Below, piece after piece: positions 1 through 53,338 of a stretch of 53,338 nt of DNA; position 1 is the first letter of the stretch, and each line of letters opens with the position of its first letter. Source of the DNA: Sphingobacteriaceae bacterium (GTDB lineage: Bacteria > Bacteroidota > Bacteroidia > Sphingobacteriales > Sphingobacteriaceae); assembly GCA_947460875.1 (NCBI GenBank), contig CANHGR010000013.1:1-53338 (forward strand). Direction: 5' to 3'. The translations under genes were made by a program, and so were the position numbers. The notes beneath the pieces were generated by a model that had not been told where the DNA came from, made no database searches, and saw only the letters and a program-made list of their open reading frames with translations.

Positions 1-237
1 ATCATTAACGAACACAACTTCTTCTTGTGTACATTGTATGTTGGCATGTCCAGAAGCCACTGCTGATTCAATTCTGACTAAGTTTTTTTCAACTTCATGA
101 GAATAGAATTTACTGTTTATTATATCTGTGGTTGATTTTTTACAAGGAAATTCAGTTGTGTCAGAAAAATTGCAGCCTTTACCCGTATTGATTTGATGTG
201 AAATCCAGGCGCCTGCAAATAAAGTTGTTTTCTTCAC
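1..237 (-). CDS. Unidentified protein, N-terminal part (runs off the left edge)
   Basis: On the minus strand a reading frame stays open from a GTG at 237 to the window edge, 79 codons with no stop. An in-frame TAA lies two codons before the GTG, so this is the earliest possible start and no ATG is available near it. The translation begins VKKTTLFAGAW and contains several Cys (KGCNF, FPCKK, IQCTQ) and a charged middle part. I recognise no family. It could be the start of a real gene or another relic, because the neighbouring 5 kb is full of decayed genes. The lack of an ATG start argues for caution. Confidence 0.35.
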   Translation of the reverse strand, partial: MKKTTLFAGAWISHQINTGKGCNFSDTTEFPCKKSTTDIINSKFYSHEVEKNLVRIESAVASGHANIQCTQEEVVFVND

Positions 238-489
238 TACTTAATCTCGCGACGAACACTGTGTATGGCTTATACCTTGTATCTAACAATTATTGATGCT
301 TGCAAGAACTTAACATAGTTGCTAAGAGTATACTGGCGAGTGTTAAAATATGTATTTAGAGATTGCTTTTGAGTCTTCATTCTATAGCGTCCGCTATACA
401 AAATTCGTCAGTACACTTTCCTCCGGATAAAGTAGATCTTGTCAAATGCTTGTAGTAGATTCGATGACAAGTTTTTTGAAATTATCTAA

Positions 490-912
490 TCAGGGCCTTG
501 AGGAGCTATTTTCAGTTACATATCTAATAATATCAGCAGTTGTATGTAGATGCATTTTCTCTTTTATCTGCAAATTGTAGTTGTTTATAGTGTGAACGCT
601 AAAGTATAATTCATCTGAAACCTGCGAGATATTTTTGCTGGCACCTATCAGTGTAAGCACTTTAAATTCTTTATCCAAAATCAACGTAGATGGTAAATCG
701 ATATTATGCTCAATGACTGTTCCGGCAGGTAGCTCCCCGGCCGAACCAGATATATACTTTCTCCTGTAAAGCGCTTGTTTTATAGCTTTTACTAAATCAT
801 CCGAAACAGTGTATTTAGCTAAATAGCCTAAAGCGTCTGCTTTTAATGCACGTACAGGATAAGTATATTGATTTTCTGATGCATACTCAGAATTACAATA
901 AGCATTGTTCAA
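490..912 (-). pseudogene. Truncated LuxR/NarL-type response regulator
   Basis: The 140-codon frame contains only the last third of a receiver domain (RALKADALGYLAK, the usual beta5/alpha5 region with the conserved Lys), followed by a C-terminal helix-turn-helix. In that HTH, SDELYFSVHTINNYNLQIKEK is the LuxR-type recognition segment. The phospho-acceptor Asp and the first ~80 residues expected of a ~210-residue NarL/FixJ regulator are missing. Upstream on the same strand (to about 1107) another frame shows a possible receiver start, FIALDD, followed by stops, which suggests decay by frameshift and point mutation. The DNA-binding part could still be expressed, but I read the locus as a pseudogene. 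A histidine kinase tail lies about 600 bp upstream (1530-1680). Confidence 0.7.
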
Positions 913-1204
913 TATTCTTGGTAAAGCTTAATTTTAAAACCGAAAGAGAAAAATTTCAAATAGATACAGTCATTAAAATGGCTGCAGAGATAAATATCAC
1001 TCGACAGGCACGGGGATAAAATGGAAGAAAAATTCTCATAACTAACACCCTGACTGCACAGATGATGTACGATCAAAACATATAATTAATCGTCCAAAGC
1101 GATAAATCATTTTTAAATAAAGCCTTTCGTTGGTTGATTAGCCGGTCCCTCAAAAAGAGGGCAAACTTTTTGTTTGAGGACAACGGCTTAATTACTAGGA
1201 GAAA

Positions 1205-1375
1205 TTACTCTTTTACATTACCATCTTCCGGCTGGTGCTTGTCAGGTTCAAGCTCAGCTGCATTAATGGCTTTCTCCATAGTGTCGCGATCAATATTATT
1301 TCGCCTGAAAAAAAATATCAGAAGAATTATTATAACAACGCCGAGTAGAATTAAAACATAAATATTTGCTTCCAT
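1205..1375 (-). CDS. Small single-pass membrane protein
   Basis: From the ATG at 1375 this encodes 56 residues. An N-terminal hydrophobic segment (MEANIYVLILLGVVIIILL, roughly residues 5-24) is followed by a basic cluster (FFRRNN) and an acidic hydrophilic tail rich in Glu and Asp. By the positive-inside rule this predicts the tail in the cytoplasm. A longer frame reaches back to 1456, but the extension has no membrane or signal character and the internal ATG gives the usual short architecture, so I prefer 1375. The gene is intact although both flanks are decayed two-component genes. Its function is unknown; similar tiny membrane proteins are common in Sphingobacteriaceae. Confidence 0.55.
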   Translation of the reverse strand: MEANIYVLILLGVVIIILLIFFFRRNNIDRDTMEKAINAAELEPDKHQPEDGNVKE

Positions 1376-1529
1376 AATTAAAGTCTGTTTTCTACTAACA
1401 TTGAAAATCCAACTATTGTTTAAAGCTATCGTGAACTCAATCTTAACAAATTGCAAGTTCTTTACATCTAAATCGACGTAATGTTATACTAAGGTGTACT
1501 TCGTTTAAGAGATTTACTTAATTTTTAAC

Positions 1530-1680
1530 CTAGATGGGAAGTACAACAGAAAAAATAGATTCGTTGCAAGGTACAATTTGATCCTTCATTACTTCGCGAT
1601 AGCTTGATATGATTTCGTCAGAAAGATGCAAACCGATACCTAAGCCAAAAAGATGAGTACTGACGGAATTATTTACAAAA
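1530..1680 (-). pseudogene. C-terminal remnant of a histidine kinase (ATP-binding G2 box)
   Basis: Read on the minus strand, the frame ending with a TAG at 1530 contains the segment GLGIGLHLSDEIISSY and ends SIFSVVLPI. That is the G2 box and terminal strand of a HATPase_c domain (compare the usual GLGIGLYLSxEII...GxxSxFxFxLP). Nothing else of a kinase is present: the frame runs directly into the 3' end of the sugar isomerase gene that stops at 1673. This is therefore a ~45-codon relic, probably of the kinase that partnered the truncated regulator at 490-912. It was too short to stand out as an ORF and was found by reading the translation. Confidence 0.7.
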
Positions 1681-2554
1681 GCAGCTTGCTCATATATTTT
1701 GAATTATCTTCGACGCATTGGATCGGAGTAGTGTTTTCGTATTTTTCCTGTTCCACAATAAAATAGTGCATGCCAGCTGTTTTCGCTTCTAAAATAATTC
1801 TCGGGTAATCGATACCGCCGGTTCCTAATGTGCAACCTGCCTCCCGCTCAGTTGAATTCTTTGCCCTGTCTTTCAGATGGCAAAGTCTAAAGCGATTAGG
1901 ATATTTTTTAAACAGTGCAATAGGATCGTATTTTGCAGTAACTACCCAGTATATGTCCATCTCAAAGTCAACCAATGCTGGGTCTGTGTAATTAAGCATT
2001 AGGTCAAGTGGTAACTCGCCATCTATACTGTTAAACTCAAAGTCGTGATTATGATAAGCGAATCGAATTCCATTCTTCTTGCATATCTCTCCTTTCAAAT
2101 TGAAGTCAGCAGCAACTTTTTTATAGTCATCCGCAGTTTTTGGAGGAGTTTGTGAAGGACAGATCAAATACTTCATGCCTATTGCAGCAGCATCTTCAGC
2201 TTTTTTTTCAAAACCTTGGGCGATATTACAATGACTGCTAACAAATGACATACCTAAATCATCCATATATTTTTTAAAATCCAAATTACTCAAACCCCAG
2301 AACATTCCTTTCGACCCCTCGTAACCTTCAATTTGCTTGTATCCAAAGGAGGATACTTGTTTTAAGACCGTTAAAGGATCCTTGGGCATATCAGCCCTCA
2401 GAGTATATAATTGCAAACCGTAAGAATTGTCAATCGCCGCATCATTAGTTGGAAAAAATCGGCTTGCAAGTGGAGTCATCGCAATAGCAGCAACGACATT
2501 ACCGCTCATTCTGATAAAATCGCGACGTTTATATTTCGTGTTTAATTGATTCAT
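1673..2554 (-). CDS. Secreted sugar phosphate isomerase/epimerase, TIM barrel, Tat signal
   Basis: This 293-residue protein has an N-terminal twin-arginine signal (RRDFIRMSGNVVAAIA), so it is probably exported folded to the periplasm. The rest matches the AP-endonuclease-2/xylose-isomerase-like TIM barrel: the LQLYTLR start strand, KYLICPSQTPP, FAYHNHDFEF, FEMDIYWV, LCHLKDR and a final IVEQEKYE. These His, Asp and Glu positions are the expected metal ligands. In Bacteroidota such proteins act on sugars or 3-keto-sugar derivatives, but the exact substrate cannot be read here. The ATG at 2554 gives a complete Tat signal. A perfect LacI-type palindrome lies about 50 bp upstream (2604-2617). The gene's 3' end overlaps the frame of a histidine kinase relic. 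Confidence 0.85.
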   Translation of the reverse strand: MNQLNTKYKRRDFIRMSGNVVAAIAMTPLASRFFPTNDAAIDNSYGLQLYTLRADMPKDPLTVLKQVSSFGYKQIEGYEGSKGMFWGLSNLDFKKYMDDLGMSFVSSHCNIAQGFEKKAEDAAAIGMKYLICPSQTPPKTADDYKKVAADFNLKGEICKKNGIRFAYHNHDFEFNSIDGELPLDLMLNYTDPALVDFEMDIYWVVTAKYDPIALFKKYPNRFRLCHLKDRAKNSTEREAGCTLGTGGIDYPRIILEAKTAGMHYFIVEQEKYENTTPIQCVEDNSKYMSKLLL

Positions 2555-2603
2555 TTGGTTTGGATTTTTTGAGTTTATACGAAAAATATTCGACTACAAA
2601 TTG

Positions 2604-2617
2604 GTTAAACGTTTAAC
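2604..2617. promoter_or_regulatory. Perfect palindrome resembling a LacI/GalR-family operator
   Basis: GTTAAACGTTTAAC is an exact 14-bp palindrome with the central CG typical of LacI/GalR-family operators. It lies 50 bp upstream of the ATG of the Tat-exported sugar isomerase (minus strand, start 2554), a position suited to repression or activation of that gene. No LacI-family gene is in the window, so the regulator would be encoded elsewhere. Confidence 0.55.
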
Positions 2618-2686
2618 TATTGGACCGTTTCTAACTACTAATTACTTATAACAAATCTAAGATACCAATAGTTCTGAATCGGGGCA

Positions 2687-3463
2687 TCATAACTCACAAA
2701 TTTTAACAGCCTTATCCAATTCAGCTATTTTTCCTTCCTTTGAATCAGCGGTTGAAATAAATTCCTGAGCGACGAACCCTTTAAAGCCAGTCTCGTAAAT
2801 TGTTTTCATGATGGCAGGATAGTGAAGCTCCTGTGTATCGTCTATAATATTTCTTCCTGGTACCCCTCCTGTGTGGTAGTGTCCGAAATATTGGTGGTTA
2901 TCCTTAATCCTTCGAATTACGTCTCCTTCATCGATCTGCATATGATAAATATCATAAATTAGTTTAAAATTTGGTGAACCTATCAGCTCGACTAGCTCTA
3001 CCCCCCAAGGTGTGTTATCACACATATAATCCGGATGGTCGACCCTGCTATTGAGTAATTCCATTTGAATAATCACACCTTTTTTTTCAGCTAAGCCCAT
3101 GATCCGCTTAAGTCCCTCAGCACAGTTCTTTAATCCGGTCTCATCATCAATATTATTACGGTTACCGCTAAAACAGATCAGATTTTTGTAGCCAGCCTTT
3201 GATACAAGATCAATATACTCTGCGTAATTTCCAATAAGCGTCGAATGAAATTGCTTGTTATTCCAGCCCTGAATGAGGTTTATTTCAGCGCCGTTGCACA
3301 TGCTCGAATAAATTCCATGTTTGTTAAGTATGGGCCAGTCTTTCGGGCCAACTAAGTCGATGGCGCTAAACCCCAACTCTTTAACAGTTAAACATAACTC
3401 TTCCAGGGATAGAAAGTCAAATGTCCAGCGACAAACCGAGTGGTTTATATTATTTTTCAGCAA
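2687..3463 (-). CDS. Hydroxypyruvate isomerase-like TIM-barrel protein
   Basis: This 258-residue protein belongs to the xylose-isomerase-like TIM barrels and resembles hydroxypyruvate isomerase (Hyi). It opens with INHSVCRWTF and carries likely metal or catalytic residues in MELLNSRVDHP (Glu), YDIYHMQ (Asp, His), GHYHTGGVPGR (His) and AQEFIS (Glu). The VPGR loop is typical of the Hyi branch. Many Bacteroidota homologues carry a Tat signal of ~40 residues; this one has none and starts at a TTG (3463). A nearby ATG at 3473 is out of frame and stops after seven codons, so loss of an N-terminal signal by mutation is possible. It may act with the isomerase at 1673-2554 in sugar catabolism, but the 132-bp gap and the operator between them suggest separate transcription. 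Confidence 0.75.
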   Translation of the reverse strand: MLKNNINHSVCRWTFDFLSLEELCLTVKELGFSAIDLVGPKDWPILNKHGIYSSMCNGAEINLIQGWNNKQFHSTLIGNYAEYIDLVSKAGYKNLICFSGNRNNIDDETGLKNCAEGLKRIMGLAEKKGVIIQMELLNSRVDHPDYMCDNTPWGVELVELIGSPNFKLIYDIYHMQIDEGDVIRRIKDNHQYFGHYHTGGVPGRNIIDDTQELHYPAIMKTIYETGFKGFVAQEFISTADSKEGKIAELDKAVKICEL

Positions 3464-3473
3464 AGTTTTCCAT

Positions 3474-4469
3474 TTTTAATAGCTAATATAAGGCTGCATT
3501 AACAAATTTCAGAATATAGTGCAGATATATTAAGTGCTAGTTCGTTTATTCTTATAAAAATTGTAATCCCAAATTTTGCGTCCTTACTTCAACATCTCTA
3601 GTAATAAAATAAGACACTTTTTGACGGTAATACGACACTAATTGCTCTGACAACAAACTTTGTGCGCATCCGTCAAAGAAAATTATATAGCACTCAAAGT
3701 CAATTAGATTACATTATAAATAGAATTTTAATCTAATTGATTAATTTTTTAAGGCCTTTAGTCCCCAATATTGAAACAAAAAATAGACTGTTTCACTAAG
3801 TCATCGACAGGTCGGCAATATTTATCGAGTGCTGATGGAATATCACTTGTGTATTAATCTTTAAATACAAGTATTAAAACCGAAAATATCTACTGGGCCG
3901 AAAAGAATCTATGAAAAGCATTACTAATGATGGCTAAGGTATTAGCTTGATGTCAAATAAATGTTGCTTTTAATACTCATATCCCGAAACTGAAAATCCT
4001 GTTTTGTCCCTCGAACATATTTTGAAGCTAGTAGGCAATTTTCTATGTGACTAAATTCGAGGAAATATAAGGCTTACTTGATTAGTGCAAAAGCATTATT
4101 CAAGATACCGAAGTGGGCAATTGAACACGCGATACAGGTTTAATTTATACTGCTTAAAACGTTTGCACGTATGAAACCGCGACATGGTACATTGAGAATA
4201 TTTGCTAGAGTTTTTGGGTTAACATATATCGCCACAATTCATCAACAAACTTTTAACAAACAAAAGGATAGTAATTTAATACTAACGGTAATCTCCGAAC
4301 GACTTTTAATGAATGCGCAATGAGCGAAGGAATACAAGCATTAGTATGGAATTAGTTGACACTACTAACTTTTTGATAGTTAAGTATTTTAATGCTAAAA
4401 TTAGATACCAGCCAGTTATAACTTAGACGAAAAATGTCAAATTTAAACACTAAGCCTAAAAGTTGTGAA
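3474..4469. other. Long AT-rich stretch without a recognisable gene
   Basis: About 1 kb with stops in all frames, and no coding stretch that I recognise. An imperfect LacI-type half-palindrome, AAACGTTTGCA (4157-4167), is the only motif I noticed. The region sits between decayed regulators and probably holds genes degraded beyond recognition. Confidence 0.4.
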
Positions 4470-4721
4470 GAATATATTTCAATTTATACTTGTCGATGAT
4501 GACGCGATTAATAAGTTGCTAACTAAACTGATTATCAGTTAGGATTGCTCGTATGCAAGCATTATTGCGTTTGGAGATATTTACATAAATGTTCTGATTT
4601 GCTTAAGGTCTGCACCAGAAAATTGATTCGCTCTCTGGATAACAATATGCCAAGCTTGACCAGTTCGGACTTTATTCAGAAGATTGATTACCGTGTCATC
4701 GTTCTGCAAAAGCAACTTTGA
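4470..4721 (+). pseudogene. Decayed response-regulator receiver domain
   Basis: The plus strand reads FILVDDDAINKLLTKLIIS, then a stop. That is the first strand and the acidic pocket of a CheY-like receiver (normally ILLVDDDxxxxxL). About 100 bp later another frame reads SLDNNMPSLTSSDFIQKID and stops with TGA at 4719-4721. This matches the phospho-acceptor region, normally LLDINMPxMNGWxFLxxx, although the Gly after the Asn is lost. Frameshifts and stops separate the two parts, so no functional protein is possible. This is the third two-component relic in the left 5 kb. Confidence 0.65.
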
Positions 4722-4881
4722 ATTAATCTATTTTTTTCATCAGTAAATCATGGGGTTATTGAAAATGCGAGAGTGAGTCGCGATAGTTTAGCCTCTATCG
4801 AAAAATCATCGAGTGGTGAGTTTTTAGATGCCGTTATCTAAACTCACTAAATAATTGCTTAACTTCAATAAAAATATATTT

Positions 4882-5409
4882 ATGAAATCTATAGTCGCAT
4901 TTATTCTGCTTTCGATAACTATCCCTTCGGTTAATTACGCACAAGCCAAGTTAAAGGCCGGCGATAAAGCGCCCGATTTTAAGGCCTTGGATCAAGATGG
5001 AAAGGCGGTATCCCTAAGTAGTTACAAAGGAAAAAAGCTAATTCTTTATTTTTACCCTAAAGATTTCACCGCCGGTTGCACTGAACAGGCTTGCAGCCTC
5101 AGAGATAATATGAGCAATCTTACAAAAGAAGGATATACGGTATTGGGAGTTAGCACTGACGATGTTGCTTCGCATAAAAGTTTTCAAGAAAAGAACTCTA
5201 TCAACTTTCGCCTTGTTTCAGATACCGATAAAGCGATTAATAAGAAATATGGAGTTTTGGTAGAAAGAGACAGAAATGGAGTCAAATCGTACAGTACCTT
5301 GCGAACTACATTTCTAATCAACAAAGATGGCTTCATTAATAAAGTTATAGAGACCGTCGATACTAAAAATCATGCTACGCAAATTCTTTCATTAGCAACG
5401 GGAAATTAA
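4882..5409 (+). CDS. Secreted peroxiredoxin, BCP/AhpC-TSA family
   Basis: From the ATG at 4882 this gives 175 residues. A signal peptide (MKSIVAFILLSITIPSVNYAQA) precedes a thioredoxin-fold peroxiredoxin that starts LKAGDKAPDF. The motif FTAGCTEQACSLRD contains the peroxidatic Cys and a second Cys five residues later, the pattern of bacterioferritin comigratory protein (PrxQ type). These reduce hydroperoxides with electrons from thioredoxin-like partners. The signal peptide puts this copy outside the cytoplasm. The frame can be extended to a TTG at 4855, but the ATG gives a cleaner signal peptide. A strong bidirectional terminator follows at 5422-5460 and separates it from convergent htpG. 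Confidence 0.9.
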   Translation: MKSIVAFILLSITIPSVNYAQAKLKAGDKAPDFKALDQDGKAVSLSSYKGKKLILYFYPKDFTAGCTEQACSLRDNMSNLTKEGYTVLGVSTDDVASHKSFQEKNSINFRLVSDTDKAINKKYGVLVERDRNGVKSYSTLRTTFLINKDGFINKVIETVDTKNHATQILSLATGN

Positions 5410-5421
5410 AAATCGTTTGTA

Positions 5422-5460
5422 AAAAAAAATCCGGAGCATTAAAAGCCCCGGATTTTTTTT
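5422..5460. terminator. Bidirectional rho-independent terminator
   Basis: An A-run is followed by AAATCCGG...CCGGATTT with additional GC pairing in the stem (GC/GC around ATTAAAA) and an eight-T tail. It lies between the converging peroxiredoxin (ends 5409) and htpG (ends 5474) and has A- and T-runs on both sides, so it can serve both genes. Confidence 0.85.
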
Positions 5461-5473
5461 ATACTTAATTCTA

Positions 5474-7357
5474 TTAAATCAACTGCACACTTCTGTTGAC
5501 AAATTCAGTCAGTTCGGCTCCCGTCAGCATCCCTTGTGAAAGCAAGGCCAAATCAAATACCTGCTTTGCCAATTTAGTTTGCTCTTCTTCACTTTCAGTA
5601 TTAAGTATACGCTCTATGAGTTTGTGATTACCGTTTATAGCAACATTATAGCTATCAGGCATTGACCCATAAAAATTCATGCCACCGCTCACCTGTGCCA
5701 TGTCTTTCATCCTGCGCATAAATTCATCCATCGTTACAATGACGGGCAAATCATCCGGACTTAAAGCTTGAACTTCAGCACGCATCGTGCTTTTGTTAAT
5801 CGCCTTCTCAAAAATCGACTGTACTTTGCCGCTTTGTTCTTCCGTTAATATGTGTTCAAGAGTTTCATCTTTCTGAATCAGCTTGTCCGTTACACCAGCA
5901 TCTACCCTTTTAATGACGGTCTTCTCGAGTTTTTGCTCCATATGATTGACAAAATGATTGTCTATCGGTGTATTCAAAACCAAAACGTCATAACTGCGTT
6001 TGCTGGCGGATTGGATAAAAGAATCTTGCTTCTCCGGATCACTGGTGTATAGATAGACCACACTTTCGTTTTTATCGGTCTGCAATGGCTTAACCTTCTC
6101 ACGATATTCATTTAGCGTATAGTGCTCTTTCTTTGTATTGGTTAATAGTGCATAATCTTTTGCCTTATCATAAAACTTCTCTTCGCTGATCATCCCGTAC
6201 TTCACGAAAATGCCTATGTCCGACCACTTCTCTTCAAAAGATTTTCTATCTTTCTTAAAAAGGTCTCCCAACTTATCGGCTACTTTTTTAGTGATATAGC
6301 TATTGATCTTTTTAACATTACTGTCTGCTTGTAAGAAACTTCTAGATACGTTTAGCGGAATATCTGGCGAATCAATCACTCCGTGTAATAGCATTAAGAA
6401 TTCAGGCACAATGTCTTTCACCTCATCCGTTATAAAAACCTGACGAGAGAAAAGTTTGATTTTATTGCGTTGAACCTCGAAATCATTCTTCAACTTCGGG
6501 AAATAAAGAACACCCGTAAGGTTAAAAGGATAATCAACATTTAAATGAATCCAGAAAAGTGGATCCTCCGAAAATGGATATAATTCCTTATAAAAAGCTA
6601 AATAATCTTCATCCTTAAGGTCGGCAGGAGCTTTTGTCCAAATCGGCGTAGTGTTGTTTATGATATTGTCAACTTCAACCGACTTATACTTAGGCTTGCC
6701 ATCAGCATCTTCGCCATCCGACTCTTGCTCTGTGGTTGTGCCAAATTTGATTGGGACAGGAAGAAATTTGCAGTACTTATCAAGGATTTCCTGCAATTTA
6801 TGTTTACTAAGAAACTCTTTTGATTCTTTGTTTACATGCAGGATTATAGTGGTACCTCTTTCCGTACGATTACCCTCTGTAATCTCGAATTCTGTACTCC
6901 CATCACAGATCCAACGTGCCGGTTCAGAGCCATCCTGATAAGATAGTGTTTGGATCTCCACCTGATCTGCCACCATAAACGCGGAGTAAAAACCCAACCC
7001 AAACTTTCCAATTATTTCATTGGCATCTTTAGCATCCTTAAATTTCTCTACAAATTCCGCCGCACCGGAAAATGCAATTTGGTTAATATATTTTTTAATC
7101 TCTTCCGCAGTCATCCCTAAACCATTGTCGGAAATTGTAATGGTCTTTTTCTTTTCGTCGAAGGAAACTTCTACTCTGAGTTCACCTAATTCGCCCATAT
7201 ACTGCCCCAAAGACGACAAACGCTTAATCTTTTGGGTCGCATCCACAGCATTCGAAACCAGCTCCCTTAGAAAAATCTCATTATCTGAGTACAAAAATTT
7301 CTTAATAATTGGGAAAATGTTTTCTGTGTGTATCGAAATTGTACCTTTCTCTTGCAT
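5474..7357 (-). CDS. htpG: Molecular chaperone HtpG (Hsp90)
   Basis: The 627-residue product matches bacterial Hsp90, which uses ATP-driven clamp closure to remodel client proteins in the cytoplasm (E. coli HtpG has 624 residues). The N-terminal GHKL ATPase motifs are intact: RELVSNAVDATQK with the catalytic Glu and Mg-binding Asn, DNGLGMT, and GKFGLGFYSAFMVAD. The middle domain follows from about residue 230 with the catalytic-loop Arg segment LNVSRSFLQ. The C-terminal dimerisation domain ends at ...FVNRSVQLI. The start MQEKGTISIHTENIF is the usual one. The gene is monocistronic, with its terminator at 5422-5460. Confidence 0.97.
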   Translation of the reverse strand: MQEKGTISIHTENIFPIIKKFLYSDNEIFLRELVSNAVDATQKIKRLSSLGQYMGELGELRVEVSFDEKKKTITISDNGLGMTAEEIKKYINQIAFSGAAEFVEKFKDAKDANEIIGKFGLGFYSAFMVADQVEIQTLSYQDGSEPARWICDGSTEFEITEGNRTERGTTIILHVNKESKEFLSKHKLQEILDKYCKFLPVPIKFGTTTEQESDGEDADGKPKYKSVEVDNIINNTTPIWTKAPADLKDEDYLAFYKELYPFSEDPLFWIHLNVDYPFNLTGVLYFPKLKNDFEVQRNKIKLFSRQVFITDEVKDIVPEFLMLLHGVIDSPDIPLNVSRSFLQADSNVKKINSYITKKVADKLGDLFKKDRKSFEEKWSDIGIFVKYGMISEEKFYDKAKDYALLTNTKKEHYTLNEYREKVKPLQTDKNESVVYLYTSDPEKQDSFIQSASKRSYDVLVLNTPIDNHFVNHMEQKLEKTVIKRVDAGVTDKLIQKDETLEHILTEEQSGKVQSIFEKAINKSTMRAEVQALSPDDLPVIVTMDEFMRRMKDMAQVSGGMNFYGSMPDSYNVAINGNHKLIERILNTESEEEQTKLAKQVFDLALLSQGMLTGAELTEFVNRSVQLI

Positions 7358-7668
7358 ATTATTCTTGTTATGGTTTTACTAATTATTAAATAGTCTTTAA
7401 CAAACCTTACTTATCAATGGATGTTCCAAAGAACTTAATTTGTCAAATTGTCAGCGAATTCAGCACGATGTGCACCTGGTTTAGGGCGCATTAGCAAAAT
7501 TCAACTTGAAGTATTCAGACTTCATTAATCAATATAATATGAACGGGATGTCAGAAAGGATACTAATTGCAGAAGGATTATTGACCTGCCTCCTATTTGA
7601 CACCACCCTGACCACCGAATCCTACCTAATACGTATCTTTGCTATGAAGCAAGTTCTTCGGAAATTTT
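7358..7668. other. Divergent intergenic region htpG/mnmA
   Basis: About 310 bp between the divergent starts of htpG and mnmA. It must hold both promoters, but I find no perfect TAnnTTTG box. A short frame from 7506 runs into mnmA in another frame, and I do not accept it as a gene. Confidence 0.4.
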
Positions 7669-8757
7669 ATGAGCAAACACGGCAGAATTTTAGTGGCGAT
7701 GAGTGGCGGAGTAGATAGCTCTGTCGCTGCGGTCATGCTGCATGAGGAAGGCTATGAAGTAATTGGCTTGACAATGAAGACATGGGACTATGCTGCATCC
7801 GGAGGCTCGTCTAAAGAAACAGGTTGCTGCAGCCTTGATAGTATAAATGATGCACGCTCACTGGCGGTTGCATACGGTTTCCCCCACTATATTTTAGACA
7901 TACGCAGCGAATTCGGTGATTTCGTTATTGATAATTTTATTGACGAGTACCTTGCCGGAAGAACTCCTAATCCTTGTGTGTTGTGTAATACCCATATTAA
8001 ATGGGAGGCTTTACTGAAGCGAGCAGATAAGCTTGATTGTGAATTTATCGCTACGGGTCATTATGCGAATATCCGGTTGCAGGACAGTGGCCGATATGTT
8101 GTCTCTAAAGGAAGAGATGAGAATAAAGATCAATCTTACGTTCTTTGGGGAGTATCTCAACAAAACCTCGCTCGTACAAAATTCCCGCTCGGCGGCTTTA
8201 CTAAAACGGAAATTAGGCAAATGGCCGTAGAAATGGGCGAGTTGGATCTGGCAAGCAAGAGCGAGAGCTATGAGATATGCTTCGTGCCCGATAATGACTA
8301 CAGAGCATTTTTAAGACATAAAGTCGAGGATCTGGACCGTAAAGTGGCTGGTGGAAATTTTGTATTAGTAGACGGCACAATCGTGGGAAAGCATCAAGGC
8401 TATCCATTTTATACGATCGGGCAAAGGAAAGGCCTGGGCGTCGCTTTTGGACACCCAATGTTTGTTACAAAAATAATCCCGGAAACAAATACAGTGGTTC
8501 TAGGCATTCAAGAAGAACTTCAGCAATCAAGTGCCTATGTTCGTAACGTCAATCTAGTTAAATACGAAAGCATCACCGCTCCTTTGAATTCGGTTACGAA
8601 AATTAGGTATAAAGATGCGGGTACAGAAAGTAGCATTGTTCAGGAAGGCGATAAAATGAGAGTAGATTTCCATCATTTAGTACAGGGAATTGCTCCCGGG
8701 CAATCGGCAGTTTTTTATGAAGGCAGCGACCTCCTAGGTGGCGGGTTTCTTGTCTAA
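7669..8757 (+). CDS. mnmA: tRNA-specific 2-thiouridylase MnmA
   Basis: The 362-residue enzyme thiolates U34 of tRNAs for Glu, Gln and Lys, using ATP to adenylate the base and a persulfide sulfur donor. The PP-loop SGGVDSS is at residues 12-18. The catalytic Cys pair is present: Cys103 in TPNPCVLCN (attacking nucleophile) and Cys204 in YEICFVPDND (persulfide carrier), equivalent to Cys102 and Cys199 of E. coli. The ATP-pyrophosphatase, central and C-terminal beta-barrel domains are all there, and the length is typical. It starts at an ATG and is followed 105 bp later by topA on the same strand. Confidence 0.97.
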   Translation: MSKHGRILVAMSGGVDSSVAAVMLHEEGYEVIGLTMKTWDYAASGGSSKETGCCSLDSINDARSLAVAYGFPHYILDIRSEFGDFVIDNFIDEYLAGRTPNPCVLCNTHIKWEALLKRADKLDCEFIATGHYANIRLQDSGRYVVSKGRDENKDQSYVLWGVSQQNLARTKFPLGGFTKTEIRQMAVEMGELDLASKSESYEICFVPDNDYRAFLRHKVEDLDRKVAGGNFVLVDGTIVGKHQGYPFYTIGQRKGLGVAFGHPMFVTKIIPETNTVVLGIQEELQQSSAYVRNVNLVKYESITAPLNSVTKIRYKDAGTESSIVQEGDKMRVDFHHLVQGIAPGQSAVFYEGSDLLGGGFLV

Positions 8758-8862
8758 CAGGTTTTAGTTTCCCACTTATTTATTTTAAATTTTAGACTTC
8801 ATACTGAAATTGATTTGGGTTTACATTTATTAATGGTTTTATTTGCAGGAAACGGTTATTGA

Positions 8863-11442
8863 ATGGCGAAAAATTTACTCATTGTAGAGTCTCCGGCGAA
8901 AGCCAAAACAATTGAAGGATATTTAGGAAAAGACTTTTTGGTTAAGTCGAGCTATGGGCATATTCGAGACCTCATCAAAACTGATGATGCGATTGATATC
9001 AACAATAATTTTACTCAGAAATATGAAGTTCCAGCAGATAAGCGTAACGTAGTCAATGAGTTAAAGAAGTTAGCTAAAGCAGCAGAAATGGTTTGGTTAG
9101 CGTCGGATGAGGACCGCGAAGGAGAGGCCATCTCATGGCATCTTTTTGAAACGCTCGAACTGAAGGAAGTTAAAACAAAAAGAATTGTCTTTCATGAAAT
9201 TACGAAAACGGCTATTCTTAAAGCAATTGAGACCCCTCGAACAATCGACTATAATTTGGTAAATGCTCAACAGGCACGTCGCGTACTAGACCGACTTGTA
9301 GGTTTTGAGCTCTCACCGGTATTGTGGAAAAAAATAAAACCATCGCTTTCGGCAGGTCGTGTACAGTCGGTTGCTGTTCGTTTAATAGTAGATCGCGAGC
9401 GTGAAATAAACAAGTTTAGTTCTACTGCCGCGTTTAAAGTAAGTGCTATATTTCTAACGGGTAAAGGAAAAGAAATTTTCAAAGCAGAACTTTCAGAACG
9501 TTATGATACTGAAGAAAAAACTCAAGAATTTCTTAACGGTTGTGTGAACGCAGCCTTTAACGTAAAAAGTCTGGAAACTCGTCCAGCAAAACGTAATCCG
9601 GCACCCCCATTTACTACCTCTACTCTTCAACAGGAAGCCAGCAGGAAGCTCGGCTTTTCGGTGTCTAGAACGATGCAAGTTGCACAGAAATTATACGAGG
9701 GCGGAAACATCACTTATATGCGTACTGATTCTGTAAACCTGTCGGATACGGCATTACACGCTGCTGAGAATGAAATTAAGTCGGCATACGGCGAAAAATA
9801 TCATCAGGTTAGGAAATACAAAACTAAATCAGCTAGTGCTCAGGAAGCTCACGAAGCCATCCGGCCAACCTACTTCGAGAAACATAGCATTGGCGGTGAC
9901 AGTTCCGAACAGCGTTTATACGATCTTATATGGAAAAGAGCAATTGCTTCACAAATGTCTGAGGCGTTATTCGAAAAAACAACAGCTCGTATCGATATCT
10001 CAAGCCGCGCGGAAGATTTTATCGCTAATGGCGAAGTAATGAAATTCGACGGTTTTTTGAAAGTCTACATTGAATCTAGTGATGACGATCAGGAAGTTAA
10101 CCTAGAAGATGAAAATGAAAATGCCATTCTCCCGCCATTAGTTCAAGGTCAGGACTTGATTTTAAGAGAAATTAAAGCGACAGAGCGCTATTCGCGACCG
10201 CCAGCGCGTTATACTGAAGCAAGTCTTGTGAAAAAACTTGAAGAACTTGGAATCGGTCGCCCATCAACTTACGCACCTACCATCTCAACAATTCAGAATC
10301 GCGGATATGTGCTGAAAGAAGATCGCGATGGGAAAAGCAGAAATTACAGGGTTTTACAACTTGCAGACAATAAAATTAGTGCCACTAGTAAAACGGAGAT
10401 CACCGGAGCAGAAAAGTCAAAGCTCTTCCCTACTGATATTGGCGCTGTCGTAAACGATTTTCTTGTTGAGCATTTTAAGGGCATTGTCGATTTCAATTTT
10501 ACTGCTAATGTAGAAAAGGAATTTGATGAGATTGCACAAGGCTTAAAAGACTGGACAAAAATGCTTCATTCTTTTTACGGACCATTTCATAAAGAAGTAG
10601 AAAATACGCTGGAAACCGCAGAACGTGCAACCGGCGAAAGACTATTAGGATTAGATCCCGTAACAGGAAAGAATGTATATACAAAGGTTGGAAGATTCGG
10701 GCCATTAGTCCAAATCGGCGAAAACGACGATGAACAAAAGCCTAAATACGCGAGCTTAAGAAAAAGCCAGTCTGTTGACACCATAATACTCTCAGACGCA
10801 CTTGAGCTCTTTAAACTTCCGCTTAGCCTCGGCAGTCACGAAGAAAAGGAAGTAACGATTGGAATCGGACGTTTTGGTCCTTATGTGAAATGGGGAGAAA
10901 GTTTTATTTCGATACCAAAAGATGAAGAACCGCTTTCCGTCAGCTTGGAACGCGCTATTGAAATTATTTATGAGAAAACGACTGCTGATGCACCAATCGC
11001 ACACTTTAAAAGTTTGCCTGTAACCAAGGGGAAAGGCAGATTTGGACCATTTATTAAATGGAATGAACTGTACATCAATGTGCCAAGAGCTTACAACTTT
11101 GAGCTACTATCGCAAAAAGACATAGATGAACTGATAAGCAAGAAAGAAGAAAAAGAAGCTAATCGTTTTATACAGAATTGGGAAACTGAAAAGATCGCCA
11201 TCGAAAACGGACGCTGGGGCGCGTTTATTCGTTTTGGAAAATTAATGCTAAAACTGTCCTATAATCCTTCAACTAAACAAAAATTTACTCCCGAAGAACT
11301 AGCAAGCATAGATCTCGAAGACGTTAAGAAGATGATTGTGACACAGGTTCCTGATGCCTTTGAGCCAAAGAAAAAGATAAATCGAACGGCTGGTGCGGTG
11401 AAAAAAAAGAGTCCAGCTAAAAAAAAGGTGTTTAAGAAGTGA
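8863..11442 (+). CDS. topA: DNA topoisomerase I (type IA)
   Basis: The 859-residue enzyme relaxes negative supercoils. The TOPRIM domain opens the protein (LLIVESPAKAKTIEGYLG) and carries the acidic metal site in ASDEDREGEAISWHL. The catalytic Tyr is Tyr285 in NITYMRTDSVNLSD. The C-terminal third has no Cys4 zinc ribbons. Instead there are at least three topoisomerase C-terminal repeats, recognisable by RFGPLVQIG, RFGPYVKWG, RFGPFIKW and RWGAFIRFG, and a Lys-rich tail (KKKSPAKKKVFKK) that probably binds DNA. This zinc-free architecture is common in Bacteroidota. The small conserved gene at 11523 follows on the same strand after 80 bp. Confidence 0.97.
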   Translation: MAKNLLIVESPAKAKTIEGYLGKDFLVKSSYGHIRDLIKTDDAIDINNNFTQKYEVPADKRNVVNELKKLAKAAEMVWLASDEDREGEAISWHLFETLELKEVKTKRIVFHEITKTAILKAIETPRTIDYNLVNAQQARRVLDRLVGFELSPVLWKKIKPSLSAGRVQSVAVRLIVDREREINKFSSTAAFKVSAIFLTGKGKEIFKAELSERYDTEEKTQEFLNGCVNAAFNVKSLETRPAKRNPAPPFTTSTLQQEASRKLGFSVSRTMQVAQKLYEGGNITYMRTDSVNLSDTALHAAENEIKSAYGEKYHQVRKYKTKSASAQEAHEAIRPTYFEKHSIGGDSSEQRLYDLIWKRAIASQMSEALFEKTTARIDISSRAEDFIANGEVMKFDGFLKVYIESSDDDQEVNLEDENENAILPPLVQGQDLILREIKATERYSRPPARYTEASLVKKLEELGIGRPSTYAPTISTIQNRGYVLKEDRDGKSRNYRVLQLADNKISATSKTEITGAEKSKLFPTDIGAVVNDFLVEHFKGIVDFNFTANVEKEFDEIAQGLKDWTKMLHSFYGPFHKEVENTLETAERATGERLLGLDPVTGKNVYTKVGRFGPLVQIGENDDEQKPKYASLRKSQSVDTIILSDALELFKLPLSLGSHEEKEVTIGIGRFGPYVKWGESFISIPKDEEPLSVSLERAIEIIYEKTTADAPIAHFKSLPVTKGKGRFGPFIKWNELYINVPRAYNFELLSQKDIDELISKKEEKEANRFIQNWETEKIAIENGRWGAFIRFGKLMLKLSYNPSTKQKFTPEELASIDLEDVKKMIVTQVPDAFEPKKKINRTAGAVKKKSPAKKKVFKK

Positions 11443-11522
11443 GTTGTTGCTTATAATTTTTAGCTTATAAGTTTTGATGTCTGCGCAGAACAATGGTGCA
11501 TACAAATTGGCCAACGTAGAAA

Positions 11523-11927
11523 ATGAAGAAAGATTTTCCCGAAAATAAAGTTGAAGACATTTTAATTGCGGTCGTTCTTGAAAGTGAATCGCCAGGGCAT
11601 AAAGTCTGGAACGTCTATCTGGTCAACCTTAAGAATCACCCAATTAGGACGGTATTGATAAGTTCCAAGGGTTACGGTCTAAAAGATGAAAAAGAAGTAA
11701 AAACATCTATTCTACGGCACTCTTTAGGCGATATTGGTCGACGGCAATACGCCACAATAGAAGCAATTGATGAGCGAGTTTTTTGTTTAACCAATGAATA
11801 TTGGTTAAGCTACTATATTGATGAAACCATTTACGACAAGAAATTTATCTTTCTACCCGAAAGCATCGTTGAATCGAACATGATTAGAATCCCTATTCTA
11901 AACAAACCGGGTATAATGATTGGATAA
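11523..11927 (+). CDS. Conserved small cytoplasmic protein of unknown function
   Basis: This 134-residue protein has no signal peptide or membrane segment and begins MKKDFPENKVEDILIAVVLE. I recall it only as a conserved Bacteroidota protein and can name no characterised domain. Recognisable conserved-looking blocks are WNVYLVNLKN, ISSKGYG, EYWLSYYID and YDKKFIFLPESI, which suggest a compact beta-rich fold. It lies 80 bp after topA on the same strand and may be co-transcribed. Its stop codon (11925-11927) directly abuts the stop codon of convergent gltA (11928-11930), so the two genes have no intergenic base between them and no room for a terminator. Confidence 0.8.
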   Translation: MKKDFPENKVEDILIAVVLESESPGHKVWNVYLVNLKNHPIRTVLISSKGYGLKDEKEVKTSILRHSLGDIGRRQYATIEAIDERVFCLTNEYWLSYYIDETIYDKKFIFLPESIVESNMIRIPILNKPGIMIG

Positions 11928-13196
11928 TTATAGGCTACGGTTTACTTCACCGATATAAATCTGACGCGGACGTCCGATTGGTTCCCTGTTTTCGCGCATT
12001 TCTTTCCATTGGGCAATCCATCCCGGTAAACGGCCAAGCGCAAATAAAACAGTAAACATGTCGGTAGGGAAACCCAACGCACGATATATGATTCCTGAAT
12101 AGAAGTCGACGTTTGGATAAAGCTTGCGTTCGACGAAATACGGGTCGCTCAAAGCAACTTCTTCAAGCTTTTTAGCAATTTCAAGAACCGGATCATTGAT
12201 TCCTAATTTATCAAGGATATCATCACATGCTTTTTTAATAATCTTAGCACGTGGATCAAAGTTTTTATATACTCTGTGGCCAAAACCCATTAAGCGGAAC
12301 GGGTCATTTTTGTCTTTCGCTTTGGATATCCACTTCTCGGTATCACCACCGTCTGCCTTAATCTTCTCAAGCATTTCAATTACCGCCTGGTTTGCACCGC
12401 CATGTAAGGGGCCCCACAAAGCCGAAATGCCAGCCGAAACGGATGCATAAAGATTAGACTCCGATGAACCAACGATCCGAACGGTGGAAGTTGAACAGTT
12501 CTGCTCATGGTCTGCATGAAGAATAAACAATTTATTCATTGCTGTTACAATCACAGGATCAATTTCTACATCCTCTGTCCGTTGACCGAAAGTCATGTTC
12601 AAATAATTACTAACGTAATCAAGTTTGTTTTGAGGATAGATGATAGGATGACCCAGAGATTTTTTGTAGATCCACGAAACGATTGTTGGAAACTTCGCCA
12701 AAAGCTTGATAATAGTCAGATTTTGTTCGTCCGCGCTTGGATGTGGATCTAAGCTTTCGGGATACAATGCAGAAAGCGAACATACCAAGGAAGATAGCTG
12801 TCCCATTGGATGAGATTTGGACGGGAAACCATCAAAAAACTTTTTCATGTCTTCATGAACAAGCGTATGCTTACTTATTTTTTTCTGGAACGCTTCTAAT
12901 TGCGTAGCATCAGGTAGATCTCCATAAATTAGAAGATATGAAACTTCAAGAAATGAAGATTTCTCTGCCAGTTCTTCGATGTTATACCCACGATATTTTA
13001 AGATACCTTCTTCCCCATCTAGAAAAGTAATAGAACTTTTTGTTGAGCCTGTATTTTTAAATCCGGTATCTAAGGTAATATAACCGCTGAGATCTCTAAG
13101 TTTAGAAATATCTATTGCCTTTTCATTTTCGGTTCCCGTGATGATCGGAAACTCGTAAGTTTTATCTCCTATTATTAACGATGCTTTCTCAGACAT
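11928..13196 (-). CDS. gltA: Citrate synthase (type II)
   Basis: The 422-residue enzyme condenses acetyl-CoA and oxaloacetate at the entry of the TCA cycle. Active-site motifs are present: the first His in LHADHEQNCSTSTVR, the second in FGHRVYKNFDPRA, the catalytic Asp in YPNVDFYSGIIY, plus the LWGPLHGGANQA loop and the C-terminal IGRPRQIYIG. An N-terminal beta domain of ~50 residues precedes the helical core, as in hexameric Gram-negative type II enzymes. A TATTTTTG -7 box lies at 13214-13221, only ~18 bp before the ATG. The 3' end abuts the small gene at 11523-11927. Confidence 0.97.
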   Translation of the reverse strand: MSEKASLIIGDKTYEFPIITGTENEKAIDISKLRDLSGYITLDTGFKNTGSTKSSITFLDGEEGILKYRGYNIEELAEKSSFLEVSYLLIYGDLPDATQLEAFQKKISKHTLVHEDMKKFFDGFPSKSHPMGQLSSLVCSLSALYPESLDPHPSADEQNLTIIKLLAKFPTIVSWIYKKSLGHPIIYPQNKLDYVSNYLNMTFGQRTEDVEIDPVIVTAMNKLFILHADHEQNCSTSTVRIVGSSESNLYASVSAGISALWGPLHGGANQAVIEMLEKIKADGGDTEKWISKAKDKNDPFRLMGFGHRVYKNFDPRAKIIKKACDDILDKLGINDPVLEIAKKLEEVALSDPYFVERKLYPNVDFYSGIIYRALGFPTDMFTVLFALGRLPGWIAQWKEMRENREPIGRPRQIYIGEVNRSL

Positions 13197-13213
13197 ACAA
13201 TGGTGTTATCCTA

Positions 13214-13221
13214 CAAAAATA
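13214..13221 (-). promoter_or_regulatory. -7 promoter box of gltA
   Basis: TATTTTTG on the minus strand matches the Bacteroidota -7 consensus TAnnTTTG exactly and lies 18 bp upstream of the gltA ATG. No clear TTTG -33 element is seen at the usual distance. The leader would be only ~10 nt. Confidence 0.45.
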
Positions 13222-13467
13222 GTTAAATCTGCCTCTTTTTATACACTTTTTGAAATAGAGTGGTATACCTACTATTAATTTTACAGAAGTCTTACGTTTA
13301 TTGAGAAAAAGTGTTAGTCAACTCGTTGCAAGTAACCTGAAATATTGTACACTTACTCTGAAACAGACAGGTTAAAACTCTATTAATTAGATTATTATAA
13401 AAAATTCTACCTTTTAAGCAAAAAATACTGTAAAGCCACCGAAGAATGTAAAAATCGACGATTCAGG

Positions 13468-14004
13468 CTATAATTTTGGATTTTTGGGCACAATTTCTTC
13501 TTTCACTTCCCCGCATTCTAACATTTTAACGCCAAAATAAGGGTTCTTAATAGATTTATTAGACGCCAACCAGTAACCGCCGTTTCCTTCGTTTGCCATT
13601 GGACAGTATTGGACAAATATTTTTCCGGTAGCAAGATTAGTAAATTTGATCATGGCAATAATGTCTGAGCTTAAATTAGTAAAGTCTGCCCGTTGTTCCG
13701 CAAGAGTATTTGTCCGACCAATTTTGTCGGAAATTAGAGCGGTATTCTCACATCCATGAATTTTCTTTAAGGAAGCAGTAAGCTTAGCCGCGGCGGTAGC
13801 GGCTCCTACCGAATCTGAACTAGCCAAAGCATCCTTTAAAGTAATATAATTATCGTAAACGGCTGATACGGTATCATTTACAATGCGAATATTATTGTCA
13901 GTAGAATCTGCCATTGCGGTTTCCGAGGCAGTCTTCGCTCCATTGCTGCAGGATACGAACATACCTGTGACCAGTAGAACAAGAAATAATGGTTTGATAT
14001 TCAT
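13468..14004 (-). CDS. Lipoprotein with DUF3347 domain
   Basis: The 178-residue precursor has a lipoprotein signal (LLVTGMFVSCSNGAK, lipid-modified Cys about residue 19). The mature part matches DUF3347: YDNYITLKDALASSD near the start and the diagnostic QYCPMANEGNGGYWLAS followed by NPYFGVKMLECG, where Cys, Met and the later Cys suggest a metal site. In Bacteroidota this domain is often found near copper/heavy-metal efflux genes or fused to CusB-like adaptors, so a metal role is plausible. Here no efflux gene adjoins. It is followed downstream by nothing obvious and preceded 82 bp upstream by a terminated beta-barrel gene. Confidence 0.85.
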   Translation of the reverse strand: MNIKPLFLVLLVTGMFVSCSNGAKTASETAMADSTDNNIRIVNDTVSAVYDNYITLKDALASSDSVGAATAAAKLTASLKKIHGCENTALISDKIGRTNTLAEQRADFTNLSSDIIAMIKFTNLATGKIFVQYCPMANEGNGGYWLASNKSIKNPYFGVKMLECGEVKEEIVPKNPKL

Positions 14005-14041
14005 GATTTAAATTTATAAACGTTAAACAAAATTAAAAAAT

Positions 14042-14068
14042 AAAGCCTTGCTTTTCGGGCAAGGCTTT
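14042..14068 (-). terminator. Rho-independent terminator of the beta-barrel gene
   Basis: A perfect 10-bp stem, AAAGCCTTGC/GCAAGGCTTT, with a seven-base loop (TTTTCGG on the plus strand). On the minus strand it is followed by a T-rich run. It starts 19 bp after the stop of the outer-membrane protein gene (14087) and lies before the DUF3347 gene, so the two genes are separate transcription units. Confidence 0.85.
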
Positions 14069-14086
14069 GTTTTACATCGATGTTCA

Positions 14087-14611
14087 TTATCTACTGAGGT
14101 TAAAACCATAAGCGATGCGAAGAGAAACTTGACTAATTCTGTCGCCAATACGTGCAAATCCTTCGTATCGAAAGCAAAGATCCAGGCGGTTGTTGACCCC
14201 AATTCCTATGCCGGGAGCATAAATGAAAGCAGTTTTTGAACCGTCATCTAAGCCTAAACCCGCACCAACTTCACCTGAAAAGTAGAGACGTTCAATCGGA
14301 AATACTTTGACGCCAACTTTCACTGGAACTACATCATAGGGTTCTACAACTGCAGGAGCACTACCCTCTACCGAGAAGTTCGTGTATCCAATAGAAAGTA
14401 TACCTGACACATTTGACGTAAAATATTTTTGAAGCCGAATGTCGCCTCCATTTACAAACTCGTAAGGGCTACTTGTCGCTAATCCTAGATTCAAGCCGAT
14501 GCCAAACCTTGTGGCGTGAGAGTCATCTGAACTTTGTGCAAATGTTGAAGTCGAAGCTAATAACGCAAGTCCAGCTACTGCATTCGCAATTAATTTGGTA
14601 AAAATTTCCAT
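14087..14611 (-). CDS. Outer-membrane beta-barrel protein
   Basis: The 174-residue precursor has a Sec signal ending ALLASTSTFAQ and a mature part built of alternating aromatic and polar strands with Gly turns (FGIGLNLGLATS, GILSIGYTNFSV, LYFSGEVGAGLGL, GIGIGVNNRLDLCFRYEGF). It ends in the strand VSLRIAYGFNLSR. This is the pattern of small 8-stranded OmpA/OmpX-like or OMP_b-brl barrels. Its specific function is not readable. It has its own terminator (14042-14068). Confidence 0.8.
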   Translation of the reverse strand: MEIFTKLIANAVAGLALLASTSTFAQSSDDSHATRFGIGLNLGLATSSPYEFVNGGDIRLQKYFTSNVSGILSIGYTNFSVEGSAPAVVEPYDVVPVKVGVKVFPIERLYFSGEVGAGLGLDDGSKTAFIYAPGIGIGVNNRLDLCFRYEGFARIGDRISQVSLRIAYGFNLSR

Positions 14612-14743
14612 AGAATTTATCTGTTTAGTTTAGTACCCGATAAGCGGATTAAACAAAAAAATATTTTCTTAAACTAAATAGATTTCTCTGAAAAGACTGT
14701 AACGGCTTGTGGGTTAATTTAATTAAACCAAATAAATAGGGTT

Positions 14744-14932
14744 TTAGCTTCTAAATCCGAGTCCGTAAATAATTTCAGCTATGGGAATTCTGGTTTCAAC
14801 TGCGAGTTGTGCCTGCATTTTCTTTAACCTTTCATCATGATCGGTTAATCTTTCATTAATCTGCATGTTTTGAATAACATCACCAGTTCTTTGATCGCTG
14901 AACTTGTACTGAACGAATTTTTGCTTTTCCAT
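14744..14932 (-). CDS. Small soluble protein of unknown function
   Basis: From the ATG at 14932 this gives 62 residues (MEKQKFVQYKFSDQRTGDVI...). The upstream TTG at 14941 adds only three residues and is less likely to be used. The protein is hydrophilic, with a probable helix from NERLTDHDERLKKMQAQL and a hydrophobic end, IAEIIYGLGF. It has neither signal peptide nor membrane helix. I do not recognise the family. Codon composition looks normal, and the frame is the only plausible one in this 490-bp gap between the barrel protein and the protease gene. Confidence 0.5.
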   Translation of the reverse strand: MEKQKFVQYKFSDQRTGDVIQNMQINERLTDHDERLKKMQAQLAVETRIPIAEIIYGLGFRS

Positions 14933-15102
14933 ATATCTCAAATCTACGGTTTTTTATCTTGATTTAGGCATTTTGTTAATATTAATTTGATGAAAATCAA
15001 TTAATTATTAAAGTTTGATTACCAAAAAAAACAAAGCTAAATCGGAACTGATTCAAAAAACAATTTGATGATTCCAACTATCAGATCGTATGGCGAACCG
15101 AT

Positions 15103-16653
15103 TTACTTCAATTTAATTCTTCCTTCAATCAGACCGTAAAAGTTATCATCGCTGGTTACATTGTTCACTTCAACTGAAGCAGCATTTACCGCTATACCCC
15201 CTTGTAATACCATTGTTTTATTTGCCGCTACGGCAGTGCCGGTTCTAACTAGAGAAAGTGCCTTAGCTAAAGAAATTTCACTGGGATCACCAAAATCTCT
15301 GGTAACATCATCGGTCGCCAAAAAATCTGGTTGAAAACCGTCGAAATAATCACCTTCGCCAGCAGAATTTTTAGTATTAAACTGCGACATGTAGACGGTA
15401 TATTTGTCGATCTTAATTCCGAAAAAACCAATAGGTTTACCGTAAGACTTTTCACCTATTAATTTAACATTCAAGTAGGGCTTTAGACTGTTTATTACTA
15501 ATTCGCTTGCTGAAGCAGTTGAGCCAGAAATTATGAAATATGCGTTCTTGATGGTATTGAGCGAGCCCTTTTTGGAAAATTTAAAAGTATTACCTGCAAT
15601 AGAATAGTCGACATCTGCATATGTCGCATTTCTTCCATTCGTTTTTACTGGTTTATTATTTGAATCATATATAATTTGCTTTGACAAGATTGGCGCTTTG
15701 TTTGTCTGCATGAGCTGATTGAAATTCTCGATATACATTATTGAGCCGTTTAGCGCAGATGGTGCGATTAAATTGTTTAGATATTGCGCTGTTTCAACAT
15801 ATCCTCCTCCATTATATCTTAAATCTATGATTATATCTTCAATTCCTTGAGCGGAAAAATCGGCAAACGCGTTATCAAGAGCCCCTTGTGAATTCTGGAG
15901 ACTCGAAAACCTGGCGTATACAATGTAGCCTGCTTTTTTGGCACCGGTGGTGAGAACTGTACTTTTAACTACTGGATTGCTGTTATAGCTCCCTTTAACA
16001 AGGTTAGCGTTCAACGAAGTTTTATCAGGTTTCTCAACTGTCAATGTCATCGATTGTATATTGAATGCAGAATTGATGAGGTCAACGTCTATTTGTGAAT
16101 CAGCGCGAACAGGCGTGCCGTTTATTTTAACCAGGCGATAGCCTCTCATAAGACCAGCTACAGCTGCCGGTGAGCCGGGGTTAACATATCTTATACGAAT
16201 ATCGTTCGCGGAAACTGAAGAAAGAGCAAATCCAAAATCGTCTCCGACGCCTTCAAGATTTACTGAGCTGGTCTTTACACCAGGCGCACCCTCAATAGTT
16301 ATATACGAGTATTTTGCAGAAGAAGAGGTCAATAATTCAAAGGGCTTAGCCGTTTTTGGATTGATTTTGAATTGTGTTATGTCAAAAAGCTCCTTCTTGT
16401 AGTTATCGAGTTCAGAACTCATTGTATTATACTGTCGGGGATTAAATTGCTCATAAGACGGCAAAGCATCAAACCACAGATAGGTTTCTTTGGCGTATAA
16501 AAAGATCGAATCTAGCGTAAGTTGCATTCGGGTAGCTCCTGCCACAGGAATATTGGCAGCTGGAAGCACTTTAGGATTTTTTTTACAACCGCTAAATACG
16601 ATTTCGAGAAGAAATAAGCTAATAAATAACTTACTGAGAATATTTGCCCTCAT
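15103..16653 (-). CDS. S41-family (C-terminal processing) peptidase lipoprotein with PDZ domain
   Basis: The 516-residue precursor has a lipoprotein signal (FLLEIVFSGCKKN, lipid Cys at residue 23), so it is envelope-anchored. A helical N-terminal segment (LFDITQFKIN) is followed by a PDZ domain around residues 140-205 (GFALSSVSANDIRIRYVNPGSPAAVAGL). The tail-specific protease domain has IIDLRYNGGGYVETAQYL and the nucleophile loop SGSTASASELVINSL, with the Ser near residue 380. The Lys four residues later in classic Ctp enzymes is not obvious, as in related Bacteroidota tricorn-like members. The substrate is unknown. The gene is monocistronic with ~250 bp of upstream DNA. Confidence 0.9.
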   Translation of the reverse strand: MRANILSKLFISLFLLEIVFSGCKKNPKVLPAANIPVAGATRMQLTLDSIFLYAKETYLWFDALPSYEQFNPRQYNTMSSELDNYKKELFDITQFKINPKTAKPFELLTSSSAKYSYITIEGAPGVKTSSVNLEGVGDDFGFALSSVSANDIRIRYVNPGSPAAVAGLMRGYRLVKINGTPVRADSQIDVDLINSAFNIQSMTLTVEKPDKTSLNANLVKGSYNSNPVVKSTVLTTGAKKAGYIVYARFSSLQNSQGALDNAFADFSAQGIEDIIIDLRYNGGGYVETAQYLNNLIAPSALNGSIMYIENFNQLMQTNKAPILSKQIIYDSNNKPVKTNGRNATYADVDYSIAGNTFKFSKKGSLNTIKNAYFIISGSTASASELVINSLKPYLNVKLIGEKSYGKPIGFFGIKIDKYTVYMSQFNTKNSAGEGDYFDGFQPDFLATDDVTRDFGDPSEISLAKALSLVRTGTAVAANKTMVLQGGIAVNAASVEVNNVTSDDNFYGLIEGRIKLK

Positions 16654-16900
16654 CTACTTAATGCAATTTAGATAGTATCTTTCAATAACGTAATCAATCA
16701 TTTGGTGGATTCCTCTACCTATGAATATAGTACCGACATGATATTAACCTAATGTTACATGGAAATTATGAAAATCTGATGAAAACCCGCTTGGTTCATC
16801 ATAAAAATTACGGATCTCTAACAATAAAGAACTGGTGAAAAGTATATCATGCTAAATGGAAACTCTATGATATAAATTCAAGAAATGCCAATTGGTAGAA

Positions 16901-18139
16901 CTATCTTCTGTCCCCCTCTGGTCTCCGTCTCTGAAAACCACCTTTAAAATGAGGCTTTTGTTTCAAAGCGACTTTTGGTGAACCTTTAGCAATCAAAGCG
17001 GGACTCATTGGGTAAGGATGTTCGTCGATGATCGGAATAGCCTGCCCAGTTAATTTATTTATATCCTTCAAATAATTAAGTTCTTCTTCATCACAGAAGG
17101 AAAGTGCTATGCCGCTAGCTCCTGCCCTACCCGTTCGACCAATTCTATGCACATAGGTTTCCGGAATATTGGGGATTTCAAAATTGATCACATGGGTTAA
17201 ATTATCGACGTCAATTCCCCTTGCCGCAATATCTGTAGCCACCAGCACCCGTATTTGTCCGGATTTAAAGTTGCTCAAAGCTTTTTGTCGCGCATTTTGA
17301 GATTTATTCCCATGAATAGCATCTGCCTTAATATGTACTTTGGTCAGCTCTTTTGCAACTTTATCGGCACCGTGCTTAGTACGAGTAAACACCAAAACGC
17401 TTTTTATAGCGGGGTCTTTCAATAAATGAATAAGCAATGACTTTTTATCGTTTTTTTCGACATAGTAAATGCCCTGCTCCACTCTTTCTGCTGTAGAAGA
17501 AACTGGAGTTGCTTCTACTCTGATAGGATTATTTAAAATCGTATTCGCTAGATTCGAGATTTCTGGGGGCATTGTTGCTGAAAAGAACAAAGTTTGTCTT
17601 TTTGGAGGAAGTTTCGCGACAATTTTTTTAACGTCGTGGATAAATCCCATGTCGAGCATGCGATCTGCTTCATCTAATACAAAAAACCTAATAAGGTGTA
17701 GATGAATAAATTTTTGATCCATTAAATCCAGTAACCTGCCAGGCGTGGCAACAAGGACATCAATATTAGTTTTCAGGGCATTTGTTTGCGATCCTTGCGA
17801 TACACCACCGAAAACTACCAAATGTTTTAGTCCGGTATGTTTTCCGTAAGCAGCAAAACTTTCTCCTATTTGAATAGCAAGTTCTCTAGTTGGTGTAATG
17901 ATCAGTGCTCTGATTCCGCCTCTGCGTTCACCTTCCTGCTTTTCAATGAATAACTTTTGAATAATAGGAATAGCAAATGCTGCTGTTTTTCCAGTACCTG
18001 TTTGGGCAACCCCAAGAAGATCTTTTCCATCCAATAAAACCGGAATAGCTTGTTCTTGTATTGGCGTAGGGCTAGTATAGCCCTCTGTTCTCAGAGCCTT
18101 TAAAATAGGCTCGATGAGGTTTAAATTTTCGAATGACAA
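16901..18139 (-). CDS. DEAD-box RNA helicase, RhlE-like
   Basis: The 412-residue protein has all DEAD-box motifs: Q motif [12 protein letters not shown], motif I AQTGTGKT, Ia PTRELA, Ib [27 protein letters not shown] and [12 protein letters not shown]. The short basic tail ([13 protein letters not shown]) is typical of RhlE-type enzymes that remodel ribosomal or mRNA structures. The start is a TTG at 18139; the resulting [16 protein letters not shown] is the usual N-terminus in this order and no ATG fits. A TACATTTG box lies at 18264-18271 on the minus strand as a possible -7 element. A second, degenerate relative is at 38730. Confidence 0.95.
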
Positions 18140-18533
18140 ATTAATAGTATTAATTGTAAGTGATCAATCACAGTAAATTCTGTGATTGTGAAGTATATCC
18201 ATCGTATTTGACCAGATTAGCCTAACGAAAGATTACCGGGTCCTGTATTCTGATTATAAGGCACAAATGTAACATAATTATTCGAAACGAACTTTTTTGA
18301 CTGTTCCATAAGATCTTTGTTGGAATGATTCTACAACAGGACCAAGAAACATTATTACTATAAAACCTGGGTCAGCATTGTTTATTGCTGTATACCCAGC
18401 GGTTTCTTGCTTTGCACAGTCTATGTCAACTTAAAAATTAGTAACCCATTCCCTGCCGAAGAAGCCTTTTTAAACTTTGGAGACCTGCCTTTAGAAGGCG
18501 TGACCATTTCCTCATTTTTCCCTAATTTGCGCC
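18140..18533. other. Divergent intergenic region with a long hairpin
   Basis: About 390 bp between the starts of the RhlE-like gene and the LTA-synthase-like gene. It contains a -7-like box for the helicase (18264-18271, minus) and a strong hairpin at 18363-18405. A frame from 18407 into the next gene is out of frame and not accepted. Confidence 0.5.
18363..18405. other. Strong hairpin (possible small RNA terminator or structured leader)
   Basis: Three consecutive pairing blocks form one hairpin: AAACC/GGTTT, TGGGT/ACCCA and CAGCA/TGCTG, with an eight-base loop and small bulges. It is followed by a weak T-rich stretch on the plus side and TTTTATAGT on the minus side. It lies in a divergent promoter region, where a gene terminator is not expected. 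Confidence 0.55.
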
Positions 18534-20390
18534 ATGATCAAAGCTACAACTGTATTGCTTCGCTATTTTCTTTTCTGGATGGTGTTTTTCTTTGTCGACA
18601 GGCTGATTTTCATCCTTTACTATTCAGCTAAATTATCGACGAGTCCTTTTACAGAAATTGCGAAAAGCTTTATCTATGGAGCATGGATGGATGCGTCTAT
18701 GGCTGGATACTTAAGTGGCATCCCACTGCTGATTTTTTTAGCTGTTTGGCTTGTACCTGGAATCAAAATATCGTCCAACGTGATCAAATGGTACAACGGG
18801 ATTCTTATAATTCTATTTACAATTTTCACTGGAATAAGCTTTAATATTTACCGGGAATGGGGAAGTAAGGTAAACTATCGCGCGATTGAGTTCTTGTATA
18901 CAGGGCCTGGCGAAGCCCTTGCATCGACCGTCTCTTCCCCACTTTTTTCATCTTCTTTAGTTTGCATTTCTTTTATCTTAGTTATGTTTTTCCTGGCAAG
19001 ACATATTATTGACTACAACGTCCCCCAGAGGCCAAACCTTTTCATTTCCTCAATCTTCTCAATCGTGATTATTGCTTTAAATATCCTGATCATTCGAGGA
19101 GGTGTTGGTGTGGCCCCGATGAACGAAAGCGCTGTATATTTTTCAAGTAAACCGATTTTAAATCATGCAGCGGTTAACATAGAATGGGCGTTGTTTAGAG
19201 ATATGCTGCGCAATAAAAGAGGTAGTAAAAATCTATTTATTTATTATAGGAGTGATGAAGCTCAAACTATTGTAAATGAACTTTATATGAGCAAAGACAG
19301 TATTAGTTCAATGATGCTCACGACCGCTCAACCGAACGTCGTTCTGATCATCTTAGAAAGCTTCACCGCAGATGTGATAGAAAGTATGGGCGGGGAAAAA
19401 GGTGTGACCCCTAATCTAGATGAAATAGTGAAAGATGGTCTATTTTTCTCGAATGTTTATGCATCCGGCGATCGGACAGAAAAAGGGATTGCGGCGATTA
19501 TCAGCGGTTTTCCTGCCCAGGCAATCCAGAGTATAATGAAAAATAATATCAAACAAGAGAAGCTTCCCTCCATATCTCAAGAACTAGCAGCAAAGGGTTA
19601 TAGCACAAGCTTATATTATGGTGGTGAAAGTGAGTTCTCTAACATGAAATCATATCTGCTTAGTCATGGTTTTAATAACATAATTGATAAAGCTTCGTAC
19701 GAACGGAAAGATATGAACTCAAAATGGGGTGCATACGATGAAGTAGTATTTAGAAGGCAACTATCCGATTTAAATAAAGAGACGCAGCCGTTTCTTTCTA
19801 CCCTAATAACCTTGAGCAATCACGAGCCTTTTGAATTGCCGGGCAAGCTTTATTTCGGCAGTAGCAGTATAGAAAATAAGTTTAAGAGCACAGCATATTA
19901 CACTGATTCACTACTAGCCGACTACCTAACACAAGCAAAGAAACAGCCATGGTATAAAAATACTTTATTTATCATAGTAGCAGATCATGGACATCGGCTT
20001 CCAAAAAACACCCATGAAAATTATCATCCCGCACGCTTTCATATTCCTCTTCTATTTTATGGCGACGTGATTAAGCAGGAATATCGTGGTAGTAAAATTG
20101 AAAAAATTGGAAGCCAAACAGATATAGCGGCAACCCTTTTGACTCAATTAGGCATGGAAAGTAACAAATTTCCTTGGAGCAAAGATTTGCTCAATAAAGG
20201 CACCAGCGATTTTGCCTTTTACAATTGGGATAATGGCTTTGGTTTTAGCGATCGCGTTCAGTCAGTGTCATTTGATAATGTGGGTAAAAGTGTAATCTAT
20301 ACCAGCGTTGAAACAAGGCCGACTGATTCCTTGCTTAGATATGGAAAGGCTTATATGCAGCAGGTATACCAGCAGTTTCTTAACTATTAA
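18534..20390 (+). CDS. LTA-synthase-like membrane sulfatase-fold phosphotransferase
   Basis: The 618-residue protein has about five N-terminal membrane helices (residues ~5-200) and a large extracytoplasmic alkaline-phosphatase/sulfatase-fold domain. Metal and active-site residues are visible: the Glu of LIILESFTADV (~272), the nucleophile Thr315 in SGDRTEKGIAAI and the Asp-His pair in VADHGHRLPKN (~483). The architecture is that of LtaS/OpgB/MdoB-type phosphoglycerol transferases. In Gram-negative Bacteroidota such enzymes more likely decorate periplasmic glycans or lipids than make lipoteichoic acid; that is inference. It starts with an ATG 14 bp after TAATTTG, a -7-like sequence, so the leader may be very short. 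Confidence 0.88.
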   Translation: MIKATTVLLRYFLFWMVFFFVDRLIFILYYSAKLSTSPFTEIAKSFIYGAWMDASMAGYLSGIPLLIFLAVWLVPGIKISSNVIKWYNGILIILFTIFTGISFNIYREWGSKVNYRAIEFLYTGPGEALASTVSSPLFSSSLVCISFILVMFFLARHIIDYNVPQRPNLFISSIFSIVIIALNILIIRGGVGVAPMNESAVYFSSKPILNHAAVNIEWALFRDMLRNKRGSKNLFIYYRSDEAQTIVNELYMSKDSISSMMLTTAQPNVVLIILESFTADVIESMGGEKGVTPNLDEIVKDGLFFSNVYASGDRTEKGIAAIISGFPAQAIQSIMKNNIKQEKLPSISQELAAKGYSTSLYYGGESEFSNMKSYLLSHGFNNIIDKASYERKDMNSKWGAYDEVVFRRQLSDLNKETQPFLSTLITLSNHEPFELPGKLYFGSSSIENKFKSTAYYTDSLLADYLTQAKKQPWYKNTLFIIVADHGHRLPKNTHENYHPARFHIPLLFYGDVIKQEYRGSKIEKIGSQTDIAATLLTQLGMESNKFPWSKDLLNKGTSDFAFYNWDNGFGFSDRVQSVSFDNVGKSVIYTSVETRPTDSLLRYGKAYMQQVYQQFLNY

Positions 20391-20526
20391 TGCCATATAA
20401 GTTTTTTCCTCATTCAATTCAATAGAAATTTTTGACTATTAATCTTTCTCTCTACTTTAGCCGCAAACAAAAAAATCAAGTAACGAAAAGTTATAAATTA
20501 AATAATTAAATAAAATCTATAAATAC

Positions 20527-21516
20527 ATGAAAAAGCGCGTTCTTGGCAAAACCGGGTTTGAAATAGCCGAGATAGGATTGGGTACATGGCAAGTCGGGGG
20601 TACCTGGGGAACCACGTTTAGTAATGCTAATGCCGATTTAATTCTAAATGCTGCTATTGATCAAGGCATAAATTTCATTGATACGGCTGATGTTTACAGT
20701 GCGGGTGAAAGCGAAAAATCTATCGGCCGATTGATCCGCTCAAGATCTGAACGGATTTATGTAGCTACGAAGTGCGGGCGACAATTTTCGCCACACATCG
20801 ACAGTGCTTATCAAGCTAAAGAACTTAGGGCGTTTGTAGAAGCCAGCTTAAAAAATCTGGGACTCGAAACAATTGATCTAATTCAATTGCACTGCCCTCC
20901 ATCAGAAACCTTTTATCGCCCTGAGATCTTCGATTTATTTAACACTCTAAAGAAAGAGGGGAAAATTCTTAATATGGGGGTTAGTGTAGAAAAAATTGAT
21001 GAAGCCCTGAAAGCGATTGAATATGATAATGTTACCACCATACAGATCATTTTTAATATGCTCCGGCAGCGCCCAGCCGAACACTTCTTCGCGCAAGCAG
21101 CTAGGAAAGATGTGGGCATTATTGTTCGGGTGCCTCTTGCCAGCGGATTATTATCTGGAAGATACTCAACTTCGACCTCTTTTGGCGAAGGAGATCACCG
21201 TACGTTTAACAGAAATGGCGAAGTGTTTGACAAAGGAGAAACTTTTGCAGGTGTCGATTTCAACACGGGTCTGGCAGCCGTAAAGAAAATAAAGGAGCTT
21301 TTTCCAGACGATTCGAACTTAGCAGCTGTAGCATTAAAATGGATACTCATGTTTAAAGAGGTGAGTGCGGTAATTCCGGGAGCTTCCAGTCCGCAGCAGG
21401 TGTTGTCAAATATTTTGGCTTCAGGACTGCCAAATCTTTCTGACGATCAGATGTTTGAAATAGAAAATATTTATAAATCCGATATTTGGCCTCTCTTGGC
21501 AAAAGAGAAATGGTAA
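20527..21516 (+). CDS. Aldo/keto reductase
   Basis: This 329-residue NADPH-dependent oxidoreductase with a (beta/alpha)8 barrel has a complete catalytic tetrad: Asp52 and Tyr57 in INFIDTADVYSAGESE, Lys82 in YVATKCG and His122 in IQLHCPP. The C-terminal cofactor segment VIPGASSPQQVLSN is also conserved. It resembles the YajO/IolS-like AKR branch; the substrate cannot be told. The promoter probably lies at 20430-20460 (TTTTTG, 18 bp, TACTTTAG). A short terminator follows at 21542-21562, so it is monocistronic. Confidence 0.93.
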   Translation: MKKRVLGKTGFEIAEIGLGTWQVGGTWGTTFSNANADLILNAAIDQGINFIDTADVYSAGESEKSIGRLIRSRSERIYVATKCGRQFSPHIDSAYQAKELRAFVEASLKNLGLETIDLIQLHCPPSETFYRPEIFDLFNTLKKEGKILNMGVSVEKIDEALKAIEYDNVTTIQIIFNMLRQRPAEHFFAQAARKDVGIIVRVPLASGLLSGRYSTSTSFGEGDHRTFNRNGEVFDKGETFAGVDFNTGLAAVKKIKELFPDDSNLAAVALKWILMFKEVSAVIPGASSPQQVLSNILASGLPNLSDDQMFEIENIYKSDIWPLLAKEKW

Positions 21517-21541
21517 GCGATCTCACTAAATAAAATACAAT

Positions 21542-21562
21542 AAGGCCTTTTTAGCCTTTTTT
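21542..21562 (+). terminator. Rho-independent terminator after the aldo/keto reductase
   Basis: AAGGC and GCCTT form a short stem around a seven-base loop (CTTTTTA), followed by a T-run. It lies 26 bp after the stop codon at 21516. Confidence 0.7.
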
Positions 21563-21975
21563 ACACTTGGAGAGATCGAAAAAGCCCACTCAGGGATTAA
21601 AACTGGCGCCGACTTTCTCGAATCTATTCAGGCCCTTATTGACTTTGGCTAAGTAAAATATGACTGTTTGGTTTTGGACGGTAACGCAACGCATTGCTCT
21701 AGGCGGAGTAACTATCCAATCATCTTCTAAGTCTCTCTTACAACTAATTTCAGCTTTTACTAACGAAGTGTTATTAAATAACACGCCAAAACATCATTAA
21801 GCCGGAAAAACAAATTGCTTTAAATTTCGCAATGAAAGTACAAATGCTCCTTTCATTAAAAGGGTCGCAGACATGGATTCGACGTTGTACATAGTTTAAT
21901 GTACGAGCTAAGCTAATGCTAGCTGAGTTGATTCGCAAAAGCCAGTATATTTTTATAGTAATGAAGACGTAACTT
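21563..21975. other. Intergenic region, no gene accepted
   Basis: About 410 bp between the aldo/keto reductase terminator and the SCO1-like gene. Around 21861-21920 a segment starting GGGTCGC, with ATGGATTCGACG and two small hairpins after it, recalls the 5' end of a tmRNA, but no tag reading frame or 3' tRNA half follows. I see nothing else here. Confidence 0.4.
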
Positions 21976-22638
21976 TTAATCCAATCGCTCTGCTTTCAGC
22001 GTATTAATATCCTTTATTAATTGCTCTGCCTCCAACTGCAAGGTGCCATTATAAATCCCCCGTATTCTACTTGAACCATCTACAAGGAGAAAGTGCTCGG
22101 TGTGCAAAAACTGGGTGCTATCTTTAGTAAATCCCAAGCTTTCCTCCGCAAAGTATGATCTTCTGGCTAGATTATAGATCTCTGATTTATTACCCGTTAA
22201 GAAGTACCAATTAGACTTTTTAATACCTTTTGATTCTTTATATAATTTAAGCCTTTCGGGCGTATCTATCCAAGGTGTCACACTGTATGATAGAATAACA
22301 ACAGAAGAATCGTTTTGAAAAGTTTTGGCTACACGCGCCATTTCTTCGGTCATTGCCGGACAAATATTATCACAGCTAGTAAAGATAAAATTTGCCACAT
22401 GAATTTTGCCTTCAATATTTTTTTGGGTGATGGTTTCTAAGTTCTGACTAACAAATGAGAAAGAAGAGATTATGTGAGTAACCTTTTCTGTTACTTCTTC
22501 TTTACTATCTAAGAACAGGGGATTAAACTCGGCTGTGTTGTAAAATGGCAGATTTAACGGCTTTTTCCCTGAGTTGCAAGAAATAAGAAATACACAAAGA
22601 CCAAATAGTTTAATTCTTAAAAATACTGTCTGCCACAT
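21976..22638 (-). CDS. SCO1/SenC-family copper chaperone lipoprotein
   Basis: From the ATG at 22638 this gives 220 residues with a lipoprotein signal (CVFLISCNSGKK, lipid Cys about residue 21) and a thioredoxin-like SCO domain. The copper-binding Cys pair is C89 and C93 in TSCDNICP, and the third ligand is His179 in FLHTEHFLLVD. SCO proteins deliver copper to cytochrome oxidase or act as thiol reductants in the periplasm. A longer frame starts at a TTG (22659), but the ATG gives the better signal. It overlaps the 3' end of the MORN lipoprotein gene by 29 bp and is the last gene of a four-gene minus-strand cluster with two YHYH proteins. Confidence 0.9.
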   Translation of the reverse strand: MWQTVFLRIKLFGLCVFLISCNSGKKPLNLPFYNTAEFNPLFLDSKEEVTEKVTHIISSFSFVSQNLETITQKNIEGKIHVANFIFTSCDNICPAMTEEMARVAKTFQNDSSVVILSYSVTPWIDTPERLKLYKESKGIKKSNWYFLTGNKSEIYNLARRSYFAEESLGFTKDSTQFLHTEHFLLVDGSSRIRGIYNGTLQLEAEQLIKDINTLKAERLD

Positions 22639-23197
22639 TCTCGCAATTTTTAGTGCCAAGCAGTCCGTACCGCCGTCCGCCCGTCATGATATAATTAGCC
22701 TTAATTTTTCCGTCATCGTAAAACTGCTTTTGGCTTCCTTCCTCATATCCCATTCTATAATTCATAGCCTTTATTAAAAGTCCCCGATCGTTCCACTCGC
22801 GGCAGCTTCCGTTGTATTCGCCGTCAGCAAATGAATATTGGAGCTTCAAAGTTCCGTTGGGCCACCAAGCCTTTAAAGACCCGACTTTTTTGCCACTTCG
22901 AAATTCGCGTGTTTCCATCACTTTCCCATCTGGAAAAAATTTCTTCCAGATTCCGTGCTCTTTTCCTTCATAAAACCCAATAATTTCTGCTGTGTCCTTT
23001 TGATTAGCACTTAACGAAAAAATTTTGCCTGTAAAGATGCTACTTCCTTTCATTGCAAGGCCATTTTTCAGTTCAATGTTGGCCTCGGTTGAACTGAAGG
23101 CCATCATTTTCACCTCCGGCTCAGATTCAGTGCAGGCTTGAAAGCATAATAAAAAAATACTAACGTGAAACAGTGCCTGCTGTGCCATAAAATCCAT
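22610..23197 (-). CDS. MORN-repeat lipoprotein (YwqK-like)
   Basis: This 195-residue precursor has a lipoprotein-like N-terminus (VSIFLLCFQACTES). From residue ~75 it contains four to five MORN_2-type repeats, seen in YEGKEHGIWKKFFPDGK, RSGKKVGSLKAWWPNG, ADGEYNGSCREWNDRG and YEEGSQKQFYDDGK. Databases often label such proteins antitoxin YwqK family, but nothing here indicates a toxin-antitoxin pair; the repeats more likely form a surface or periplasmic beta-scaffold. The ATG at 23197 lies inside the preceding YHYH gene (38-bp overlap) and its 3' end overlaps the SCO1-like gene by 29 bp. This strongly suggests translational coupling and a joint role. Confidence 0.82.
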   Translation of the reverse strand: MDFMAQQALFHVSIFLLCFQACTESEPEVKMMAFSSTEANIELKNGLAMKGSSIFTGKIFSLSANQKDTAEIIGFYEGKEHGIWKKFFPDGKVMETREFRSGKKVGSLKAWWPNGTLKLQYSFADGEYNGSCREWNDRGLLIKAMNYRMGYEEGSQKQFYDDGKIKANYIMTGGRRYGLLGTKNCENVADSIFKN

Positions 23198-23927
23198 TTC
23201 CGTTGATGTAAGGATCTGTAGAGGTTATATGATAGTGATAGATACCGTTAGGATATTCCGTGGTCGCGGTTATATGTCCGTGATACGCATCAAGTGCAGC
23301 ATTCGACACTGTTGTTCCATTCTCTGTTGGTCCATATACAGGAAACCCATCAAGCAAAAATCCCAAAAGTGCAGATTTGTTCGCTTTTACAGTAGTTAGA
23401 TAGAGCGGCTCAACATGATAATGATATTCACTAGTTGGAGAAGGATGACCCCAATATTGATCAAATGAAACAACTTCGTTTGTTAGTGGCTGATTGGGAC
23501 CAGCATATTGATTAAAAAAGGGTACTCCGTTAAGTGACACACCAATCGGACCTAGCGGAGTTGCAGAATGACTCGAAGCAACCTGGGGATTAACAGGAAT
23601 CTTAAAGGTATAATTTTGAGTACCTATAGAATTTGGATTTTTCTTAAACGACGCTCCTCCAAAGGTAGTTCCAGAAAACGATTCGTATAAGCTGTTCGAG
23701 GTGGCGTAGTAGGCGCTTCCATGGTCTGGCGCACCTGTTGTTTTAATGTAGATATATGTCCCATTTGAAGTAATGCTACTTGCACCATATATCTTTTTAT
23801 ATATATCCGGAACTGTGACGGTTGAGGGCAAACTAGTACTAGGAGGTGTTACAGACTCGGATTTTTTACAGGAAGCAAAGGCAATTGAAATTGCAATAAT
23901 TGTTGTAAATATTTTAGCACTTTTCAT
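23160..23927 (-). CDS. YHYH-domain lipoprotein (copy 1)
   Basis: The 255-residue precursor has a lipobox (ISIAFASCKKSES). The mature part is a YHYH domain named for its His/Tyr motifs: SEYHYHVEPLY and GIYHYHIT, together with VSLNGVPFFNQYAG, LLGFLLDGFPVYGP and DAYHGHI. The many His are conserved and could bind metal, but the family has no established function that I know. It is a close paralogue of the next gene upstream (23991-24743), apparently a tandem duplication. It overlaps the MORN lipoprotein gene by 38 bp. The 11-mer GACCGACAATT upstream (23948-23958) also occurs before the other copy. Confidence 0.88.
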   Translation of the reverse strand: MKSAKIFTTIIAISIAFASCKKSESVTPPSTSLPSTVTVPDIYKKIYGASSITSNGTYIYIKTTGAPDHGSAYYATSNSLYESFSGTTFGGASFKKNPNSIGTQNYTFKIPVNPQVASSHSATPLGPIGVSLNGVPFFNQYAGPNQPLTNEVVSFDQYWGHPSPTSEYHYHVEPLYLTTVKANKSALLGFLLDGFPVYGPTENGTTVSNAALDAYHGHITATTEYPNGIYHYHITSTDPYINGNGFYGTAGTVSR

Positions 23928-23990
23928 TTTTGTTTGTTTTATTAGAGGACCGACAATTTAAAAAAAAAACTTCTATAGCTTACAATTTTT

Positions 23991-24743
23991 TCAACGGGAT
24001 ACGGTGCCTGGAGTACCATAATAGCCACTTCCGTTAATATAAGGGTCGGCAGATGTTATGTGGTAATGATAAATCCCATCAGGATAATCCACGGTAATTA
24101 ATGTATGCCCGTGAAATGCATCAAGATTTGAATTTGAGACTGTTTTGCCATTTTCTTCCGGTCCATATACCGGGAAACCATCCAGAAGAAACCCAATTAA
24201 GGCAGATTTACTTGCTTTTACAGTAGTCAAATAAAGCGGTTCAACGTGATAGTGATAGTCATTTGTAGGAGCAGGATGACCCCACCATTGATCAAAACTA
24301 CTAATTTCATGGGTAAGTGGCTGTCCACCCCCTGCATATTGGTTAAAAAATGGCACACCATTTAAAGAAACGCCTATCGGGCCTAAATTTGTTGCCCGAT
24401 GAATCGGAGCAACTGTAGGTAAAAGCGGTATCTTAAAAGTAAAACTTTGTTCAGATATAAATCCAGGATTCTTACCGAAAGCAAAGCCTCCAAATGTCTT
24501 GCCAGAAAAATGTTCATACTTTTCACTGGCTACAGGAAAATATGCACTTGAATGATCAGGGACACCCTTTGAGCGAATGTAGACATAGCTTCCATCTGAG
24601 GATACACTAGTTGCACCATATATTTTCTTGTAAACGTCTGGAACATCCGCCGTTAAAGGGGTATCGGTAGATTTTGAAATACTTTTAAACGCAAATACTA
24701 AGGCAGCGGCAGCCAACGCTGCAATTAGGATGTTCTTTTTCAT
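23991..24743 (-). CDS. YHYH-domain exported protein (copy 2)
   Basis: This 250-residue paralogue of the downstream YHYH gene shares long blocks of identity (GPIGVSLNGVPFFNQYAG, YHYHVEPLYLTTVKASKSAL, LLDGFPVYGPEENG, GIYHYHITSADPYINGSGYY). Unlike copy 1 it has no lipobox Cys: the N-terminus MKKNILIAALAAAALVFAF is a Sec signal or signal anchor, so the product may be soluble in the periplasm or anchored in the inner membrane. The gap to copy 1 is 63 bp. The difference in anchoring suggests the two copies serve the same reaction at different sites. Function is unknown; neighbours point to copper. Confidence 0.87.
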   Translation of the reverse strand: MKKNILIAALAAAALVFAFKSISKSTDTPLTADVPDVYKKIYGATSVSSDGSYVYIRSKGVPDHSSAYFPVASEKYEHFSGKTFGGFAFGKNPGFISEQSFTFKIPLLPTVAPIHRATNLGPIGVSLNGVPFFNQYAGGGQPLTHEISSFDQWWGHPAPTNDYHYHVEPLYLTTVKASKSALIGFLLDGFPVYGPEENGKTVSNSNLDAFHGHTLITVDYPDGIYHYHITSADPYINGSGYYGTPGTVSR

Positions 24744-25402
24744 TTATTTATTTAATCATTAAGACGACGAGCGAAAAGAATTCCTTCGGTAAAATACAAA
24801 GGAACTAGCTGACCGACAATTCAACTAGTAAATAAAAGGTTGCCGAGATTAAGCCTTTATCTGAAACTCAATGAAAAAAACTCTGGCAATGAGACTATTT
24901 CTACTTTTTATGCGTCTTATATGATATTAAATCTTTACACGATAAAAAAAAGACCAAGTTTAATGCTTTCGCTTCAGTAGCGCCAGAAGTTAGTTGCTTA
25001 GACACGTAGAATTTATACTTTTAACAAATAATTTACTTGAAATCAATCGCCTCAATTGGAAAATTATCTAGAGAATATTTATAACAGTATGAATACTATC
25101 TGCCCAATTGCAGATTCAGCTATGAAACATAAAATTTGGACGTTGAATTAGTTGAATCGTACGGTTCAACGGCCCTACCGACGTGCCTTCAGAGCTACTT
25201 AAAAATTGAGAAAAGAAAACATTCAACAATATTAGCTTTCGAAAAAAACTTTTTGCTCCTGACTTAGTATTTGCCTGTACTGAATTTGAACAAAAACGGC
25301 CGGCTACTAATTAAAATATATGGTTGCTAAGAAATTAACAATACCCACTCAAAAAAACAAAATTATGATTAAACTCAGGTCTCTTAGTTATTGTAAACTT
25401 GA
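24744..25402. other. Intergenic region without a gene
   Basis: About 660 bp between the YHYH cluster and pfkB, with stops in every frame. The only motif noticed is GACCGACAATT (24811-24821) within an imperfect CTAG-ended palindrome, shared with the upstream region of YHYH copy 1. No terminator for pfkB was recognised. Confidence 0.45.
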
Positions 25403-26341
25403 TTATTTATAATCTTTCATGAGTATATTATGCAAATTGTCGGCGTCTTTACGCTTAAATAATTCTGTTCCTGGGTTCATCGTTGCGGCTGTTCCGCATG
25501 CAATTCCCATTCGAAGCATCTCGCGAAGATCTTTGCCTTTAACTAAAGCATGCACCATACCACCCACCATACAATCGCCTGCACCAACAGTACTTAATTT
25601 CTCTACTTTTGGAGCTCTTACATGTTCTGATAAAGAGCTAGTTACCAGATAGGCCCCTTTCTCTCCCATGGAAACAACAATCACTTCGCAGCGCCCTTTG
25701 CTAATCAAACTTCTCGCCGCATCGTCAATCAGGTCTTTTTTTAAAGTTTCCTTTCCAGATAATAAACTCAATTCCCTTAAATTTGGTTTCAAAAGGTAAA
25801 CGCCGGTATCCACGGCTTCAGTAAGGGCTTCACCCGAAGTGTCAGCAATAAACCGAATTCCGGATTTTTTTGAAAGATGCGCGATCCTTGCATAGAAGTC
25901 GCTATCTATTCCCGGAGGAATGCTACCGCTCGCGACTATATAATCCATTCCTGAAGATAGCTTCTCAATTGCTATTATAATTTGCTTTTCCTCGATAGGC
26001 TGTATTTCAGTTCCAGGCATTCCAAACCGATATTGTCGGTTTGAAATGGACTCTACTACAATGAAATTTTCTCGGGTACTATTCTTTATTCTCAATGCGT
26101 CAAAACCAACTTTCTCGTTCTTGAGAAGATATTCCAACATTGCTCCGCTTGTCCCACCTGAAGGAAAAAATGCAATAGAATCCGTACCAAGACGCTTTAG
26201 AGCCCTTGATACATTGACTCCCCCACCCCCTGCTTCCCATACAGGTGCAGAACATTGTAGTTTTTGCTCAGGAACGAACTTTGGAACAGTGGTACTTTTA
26301 TCGACAACGGGGCTAAGCGTAATGGTAAGAATTCTGGCCAT
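25403..26341 (-). CDS. PfkB-family sugar-phosphate kinase (phosphofructokinase 2 type)
   Basis: This 312-residue ribokinase-fold kinase resembles E. coli PfkB and 1-phosphofructokinases. It starts with MARILTITLSPVVDKSTTV, has the substrate-binding GGGGVNVSRALKRLG and ends with the PfkB signature TVGAGDCMVGGMV, whose Asp is the catalytic base. The DTxGAGD motif has STVGAGD here, as in the PfkB subgroup. Fructose-6-phosphate, fructose-1-phosphate or tagatose-6-phosphate are possible substrates. No transport or sugar operon adjoins, which favours a glycolytic side role. It starts at an ATG and appears monocistronic. Confidence 0.9.
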   Translation of the reverse strand: MARILTITLSPVVDKSTTVPKFVPEQKLQCSAPVWEAGGGGVNVSRALKRLGTDSIAFFPSGGTSGAMLEYLLKNEKVGFDALRIKNSTRENFIVVESISNRQYRFGMPGTEIQPIEEKQIIIAIEKLSSGMDYIVASGSIPPGIDSDFYARIAHLSKKSGIRFIADTSGEALTEAVDTGVYLLKPNLRELSLLSGKETLKKDLIDDAARSLISKGRCEVIVVSMGEKGAYLVTSSLSEHVRAPKVEKLSTVGAGDCMVGGMVHALVKGKDLREMLRMGIACGTAATMNPGTELFKRKDADNLHNILMKDYK

Positions 26342-26540
26342 TTTTGTTTAGACTGAATTATTTATACATTGTTCAGATCTCATCTTCAGACGTCATATTC
26401 TTCGACCCGTTCCACTAGCATTTCGATCAAAAAAGTCATCTTATAATCAACTCAATAGCTAATCTTCATAAAGATTAAGCACTATCTATGACTAAAATAT
26501 CATTTTTTGTACTATTGCTCAAATTAGAGCTAGGAATATA

Positions 26541-26993
26541 CTAGCTAATCTTCTTTACACGAACCGCCTGAAGGCCTTTTTGACCGGGTTCTGTTTCAAA
26601 AGTCACTTTATCTTGCTCTCGAAGTGGTTCTGTTAGAGCATTAATGTGAACGAAAATACTCTCCTGTGATTGAAGGTCTTTAATAAAACCGTAACCTTTA
26701 CTTTCATTAAAGAAAGTAACGGAACCGTTTCTGACAATCTCTACTTCTTCTTCTGTTCTTCTCGCTATACCAATCTGAATTTCGTCAACGTCAAACTTTT
26801 TCTTCTTCAAAGGATTAGGAGGAGTTGAAGATATATTCCCGTCTTCATCAACATAAGCCATCATGTCTTCTAGGCCTTTACCTTTACTGGAAGAGTTTTT
26901 TCGTTCTTCGGACTTTTCTTTTTTATCCTGTTGCTTTTTGAACTTCTTCTTTTCTCTTTCTTTTTTATTAAAGGTTATTGTTGATTTCGCCAT
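26541..26993 (-). CDS. Cold-shock-domain protein with a long charged N-terminal extension
   Basis: The 150-residue protein has a C-terminal cold shock domain (residues ~85-150) with the RNA-binding motifs KGYGFIKD (RNP1-like) and SIFVHINAL (RNP2-like). Before it comes an 80-residue low-complexity extension dominated by Lys and Glu (KKEREKKKFKKQQDKKEK), likely disordered and able to bind RNA or ribosomes. Typical CspA has only ~70 residues; the extended form is frequent in Bacteroidota. It probably acts as an RNA chaperone. The 5' region is AT-rich with a 6-bp GATCAA/TTGATC-type repeat, possibly a structured leader. Confidence 0.88.
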   Translation of the reverse strand: MAKSTITFNKKEREKKKFKKQQDKKEKSEERKNSSSKGKGLEDMMAYVDEDGNISSTPPNPLKKKKFDVDEIQIGIARRTEEEVEIVRNGSVTFFNESKGYGFIKDLQSQESIFVHINALTEPLREQDKVTFETEPGQKGLQAVRVKKIS

Positions 26994-27366
26994 ATTTTGT
27001 TTTTTGTTAGGATTGCCGGTTCAATCAAATTTGCCGGAGTTAAGATCTGATTTGCAAAAAAAAGATTTTTTGATCTTCAGAACTTCATTATCAGTAAAAG
27101 TATGATTTTTATCGCGAAAATCCTATAAAGGCTGACTGATAACAAGCCATATATCTGCTGCGGTTTAGCGATTCTAAAATCCAAAACAAGTAATTATATC
27201 AATACAGGCGAAAAATTCATAAAGACAATTCACCGATAAAAATCCTGCGTTTACAGAAATTCCAAGGTGACTAGCCTAATTGATATTCGGAAGCCGCTCA
27301 GTTCGATGTACTTTTGAATCGTTAAACGATTTAAACACGGCAAAAAAACACCAACAACTTAAAATC
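26994..27366. other. Intergenic region upstream of the cold-shock gene
   Basis: About 370 bp with no gene seen. The first ~110 bp, which would be the leader of the cold-shock gene on the minus strand, contains GATCTTAACTCC and a GATCAAAAAATC repeat that could form a hairpin; I cannot define a promoter here. Confidence 0.35.
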
Positions 27367-27620
27367 ATGAGAAACTTAAAACTCTTCTTTTAGCATTATT
27401 AATGGCCGTATCATCTAGCGCATTTACAGGTAACAGCTCAACAAACGAAAAACTAGACATAAACGATGCGTTTAAATCATATGTTCATGCAGTGGATCAG
27501 CGAAAAATCAAACACATACCTTCATTACCGACTATCATCCTCGCTAAAAAAAGGTAGTTAAGGACGACTTCTACCAAGTTTTATTTGACCTCTCGCTTTG
27601 GTTGATCCTGATTGATAAAT
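27367..27620 (+). pseudogene. Decayed gene for a small exported protein
   Basis: An ATG at 27367 begins MRNLKLFF and hits a stop. Shifting the frame by one base in the A/T-run gives a perfect signal peptide (LLLALLMAVSSSAFTGNSS) followed by a coding-like stretch, EKLDINDAFKSYVHAVDQR. That frame ends at 27557, while a third frame continues with FITDYHPR, stop, KKVVKDDFYQVLFDLS. At least two frameshifts and a stop have killed the gene. The surviving part recalls small secreted NTF2/DUF4440-like proteins of Sphingobacteriaceae, but this is only a guess. Confidence 0.6.
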
Positions 27621-27659
27621 AGCACAGCTAGAAGAACGCAACACTTATCTAAAACTATT

Positions 27660-27873
27660 TAGCACGTATAATACTAATCTTGCCGCGCAAAGGTATACGC
27701 CTACTTGTATGCAGCCCACCTCGCCCACTCAACATTGTAGCAACCGCAGTGCTTGGCATGTATAGTGAAACATCAAGCAATTAACAACGAAAACAGGTAA
27801 ATAGCGTTATACAGGCTTATATTTATAATAAACCGTCGTTCGATCCAAAATCTAAATGTCATAGGGTTGAGAT
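27660..27873 (+). pseudogene. Second coding relic, family unknown
   Basis: Downstream of the previous relic the plus strand shows disconnected coding-like pieces: VYAYLYAAHLAHSTL, then stops, then NSVIQAYIYNKPSFDPKS, ending at a TAA about 27873. They lie in different frames with stops between. The Ala/Tyr/Leu-rich helical first piece could come from a TPR-like or helical-repeat protein, possibly the 3' part of the same original gene. No function is assigned. Confidence 0.35.
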
Positions 27874-27934
27874 TTAATCGAAATTTTATACTTCCGCGGT
27901 AGCGGGAGATCTTAAATGCTAAAACGATTGATCA

Positions 27935-28384
27935 TCAAGCAGAAGCAACTATTTTAGTTGTACTTCTGTATACAAATGAGTTGTAAATATGTCTTCTTGC
28001 AAAACGCCCTGGAGAATCGGCGTTAACTAGCTTTACGTATACTGCCTTTGGAACATCAAAATATTCGTAAACGCTACCATCGTGAAAACTAACTGTTAAG
28101 ACTTGCGATTTAAATTCAAAATTTAGAATATTTGATGTTTCTATGGTGTTTTTATAATCATTCAACGTACTTTGGAGTGTTTCTGGCGCAATACTGACCA
28201 AAAAATGATAAGCCTCAATAATCGATTTGCTTTTATCATGTGCCTCAGAATGCCTTTCCTCATCATCTGCAAATCTATCCGGGTGCCAATTTTTAATCAT
28301 GGAACGATACACTGTCTTTAACTCATCTAAACCGGCACTTTCGTTTACTCCTAAAAGTTTTCTGTAATCTGAAATTTTCTTCAT
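27935..28384 (-). CDS. J-domain protein with C-terminal KTSC domain
   Basis: From the ATG at 28384 the product has 149 residues. Residues 5-65 form a J domain with the essential HPD motif (residues 34-36, in IKNWHPDRFADD), which stimulates the ATPase of DnaK. After a linker, residues ~93-145 form a KTSC domain (VSFHDGSVYEYFDVP, SPGRFARRHIYNSFVYR), a small domain usually found alone or joined to lysyl-tRNA synthetase-like or DNA/RNA-associated proteins. The combination suggests a co-chaperone that targets DnaK to a specific partner. It starts at the internal ATG because the 15-bp upstream extension begins with a non-ATG codon. Confidence 0.88.
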   Translation of the reverse strand: MKKISDYRKLLGVNESAGLDELKTVYRSMIKNWHPDRFADDEERHSEAHDKSKSIIEAYHFLVSIAPETLQSTLNDYKNTIETSNILNFEFKSQVLTVSFHDGSVYEYFDVPKAVYVKLVNADSPGRFARRHIYNSFVYRSTTKIVASA

Positions 28385-28861
28385 CGCTGCGTGTTGCAAA
28401 TATAGGGATTAAGAAATTAGCGAAAATCTTCTCAGGGATGTTTCTATGCATGTGTAAAAGAATAAGTCGGACCGTCTGGGCTTAAATTTTTAGCTTAAAT
28501 CAATTTGCAAAACTGCTGGATAATGGATTTACGTTTAGGAGTTTATCTTGCATGGTGATCTAGAAATGGCAGTTCTGAATCTCTACGTAATATCGCCAGG
28601 TGCCTTTGGATCACTGCAAATAGTACATCGATGACCGGCGATTTTTTTTTTGATGACACATTGACACCTTTGTGCTTTAGTTTTTTTTTGCCACCGGGCA
28701 AGGTTTAATTTTGCATTTCTACGGCGTTCAGTATAAAAACACTAATTTTAAGAGTAATTCTTCAAGAGATTGAAGTCACATTTGGCAAAAACTCGTAGCA
28801 ATATTGCTGCTCATGGAACCTATAGTATTATAAATCGTTTGTTCTTAAAAAACGTTTGTTC
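28385..28861. other. Divergent intergenic region upstream of the L,D-transpeptidase
   Basis: About 480 bp without a gene. It holds a good -7 box for the plus-strand gene at 28706-28713. AAACGTTT at 28850-28857, just before the start codon, looks LacI-like but is probably chance. Confidence 0.45.
28687..28713 (+). promoter_or_regulatory. Promoter of the L,D-transpeptidase gene
   Basis: TTTG (28687-28690), at the end of a T-run, is followed after 15 bp by TAATTTTG (28706-28713), an exact match to the Bacteroidota -7 consensus TAnnTTTG. The spacing is a little short. The gene's ATG is 148 bp downstream. Confidence 0.5.
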
Positions 28862-30541
28862 ATGCTGAAAATTCTAAAAAAATCGAAATCACTCAAGTTA
28901 ACTTTAGAAAAAGTACAGGCGAACTCGATTGTATTTCTGTTTATTTTTGTCTTCTTGAATCCCGGTTGTAAAACTGGGGATGGCTCAACGCTGGTAACTC
29001 AAGATTCGTTGAGAAAAAGAGCACAAGTCGATTGGAATAATAGTATAGCCGGTAATTTTAGCGAAGAAAGCACGACGGTGTTTGACAGCCTTGAAATTGA
29101 GAAATTTACTCAGCAATACCCTGAATTCGCTGAATACAAAGAACATATCTCAACTTTTTACCGTAACCGTAACATGTCATATGCCTGGTTCAAAAAGAAT
29201 GAATTGATTGAGCAGGCAGGAAATCTGGCCGACAGGGTCATGAACCTCCAAGAAGAGGGAATAAATAAAGGCGTGCCTTATTATCGGGCTTTAGATTCGT
29301 TGATGTACAATTCCACTAATCAACCAATAACTGTCGAAAGAAAAATTCAAGTTGAACTGATGTTGACTGCTCAGTATTTCGCTTTTGCGGCGATCGCGTT
29401 AGAAGGAAAAGATGTCTCTATTTCAAAAGCAACAAATTGGTATCTACCTAGAAAAAAAGTGTCGTACGAAGATTACCTAGATAGTTTGCTGATTGCAAAG
29501 GCAAACGACGATGGCGATCTGAAAATTCCCGTTTACCGACAGTACGAGTTACTCCGAAAATACCTTATCAAATATCAAAAATTAGAACAAAGTGATACTT
29601 GGTTTTCTATAAGGGCAAACAAAATATTTCGTCTTGGAGATTCCTCTATTACTATTAAACAGGTTAGGAAGAGGCTTTTTGATCTCGGCGACTTTAACGG
29701 CGATACTATCAGTAAATTTTATGACATTCAGCTAGAAAATGCAGTAAAGCAATTTCAAATGAGACACGGTTTTCAGCATGATGGTCTATTGGGTAAAACA
29801 TCCTTTAACGAGCTAAACATCCGGTATAAGACTCGCGTAAAACAAATTCTAGTGAACATGGAACGAAGTAGATGGCTTCCTGTGCGACTTAACAACGATT
29901 ATTTGGTTGTAAATATTCCAGAGTTTAAACTGCATGTTTATAGTGGTGACAGTCTCCAGTGGAGTTGCAATGTAGTTGTCGGAAAGGCTATTCATAAGAC
30001 TGTAGTATTCAGCGGAGATTTGAAATATGTAGTATTTAGGCCTTATTGGAATGTGCCTAGGAGCATTGTAGTTAACGAAATTTTACCCGACATGCGTAAG
30101 AATTCGAACTATATTGCTAGAAATAACATGGAAATTACAGGCTTCCTCAATGGGATTCCGACAATTCGTCAAAAGCCGGGACCAGCCAATTCACTCGGAC
30201 TTTTGAAATTTGTTTTTCCAAACAGCTACAATATCTACCTGCATGATACTCCCGCTAAATCTCTGTTTGGCGAAACTTCACGAGCCTTTAGTCATGGTTG
30301 TATACGCATAAGCGAACCGGGACGTTTAGCAAATTTTCTTCTCCGAAATCATGCCGACTGGAATAGTGAAAAGATCAATAGCGCCATGAACACGGGATCA
30401 GAACAATACGTCAAATTACAAGATAAAATACCCGTTTTTATTGCTTACTTCACTGCATTTGTAGATAGAAAAGGGAAGATCAATTTCCGTAAGGATATCT
30501 ACGACCGCGATGACCGTCTTGCATCCATGATTATGGAATAG
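28862..30541 (+). CDS. L,D-transpeptidase (YcbB-like) lipoprotein
   Basis: From the ATG at 28862 this gives 559 residues; a TTG two codons earlier is also in frame. A hydrophobic segment ends in a lipobox (FVFLNPGCKTGDG), so the enzyme is envelope-anchored. A scaffold domain (~75-250) is followed by a peptidoglycan-binding helix bundle (QVRKRLFDLGDFNG to FQMRHGFQHDGLLGKTSFNEL). The YkuD catalytic domain carries HDTPAKSLFG and SHGCIRISEP, with the nucleophile Cys at about 480. It makes 3-3 cross-links in peptidoglycan or attaches proteins to it. Length and order of domains match E. coli YcbB/LdtD. The gene stands alone. Confidence 0.93.
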   Translation: MLKILKKSKSLKLTLEKVQANSIVFLFIFVFLNPGCKTGDGSTLVTQDSLRKRAQVDWNNSIAGNFSEESTTVFDSLEIEKFTQQYPEFAEYKEHISTFYRNRNMSYAWFKKNELIEQAGNLADRVMNLQEEGINKGVPYYRALDSLMYNSTNQPITVERKIQVELMLTAQYFAFAAIALEGKDVSISKATNWYLPRKKVSYEDYLDSLLIAKANDDGDLKIPVYRQYELLRKYLIKYQKLEQSDTWFSIRANKIFRLGDSSITIKQVRKRLFDLGDFNGDTISKFYDIQLENAVKQFQMRHGFQHDGLLGKTSFNELNIRYKTRVKQILVNMERSRWLPVRLNNDYLVVNIPEFKLHVYSGDSLQWSCNVVVGKAIHKTVVFSGDLKYVVFRPYWNVPRSIVVNEILPDMRKNSNYIARNNMEITGFLNGIPTIRQKPGPANSLGLLKFVFPNSYNIYLHDTPAKSLFGETSRAFSHGCIRISEPGRLANFLLRNHADWNSEKINSAMNTGSEQYVKLQDKIPVFIAYFTAFVDRKGKINFRKDIYDRDDRLASMIME

Positions 30542-30718
30542 GCTACACTGCCGTTGCAACTAAATACATACGCCTTTTTAATTTCTACAAAATCAATCTC
30601 AAAGGCTCTAAACAAATTTCAACCCAATTAAACTTAGTTTAAAAAATCCCTTAAAATTTTACCCTGCAGAATCTGAAATATTATTTAATTTTCCATCGGA
30701 TCTAACCAAAATAAAATA

Positions 30719-33265
30719 ATGAAAAAACAAGGCACACCAATTCTATTCGGAGCCGGGAATTTTTTGCCACTTCTAGTAATATTATTTGTTGGTAGTGGAT
30801 GTGCGGCATTGATCTACGAGGTGATTTGGTTGCAGATGCTTCAGTTAGTAGTTGGTGCTACGTCCGTTTCTCTAGGGGTCTTACTTGGTACATTTATGGG
30901 GGGAATGTGTCTAGGTAGTCTTTTCCTTCCTCGTTTGGTTGCACTCAAACATCATCCCCTACAGGTTTATGCGTTTTTAGAACTAGGAATTGGCCTTTTT
31001 GGTCTATTAATTTTATACGGGATGCCTCTAATTCAAAATGTTTATACTGGAATTGCTGGATATGGTCTTAGCAGTGTCTTTCTGAGGTCGTTGATCGCTA
31101 TTGTTTGCCTGCTTCCACCTACCATCATGATGGGTGCTACCCTACCTGCAATATCCCGATGGGTTGAAAGCACGCCTAAAGGTGTTTCATGGATGGGGTT
31201 TTTCTATGGGGGAAATATTTTTGGCGCTGTCGCAGGATGTTTATTGGCAGGCTTTTACCTCCTTCGCGTTTATGACATCGCGATCGCAAGTTATGTTGCA
31301 ATAATTCTTAACATTTTCGTAGCAGGTGGAGCCCTATATGTCTCACGAATTACTCTATACCAGCCCTCAAACACAATAGAAAGTGAAAAGGAAGTAAATA
31401 GTCCAAAAATGACCTTTGTTCTTGTAGCAATCGCATTATCAGGCATGGCCGCCCTAGGAAGCGAGGTCATCTGGACACGTCTACTTTCGATAATGTTGGG
31501 CTATACTGTTTATACGTTTTCCATTATTCTTGCCGAATTTTTGGTTGGGCTTGGAATTGGAAGTGCAATAGGCTCATTATTAAGTCGCAAAAGTAAGAAT
31601 CCCATATTAATGTTGGCCTTATGCCAACTTCTTCTTGTGCCTGCTATGGCTTGGACATCGTACGTGCTGACAGATTCTCTGCCTTATCAATCAATGAATG
31701 TAGAAGCGTTAACGACCGAGTGGTATGTTTTTCAGTTCGACCTAGCACGATCAGCAATCGCCATTGTGATTCCCGCAATATTCTGGGGGGCAAGCTTTCC
31801 ATTGGCACTAGCAGCGGTGGCTTCTGAAGGTCAAGATCCCGCCAGGCTAGTTGGAAGAGTTTATGCATTCAATACGATTGGCGCAATCATCGGTGCCGTT
31901 CTCTTTAGCTTAATCGGCATACCGATTCTTGGAACTGCCTTGTCACAGAAAATAATAATTGTAATTTCTGCAGTATCTGCCTTGACAATGTTCTCGCAAA
32001 CGGCTGCATCCAAGATAAAGAGTCAAGGATTTAGTCTTCGACTTGCGGTAATTACATCAGTTGTTCTTCTATTAGTGTCATTTACAGTTACTCGTATTCA
32101 TACAGTTCCTTGGTTCTCAATTGCTTATGGTCGATACGCAAGTAATTACAACTATCTAATGGCATTGAATAACAACAGACCCGATCCAAACATTAATATA
32201 GTTCCTTTATATGTCGGCGAGGGTCTCAATGGTTCTGTCGCCGTAACCGAATTTAACGGTGTTTTAAGACAATTCCACTCTGTCGGCAAGGTTCAAGCTT
32301 CTACAGACCCACGCGATATGCGGCTTCAAAGAATGCTGGGACACATCACCGGTCTTCTCACCAATAAACCTGAATCTGTTTTAGTAATTGGATGCGGCGC
32401 AGGGATTACTGCGGGAAGTTTCCTAACACAACCTGGGGTACAGAATGTAACCGTTTGTGATATTGAGTCACTTATTCCCAAAGTTGTTGCACCCATGTTC
32501 TCGAAAGAAAATTATGGGATTGCAGATGGAATAGAACAGCAAAATCCTCACATTGTAAATGGAATAAATGTAAAATTTGAATATGATGATGGACGACATT
32601 TTCTGACTACATCCGGTCAGAAGTATGATATAATTTCTGCTGATCCTATAGACCCATGGTCAAAAGGAGCAGCAGCATTATATTCCTTGGAGTTTTTTAA
32701 AACTTGTAAAGAACATTTAAAACCAGGAGGTGCGATGTCTTTATGGGTTCCTTTATATGAAAGCTCTCCTGAAACTGTAAAAAGCACGATAAGCACCTTT
32801 TTTAAGGTATTTCCGGAGGGGATAATTTTTAGTAATGACACTAATGGAGAGGGATATGACATTGTACTATTCGGACAGGCAAATCCTGCTCCGTTTGATG
32901 TTGATCTATTAGATAAAAAATGGCAGAGCGATGCAAATGCATTGGCGCGACGTTCATTATCTGAAGTTGGCTTTAACAGTCCCTACGATCTTTTGAGTAC
33001 ATATGCCGGTCGCGGAGCGGATTTGCAAAATTACATGTCTGATGTAGAGATCAATACTGATCGTAATTTACGTCTTGGTTATCTTGCAGGGATGGCACTT
33101 AATAGTTATCGAGCCGCGGAGATTTTGACCGGAATTGTGCAGCACTATCAATATCCGCGAGACCTGTTCTTAGGATCATCAGAAAGACGTGGAGAACTCT
33201 TCTTTGGTATCGAAGATCGGATAATGCGGATTAAAACAGGACAAGCACCTGCCGTTGGCAAATAA
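30719..33265 (+). CDS. Membrane-fused spermidine-synthase-like protein
   Basis: This 848-residue protein has an N-terminal half of ~14 membrane helices (residues ~10-460) of the type annotated as fused MFS/spermidine synthase. Its C-terminal half is a spermidine-synthase-like Rossmann domain. The SAM-type nucleotide motif VLVIGCGAGITAG is near residue 553, an acidic residue in TVCDIE follows, and the catalytic-pocket Asp lies in SADPIDPWSKGAAALYS (~640), then EHLKPGGAMSLWVP. The domain may aminopropylate a polyamine or transfer methyl groups; the membrane half suggests a substrate at or across the inner membrane. A beta-propeller lipoprotein gene begins 62 bp downstream and may be co-transcribed. 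Confidence 0.85.
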   Translation: MKKQGTPILFGAGNFLPLLVILFVGSGCAALIYEVIWLQMLQLVVGATSVSLGVLLGTFMGGMCLGSLFLPRLVALKHHPLQVYAFLELGIGLFGLLILYGMPLIQNVYTGIAGYGLSSVFLRSLIAIVCLLPPTIMMGATLPAISRWVESTPKGVSWMGFFYGGNIFGAVAGCLLAGFYLLRVYDIAIASYVAIILNIFVAGGALYVSRITLYQPSNTIESEKEVNSPKMTFVLVAIALSGMAALGSEVIWTRLLSIMLGYTVYTFSIILAEFLVGLGIGSAIGSLLSRKSKNPILMLALCQLLLVPAMAWTSYVLTDSLPYQSMNVEALTTEWYVFQFDLARSAIAIVIPAIFWGASFPLALAAVASEGQDPARLVGRVYAFNTIGAIIGAVLFSLIGIPILGTALSQKIIIVISAVSALTMFSQTAASKIKSQGFSLRLAVITSVVLLLVSFTVTRIHTVPWFSIAYGRYASNYNYLMALNNNRPDPNINIVPLYVGEGLNGSVAVTEFNGVLRQFHSVGKVQASTDPRDMRLQRMLGHITGLLTNKPESVLVIGCGAGITAGSFLTQPGVQNVTVCDIESLIPKVVAPMFSKENYGIADGIEQQNPHIVNGINVKFEYDDGRHFLTTSGQKYDIISADPIDPWSKGAAALYSLEFFKTCKEHLKPGGAMSLWVPLYESSPETVKSTISTFFKVFPEGIIFSNDTNGEGYDIVLFGQANPAPFDVDLLDKKWQSDANALARRSLSEVGFNSPYDLLSTYAGRGADLQNYMSDVEINTDRNLRLGYLAGMALNSYRAAEILTGIVQHYQYPRDLFLGSSERRGELFFGIEDRIMRIKTGQAPAVGK

Positions 33266-33327
33266 ACTTGAAGCTAAAATTTTACTGCATTCTTTTATCT
33301 TTAACCATCAAACACCAGAAAACGAAC

Positions 33328-34188
33328 ATGAAAATGTATTTAGTCCCCGCAATCGCTATTTGCATGTTGGCATGCAACAGCGCTCCAAAAACTGAAGAAG
33401 CTTCAAGTGAAACTACTGAACACCGACTCACACAAACATGGGAAACAGACAGTCTTTTGAAAACGCCTGAGTCTGTCTTGTTTAATAGATTGGACAGTGT
33501 TTTATATGTCAGCAATATAGATGGAAAAGAGCCTTGGGCTGCCGACGGCAACGGATCAATTGCTAAGGTAGGCTTAGATGGAGAAATAATATCAGCCGAA
33601 TGGGTAGCAGGGCTAGATGCACCAAAAGGTCTGGGAATACATAATGGAAAGCTTTTTGTCGCAGATATTAAAAATCTCGCTATTATTGACATCGCTACAG
33701 GTAAAATTGAAAAGAAAGTGCTCTTTGCCGACGCGCAAGGATTAAATGATGTTACAATTGACCCTGCTGGTGTCGTATATGTTTCGGACTCACCGGGAAA
33801 GCAAGTATTTAGATATGCAGCTGATAAAGTTGAACTTTTGTTGAAAGATTTGAAAGGTCCGAACGGACTGCTTTATCATAATTCAGCTCTATACGTGCTA
33901 GATGCCGGAGGGATGTTCAAAATGGCAGATGACAAATCACTTACTAAAATAGCTGATGGTATGGAAGGAAATACTGACGGACTAGAAAATATAGGTGGCG
34001 ATGATTATATCATTTCTTGCTGGGAAGGGGCGATATGGTACGTTAAAACCGATGGATCGAAACAACTACTTCTAGATGCAAAGAAAGAAGGATTTAGTAC
34101 TGCTGATATAGGTATCAATCAAGTAACCCGAACTATTTATGTTCCAACTTTCTTCAGGAATACAGTTAAAGCATTTGAAGTGCGATAG
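33328..34188 (+). CDS. SMP-30/gluconolactonase-like beta-propeller lipoprotein
   Basis: From the ATG at 33328 this gives 286 residues; an in-frame TTG at 33268 would add a non-signal extension. The lipobox is in AIAICMLACNSAPK. The rest is a six-bladed beta-propeller of SMP-30/NHL type, with repeated blades of the form GLGIHNGKLFVADI, DVTIDPAGVVYVSD and NGLLYHNSALYVLD, and a likely metal-site Glu/Asn/Asp set (PESVLFN, GPNGLLY, TDGLEN). Members hydrolyse lactones or just bind ligands. It lies directly downstream of the membrane-fused spermidine-synthase-like gene, suggesting a shared envelope role. A bidirectional terminator follows at 34241-34271. Confidence 0.82.
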   Translation: MKMYLVPAIAICMLACNSAPKTEEASSETTEHRLTQTWETDSLLKTPESVLFNRLDSVLYVSNIDGKEPWAADGNGSIAKVGLDGEIISAEWVAGLDAPKGLGIHNGKLFVADIKNLAIIDIATGKIEKKVLFADAQGLNDVTIDPAGVVYVSDSPGKQVFRYAADKVELLLKDLKGPNGLLYHNSALYVLDAGGMFKMADDKSLTKIADGMEGNTDGLENIGGDDYIISCWEGAIWYVKTDGSKQLLLDAKKEGFSTADIGINQVTRTIYVPTFFRNTVKAFEVR

Positions 34189-34240
34189 ACTAACTATTGA
34201 AAATTACACCAAAAAGTAAGTAATTTTAACCTTTCTTAAA

Positions 34241-34271
34241 ACAAAAACCGGGCGATTTGTCTGGTTTTTGT
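34241..34271. terminator. Bidirectional terminator between convergent genes
   Basis: CAAAAACC and GGTTTTTG form the main stem (with G-C and G-T inside and A-T outside) around GGCGATTTGTC. A-rich and T-rich flanks on both strands suit termination of both the beta-propeller gene (ends 34188) and the GNAT gene (ends 34275). Confidence 0.75.
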
Positions 34272-34274
34272 TGA

Positions 34275-34694
34275 TTAATCTCTCTTTAACTCTTTCTCCA
34301 TAATTACAAAATCGAACCCGTCTTTTGAAAATAGGACTTCTGTTTCGATAAAGCCCACTTTCTTATAAAATTCTAGTTTATTCTTCCTTGCGTTGCACCA
34401 TAACCGACTAACGTTAAGTCGTATAAAATATTCGATGATATGGAGTAATAAGGCACTTCCATGACCTTGCCTTTGCTTTTCTTCTACGGTCGCGAGTTTC
34501 CGAAATTGTGCAGAGTCTCCTGCAATAAACAATGATACCACACTAAGTAGCTCACCATTTTCAAAAAGTCCGAAATGCTCAGCTAATTCGTCTTTCGGCA
34601 ACATAATGTGCTCGATCTGCATATTCGGATACATTACCTTATGCCTTATTGGCCAACTTTGCTCGGATGTGATTTTTTTAATAGAAACTACCAT
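34275..34694 (-). CDS. GNAT-family N-acetyltransferase
   Basis: From the ATG at 34694 this gives 139 residues. It has the acetyl-CoA-binding GNAT motif RLATVEEKQRQGHGSALLL (the RxxGxG/A loop is RQGHGS) and a C-terminal strand KLEFYKKVGFIETE typical of motif B. The acceptor is unknown. The start lies only three bases after the stop of the DUF4256 gene (34698), so the pair is certainly one transcript and probably translationally coupled. A TTG immediately before the ATG could also serve as start. Confidence 0.88.
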   Translation of the reverse strand: MVVSIKKITSEQSWPIRHKVMYPNMQIEHIMLPKDELAEHFGLFENGELLSVVSLFIAGDSAQFRKLATVEEKQRQGHGSALLLHIIEYFIRLNVSRLWCNARKNKLEFYKKVGFIETEVLFSKDGFDFVIMEKELKRD

Positions 34695-34697
34695 CAA

Positions 34698-35255
34698 TCA
34701 AACTCTTAAAAATCCACGAAATCCACGCCCAGCATAATAAGATTCTGCCCCGTTATGATAGACAAAAACAGTATTAAATCTCCGGTCGCAAAATAGTGCT
34801 CCCCCTAATTTTCTAATGTCGGGTGGCGTTTGAATCCAACTTGAGGTCTTTAAATCAAACTTCCCTTTCTCTTGTAAAGTTCGATATTGTTCTTCCGTGA
34901 GCAGTTCAATACCCATCTCAAAAGCCATCTGAACAGCACTCGTTGCAGGTTTATATTCCTTCCGAGACTCTAGTGCCTGATGATCAAAACAGATACTCCG
35001 ACGTCCTTTAGGGCTCTCGATAGAACAATCAAAAAAAATAAATTCCGCTGAACGTTCATCATAACCCAATACGTCAGGTTCGCCCGATGCGGCCTCCATT
35101 TGATACAGGGACCATAACTTATGCTCAGAAAAATTAAGTTTTTCTTCCACGTCGACCCATTCTATCCCCTCATGCCGAACCATATTCGATTCAAAGCGAG
35201 TTCTTAAGGTTTTAAGGAGCTCAATCGATTGTTGTTTCGACAATTCTAACTTCAT
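34698..35255 (-). CDS. DUF4256-family protein
   Basis: This 185-residue cytoplasmic protein matches DUF4256. Characteristic blocks are LLKTLRTRFESNMVRHEGIEW, YQMEAASGEPDVLGYD, FIFFDCSIESPKGRRS, KPATSAVQMAFEMGIELLTE and the end FVYHNGAESYYAGRGFRGFLRV. The family is widespread in Bacteroidota and Firmicutes and has no known function. The gene forms a two-gene unit with a GNAT acetyltransferase three bases downstream, which hints that this protein or its product may be the acetylation target. No metal or nucleotide motif is obvious. Confidence 0.88.
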   Translation of the reverse strand: MKLELSKQQSIELLKTLRTRFESNMVRHEGIEWVDVEEKLNFSEHKLWSLYQMEAASGEPDVLGYDERSAEFIFFDCSIESPKGRRSICFDHQALESRKEYKPATSAVQMAFEMGIELLTEEQYRTLQEKGKFDLKTSSWIQTPPDIRKLGGALFCDRRFNTVFVYHNGAESYYAGRGFRGFLRV

Positions 35256-35414
35256 TTCTTTCTTTTATTAGACTAAAACACTAACAACAATAGTACATCA
35301 TTACAGTAATATTATATATTTAGTATAAAATTACACCATATTTGCGCAAGCGAAAAAAGGACAGTCAAGTTTTAAAGTCTGGTATCGAAGTGAATTTAAA
35401 GTAACAAAAAAGAA

Positions 35415-36095
35415 ATGGTAAAGAGCGAAATAACAATTGATAGTGATCCTCATCAGGATTTTGAAGATTTAGTGACTAGTCATTTCAGTACGACTATCGA
35501 CACTCCTCTCAGAGCAGATGCCTTTGAACTGGATGACGACGCTAAAATAGCGCTAATCGAAACGCATTTTTCAGGAATTATGCATGCATTGGGAATGGAT
35601 TTAACTGATGATAGTCTGAAGGATACTCCGAAAAGAGTAGCTAAAATGTATGTAAAAGAAATATTTAGCGGGCTGAATCCTGCGAATAAACCCAGTCCCA
35701 CCCTATTCAAGAATCAGTTTAGCTATAATCAGATGTTAGTTGAAAAAAATATCTCAGTATTCAGCAACTGCGAACATCATTTTGTGCCGATTGTTGGGAA
35801 GGCTCATGTCGCATATATAAGCAACGGAAGTGTTATAGGTCTTTCGAAATTGAACAGAATTGTACGATACTGCTCTCAAAGACCTCAAATACAAGAAAGA
35901 CTTACGATACATGTTGCTCAATTAATCAAAGAAGCTCTGGGAACAGAAGATGTTGCTGTGATTATTGATGCGCATCACCATTGCGTTTCAAGTCGGGGGA
36001 TTAGAGATACGAACAGTACCACTATTACAGCGGAATACAGCGGAAGATTTTTGGATGCTGACACTAAGAATGAGTTTCTAAAGCATATCGGCTAG
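35415..36095 (+). CDS. folE: GTP cyclohydrolase I
   Basis: This 226-residue enzyme converts GTP to 7,8-dihydroneopterin triphosphate, the entry to folate, biopterin and related pterins. The zinc ligands Cys119, His121/122 and the pair His189-Cys190 are in FSNCEHHFVPIVGK and DAHHHCVSSRGIRD; the active-site SQRPQIQERLT segment is intact. An acidic N-terminal extension of ~40 residues precedes the core. It is the first gene of a tight plus-strand cluster (30 bp to the flavin reductase, then MpaB-like and MarR genes), which suggests a special pterin role besides bulk folate synthesis. Whether another folE copy exists cannot be seen. Confidence 0.95.
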   Translation: MVKSEITIDSDPHQDFEDLVTSHFSTTIDTPLRADAFELDDDAKIALIETHFSGIMHALGMDLTDDSLKDTPKRVAKMYVKEIFSGLNPANKPSPTLFKNQFSYNQMLVEKNISVFSNCEHHFVPIVGKAHVAYISNGSVIGLSKLNRIVRYCSQRPQIQERLTIHVAQLIKEALGTEDVAVIIDAHHHCVSSRGIRDTNSTTITAEYSGRFLDADTKNEFLKHIG

Positions 36096-36125
36096 GAACT
36101 CAGTATTAAATGTTTACTCACCATA

Positions 36126-36761
36126 ATGAAAACTATTAGCTCCGAACAGATCTCCGAAATGGAGAAGCATTATCGAATAAACCTTATTAATAGTCTAAGC
36201 GGATACAAGTCGCTCCACCTATTGGGAACGATTAGCACAGATAAAATAACTAATCTTTGTATTGTTAGTTCTGTCTTCCATTTAGGAGCTAACCCTCCCC
36301 TTATCGGGCTTGTTATTCGTCCGCAAAGGCCACACAACGACAGTCTAAGAAATCTTAAATCAACGAGTCATTATACGCTGAACAATGTACTTCCGGAGTG
36401 GTATATATCTGCACATCAGACAAGTGCAAGTTTTCCCTCCGGCATATCTGAATTTAATGAATGTGGCCTACATGAGTTGTATGATCAGGGGTTTGATGCC
36501 CCCTTTGTAGAAGAGTCGAGCGTTAGAATCGGACTTGAACTACAAGAGCTTATTGACATGAAGATCAATAGCACAACCATCGTAATTGGTAAAGTTTTAC
36601 GCATTATAGCTAATGATTCGATCATCGAACAGGACGGACGGGTTAATCATGAACTTGCAGACACCATTACAGCAATTGGATTAGATAGTTATTATAAGAC
36701 GAGTGCACTTGGAAGAGTGTCTTACGCTAATCCGACGGGCTTCACAAGAAATATTGAATAA
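36126..36761 (+). CDS. Flavin reductase-like (DIM6/NTAB family) FMN-binding protein
   Basis: This 211-residue protein of the flavin-reductase-like split-barrel family has the FMN-binding start SLHLLGTISTDKITNLCIVS and SSVFHLGANPPLIGLVIRPQ, followed by TSHYTLNN and ISEFNECGL. Members are NAD(P)H:flavin oxidoreductases or flavoredoxins. Similar proteins occur in Bacteroidota next to folE and photolyase genes. It lies 30 bp after folE and 76 bp before the MpaB-like oxygenase, so it may supply reduced flavin or electrons to a partner enzyme. The start at the ATG is natural; length is typical. Confidence 0.85.
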   Translation: MKTISSEQISEMEKHYRINLINSLSGYKSLHLLGTISTDKITNLCIVSSVFHLGANPPLIGLVIRPQRPHNDSLRNLKSTSHYTLNNVLPEWYISAHQTSASFPSGISEFNECGLHELYDQGFDAPFVEESSVRIGLELQELIDMKINSTTIVIGKVLRIIANDSIIEQDGRVNHELADTITAIGLDSYYKTSALGRVSYANPTGFTRNIE

Positions 36762-36837
36762 TCAGCGGCAGATACACTGATGGAACAAAAGCAGTCTATG
36801 ATTTTATACACAATAAACACACTCAACAATTATTGAG

Positions 36838-37905
36838 ATGTTGAAAACGGAAAGTGCGCAGTCTGAACAATATTCCGACTGGTTCCTGTCTAACAAGCGC
36901 CTAATTGGCGATCCCGAAGTGGATGCTTTTATCTTGGACGTATTTTCAGAACAGATACAAAAGCAAAAATTGCATCAATGGATAAGCGAAGCAAAAAAAA
37001 CTGAACATTTGTATGAGCTGAAAAACATTTTTTCGGAAACAAATTTTATCCAAACTGCAGGTAACTTGCCTGACTGGGCAGATCCTAATTTGATGCGAAT
37101 TGGTTCAAATTTGTTTATCAAACATTCAACGGTGATTATGAGTTTGCTTGGGTTGCTCTCGCTTCCTTATTGCTATATGGCCTCAAACGGAGCTCGAGTT
37201 CTTTATCTATCTGAAAGAATCAGAACAGATACAACGAAAAGATTATACGAAACGGCAATTTTTGTTTGGGAGGTAATGGCGCCTAATGCATTCTCAAGAA
37301 CCGGAAATGCCTTTACAGAAATCATGAAAGTACGATTGATGCATGCAGCTGTGCGTCATTACACGTTAAAAAGTGGCAAGTGGGATGATGACTGGGGGAC
37401 ACCCATTAACCAGGAAGATATGGCAGGGACTAACCTTTCATTTTCTTTAATAGTGCTAAGGGGACTAAAATTGTTAGGTTTTAAGATTAATAAATCGGAG
37501 CAATTAGCCTTTCTACATCTTTGGAACGTTATTGGTTCGCTATCGGGCCTTAACGATGACTTAATAACCCCAAACCATGATAAAGCTCAACTACTCGATA
37601 ATGCTATCAGCAGGAGACAGTTTTGTATCTCATCTCATGGAAAAGAATTAGCCAAATCACTTACTGATCATATTATTTCTGTTAATAAAAGTAACGTCAC
37701 ATCAGATGAAATGCTAGGCTTAATGAGATATCTACTGACGCCCAAGATAGCAGACATGCTTTCTATTGAAGCTCCTGATTTACCAGCATTTAAAATTACA
37801 TTGGTACGCGCAATCAGTTTCTTCAAAGGATTGCTACCGATTGGGAATCATGCACATAAATACGATAAAGAATATGCTTTTTTTCAAACACAAAAACCGT
37901 TATAG
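36838..37905 (+). CDS. MpaB/DUF2236-family oxygenase
   Basis: This 355-residue, mostly helical protein of the oxygenase MpaB family (DUF2236) has conserved blocks DWADPNLMRIGSNLF, SRTGNAFTEIMKVRLMHAAV with the Arg-x-x-His-Ala signature, and GTPINQEDMAGTNLSFS. The family includes latex-clearing protein (Lcp), a haem b dioxygenase whose haem-binding His lies in the equivalent RxxHA segment, and fungal MpaB', which cleaves a prenyl chain. The substrate here is unknown; a polyprenyl or other unsaturated compound is possible. It is the third gene of the folE cluster; 34 bp separate it from the MarR gene. Confidence 0.85.
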   Translation: MLKTESAQSEQYSDWFLSNKRLIGDPEVDAFILDVFSEQIQKQKLHQWISEAKKTEHLYELKNIFSETNFIQTAGNLPDWADPNLMRIGSNLFIKHSTVIMSLLGLLSLPYCYMASNGARVLYLSERIRTDTTKRLYETAIFVWEVMAPNAFSRTGNAFTEIMKVRLMHAAVRHYTLKSGKWDDDWGTPINQEDMAGTNLSFSLIVLRGLKLLGFKINKSEQLAFLHLWNVIGSLSGLNDDLITPNHDKAQLLDNAISRRQFCISSHGKELAKSLTDHIISVNKSNVTSDEMLGLMRYLLTPKIADMLSIEAPDLPAFKITLVRAISFFKGLLPIGNHAHKYDKEYAFFQTQKPL

Positions 37906-37939
37906 AGGAAATGAGATATCGCTTTATTTTTTTTAATCT

Positions 37940-38632
37940 ATGAAATCAAACTCATACCAACTAATCCATCAATTGCTAGAGTTAGTAAAACAGATGGACG
38001 ACGAAAATATAGGAAACGAAAGTACCCTTGAGGAATTTTCCGGCTTCTTATTAACCCAACTTGAAGGAAAAGGAAAAGGTTCGGGCCAGACTGATAGTAG
38101 GTTTGGAGCAAATGAAACTATCGCTCAGGACATTGCTTATCAATTAGATAATAATATTGGCAGGTTGTTTATTTACATGAGCCGCTATGCAAAATCGTAT
38201 ATTAAAAAAGCCTTAGATGGCACATCTTTACAGACACCAGAAGATTTTACAAGTCTTGCTATCCTACTTACTCACGATCAACTTTCTAAGACTGAGCTTA
38301 TTAACTACAATTTGCAAGAGAAAGCTTCGGGAACAGAAGTTATTCGGCGACTAATTTTGGCGGGCTTGGTTAACCAATGGGAACATCCGGAAGATAGACG
38401 AAGTAAACTAATTGCAATTACATCAGAAGGGAAGAAATTATTATATACTATTTTTGATGACATGAATAATGTTGGGAAAATGATAGCTGGAAAGCTATCT
38501 CTTTCTGAAAAACTGATCTTGCAACACTTGCTACAAAAACTTGAGAATTTTCACCATGAACATTACGTTAATAAATCGATTCAAACGAAAGCTGATCTGA
38601 AAAAATTAGCAGCCAGTAACAGCAAGATTTGA
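37940..38632 (+). CDS. MarR-family transcriptional regulator
   Basis: The 230-residue protein has a winged-helix core with an N-terminal extension of ~80 residues. The helix-turn-helix is near residues 105-150 (TSLAILLTHDQLSKTELI, EKASGTEVIRRLILAGLV) and the wing is the classic EHPEDRRSKLIAITSEGKKL. MarR proteins often sense phenolics or oxidants through the dimer interface. It is the last gene of the folE/flavin reductase/MpaB cluster, so autoregulation of the cluster is likely, although I found no operator palindrome. The neighbouring gap to the DEAD-box gene (97 bp) contains a fresh promoter box. Confidence 0.87.
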   Translation: MKSNSYQLIHQLLELVKQMDDENIGNESTLEEFSGFLLTQLEGKGKGSGQTDSRFGANETIAQDIAYQLDNNIGRLFIYMSRYAKSYIKKALDGTSLQTPEDFTSLAILLTHDQLSKTELINYNLQEKASGTEVIRRLILAGLVNQWEHPEDRRSKLIAITSEGKKLLYTIFDDMNNVGKMIAGKLSLSEKLILQHLLQKLENFHHEHYVNKSIQTKADLKKLAASNSKI

Positions 38633-38695
38633 TTTTATCCAAGACCTCGAAAAAGAACAATCATTAATAATGGCTAATAAGCAAGTCAAAAAGGG

Positions 38696-38703
38696 TAATT
38701 TTG
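38696..38703 (+). promoter_or_regulatory. -7 box upstream of the DEAD-box-like gene
   Basis: TAATTTTG matches the TAnnTTTG consensus exactly and lies 26 bp before the ATG at 38730. It marks the DEAD-box-like gene as a transcription unit separate from the folE cluster. No clear -33 element was seen. Confidence 0.45.
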
Positions 38704-38729
38704 ACATCGCTCGACTCTAAAATAAGTAA

Positions 38730-40022
38730 ATGGCCTGGTCTGAAAAATTAAAGCTCAACAAAAGATTAATACAATCATTGACTGAAGCGGGGTTTACAAC
38801 TCCTAAAGATATTCAGTTGAAAACACTATCGCGTATAAACGGAGGTCAAGACGTGATAGCTGTTGGGCCCGAGGGATCCGGGAAAACTTCAACATATATT
38901 CTTGCTGTACTAAATCGTTTCAGATACTCTGCAGATGGAGTACCAAAAGTATTGATCTTGGTGCCGGACAAGGAAAGCGTAATCCGCGTAATCGATCAGT
39001 TTGAACTACTAAACAAAAATAAATCAATTTTAATTGTAGGCCTCTACGCGGCAATTGGGACTGAAACTCAAATGAACGCATTAGCAGATGGTTCTGATAT
39101 TGTAGTTGCGACGCCCGATAGGGCCCGGGCGATCTATTTAAAATTAGGACTAAACCTCAATAAAATTGAAATGTTCGTGGTAGACGATGCTGAACTAATC
39201 GTCAAACAAGGGCTCCAATTACCAACAGCTGAGTTGGCCAATAGCATTACAAAAGCTCAAAGATTGGTTTTTACAGAGGTGGTACATGAAAAGCTTTACA
39301 AAATGATCAATCCGTTTATGAAAATGCCGGCTTTGGTTGAAGTTGACGAAGCCGGACAGCCGAAATTTGACACTCATCCGCAGGTATTATATCATGTTCC
39401 TAATTTCGGAACAAAGTTGAATTTAATGAATTTGTTTATGCAAGACGAGGAGCTCTTTACGAAGATGGTCGTATTTGTAAACACCAGGCCTACAGCGGAA
39501 AAGCTGTATAAAAGTCTCCAAAATCGATTAAATAACAAAGTTGCATTATATAAATCCTGGTTTTTTGAGCTTCAAGGATTTTCGGATATCGAAGAATTTA
39601 AAGGATCAGATAGCGTAAGACTTTTAATTGCAGTAAATAACGATGCAGAGTCTATTAAGTTAGAAGACATTCCGTTTTTGATACATTTTGAATTGCCCGA
39701 CGATAAAGAAATCTTTATCGGCAGAATCATCAATCAATATCCCGATAAAAAAGATGAGACGATGGCAATTACATTTTCAACGGATATTGAACTTGCCACG
39801 ATAAAAAAAATTGAGCAGGTTATAGGTGCTAAAATACCACTCGCTGAGCTGCCTGATGAGCTGCATATCGAGAAAGAAAGAAAAAGGACAGAGCAAAAAC
39901 CGGTTGATCCTGAGAGTAGTACCGGAGATGCATTTCACCAGAAAAAGGCAAGTAATTCAAAAACTTACAACCTTGGCGCCGGAAAAAAAGCCAAGTTGAC
40001 TAACAAAAAGAAGCATAGTTAG
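38730..40022 (+). CDS. DEAD-box-like protein with degenerate catalytic motifs
   Basis: The 430-residue protein keeps the shape of a DEAD-box helicase: Q motif GFTTPKDIQLKTL, P-loop AVGPEGSGKTS, and Ib-like VVATPDRARA. Later motifs are altered. Motif II is VVDDAEL (DDAE instead of DEAD), motif III reads FTEVV instead of SAT, motif V lacks TDxxxRGxD, and motif VI is FIGRIINQYP instead of HRxGRxxR. ATP could still bind but coupled unwinding seems unlikely. The C-terminal ~60 residues are Lys-rich and could bind RNA. I read it as a possible regulatory or scaffold paralogue of RhlE. Length and frame are intact, so it is not a pseudogene. Confidence 0.85.
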   Translation: MAWSEKLKLNKRLIQSLTEAGFTTPKDIQLKTLSRINGGQDVIAVGPEGSGKTSTYILAVLNRFRYSADGVPKVLILVPDKESVIRVIDQFELLNKNKSILIVGLYAAIGTETQMNALADGSDIVVATPDRARAIYLKLGLNLNKIEMFVVDDAELIVKQGLQLPTAELANSITKAQRLVFTEVVHEKLYKMINPFMKMPALVEVDEAGQPKFDTHPQVLYHVPNFGTKLNLMNLFMQDEELFTKMVVFVNTRPTAEKLYKSLQNRLNNKVALYKSWFFELQGFSDIEEFKGSDSVRLLIAVNNDAESIKLEDIPFLIHFELPDDKEIFIGRIINQYPDKKDETMAITFSTDIELATIKKIEQVIGAKIPLAELPDELHIEKERKRTEQKPVDPESSTGDAFHQKKASNSKTYNLGAGKKAKLTNKKKHS

Positions 40023-40065
40023 CGCTCCTATAAACAAAATGTTTTTATCCCATTAAAAGTAATAA

Positions 40066-40644
40066 GTGTCAGTTCTCGTAAAATATATCAAATCCAATAT
40101 CGGATTTATAATCTCTCTCATTTTTCTCGTTATTATTGCGCTTAGTCCAAGTTCGAAGGTCTTATTAATGAAAGGATTGATAAAAACCGGTTTGTTTGCG
40201 CCAAGTTTCAATGATCAGCAACGCGAAAATCGTCTCGCGCCGCAGATGAGCTACACTTCGCTAGACGGCAAGAACTTTGATCTAGAAAGCTTGAAAGGAA
40301 AAGTGGTGTTTATAAATTTTTGGGCTACATGGTGTCCTCCTTGCATCGCTGAAATGCCCTCTATTAATGCTTTAAATGACAAGATAAGGAGTAATCCAAA
40401 TGTTGTTTTTCTAATAATTGACGTTGATAATGAATTGACAACGTCTGAAGACTTCATGAAGAAAAACAACTATAATCTCCCTATCTATGCTCCTGCCGGC
40501 GCCATACCGCAAGAATTATTTAAAGGAAGTCTACCCACCACGGTTTTGGTCAATAAAAAGGGCGAAATTGTTTTCTTTAACGAGGGGATGGCAGACTACA
40601 ATTCGGGCAAAACTGAAGAGCTTTTAAATGCCCTCTCCAAGTGA
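40066..40644 (+). CDS. Membrane-anchored thioredoxin-like protein (TlpA family)
   Basis: The 192-residue protein has one N-terminal membrane segment (FIISLIFLVIIALSP) and a periplasmic thioredoxin domain with the active-site WATWCPPC. It further has MPSINALND and the cis-Pro segment GSLPTTVLVNKKGEIV. It probably reduces disulfides or supports cytochrome maturation, the usual TlpA/ResA jobs. The start is a GTG (40066); an internal ATG would remove the membrane anchor, so GTG is preferred. A strong terminator (40669-40697) lies after the gene and before the convergent tRNA-His gene. Confidence 0.9.
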   Translation: MSVLVKYIKSNIGFIISLIFLVIIALSPSSKVLLMKGLIKTGLFAPSFNDQQRENRLAPQMSYTSLDGKNFDLESLKGKVVFINFWATWCPPCIAEMPSINALNDKIRSNPNVVFLIIDVDNELTTSEDFMKKNNYNLPIYAPAGAIPQELFKGSLPTTVLVNKKGEIVFFNEGMADYNSGKTEELLNALSK

Positions 40645-40668
40645 GGTTTCTTTATTCAAAATAAAAAA

Positions 40669-40697
40669 GGGACAAAACGTTTTTAAAATTTTGTCCC
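40669..40697. terminator. Bidirectional terminator between the TlpA-like gene and tRNA-His
   Basis: GGGACAAAA (40669-40677) pairs perfectly with TTTTGTCCC (40689-40697). A-runs on the left and T-runs on the right give it polarity in both directions; on the minus strand the arm is followed by TTTTTTA, right for ending the tRNA-His transcript. Confidence 0.85.
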
Positions 40698-40702
40698 CTT
40701 AT

Positions 40703-40778
40703 GGGTGGATGATGGGGCTCGAACCCACGACCCTCGGTACCACAAACCGATGCTCTAACCGACTGAGCTACAACCACC
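40703..40778 (-). tRNA. tRNA-His (anticodon GTG)
   Basis: Read on the minus strand, 76 nt fold as a tRNA. The acceptor stem is GTGGTTG with CATCCAC, there is an extra 5' G (position -1) opposite discriminator C73, the D arm begins AGCTC, the anticodon loop TTGTGGT has anticodon GTG, and the T arm is GTGGG-TTCGAGC-CCCAT. The extra G opposite C73 is the identity mark of tRNA-His. One T-T mismatch sits in the acceptor stem. CCA is not encoded. The promoter has perfect spacing (40788-40818). Confidence 0.95.
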
Positions 40779-40787
40779 GTGTTACGA

Positions 40788-40818
40788 CAAAAGTAAGCGA
40801 TTTTATGATTCTTTCAAA
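40788..40818 (-). promoter_or_regulatory. Promoter of tRNA-His
   Basis: On the minus strand, TTTG (40815-40818), a 19-bp spacer and TACTTTTG (40788-40795) match the Bacteroidota -33/-7 consensus TTTG-N19-TAnnTTTG exactly. The tRNA begins 9 bp after the box. This is the clearest promoter in the window and supports the phylum assignment. Confidence 0.85.
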
Positions 40819-40937
40819 TCTATCTGAAGTATTTCTCGTTAAAGGTTGATATTCAAAAACAAAGAATGTATAGTCAGCGAAAAGACATTTATATAGATAT
40901 ATCGAAATAGAGCTTGAAATAGAGGTAAATTTGAGTA

Positions 40938-43049
40938 ATGACAACAGTTGTACAAGAAAAGCTTATCGAATTGAATGTCACCGGAATGCATTGCTCTAAT
41001 TGCGCGCTTTCTGTTCATAAACTGCTTGAAAAAAAAGGATTGAAAGATGTCTATGTTGATTTTGCTAACTCGGAGGTAAAATTTAGATCGCCAGACAATA
41101 CGCTAGTGCCTGGATTAATAAAAGATATCGAAGGTCTGGGATACAAGGTGCAAGCTTCTGACGGCGTTATGCCTGAATCAATCTTTGAAAAAGTTGAGAA
41201 TAAATTCCTTTTCTGTCTTATTTTTACTGTGCCCCTTTTTCTGCACATGTTTCTCCCGTTTCATGTTCTGCATGACCCCGATATACAGCTAATTCTTTGC
41301 TTGCCGGTTTTTATACTAGGATGCGTACATTTTGGCAAAAGTGCCCTTAATTCTGTGATCAATGGCATTCCCAACATGGACGTCCTAATTTTTATAGGTT
41401 CTAGCGCTGCGTTTATTTATAGCTTCATCGGCACGGTATACAACCTTGGTACGGATTTCCTCTTCTACGAAACTGCTGCGACAATCATCACGCTTGTGTT
41501 ATTGGGAAACGTAATAGAAAGGCGGTCAGTAACACAAACTACTTCTGCTGTGCGCGATCTACTAAAATTTCAAGAAAATAATGCTACCCGGATCTTAAAC
41601 GGTGAAAAAGAACAAATCAAATCATCTGAAATTCAAATTGGTAACACACTGTTAGTTAATACTGGAGATAAAGTCCCCACTGACGGCGAAATCATCTGGG
41701 GCGAAGCTTCGATAAATGAATCCATGATTACCGGTGAAAGTATTCCGGTAGAAAAAACGAAATATGATCAGGTCATTGGTGGAACAATTATAGAAAAAGG
41801 CAGTATCCATATCCTTGCCACTAGGGTGGGAAAAAATACTGTGCTGTCACAGATTATTGATCTGATGAAGCGTGCTCAGGCCGCGAAGCCAACAATTCAA
41901 AAATTAGGAGACAGGGTTGCAGCCATTTTTGTCCCGGTAGTACTAGGGATTTCTCTTTTAACTTTTATGTTGGCTTACTTCGTCTTCGATATTGCACTTC
42001 AAAAGGCATTAATGAACGCAATAGCCGTACTAGTTATATCATGCCCTTGTGCCATGGGATTGGCGACTCCAACTGCAGTTATGGTTGGACTGGGACGGGC
42101 GGCTAAAAACGGTATTTTAATTAAAGGAGGTAATACAATTGAAGAGATAGCGGGTATAAAGTTTATTGTATTTGATAAAACCGGTACATTGACGACCGGA
42201 AAGTTTAGAATAAAGCAGCTTGTTGCGACCGACGTAGATGAATCCGAAGCCGCTTCAATCATCTCTGGAATAGAAGAATATTCTAGTCACCCGATTGCCG
42301 AATCCTTAGTAAGCGAGCTAAAAAGTCGTTTTACTAAAAAGATCATTTTTAAGAAAGTGAAAGAAGAAAAGGGAATAGGCATGAATGCCATCGACGCAGA
42401 GAATAATGAATATCAATTAGGTTCAAAACAAATTCTCGAAAACTCAACTGAGTCAGCAGATTTTAATTTATACCTTACGAAGAATCAAAAATTAATTGCC
42501 AGTTTGTCTATAGAAGACGAAATCAAAGCTGACGCGAAAATGCTAATAGATACATTAAAGGAACATAATGTTATTCCCATACTTTTAAGTGGTGATTTGA
42601 AGCGGAAATGCGAAGACTTAGCTTACAAACTTGGAATCACGGAAATATATGCTGAAAAACTTCCACAAGAGAAATTAGACATTATAGAAAAAATTAAAAA
42701 GCTAGGAAAAACAAGCATGGTCGGAGATGGAATTAACGATGCGCCTGCCCTCAGTACTTCGGATGTGGGTGTTTCCATGTGCAGCGCTAGCCAGATCGCT
42801 ATACAATCCTCAGAAGTGGTGCTATTAAACAGTGACCTCAAATCTATAGATATGATGCTACGCATCGGAAAGCACACCTTACTTACAATTAAACAGAACC
42901 TCTTTTGGGCATTTTTTTATAATGTGGTTGCAATTCCGGTTGCCGCATTCGGATTTCTTAGTCCAATGATTGGCGCTCTAACCATGGCTTTTTCAGACGT
43001 AATCGTAATTGGAAACTCAATCCGACTAAAACGTAAATCAATTTCATAA
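40938..43049 (+). CDS. copA: Copper-transporting P1B-type ATPase (CopA-like)
   Basis: This 703-residue heavy-metal P-type ATPase exports Cu(I) from the cytoplasm. It has one heavy-metal-binding domain with GMHCSNC (Cys19 and Cys22), eight membrane helices, the actuator TGES, the membrane metal site SCPCAMGLATPTA (near 369), the phosphorylation site DKTGT (Asp ~413), SSHPIAESL and GDGIND (~596). In helix 8 the usual Cu-site MxxSS reads MAFSD (~683), with Asp for the second Ser. A TAAATTTG box ends five bases before the ATG, so the mRNA could be leaderless. The CopA assignment follows from CPC and the single CxxC domain. Confidence 0.93.
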   Translation: MTTVVQEKLIELNVTGMHCSNCALSVHKLLEKKGLKDVYVDFANSEVKFRSPDNTLVPGLIKDIEGLGYKVQASDGVMPESIFEKVENKFLFCLIFTVPLFLHMFLPFHVLHDPDIQLILCLPVFILGCVHFGKSALNSVINGIPNMDVLIFIGSSAAFIYSFIGTVYNLGTDFLFYETAATIITLVLLGNVIERRSVTQTTSAVRDLLKFQENNATRILNGEKEQIKSSEIQIGNTLLVNTGDKVPTDGEIIWGEASINESMITGESIPVEKTKYDQVIGGTIIEKGSIHILATRVGKNTVLSQIIDLMKRAQAAKPTIQKLGDRVAAIFVPVVLGISLLTFMLAYFVFDIALQKALMNAIAVLVISCPCAMGLATPTAVMVGLGRAAKNGILIKGGNTIEEIAGIKFIVFDKTGTLTTGKFRIKQLVATDVDESEAASIISGIEEYSSHPIAESLVSELKSRFTKKIIFKKVKEEKGIGMNAIDAENNEYQLGSKQILENSTESADFNLYLTKNQKLIASLSIEDEIKADAKMLIDTLKEHNVIPILLSGDLKRKCEDLAYKLGITEIYAEKLPQEKLDIIEKIKKLGKTSMVGDGINDAPALSTSDVGVSMCSASQIAIQSSEVVLLNSDLKSIDMMLRIGKHTLLTIKQNLFWAFFYNVVAIPVAAFGFLSPMIGALTMAFSDVIVIGNSIRLKRKSIS

Positions 43050-43089
43050 ATTTAGCTTTCGCGTTTTAACTTTACCTTTATCTTTTTCT

Positions 43090-43560
43090 ATGATAGAGAT
43101 CTATACAGATGGTGCATCAAGCGGTAATCCTGGCCCAGGTGGCTATGGAGTAATTTTGAGGTCAGAAGGCCATTATAACGAACTTTCTGCCGGGTTCAGA
43201 AAAACCACCAATAACAGAATGGAATTATTGGCGACGATTACCGGGTTAGAGGCTATTAAATCTATTGATCAAGAGGTTTTGATCTATTCCGATTCTAAAT
43301 ATGTAATTGATACCATCGAAAAAAGATGGATTTACGGATGGATGAAGAAAGGTTTTGCGGGAAAGAAGAATAAAGATTTGTGGATTCGTTTTATGAGTGT
43401 ATACACTAAACATAAAGTGAAATTCAAATGGGTTAAAGGCCATAACGGGCACCTTGAAAATGAGCGTTGTGATGAGCTTGCCGTACAAGCATCAAAAGAT
43501 CGAACAAATTTCTTGATCGATAGCGTTTTTGAGCAAGAAAACCAGAAGACGCTCTTATAA
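43090..43560 (+). CDS. rnhA: Ribonuclease HI
   Basis: This 156-residue RNase HI removes RNA from RNA-DNA hybrids. All four metal-binding carboxylates are present: Asp7 in IYTDGASSGNPGPGGYG, Glu45 in NNRMELLA, Asp68 in IYSDSKYVI and Asp128 in ERCDELA. The basic handle loop KRWIYGWMKKGFAGKKN and the GHNGHLENERCD segment are also typical. It lies 40 bp after copA on the same strand, probably by chance of gene order rather than function. It is convergent with the phosphodiesterase gene; only 24 bp separate their ends. Confidence 0.96.
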   Translation: MIEIYTDGASSGNPGPGGYGVILRSEGHYNELSAGFRKTTNNRMELLATITGLEAIKSIDQEVLIYSDSKYVIDTIEKRWIYGWMKKGFAGKKNKDLWIRFMSVYTKHKVKFKWVKGHNGHLENERCDELAVQASKDRTNFLIDSVFEQENQKTLL

Positions 43561-43584
43561 ATCGCAACTAACTTCGAGAAAGGG

Positions 43585-44082
43585 TCATCCCCTATCCTTT
43601 AATTCTATGATTTCCATATCATGAATTTTAGCTCCGGAAATACTAAAGCGTATTAACGTACGCACTTTTTGCCAACCTATTTTGCCTGCCGCACCTGGGT
43701 TTAAATGCAAGCAGTTGATCTTTTTATCGTAGATCACCTTCAAAATATGAGAGTGTCCGCAAATAAATATCTTAGGCGGATTACGAATTAACTCCATCCT
43801 TACTTTAGGATTATATCTACCGGGATACCCTCCAATATGCGTCATCCAAACATCGGTTTCCTCACACATAAACCGTACATGTTCAGGATAAACAATACGT
43901 ACATCTTGTCCGTCGATATTTCCATAAACACCCCGTAAGGGCTTAAACGCTGATAATTGATCTGCTAGCGCGATATTACCGAAATCGCCTGCATGCCATA
44001 TTTCATCGCAATTTTCAAAATGTTTATAAACTGAGTCGTCAAGAAAGGAATGCGTATCTGAAATAAGCCCGATGCTGGTCAT
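43585..44082 (-). CDS. YfcE/MJ0936-family metallophosphoesterase
   Basis: The 165-residue calcineurin-like phosphoesterase has the metal-ligand motifs in order: GLISDTHSFLDD, HAGDFGN, GNIDG, THIGGYPGRYN and CGHSHILK, and ends with the family's LNPGAAG. The first motif reads DTH as in bacterial YfcE-like enzymes. These hydrolyse phosphodiesters in vitro; the physiological substrate is not established. The gene stands alone; the ATG start is clear. Confidence 0.92.
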   Translation of the reverse strand: MTSIGLISDTHSFLDDSVYKHFENCDEIWHAGDFGNIALADQLSAFKPLRGVYGNIDGQDVRIVYPEHVRFMCEETDVWMTHIGGYPGRYNPKVRMELIRNPPKIFICGHSHILKVIYDKKINCLHLNPGAAGKIGWQKVRTLIRFSISGAKIHDMEIIELKDRG

Positions 44083-44234
44083 GGTTATAATGAAAGTCCA
44101 AAAGCTAAGATAGATGGAAAGTCGGGAACAACCGTCAGAATGTACGAGAAAAAGTATAGAAGCCCCAACTATTTATCCCTATCTCCGGTCTTTCGATCCA
44201 CCCCAGTTTCCGTCGTCTTGTACGTCCTAGTCCC

Positions 44235-44945
44235 TCAAAAAATCGTAAAAAACTCTTTCAAAGCAGTTTGATATTGAAGAGAATATTCCTTTTCGGACTT
44301 GTAGATAATAAACGTACTGTGAACTGTTACATTTCGACTTCTCTTAAAGCACAATATTTCGCGATGCGGCTCTGAGCCCTCAAAAGAATAAATCTTGATG
44401 ATATTAGCGGTCTGGAAATTCGAAGCGCTCATTATTTTTTTTAAAACGCCCGCGGTTGTGATAGGCAATATCACCCAAAAACTGCCATTTTCAGACAAAA
44501 TCATCGAAACAAATTGAGCAAGATTTGAGAAAAAATCTTCGTCTGTGTGTTTCGCCATTTCTATTTTCTTTCTTTGCGATTTTAACGAATCAATAAAAAA
44601 GGGAGGATTAGAAACGACAAAATCATAACATCTATCTGATCCGCTATTGGAAAGCGACTGAAAAGATTGCGAGAAAAGCCTCAGTCTTTCAGAAAATGAA
44701 GAGCTTTTGAAATTACGAGCGGCCGTTTTGGACGTATCTAGGTCTACTTCTACTGCATCAATTTTAGCAGAACTAAACCGTTGAGCCAACATGAGAGCAA
44801 TAACTCCCGTGCCTGTACCAATGTCAAGGACGTTTAGAGGATTAACTACTTCAGACAGGGCGCCAAGTAACACCCCATCTGTATTAATCTTCATCGCACA
44901 ATTAGATTGATCGACAGAAAATTGTTTGAATTGGAAGATATTCAT
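44235..44945 (-). CDS. tRNA1(Val) A37 N6-methyltransferase (TrmN6/YfiC-like)
   Basis: The 236-residue class I methyltransferase begins with FQFKQFSVDQSNCAMKINTD as in YfiC. It has the SAM-binding LDIGTGTGVIALMLAQ (motif I), EVDLDTSKTAARNF with acidic loop, and the base-flipping motif VVSNPPFFIDS, in which NPPF is diagnostic of N6-adenine methylation. It is expected to methylate A37 of tRNA1-Val. It is 51 bp from purL on the same strand (downstream of it), so co-transcription with purL is possible. Confidence 0.9.
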   Translation of the reverse strand: MNIFQFKQFSVDQSNCAMKINTDGVLLGALSEVVNPLNVLDIGTGTGVIALMLAQRFSSAKIDAVEVDLDTSKTAARNFKSSSFSERLRLFSQSFQSLSNSGSDRCYDFVVSNPPFFIDSLKSQRKKIEMAKHTDEDFFSNLAQFVSMILSENGSFWVILPITTAGVLKKIMSASNFQTANIIKIYSFEGSEPHREILCFKRSRNVTVHSTFIIYKSEKEYSLQYQTALKEFFTIF

Positions 44946-44996
44946 AACGAGAATCTGTCAGATGGCTTGGAGTGATCGGATGATTAAACAAAAAAA

Positions 44997-47219
44997 TTAA
45001 TCGCCTAAAATATCATGCAGCACATTTTCATTTAGCACTTTGGCCTCAGCAATATTGCCAAAAACCTGCCCATCTATTTTTATTTCACTATTAACAACGG
45101 TGCCAAGCAAACTAAATTCAATTTCCGAAGTCGCCATCAATTCTATAAAGCTTTCCTGTTGAGAAGGATTAACAGAAACAATTACTCTTCCCTGAGCCTC
45201 GCCAAATAAAAACGCATCCTTGCGAATTTCTCCGTCAGACTCGATGTCAAACCCTAATTCGTTGGGAAATGAAGATTCAAGAAGTGCAATATACAACCCC
45301 CCATCGGCGACATCATGAACTGATTGTACAAGTTTTTCCTTGATTAAAGCCTTGATTACCTGATGAGTATCATACTCTTTTTCAAGATTAAAATAAGGTG
45401 CCGGCGATGCAGCAATTTTATGGAAAGAGGCTAAATATTGTGATGATGCAATACAATTTTGACTTTCTCCAATCAAATATATCAGATCGTCTTCGGCTTT
45501 AAAGTCTAAGGTCATGAGATTCGAGATATCATCCATCACACCGAGCATACCAATAGTAGGTGTCGGAAATACTGGCCCTTCATCGCTCGATTGATTATAG
45601 AAACTTACATTCCCCCCTGTTACCGGAGTTTCGAATTTGGTGCACGCAGCACCCATTCCTTTAATAGCACCGACAAACTGCCAAAAAACTTCGGGCACAT
45701 AGGGATTGCCAAAATTAAGGCAGTTCGTAATAGCTACCGGCTCACCCCCTGCGCAGGTTATATTTCTTGCAGCTTCTGCTACTGCGATGGCGCATCCAAT
45801 CTCAGGATCAGCGTTTACGTATCGTGAATTACAATCGATCGTCAAAACAATCGCTTTGTCCGTTCCTTTAACACTAACGACTGCGGCATCGCTCTTTCTG
45901 TTGGTGGTCATCGTTGCTGTACCGACCATTGAATCATATTGATCGGTTACCCATCGCTTTGAGGCGATATTAGGATGAGATTCAAGATGTCTCGCTACCG
46001 CGATTAAATCGGCAGGTTCTTTAACATCCTCAATTTTAAACTTCTTATATTCTTGGTAATAAGTTGGTTCTTTGTACTCACGGTGATAAACGGGTGCGCC
46101 TCCTCCAAGCACCAAATCATCAGCCGGAACATCGGCTACTAACTCTCCATTGACAAAATACTCCAGGCGCTTTGTATCAGTCACTTCTCCAATAATTGCA
46201 CAATTGAGATCCCATTTGTCAAAAACAGCTTCAACATCTTTTTCGCGACCTTTTTTAACCACGATGAGCATTCGCTCTTGCGATTCTGAAAGCAAAATCT
46301 CAAACGGCTTCATGTTGTCCTGACGCGTAGGAACTTTATCTAAATCAATTCGCATTCCATGTTCGCCTTTTGCAGACATTTCTGAATTTGAACAGATAAT
46401 TCCGGCAGCGCCCATGTCCTGCATCCCGACAACCGCCCCAGTTTCAATTACTTCTAGAGTTGCTTCAAGAAGTAATTTTTCTTGAAAAGGATCGCCTACT
46501 TGCACTGCAGGAAGGTCGTTGACTGAATCTTCTGTGATATTTTTGGAGGCAAACGCAGCACCATGAATCCCGTCTTTTCCAGTAGCAGAGCCAACAATGT
46601 ATACCGGATTCCCTACGCCGTATGATGTTGCCGAGACCGTTTTACCGACTTTAAGAATTCCGGCCGACATGGCATTCACCAATGGATTAATCGTGTAACA
46701 GTCGTCGAAAAACAGTTCACCACCCACTGTCGGAATTCCAAAAGCATTGCCATAGTCGCCAATACCTTTAACAACACCTTTTATAAGCCACTTATTTCTA
46801 TCCAGTTTAAGATCGCCGAAGCGAAGAGAGTTTAATTGTGCTATTGGCCGTGCTCCCATTGTGAAGATATCTCTGTTAATGCCCCCTACGCCAGTGGCTG
46901 CACCCTGGTATGGCTCAAGAGCAGAGGGATGGTTATGCGACTCAATTTTGAATGCACAACCTATTCCGTCTCCCAAGTCAACAACCCCAGCATTTTCTTC
47001 GCCTGCTTTTGCAATCATACGCGGACTATCTTTTGGAAGAGTTTTTAACCAGACAATAGAGTTTTTATAGGAGCAATGCTCACTCCACATCACAGAAAAT
47101 ATAGATAGTTCTGTAAAATTAGGTGTGCGCCCTAGAATTTCATTTATTCGGTCGTACTCTGTTGGCAACAAGCCCAGATCTTTCGCGGTATCGACTGTAG
47201 TTAGCTGATTATTTTCCAA
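44997..47219 (-). CDS. purL: Phosphoribosylformylglycinamidine synthase subunit PurL (small type)
   Basis: The synthetase part of FGAM synthase in de novo purine biosynthesis. Motifs: [11 protein letters not shown] near the start, [40 protein letters not shown] and [16 protein letters not shown]. At about 740 residues it is the small-type PurL, which needs separate PurS and PurQ (not in the window). A longer frame runs to 47294, but it contains the -7 box TATTTTTG (47252-47259), which must lie outside the transcript. The start is therefore the TTG at 47219 (or CTG just before), giving [13 protein letters not shown], which matches the usual N-terminus. Confidence 0.95.
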
Positions 47220-47251
47220 AAGCAGGTTAAATATAATTTGAAACGATGGGC

Positions 47252-47259
47252 CAAAAATA
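47252..47259 (-). promoter_or_regulatory. -7 box of purL
   Basis: TATTTTTG on the minus strand matches TAnnTTTG exactly, with TTTG 24 bp further upstream (47284-47287), slightly long spacing. It lies 33 bp before the proposed TTG start and inside the longer open frame, so it decides the start. Confidence 0.6.
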
Positions 47260-47570
47260 GAAAAAAGCAACCTATTTTTTCGACAAATATCCAATTGATG
47301 CGCTTCGCAAAAAGGAATATAAAAAGTGGCACGAAAAAATTACCACATTCACCAAATCAAACACAAACCTAAAATTCAAACGGTTTCAACCTTAATGGTG
47401 GACCAACCCTTTAAAAAAAATCGTATCCAACTTCCTGTTCCATGCCTTAAATTGTGTCGGTTTATCAATTTTAAGTCGCAAGTGGATTCAAAAGAATTCC
47501 CAGAAAAACAGTTTTTATTGCAAATTTTTATTTTTTTTACTAGATATTTATGATTATTTGATAAAAAATC

Positions 47571-47578
47571 TATTTTTG
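47571..47578 (+). promoter_or_regulatory. -7 box of the glutamine synthetase gene
   Basis: TATTTTTG matches TAnnTTTG exactly and lies 32 bp before the ATG at 47611. A -33 TTTG at proper distance is not present; an AT-rich T-run stands there instead. The divergent purL box is ~310 bp away; I see no other feature in this 390-bp intergenic region. Confidence 0.55.
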
Positions 47579-47610
47579 TACTTAAAATTCAACATTATTA
47601 TTCGAAAATT

Positions 47611-49791
47611 ATGTCAAGTCTCCGATTTCAGGCATTAAATGCCGTACTAACCAGGACAATTCCTGAAGTGACACAGCCAACCGTAAAGATTTCTGATTTT
47701 TTTGGTGCGAATGTCTTCGACAAGAAAAAAATGAAGGAGTATCTTTCAAAAGAGGCGTTACAAAGTATCATGAACTCAATTGAGTTGGGCGAACCAATCC
47801 ATCGCGATGTTGCTGAACAGATTGCATCTGCGATGAAAGCTTGGTCTATTTCTAAAGGCGCTACTCACTATACACACTGGTTTCAACCCTTGACTGGAAC
47901 AACTGCTGAAAAGCACGATTCATTTTTTGAGCCTACGGGCGACGGAAGTGGTACAGGAATCGAGAAGTTTTCGGGAGGAGCTCTTGCTCAACAAGAACCC
48001 GACGCATCAAGTTTCCCTAACGGCGGAATAAGAAGCACTTTTGAAGCACGTGGTTATACTGCGTGGGATCCTTCATCCCCGGCTTTTTTAATGGGAAAGA
48101 CACTTTGTATCCCGACTGTATTCATATCTTACACTGGCGAAGCTCTTGATTACAAAGCACCATTGCTAAAAGCAATGAATGTAATGGATAAGGCTGCCGT
48201 ATCGGTTGCTCAATACTTTGATAAAGGAATCGAGAAGATAAACGCATCATTAGGTATCGAACAAGAATATTTTTTGGTTGATCTAGCACTTTTTAATGCA
48301 CGTCCTGACATGTATCTTACCGGAAGAGCTCTTTTCGGTCATATGTCTGCCAAGAATCAGCAATTAGAAGATCACTATTTCGGATCTATTCCTGAGCGGG
48401 TTTTGGCGTTCATGCAGGATTTTGAAACAGAAGCGCTTTTATTAGGGATTCCTCTAAAAACTCGTCACAATGAGGTTGCACCGTCACAGTTTGAATGTGC
48501 ACCGCTTTATGAGGAAATCAATTTAGCTATCGATCATAACCAATTGGTTATGGATTTGATGGATAGAGTTGCAAAACGTCATAACTTCAAGGTTCTATTA
48601 CATGAAAAACCTTATGCAGGTATTAACGGATCGGGAAAACACAATAACTGGTCGTTGATTACAAATACCGGTAAAAATCTTTTAGCACCTGGAAAAACTC
48701 CAAAAAGCAACTTAATGTTTCTTACCTTCTTTGTAAATACAATCAGAGCGGTATTTGAATACTCAGACCTTCTAAGAGCTTCTATTGCTTCGGTAAACAA
48801 TGATCACCGCCTTGGTGCCAATGAGGCTCCACCGGCAATTATTTCAATTTTCCTTGGAAGCCAGCTAAATGATGTTCTCGATGAAATCGAAACATCTCGA
48901 GTAACCAAAAAAATGAAAGAGGAAACGACGCTGTGGACTAATATTCCTAAGATTCCACAAATTCTTTTAGATAATACAGATCGTAATAGAACTTCTCCTT
49001 TCGCTTTTACAGGGAATAAATTCGAGTTTCGTGCAGTTGGTTCGTCAGCGAACTCTGCCGATCCGATGACTATCCTAAACCTTATCGTTGCAGATCAGCT
49101 AAACAAATTCAAAGCTGAAGTGGATAAATTGATTAAAAAAGGGGAGAAAAAAGATGTGGCGTTAATGACGGTTATTAAGCGCTACATTAAGGAATCTAAA
49201 GCTATCCGATTTGAAGGAAATGGCTACAGTGAAGAGTGGGCAAACGAAGCAGAAAAAAGAGGGCTTTCAAATATCAAAACTACGCCAAAAGCGCTTGATG
49301 TACTCTTAACAGAAAAAACTCTTAAATTATTTGCAGATACGGGTGTATTTAGTAATCGAGAAGCACACGCACGACACGAAATCTTATTAGACAACTACCA
49401 GAAAAAGCTTCAAATTGAAGCAAGGGTCATGGGGGAGTTGGTAAATAACGTAATCATTCCAACTGCTATCACCTATCAAACTGGCTTAATTGATAATGTT
49501 AAAGGGTTGAAAGATATAGGATTAGGTGCAGACACTTACAAAGCTCAGATAGATATTATCACAAAAATATCTGAGCACGTTAACTTCATCAAAGCCAATG
49601 TTACAAAGATGATCGACGAGCGTAAGAAGGCTAACGTAATCGAAGATGCACGCGACAGAGCTATTGCATACGATGAAAAAGTAAAATCTTATTTTGATCC
49701 TATTCGCTATCATGTTGATAAACTAGAACAATTAGTTGACGATTCTAAATGGCCGTTACCTAAGTTCAGGGAATTGTTGTTTATAAAATAG
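47611..49791 (+). CDS. glnN: Glutamine synthetase type III
   Basis: This 726-residue enzyme makes glutamine from glutamate, ammonia and ATP. The length and the N-terminal GSIII domain (FGANVFDKKKMKEYLS, ATHYTHWFQPLTGTTAEKHD) are specific to type III. Catalytic-core motifs follow: GIEQEYFLVD, HNEVAPSQFE, NGSGKHNNWS, NDHRLGANEAPPAIIS and FEFRAVGSSANSADP. It is the dominant GS type in Bacteroidota. The TATTTTTG box at 47571 drives it; a terminator sits at 49832-49860 within an imperfect inverted repeat that starts at the stop codon. Confidence 0.96.
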   Translation: MSSLRFQALNAVLTRTIPEVTQPTVKISDFFGANVFDKKKMKEYLSKEALQSIMNSIELGEPIHRDVAEQIASAMKAWSISKGATHYTHWFQPLTGTTAEKHDSFFEPTGDGSGTGIEKFSGGALAQQEPDASSFPNGGIRSTFEARGYTAWDPSSPAFLMGKTLCIPTVFISYTGEALDYKAPLLKAMNVMDKAAVSVAQYFDKGIEKINASLGIEQEYFLVDLALFNARPDMYLTGRALFGHMSAKNQQLEDHYFGSIPERVLAFMQDFETEALLLGIPLKTRHNEVAPSQFECAPLYEEINLAIDHNQLVMDLMDRVAKRHNFKVLLHEKPYAGINGSGKHNNWSLITNTGKNLLAPGKTPKSNLMFLTFFVNTIRAVFEYSDLLRASIASVNNDHRLGANEAPPAIISIFLGSQLNDVLDEIETSRVTKKMKEETTLWTNIPKIPQILLDNTDRNRTSPFAFTGNKFEFRAVGSSANSADPMTILNLIVADQLNKFKAEVDKLIKKGEKKDVALMTVIKRYIKESKAIRFEGNGYSEEWANEAEKRGLSNIKTTPKALDVLLTEKTLKLFADTGVFSNREAHARHEILLDNYQKKLQIEARVMGELVNNVIIPTAITYQTGLIDNVKGLKDIGLGADTYKAQIDIITKISEHVNFIKANVTKMIDERKKANVIEDARDRAIAYDEKVKSYFDPIRYHVDKLEQLVDDSKWPLPKFRELLFIK

Positions 49792-49912
49792 ATATGAGTA
49801 TTGAGATATGAGTATTGAAACATACTCTAGAAAAATCCCGGCACAGTCCGGGATTTTTTTGCTTTTTTAATGTTGTTTTTCTCAATTCGTATCTCTCAAA
49901 TCTCATATCTAT
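49788..49912. repeat. AT-rich inverted repeat flanking the glnN terminator
   Basis: Left arm ATAGATATGAG (49788-49798) is exactly complementary to CTCATATCTAT (49902-49912). Each arm extends imperfectly to ~30 bp with internal copies (GATATGAGTATTGA twice on the left). The terminator hairpin lies in the loop between arms. The left arm overlaps the glnN stop codon. Confidence 0.7.
49832..49860 (+). terminator. Rho-independent terminator of glnN
   Basis: AAATCCCGG pairs with CCGGGATTT around CACAGT, followed by a seven-T run. It lies 40 bp after the glnN stop. Confidence 0.88.
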
Positions 49913-49930
49913 CCACTAACTTTACCCCCA

Positions 49931-51106
49931 ATGTCAGAGCAAAGATATAATCAGCGCGGTGTGTCGGCCGGAAAGGAAGATGTACATAATGCGATCAAAA
50001 ACATAGATAAAGGTATTTTTCCTAAAGCTTTCTGTAAAGTTATTCCGGATATTTTAGGCGGCGACAAAGACTGGTGCAATATCATGCATGCAGATGGCGC
50101 AGGGACGAAATCTTCCCTTGCTTATATCTATTGGAAAGAAACCGGCGATCTTTCAGTTTGGCGCGGAATTGCACAAGACGCAATCATTATGAACATTGAT
50201 GATCTCTTGTGTGTAGGAGCAACCGATAATATACTTTTATCATCGACCATCGGAAGAAATAAGAATAAAATACCAGGGGAAGTAATTGCCGAAATAATAA
50301 ACGGAACTGAAGAAATACTTTCAGATCTGCGTGATTTGGGCATTAGTGTTTACTCAACAGGAGGCGAAACTGCCGACGTAGGCGATCTAGTACGAACTAT
50401 TATCGTTGATTCTACGGTAACCTGCCGAATGAAGCGTAGTGATGTGATCTCGAATAATCGAATCTCAGCGGGCGATGTGATCGTAGGAATGGCGTCCTGT
50501 GGTCAGGCATCTTATGAAAAAGAATATAATGGTGGAATGGGATCAAACGGACTTACTTCTGCCCGTCACGATGTGTTTCACAAATATGTCGCAGAAAAAT
50601 ATCCCGAAAGTTATGACCCTGAGCTGCCCTATCAATTAGTATTTTCGGGAAGTAAAATGCTAACCGATAATATCGCGATAGCAAACAACATTCAAATTTC
50701 AGCAGGAAAGTTGGTACTCTCTCCTACCCGCACGTATGCGCCGGTGATAAAAAAGATTTTGGATCAATACAGGGCCGAAATTCATGGTATTGTTCATTGC
50801 AGTGGTGGAGCACAGACTAAAATACTACACTTTGTCGATAATCTACACATTATAAAAGACAACCTCTTTCCAGTGCCTCCTTTATTTAATCTGATCCAAT
50901 CAGAATCGCAGACAGACTGGAAAGAAATGTATAAAGTTTTTAACATGGGTCACCGAATGGAGCTATATGTAAATGAGCAAACCGCCCAGAATATCATTGA
51001 CATCTCCAATTCGTTTAATATTGATGCGAAAATTATTGGCAGGGTAGAAAAATCAAACGACAAAAGGCTTACAATAAAAACAGAGTTCGGCGATTTTCTC
51101 TATTAA
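49931..51106 (+). CDS. purM: Phosphoribosylaminoimidazole synthetase PurM (AIR synthase)
   Basis: This 391-residue ATP-dependent cyclo-ligase closes FGAM to AIR in purine synthesis, the step after PurL. It has YNQRGVSAGKEDVHNAI, MHADGAGTKSSLAYIYW (the family's DGVGTK-type motif), AQDAIIMNIDDLLCVGA and STGGETADVGDLVRT. At 391 residues it is longer than E. coli PurM (~345), as in Bacteroidota. purL lies ~2.7 kb to the left on the other strand with glnN between, so the two purine genes are near but not in one operon. A possible -7 box TAACTTTA ends just before the ATG. Confidence 0.94.
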   Translation: MSEQRYNQRGVSAGKEDVHNAIKNIDKGIFPKAFCKVIPDILGGDKDWCNIMHADGAGTKSSLAYIYWKETGDLSVWRGIAQDAIIMNIDDLLCVGATDNILLSSTIGRNKNKIPGEVIAEIINGTEEILSDLRDLGISVYSTGGETADVGDLVRTIIVDSTVTCRMKRSDVISNNRISAGDVIVGMASCGQASYEKEYNGGMGSNGLTSARHDVFHKYVAEKYPESYDPELPYQLVFSGSKMLTDNIAIANNIQISAGKLVLSPTRTYAPVIKKILDQYRAEIHGIVHCSGGAQTKILHFVDNLHIIKDNLFPVPPLFNLIQSESQTDWKEMYKVFNMGHRMELYVNEQTAQNIIDISNSFNIDAKIIGRVEKSNDKRLTIKTEFGDFLY

Positions 51107-51230
51107 AATCTCAATGGCAGGAATTCTACTTCCTATTCTTGAATTTTCGACATAAGCTTGACCATGATTGCTCAGGAGGCTCTAGCGTTTATCTTAATTT
51201 TATTTAGATTTGACACAAAATATACGAATA

Positions 51231-52619
51231 ATGGATTACGACTTAATAGTTATCGGAAGTGGTCCCGGAGGTTATGTTGCAGCAATACGCGCATCTCAAC
51301 TGGGATTAAAAACAGCAATAATTGAAAGAGAATCGTTGGGTGGCATTTGTTTAAACTGGGGCTGTATCCCGACTAAGGCATTGTTAAAAAGTGCTCAAGT
51401 TTTTGAGTATATAAATCATGCAGCAGATTACGGTATTAATGTTTCGGACTTCGGCGTTGATTTTCAATCCGTTATCAAAAGAAGTCGTGGTGTAGCGGAT
51501 GGAATGAGTAAAGGGGTTCAGTTTCTCATGAAAAAGAACAAGATCGATGTGATCATGGGAACGGGGAAGATAAAGAAGGGGAATATCGTTGGAGTCCGTT
51601 CAGGAGACGGTTCTGTTAAAGATTACACATCAAAACATCGCATCATAGCTACCGGTGGGCGCTCAAGAGAATTGCCACATTTAAAGCAAGATGGCAAAAA
51701 AGTGATTGGGTATCGCCAAGCAATGGTACTACCAAAACAACCTCAATCAATGGTAGTAGTAGGTTCTGGCGCCATAGGTGTTGAATTTGCCTATTTCTAT
51801 AATGCAATTGGCACAAAAGTTACGATTGTAGAATATCTCGAAAACATCGTCCCTGTAGAAGATGAAGAAATTTCAAAGCAGTTATTGCGCAGCCTGAAGA
51901 AATCAGGTATTGCAATCATGACCGGATCAAATGTTGAATCGATCGATACTTCCGGTCAGGGTTGCAAAGTTCAAGTCAAAACCGCTGTTGGTGTTGAAAC
52001 TATCGAATGTGATATCGTACTATCTGCAGTGGGCGTAAGTGCAAATATTGAAAACATCGGCCTTGAGGACGTTGGAGTAAAAACAGATAACGGACGAGTC
52101 TTAGTTGACGATTTTTACAAAACTAATATAGAAGGAGTATATGCCATAGGGGATATCGTAAAAGGTCAAGCTTTAGCACATGTAGCTTCTGCAGAAGGAA
52201 TTATTTGTGTCGAAAATATTGCCGGACATCACCCTCAGCCCCTGGATTACAATAATATTCCAGGATGTACGTATTGCTCTCCGGAAATCGCTTCTGTAGG
52301 GTATACTGAAAAAGCTGCGAAAGAAGCAGGTTTCGAACTTAAAATTGGAAAATTTCCATTTTCAGCCTCAGGAAAAGCGAGCGCCGCCGGCGCAAAAGAT
52401 GGCTTTGTTAAGCTAATTTTCGACGCTAAATATGGCGAGCTACTTGGAGCACATATGATTGGTTTTAATGTTACAGAACTTATCGCAGAAATTGTTGTTG
52501 CTCGTAAACTGGAGATTACAGGGATGGATTTGATAAAGTCAGTTCATCCACACCCAACCATGAGTGAAGCAATAATGGAAGCCGCTGCGGATGCATATGG
52601 CGAGGTAATTCATTTGTAA
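51231..52619 (+). CDS. lpdA: Dihydrolipoyl dehydrogenase
   Basis: From the ATG at 51231 this gives 462 residues; the frame extends to a TTG at 51210, but the protein's natural beginning is MDYDLIVIGSGPGGYVAAIR, the FAD-binding fold. The redox-active pair is in GGICLNWGCIPTKALLKS. The NAD-binding fold is VVVGSGAIGVEFAYFYNAIG, the second FAD motif VYAIGDIVKGQALAHVA, and the catalytic His-Glu pair is in HPHPTMSEAIMEA. It is the E3 component shared by the pyruvate and 2-oxoglutarate dehydrogenase complexes and possibly the glycine cleavage system; E1 and E2 genes are not here. It is followed by an AT-rich inverted repeat. Confidence 0.95.
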   Translation: MDYDLIVIGSGPGGYVAAIRASQLGLKTAIIERESLGGICLNWGCIPTKALLKSAQVFEYINHAADYGINVSDFGVDFQSVIKRSRGVADGMSKGVQFLMKKNKIDVIMGTGKIKKGNIVGVRSGDGSVKDYTSKHRIIATGGRSRELPHLKQDGKKVIGYRQAMVLPKQPQSMVVVGSGAIGVEFAYFYNAIGTKVTIVEYLENIVPVEDEEISKQLLRSLKKSGIAIMTGSNVESIDTSGQGCKVQVKTAVGVETIECDIVLSAVGVSANIENIGLEDVGVKTDNGRVLVDDFYKTNIEGVYAIGDIVKGQALAHVASAEGIICVENIAGHHPQPLDYNNIPGCTYCSPEIASVGYTEKAAKEAGFELKIGKFPFSASGKASAAGAKDGFVKLIFDAKYGELLGAHMIGFNVTELIAEIVVARKLEITGMDLIKSVHPHPTMSEAIMEAAADAYGEVIHL

Positions 52620-52627
52620 GGCTGACC

Positions 52628-52729
52628 GAGTTATAGGTTGTAAATTATAAGTGGTAAGTTTTATCGCATTGGTACGATCGTTTGACTTACGACTTATAAC
52701 CTAAAATTTACGACGTAAACTTATAACTC
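52628..52729. repeat. AT-rich inverted repeat downstream of lpdA
   Basis: The outer arms GAGTTATA (52628-52635) and TATAACTC (52722-52729) and the inner arms TTATAAGTGGTAAGT (52645-52659) and ACTTACGACTTATAA (52685-52699) form a long imperfect cruciform (one mismatch in 15 inside). The unit TTATAAGT recurs. It resembles in design the repeat after glnN but has a different sequence. Confidence 0.7.
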
Positions 52730-52734
52730 AAGAT

Positions 52735-53056
52735 ATGGCTTGGATTTATTTAATTCTAGGTGGTTTGTTTGAAGTTGGGTTTACAACCTGCCTAAAACTT
52801 TCTAATATTTTTTTTAATCTAAGGTGGAGCATAGAATTTTTACATATGCATCATCCTTAGCTTTACTTTACTCAACAACGCCGTCCAGACATTACCGATG
52901 GGTACAGCGTATGCAGTATGGACAGGAATCGGTGCTGCAGGCTCTGTTGTTGTTGTTGGCATTTATTTTTTTAAGCAACCTTTAGATTTTCGGCGTCTCT
53001 TTTTTCTTATCATGCTAATTTCTTTGATCCTAGTTTTGAAACTGGCCAGCAAATGA
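52735..53056 (+). pseudogene. SMR-family small multidrug efflux protein, frameshifted
   Basis: An ATG at 52735 begins MAWIYLILGGLFEVGFTTCL, the first helix of an SMR/SugE protein with its essential Glu (Glu13 region). The frame then reads into a stop near 52859. A neighbouring frame carries the remaining helices: CIILSFTLLNNAV, LPMGTAYAVWTGIGAAGSV (the GTAYAVWTGIG signature) and a final helix ending LVLKLASK at the TGA 53054-53056. One indel between about 52825 and 52840 separates the parts. Total length, ~107 codons, is normal. Either the gene was recently lost or the base call is wrong. Only 25 bp separate it from the next gene. Confidence 0.85.
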
Positions 53057-53081
53057 TTTAGATTTAACAAAAATCGTTGGA

Positions 53082-53338
53082 ATGAAGTTACACACAATAG
53101 ATACGGGATTTTTTAAACTAGACGGAGGCGCAATGTTTGGCGTTGTGCCAAAAACAATTTGGCAAAAGAACAACCCCGCTGATGAAAACAATCTATGTAC
53201 TTGGGCACTGCGTTGTCTTCTGATTGAAGATGATGAACGCTTAATTTTAGTCGATACAGGAATCGGCAATAAACAAGACGCAAAGTTTCTTAGTCATTAT
53301 CATTTACATGGGGATGACACTTTAGAAAAGTCCTTGTG
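53082..53338 (+). CDS. MBL-fold metallo-hydrolase, N-terminal part (runs off the right edge)
   Basis: An ATG at 53082 opens a frame of 85 codons to the window edge: MKLHTIDTGFFKLDGGAMFG, then NNLCTWALRCLLIEDDERLI and LVDTGIGN. This is the start of a metallo-beta-lactamase-fold hydrolase of the quorum-quenching lactonase/YtnP-like type; LVDTGIG is the conserved strand-turn before the HxHxDH metal motif, which must lie beyond the edge. Substrate unknown. It starts 25 bp after the broken SMR gene and may share its transcript. Confidence 0.85.
   Translation, partial: MKLHTIDTGFFKLDGGAMFGVVPKTIWQKNNPADENNLCTWALRCLLIEDDERLILVDTGIGNKQDAKFLSHYHLHGDDTLEKSL

Follow-up and report, generated by a model that had tools for sequence, protein, structure and literature searches.

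Proteins with the YHYH domain (PF14240) are distributed among Bacteroidota, Alphaproteobacteria, cyanophages, giant viruses and diatoms; no demonstrated function or solved structure was found for this family, and the only mention of PF14240 encountered in the open-access literature occurs in a diatom survey. The presence of two YHYH genes beside the gene of an SCO1-like protein, in a stretch of 53,338 nucleotides from a Sphingobacteriaceae bacterium (GenBank assembly GCA_947460875.1, contig CANHGR010000013.1), raises the question of what these proteins do and whether they handle copper. The whole stretch, hereafter the window, corresponds to contig C13 of a genome of 2.21 Mb that is 99% complete. 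The reading favored here, with a probability of about 0.55, is that the YHYH proteins are envelope metal proteins, the metal being probably copper, served by an SCO protein of their own.

The YHYH-MORN-SCO gene unit

Both YHYH proteins encoded in the window (83.5 and 85.1 bits, cut-off 25), the MORN protein (41.5 bits against MORN_2, cut-off 29.6) and the SCO protein (83.8 bits against SCO1-SenC, cut-off 22.8) score well above the thresholds of their respective Pfam families (Table 1). The YHYH-2 and MORN genes overlap by 38 bp, or by 29 bp if the second possible start of the MORN gene is used, and the MORN and SCO genes overlap by 29 bp; open reading frames and Pfam matches are thus in agreement with the original prediction of an overlapping YHYH-YHYH-MORN-SCO cluster. 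The different membrane anchoring claimed for the two YHYH proteins is borne out by their signal segments, and the Cys pair and the His expected of a copper chaperone are all present in the SCO protein, the CxxxCP motif as CDNICP and the ligand His in HTEH. A comparable tandem, with a first copy devoid of a lipobox and a second copy possessing one, occurs in another bacterial family (locus L268, 2691-5576), and in neither genome are the two copies mutual nearest rows in the tree.

Table 1. Coordinates of the genes, domain repeats and promoter-like motif in the window.
Feature	Position	Strand	Remarks
YHYH-1	23991-24743	-	PF14240; hydrophobic signal segment, no lipobox Cys
YHYH-2	23160-23927	-	PF14240; lipobox-type Cys (FASC), probable lipoprotein
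MORN_2-repeat protein	22610-23197	-	PF07661; probable lipoprotein; start 23197 or ATG 23188
SCO1/SenC lipoprotein	21976-22638 (ATG)	-	PF02630; listed ORF has alternative start TTG 22659
Repeat A of YHYH-1	24234-24395	-	residues 117-170; D151, H156, H164, H166
Repeat B of YHYH-1	24048-24215	-	residues 177-232; D208, H213, H226, H228
Two-block motif CGAAGG-N16-CGTCTTA	24760-24788	-	16 bp upstream of the YHYH-1 ATG

The conservation of this arrangement was followed in two sets of loci, some of which (e.g., that of genome G190) are common to both. A scan of genome contigs with a YHYH profile, followed by clustering of the neighboring open reading frames, yielded the 80 nearest loci which, together with the window, make a set of 81 where SCO adjoins in 78 and MORN in 77, in a nearly constant YHYH-MORN-SCO order and with genes that mostly overlap or abut. 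Since this set is biased to close kin, 296 genomes drawn evenly across the Bacteroidota were used too. YHYH is present in 34 of them, and the loci of the compact YHYH type possess an adjoining SCO gene in 16 of 17 cases and an adjoining MORN gene in 15 of 17, the sole compact locus without SCO being that of genome G178, where MORN is present. With some three SCO genes per genome of 4-5 Mb, the chance of an accidental adjacency of SCO to YHYH is estimated at about 1/100. Because almost every related locus repeats this gene order, an accidental grouping of the genes is excluded. Other neighbors considered as core parts of the unit, namely sulfatase, CotH, LytS/LytTR, FeoB-like and TonB/SusD genes, were discarded because they vary between clades. 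A second MORN-SCO pair, with no compact YHYH gene directly in front, occurs in locus L071 (about 4120-4803).

SCO proteins and other copper-related neighbors of YHYH

Like the SCO1/SenC proteins of cytochrome oxidase operons, the window SCO combines the Pfam match, the CxxxC and His residues and a lipobox anchor, but it belongs to a separate clade and is encoded with YHYH and MORN rather than with oxidase genes. A tree of 94 SCO rows was computed by maximum likelihood; its fine branching is rough, as the bootstrap had not fully settled. All 61 rows linked to YHYH group in a single clade (support 100/97), joined by just one further protein, which comes from G178, the one genome with a YHYH-MORN locus but no SCO beside it. 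In G178 this SCO gene stands alone among unrelated genes. Strict patterns for both CxxxC and His are matched by 73 of the 78 YHYH-linked SCO proteins. In the genome of the window itself, COX1 on contig C8 has another SCO gene beside it, and contig C2 carries a third one, next to a small cytochrome c; the window SCO is not encoded with a cytochrome oxidase. These data bear on the original prediction in its copper-relay form, according to which the operon buffers or relays periplasmic copper and YHYH passes it via SCO to, e.g., cytochrome oxidase. Such a relay would draw on the same neighborhood data and on the duplicated His clusters described below, but the cytochrome oxidase operon possesses its own SCO, each YHYH protein offers only two clusters, and YHYH is absent from most of the genomes that need oxidase assembly (present in 34/296), so that a relay appears quite improbable.

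Depending on the subfamily, YHYH proteins keep different company. The long subfamily, mostly made of multi-domain secreted proteins, has no accompanying SCO in the 296-genome sample; its neighbors comprise MbnP (PF20243, with E values as low as 4e-42) and di-heme proteins of the CCP_MauG type that resemble MbnH. In seven genomes (G212, G204, G220, G045, G012, G027 and G113), MbnP and YHYH are no more than about 2.5 kb apart. MbnP and MbnH are known as a pair tied to copper handling (PMC3621798, PMC9426467). This copper-binding protein and its di-heme partner adjoin the long YHYH genes, in some cases with the same set of sigma factor, anti-sigma and sensor genes upstream, but lie outside the operon of the window. 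The genome of the window carries on contig C19 (L260, 4557-6367) an MbnP gene that has no YHYH next to it; the gene after it encodes 347 aa and resembles MbnH. In a third YHYH type, of about 320 aa, the gene is followed by that of a DUF6702-like protein, whose match is below the Pfam cut-off. The same genome apparently has a third YHYH gene split over the contig ends C11 (L261, 1-452) and C14 (start of L201/L003), with the promoter-like motif in front and a DUF6702-like protein after it on C14.

The neighborhood statistics therefore associate YHYH with metal genes elsewhere, with SCO in 16 of 17 compact loci and with MbnP/MbnH in a second subfamily. The copper or metal part of the original prediction is supported by association, through the SCO clade and MbnP/MbnH, and the proposed role in storage or delivery stays a conjecture.

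Duplicated histidine motifs in the YHYH domain

A structural model built from an alignment of 91 YHYH sequences reached a pLDDT of 93.9 and a pTM of 0.91, and replaced an earlier, poor model from 10 sequences (pLDDT 55.6). Neither Foldseek nor VIA-align found a related solved structure in the PDB for this model, the YHYH sequence profile found no relative there, and the confident named matches in a viral library were other YHYH proteins. In a profile-profile comparison, the two halves of the domain matched each other (E=2.2e-8, 95% probability). Four control segment pairs gave nothing in the same comparison. The domain has thus arisen by internal duplication, and both of its halves follow the pattern IG..[N/D]G.P....[F/L]D-x4-GH...YHYH.

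Both window proteins contain the YHYH motif twice, along with the conserved His3 and Asp residues. According to the YHYH-1 numbering, D151, H156, H164 and H166 of the first half, and D208, are near-invariant among the 91 sequences, a few phage copies excepted. The second set, made of H213, H226 and H228 in the second half, occurs in all 52 compact sequences as well as in each of the eight that belong to the 320-aa type. In the long type and in most phage copies, residues of the R/A/F type replace it; across the alignment it is essentially all-or-none. In the phage copies L174 and L175, H226 and H228 are kept, but H213 is missing and the first His set is lost. In the viral contigs L174, L175 and L177, the Asp residues equivalent to D188 and D208 are kept where the first His triad is lost. 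Considering the sequence together with the secondary structure, in which the HxH pairs lie on strands, the pattern fits duplicated His clusters. Since conservation of the YHYH core extends well beyond the histidines to other residues, and since only two His clusters occur, the sequences favor a metal-dependent envelope protein that is more likely an enzyme or a redox/transfer protein than a storage protein.

The nature of the metal has to be weighed against the viral members of the family. For the YHYH of phage tails, a His3-Asp zinc site and a metal-dependent hydrolase activity have been predicted (PMC7824862). These proteins share with those of the window the same domain above the gathering score and the same invariant His3 and Asp, but in phage and long bacterial YHYH the second His triad is mostly absent and SCO and MORN partners are missing. 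By extension, YHYH would use zinc to hydrolyze polymers of the envelope or outside the cell, with SCO as a thiol-redox partner instead of a copper donor. This proposal gains from the published prediction, from the location of phage YHYH within baseplate or tail proteins, from the conserved non-His residues of the core and from a sulfatase-family gene adjoining YHYH in several loci, but it is at odds with the copper-handling neighbors of two YHYH subfamilies and leaves the dedicated SCO clade unexplained by zinc; it is regarded as rather unlikely for the window proteins. Copper is nevertheless not to be assumed for the whole family, because no SCO partner was found for the phage and alphaproteobacterial YHYH. 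On alphaproteobacterial plasmids, YHYH has PEBP proteins, a di-heme oxidoreductase and an oxidase operon as neighbors, the PEBP-family genes adjoining YHYH in loci L339, L340 and L345.

A promoter-like motif shared with ECF sigma genes

The upstream regions of YHYH genes contain a two-block consensus, CGAAGG-N16-CGT[C/A]TAA, and the copy in front of YHYH-1 (Table 1) is the only exact motif match in the 2.21 Mb of its own genome. Five sites of this genome carry one mismatch: one (C2:162648) stands at the start of an operon (locus L259) encoding an ECF sigma factor, a short anti-sigma factor and a CnrX-like periplasmic sensor, another (C11:424) precedes the beginning of the third YHYH gene by 28 bp, and the remaining three are inside unrelated open reading frames. 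Two mismatches represent an uninformative level, because a reversed control pattern then gives more matches than the motif itself. As a scan with a motif matrix also caught the coding-sequence alignment of one clade, a simpler count over 13 positions was used instead, a motif being counted when at least 11 of 13 were matched. It occurs upstream of 21/100 compact YHYH genes, 11/32 YHYH genes of the long and 320-aa types, 8/34 ECF sigma genes and 10/25 anti-sigma genes, against 6/1346 other open reading frames, one of the six being an unlabelled anti-sigma-like gene. Among the compact loci, only about one in four shows it. The enrichment corresponds to Fisher p values of 1e-20 to 1e-10, which are inflated by the kinship of the loci. 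With a spacing of 16, 50 upstream regions match; none of the other spacings between 10 and 23 gives more than seven. The motif also occurs between the ECF sigma and anti-sigma genes in L046, L064, L237, L271 and other loci, which suggests a separate feedback promoter for anti-sigma factor and sensor. Another motif, TTGTCGGTC, noticed by eye upstream of both window YHYH genes (24811-24819 and 23948-23956, minus strand; two matches, 0.21 expected), was rejected as a shared signal, since the comparison of other loci did not find it ahead of their YHYH genes.

About 20 of the 80 close relatives have genes for an ECF factor, an anti-sigma-like protein and a CnrX-like protein right next to YHYH. Locus L040 of Spirosoma panaciterrae DSM 21099 combines ECF-type genes, the motif and the operon. 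In 11 compact loci a LytS/LytTR pair replaces the ECF set, and the motif is found in none of them. Two of the CnrX-like sensors resemble PF13801 (Metal_resist) only at scores below its cut-off, that of L072 with E=0.015 and that of L220 with E=4e-6 and 27.4 bits against 29.2, and a third gave no match to PF13801. The sensor family is so widespread (134 of 296 genomes, many devoid of YHYH) that its mere presence says nothing, and its genome-wide co-occurrence with YHYH, at a loose threshold, has no specificity, so that only adjacency and the motif were used as evidence. The set resembles CnrYXH in grouping an ECF sigma factor, a short membrane-spanning anti-sigma-like protein and a periplasmic Metal_resist/Spy-like protein in one operon, but differs in that YHYH genes are apparently controlled rather than an efflux pump, and in a sensor match that is below the Pfam cut-off. 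A sigma factor of the stress type apparently activates the YHYH operon.

Proteins of the SCO family can act as redox proteins, and envelope stress can be a signal for ECF systems that have Spy-like partners. Both properties would suit an envelope redox-stress unit, with SCO as a thiol-disulfide protein and YHYH histidines that are structural and hold no functional metal. However, the essentially all-or-none second His triad, the near-invariant first one and the MbnP/MbnH partners make this very improbable.

In the favored reading of an envelope metal protein, probably a copper protein, with its own SCO, metal stress, presumably the signal, would be read by the membrane-anchored CnrX-like protein, which, to judge from the gene content, would free the ECF sigma factor from its short anti-sigma factor. 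The sigma factor would probably recognize CGAAGG-N16-CGTCTAA and transcribe its own operon, the YHYH-YHYH-MORN-SCO operon and the third YHYH gene located elsewhere in the genome. The products would be exported, mostly as lipoproteins, and the dedicated SCO paralogue would load a metal, most likely copper, into YHYH, a duplicated domain in which one His3/Asp set is universal and a second, homologous His3 set occurs in the SCO-linked type and a few more. A scaffolding role of the MORN protein is a guess.

In the open-access literature searched, no paper joining YHYH with SCO1 and no description of a YHYH operon or regulon was found, so that known protein families are apparently assembled here in an undescribed operon and regulon. 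New here are the internal duplication of YHYH, the motif shared by YHYH and ECF/anti-sigma operons, and a fold without a PDB match. A more ambitious proposal, advanced tentatively, sees in these proteins an unrecognized twin-site copper family, with a fold absent from the PDB, a dedicated SCO clade and a dedicated ECF regulon with a readable promoter. The SCO clade, the MbnP partner, the duplicated His motif and the readable promoter turn an "unknown function" into directly testable questions, namely which metal YHYH contains, which of the His clusters is important and what signal activates the regulon, and a widespread mystery family gains a testable link to copper.
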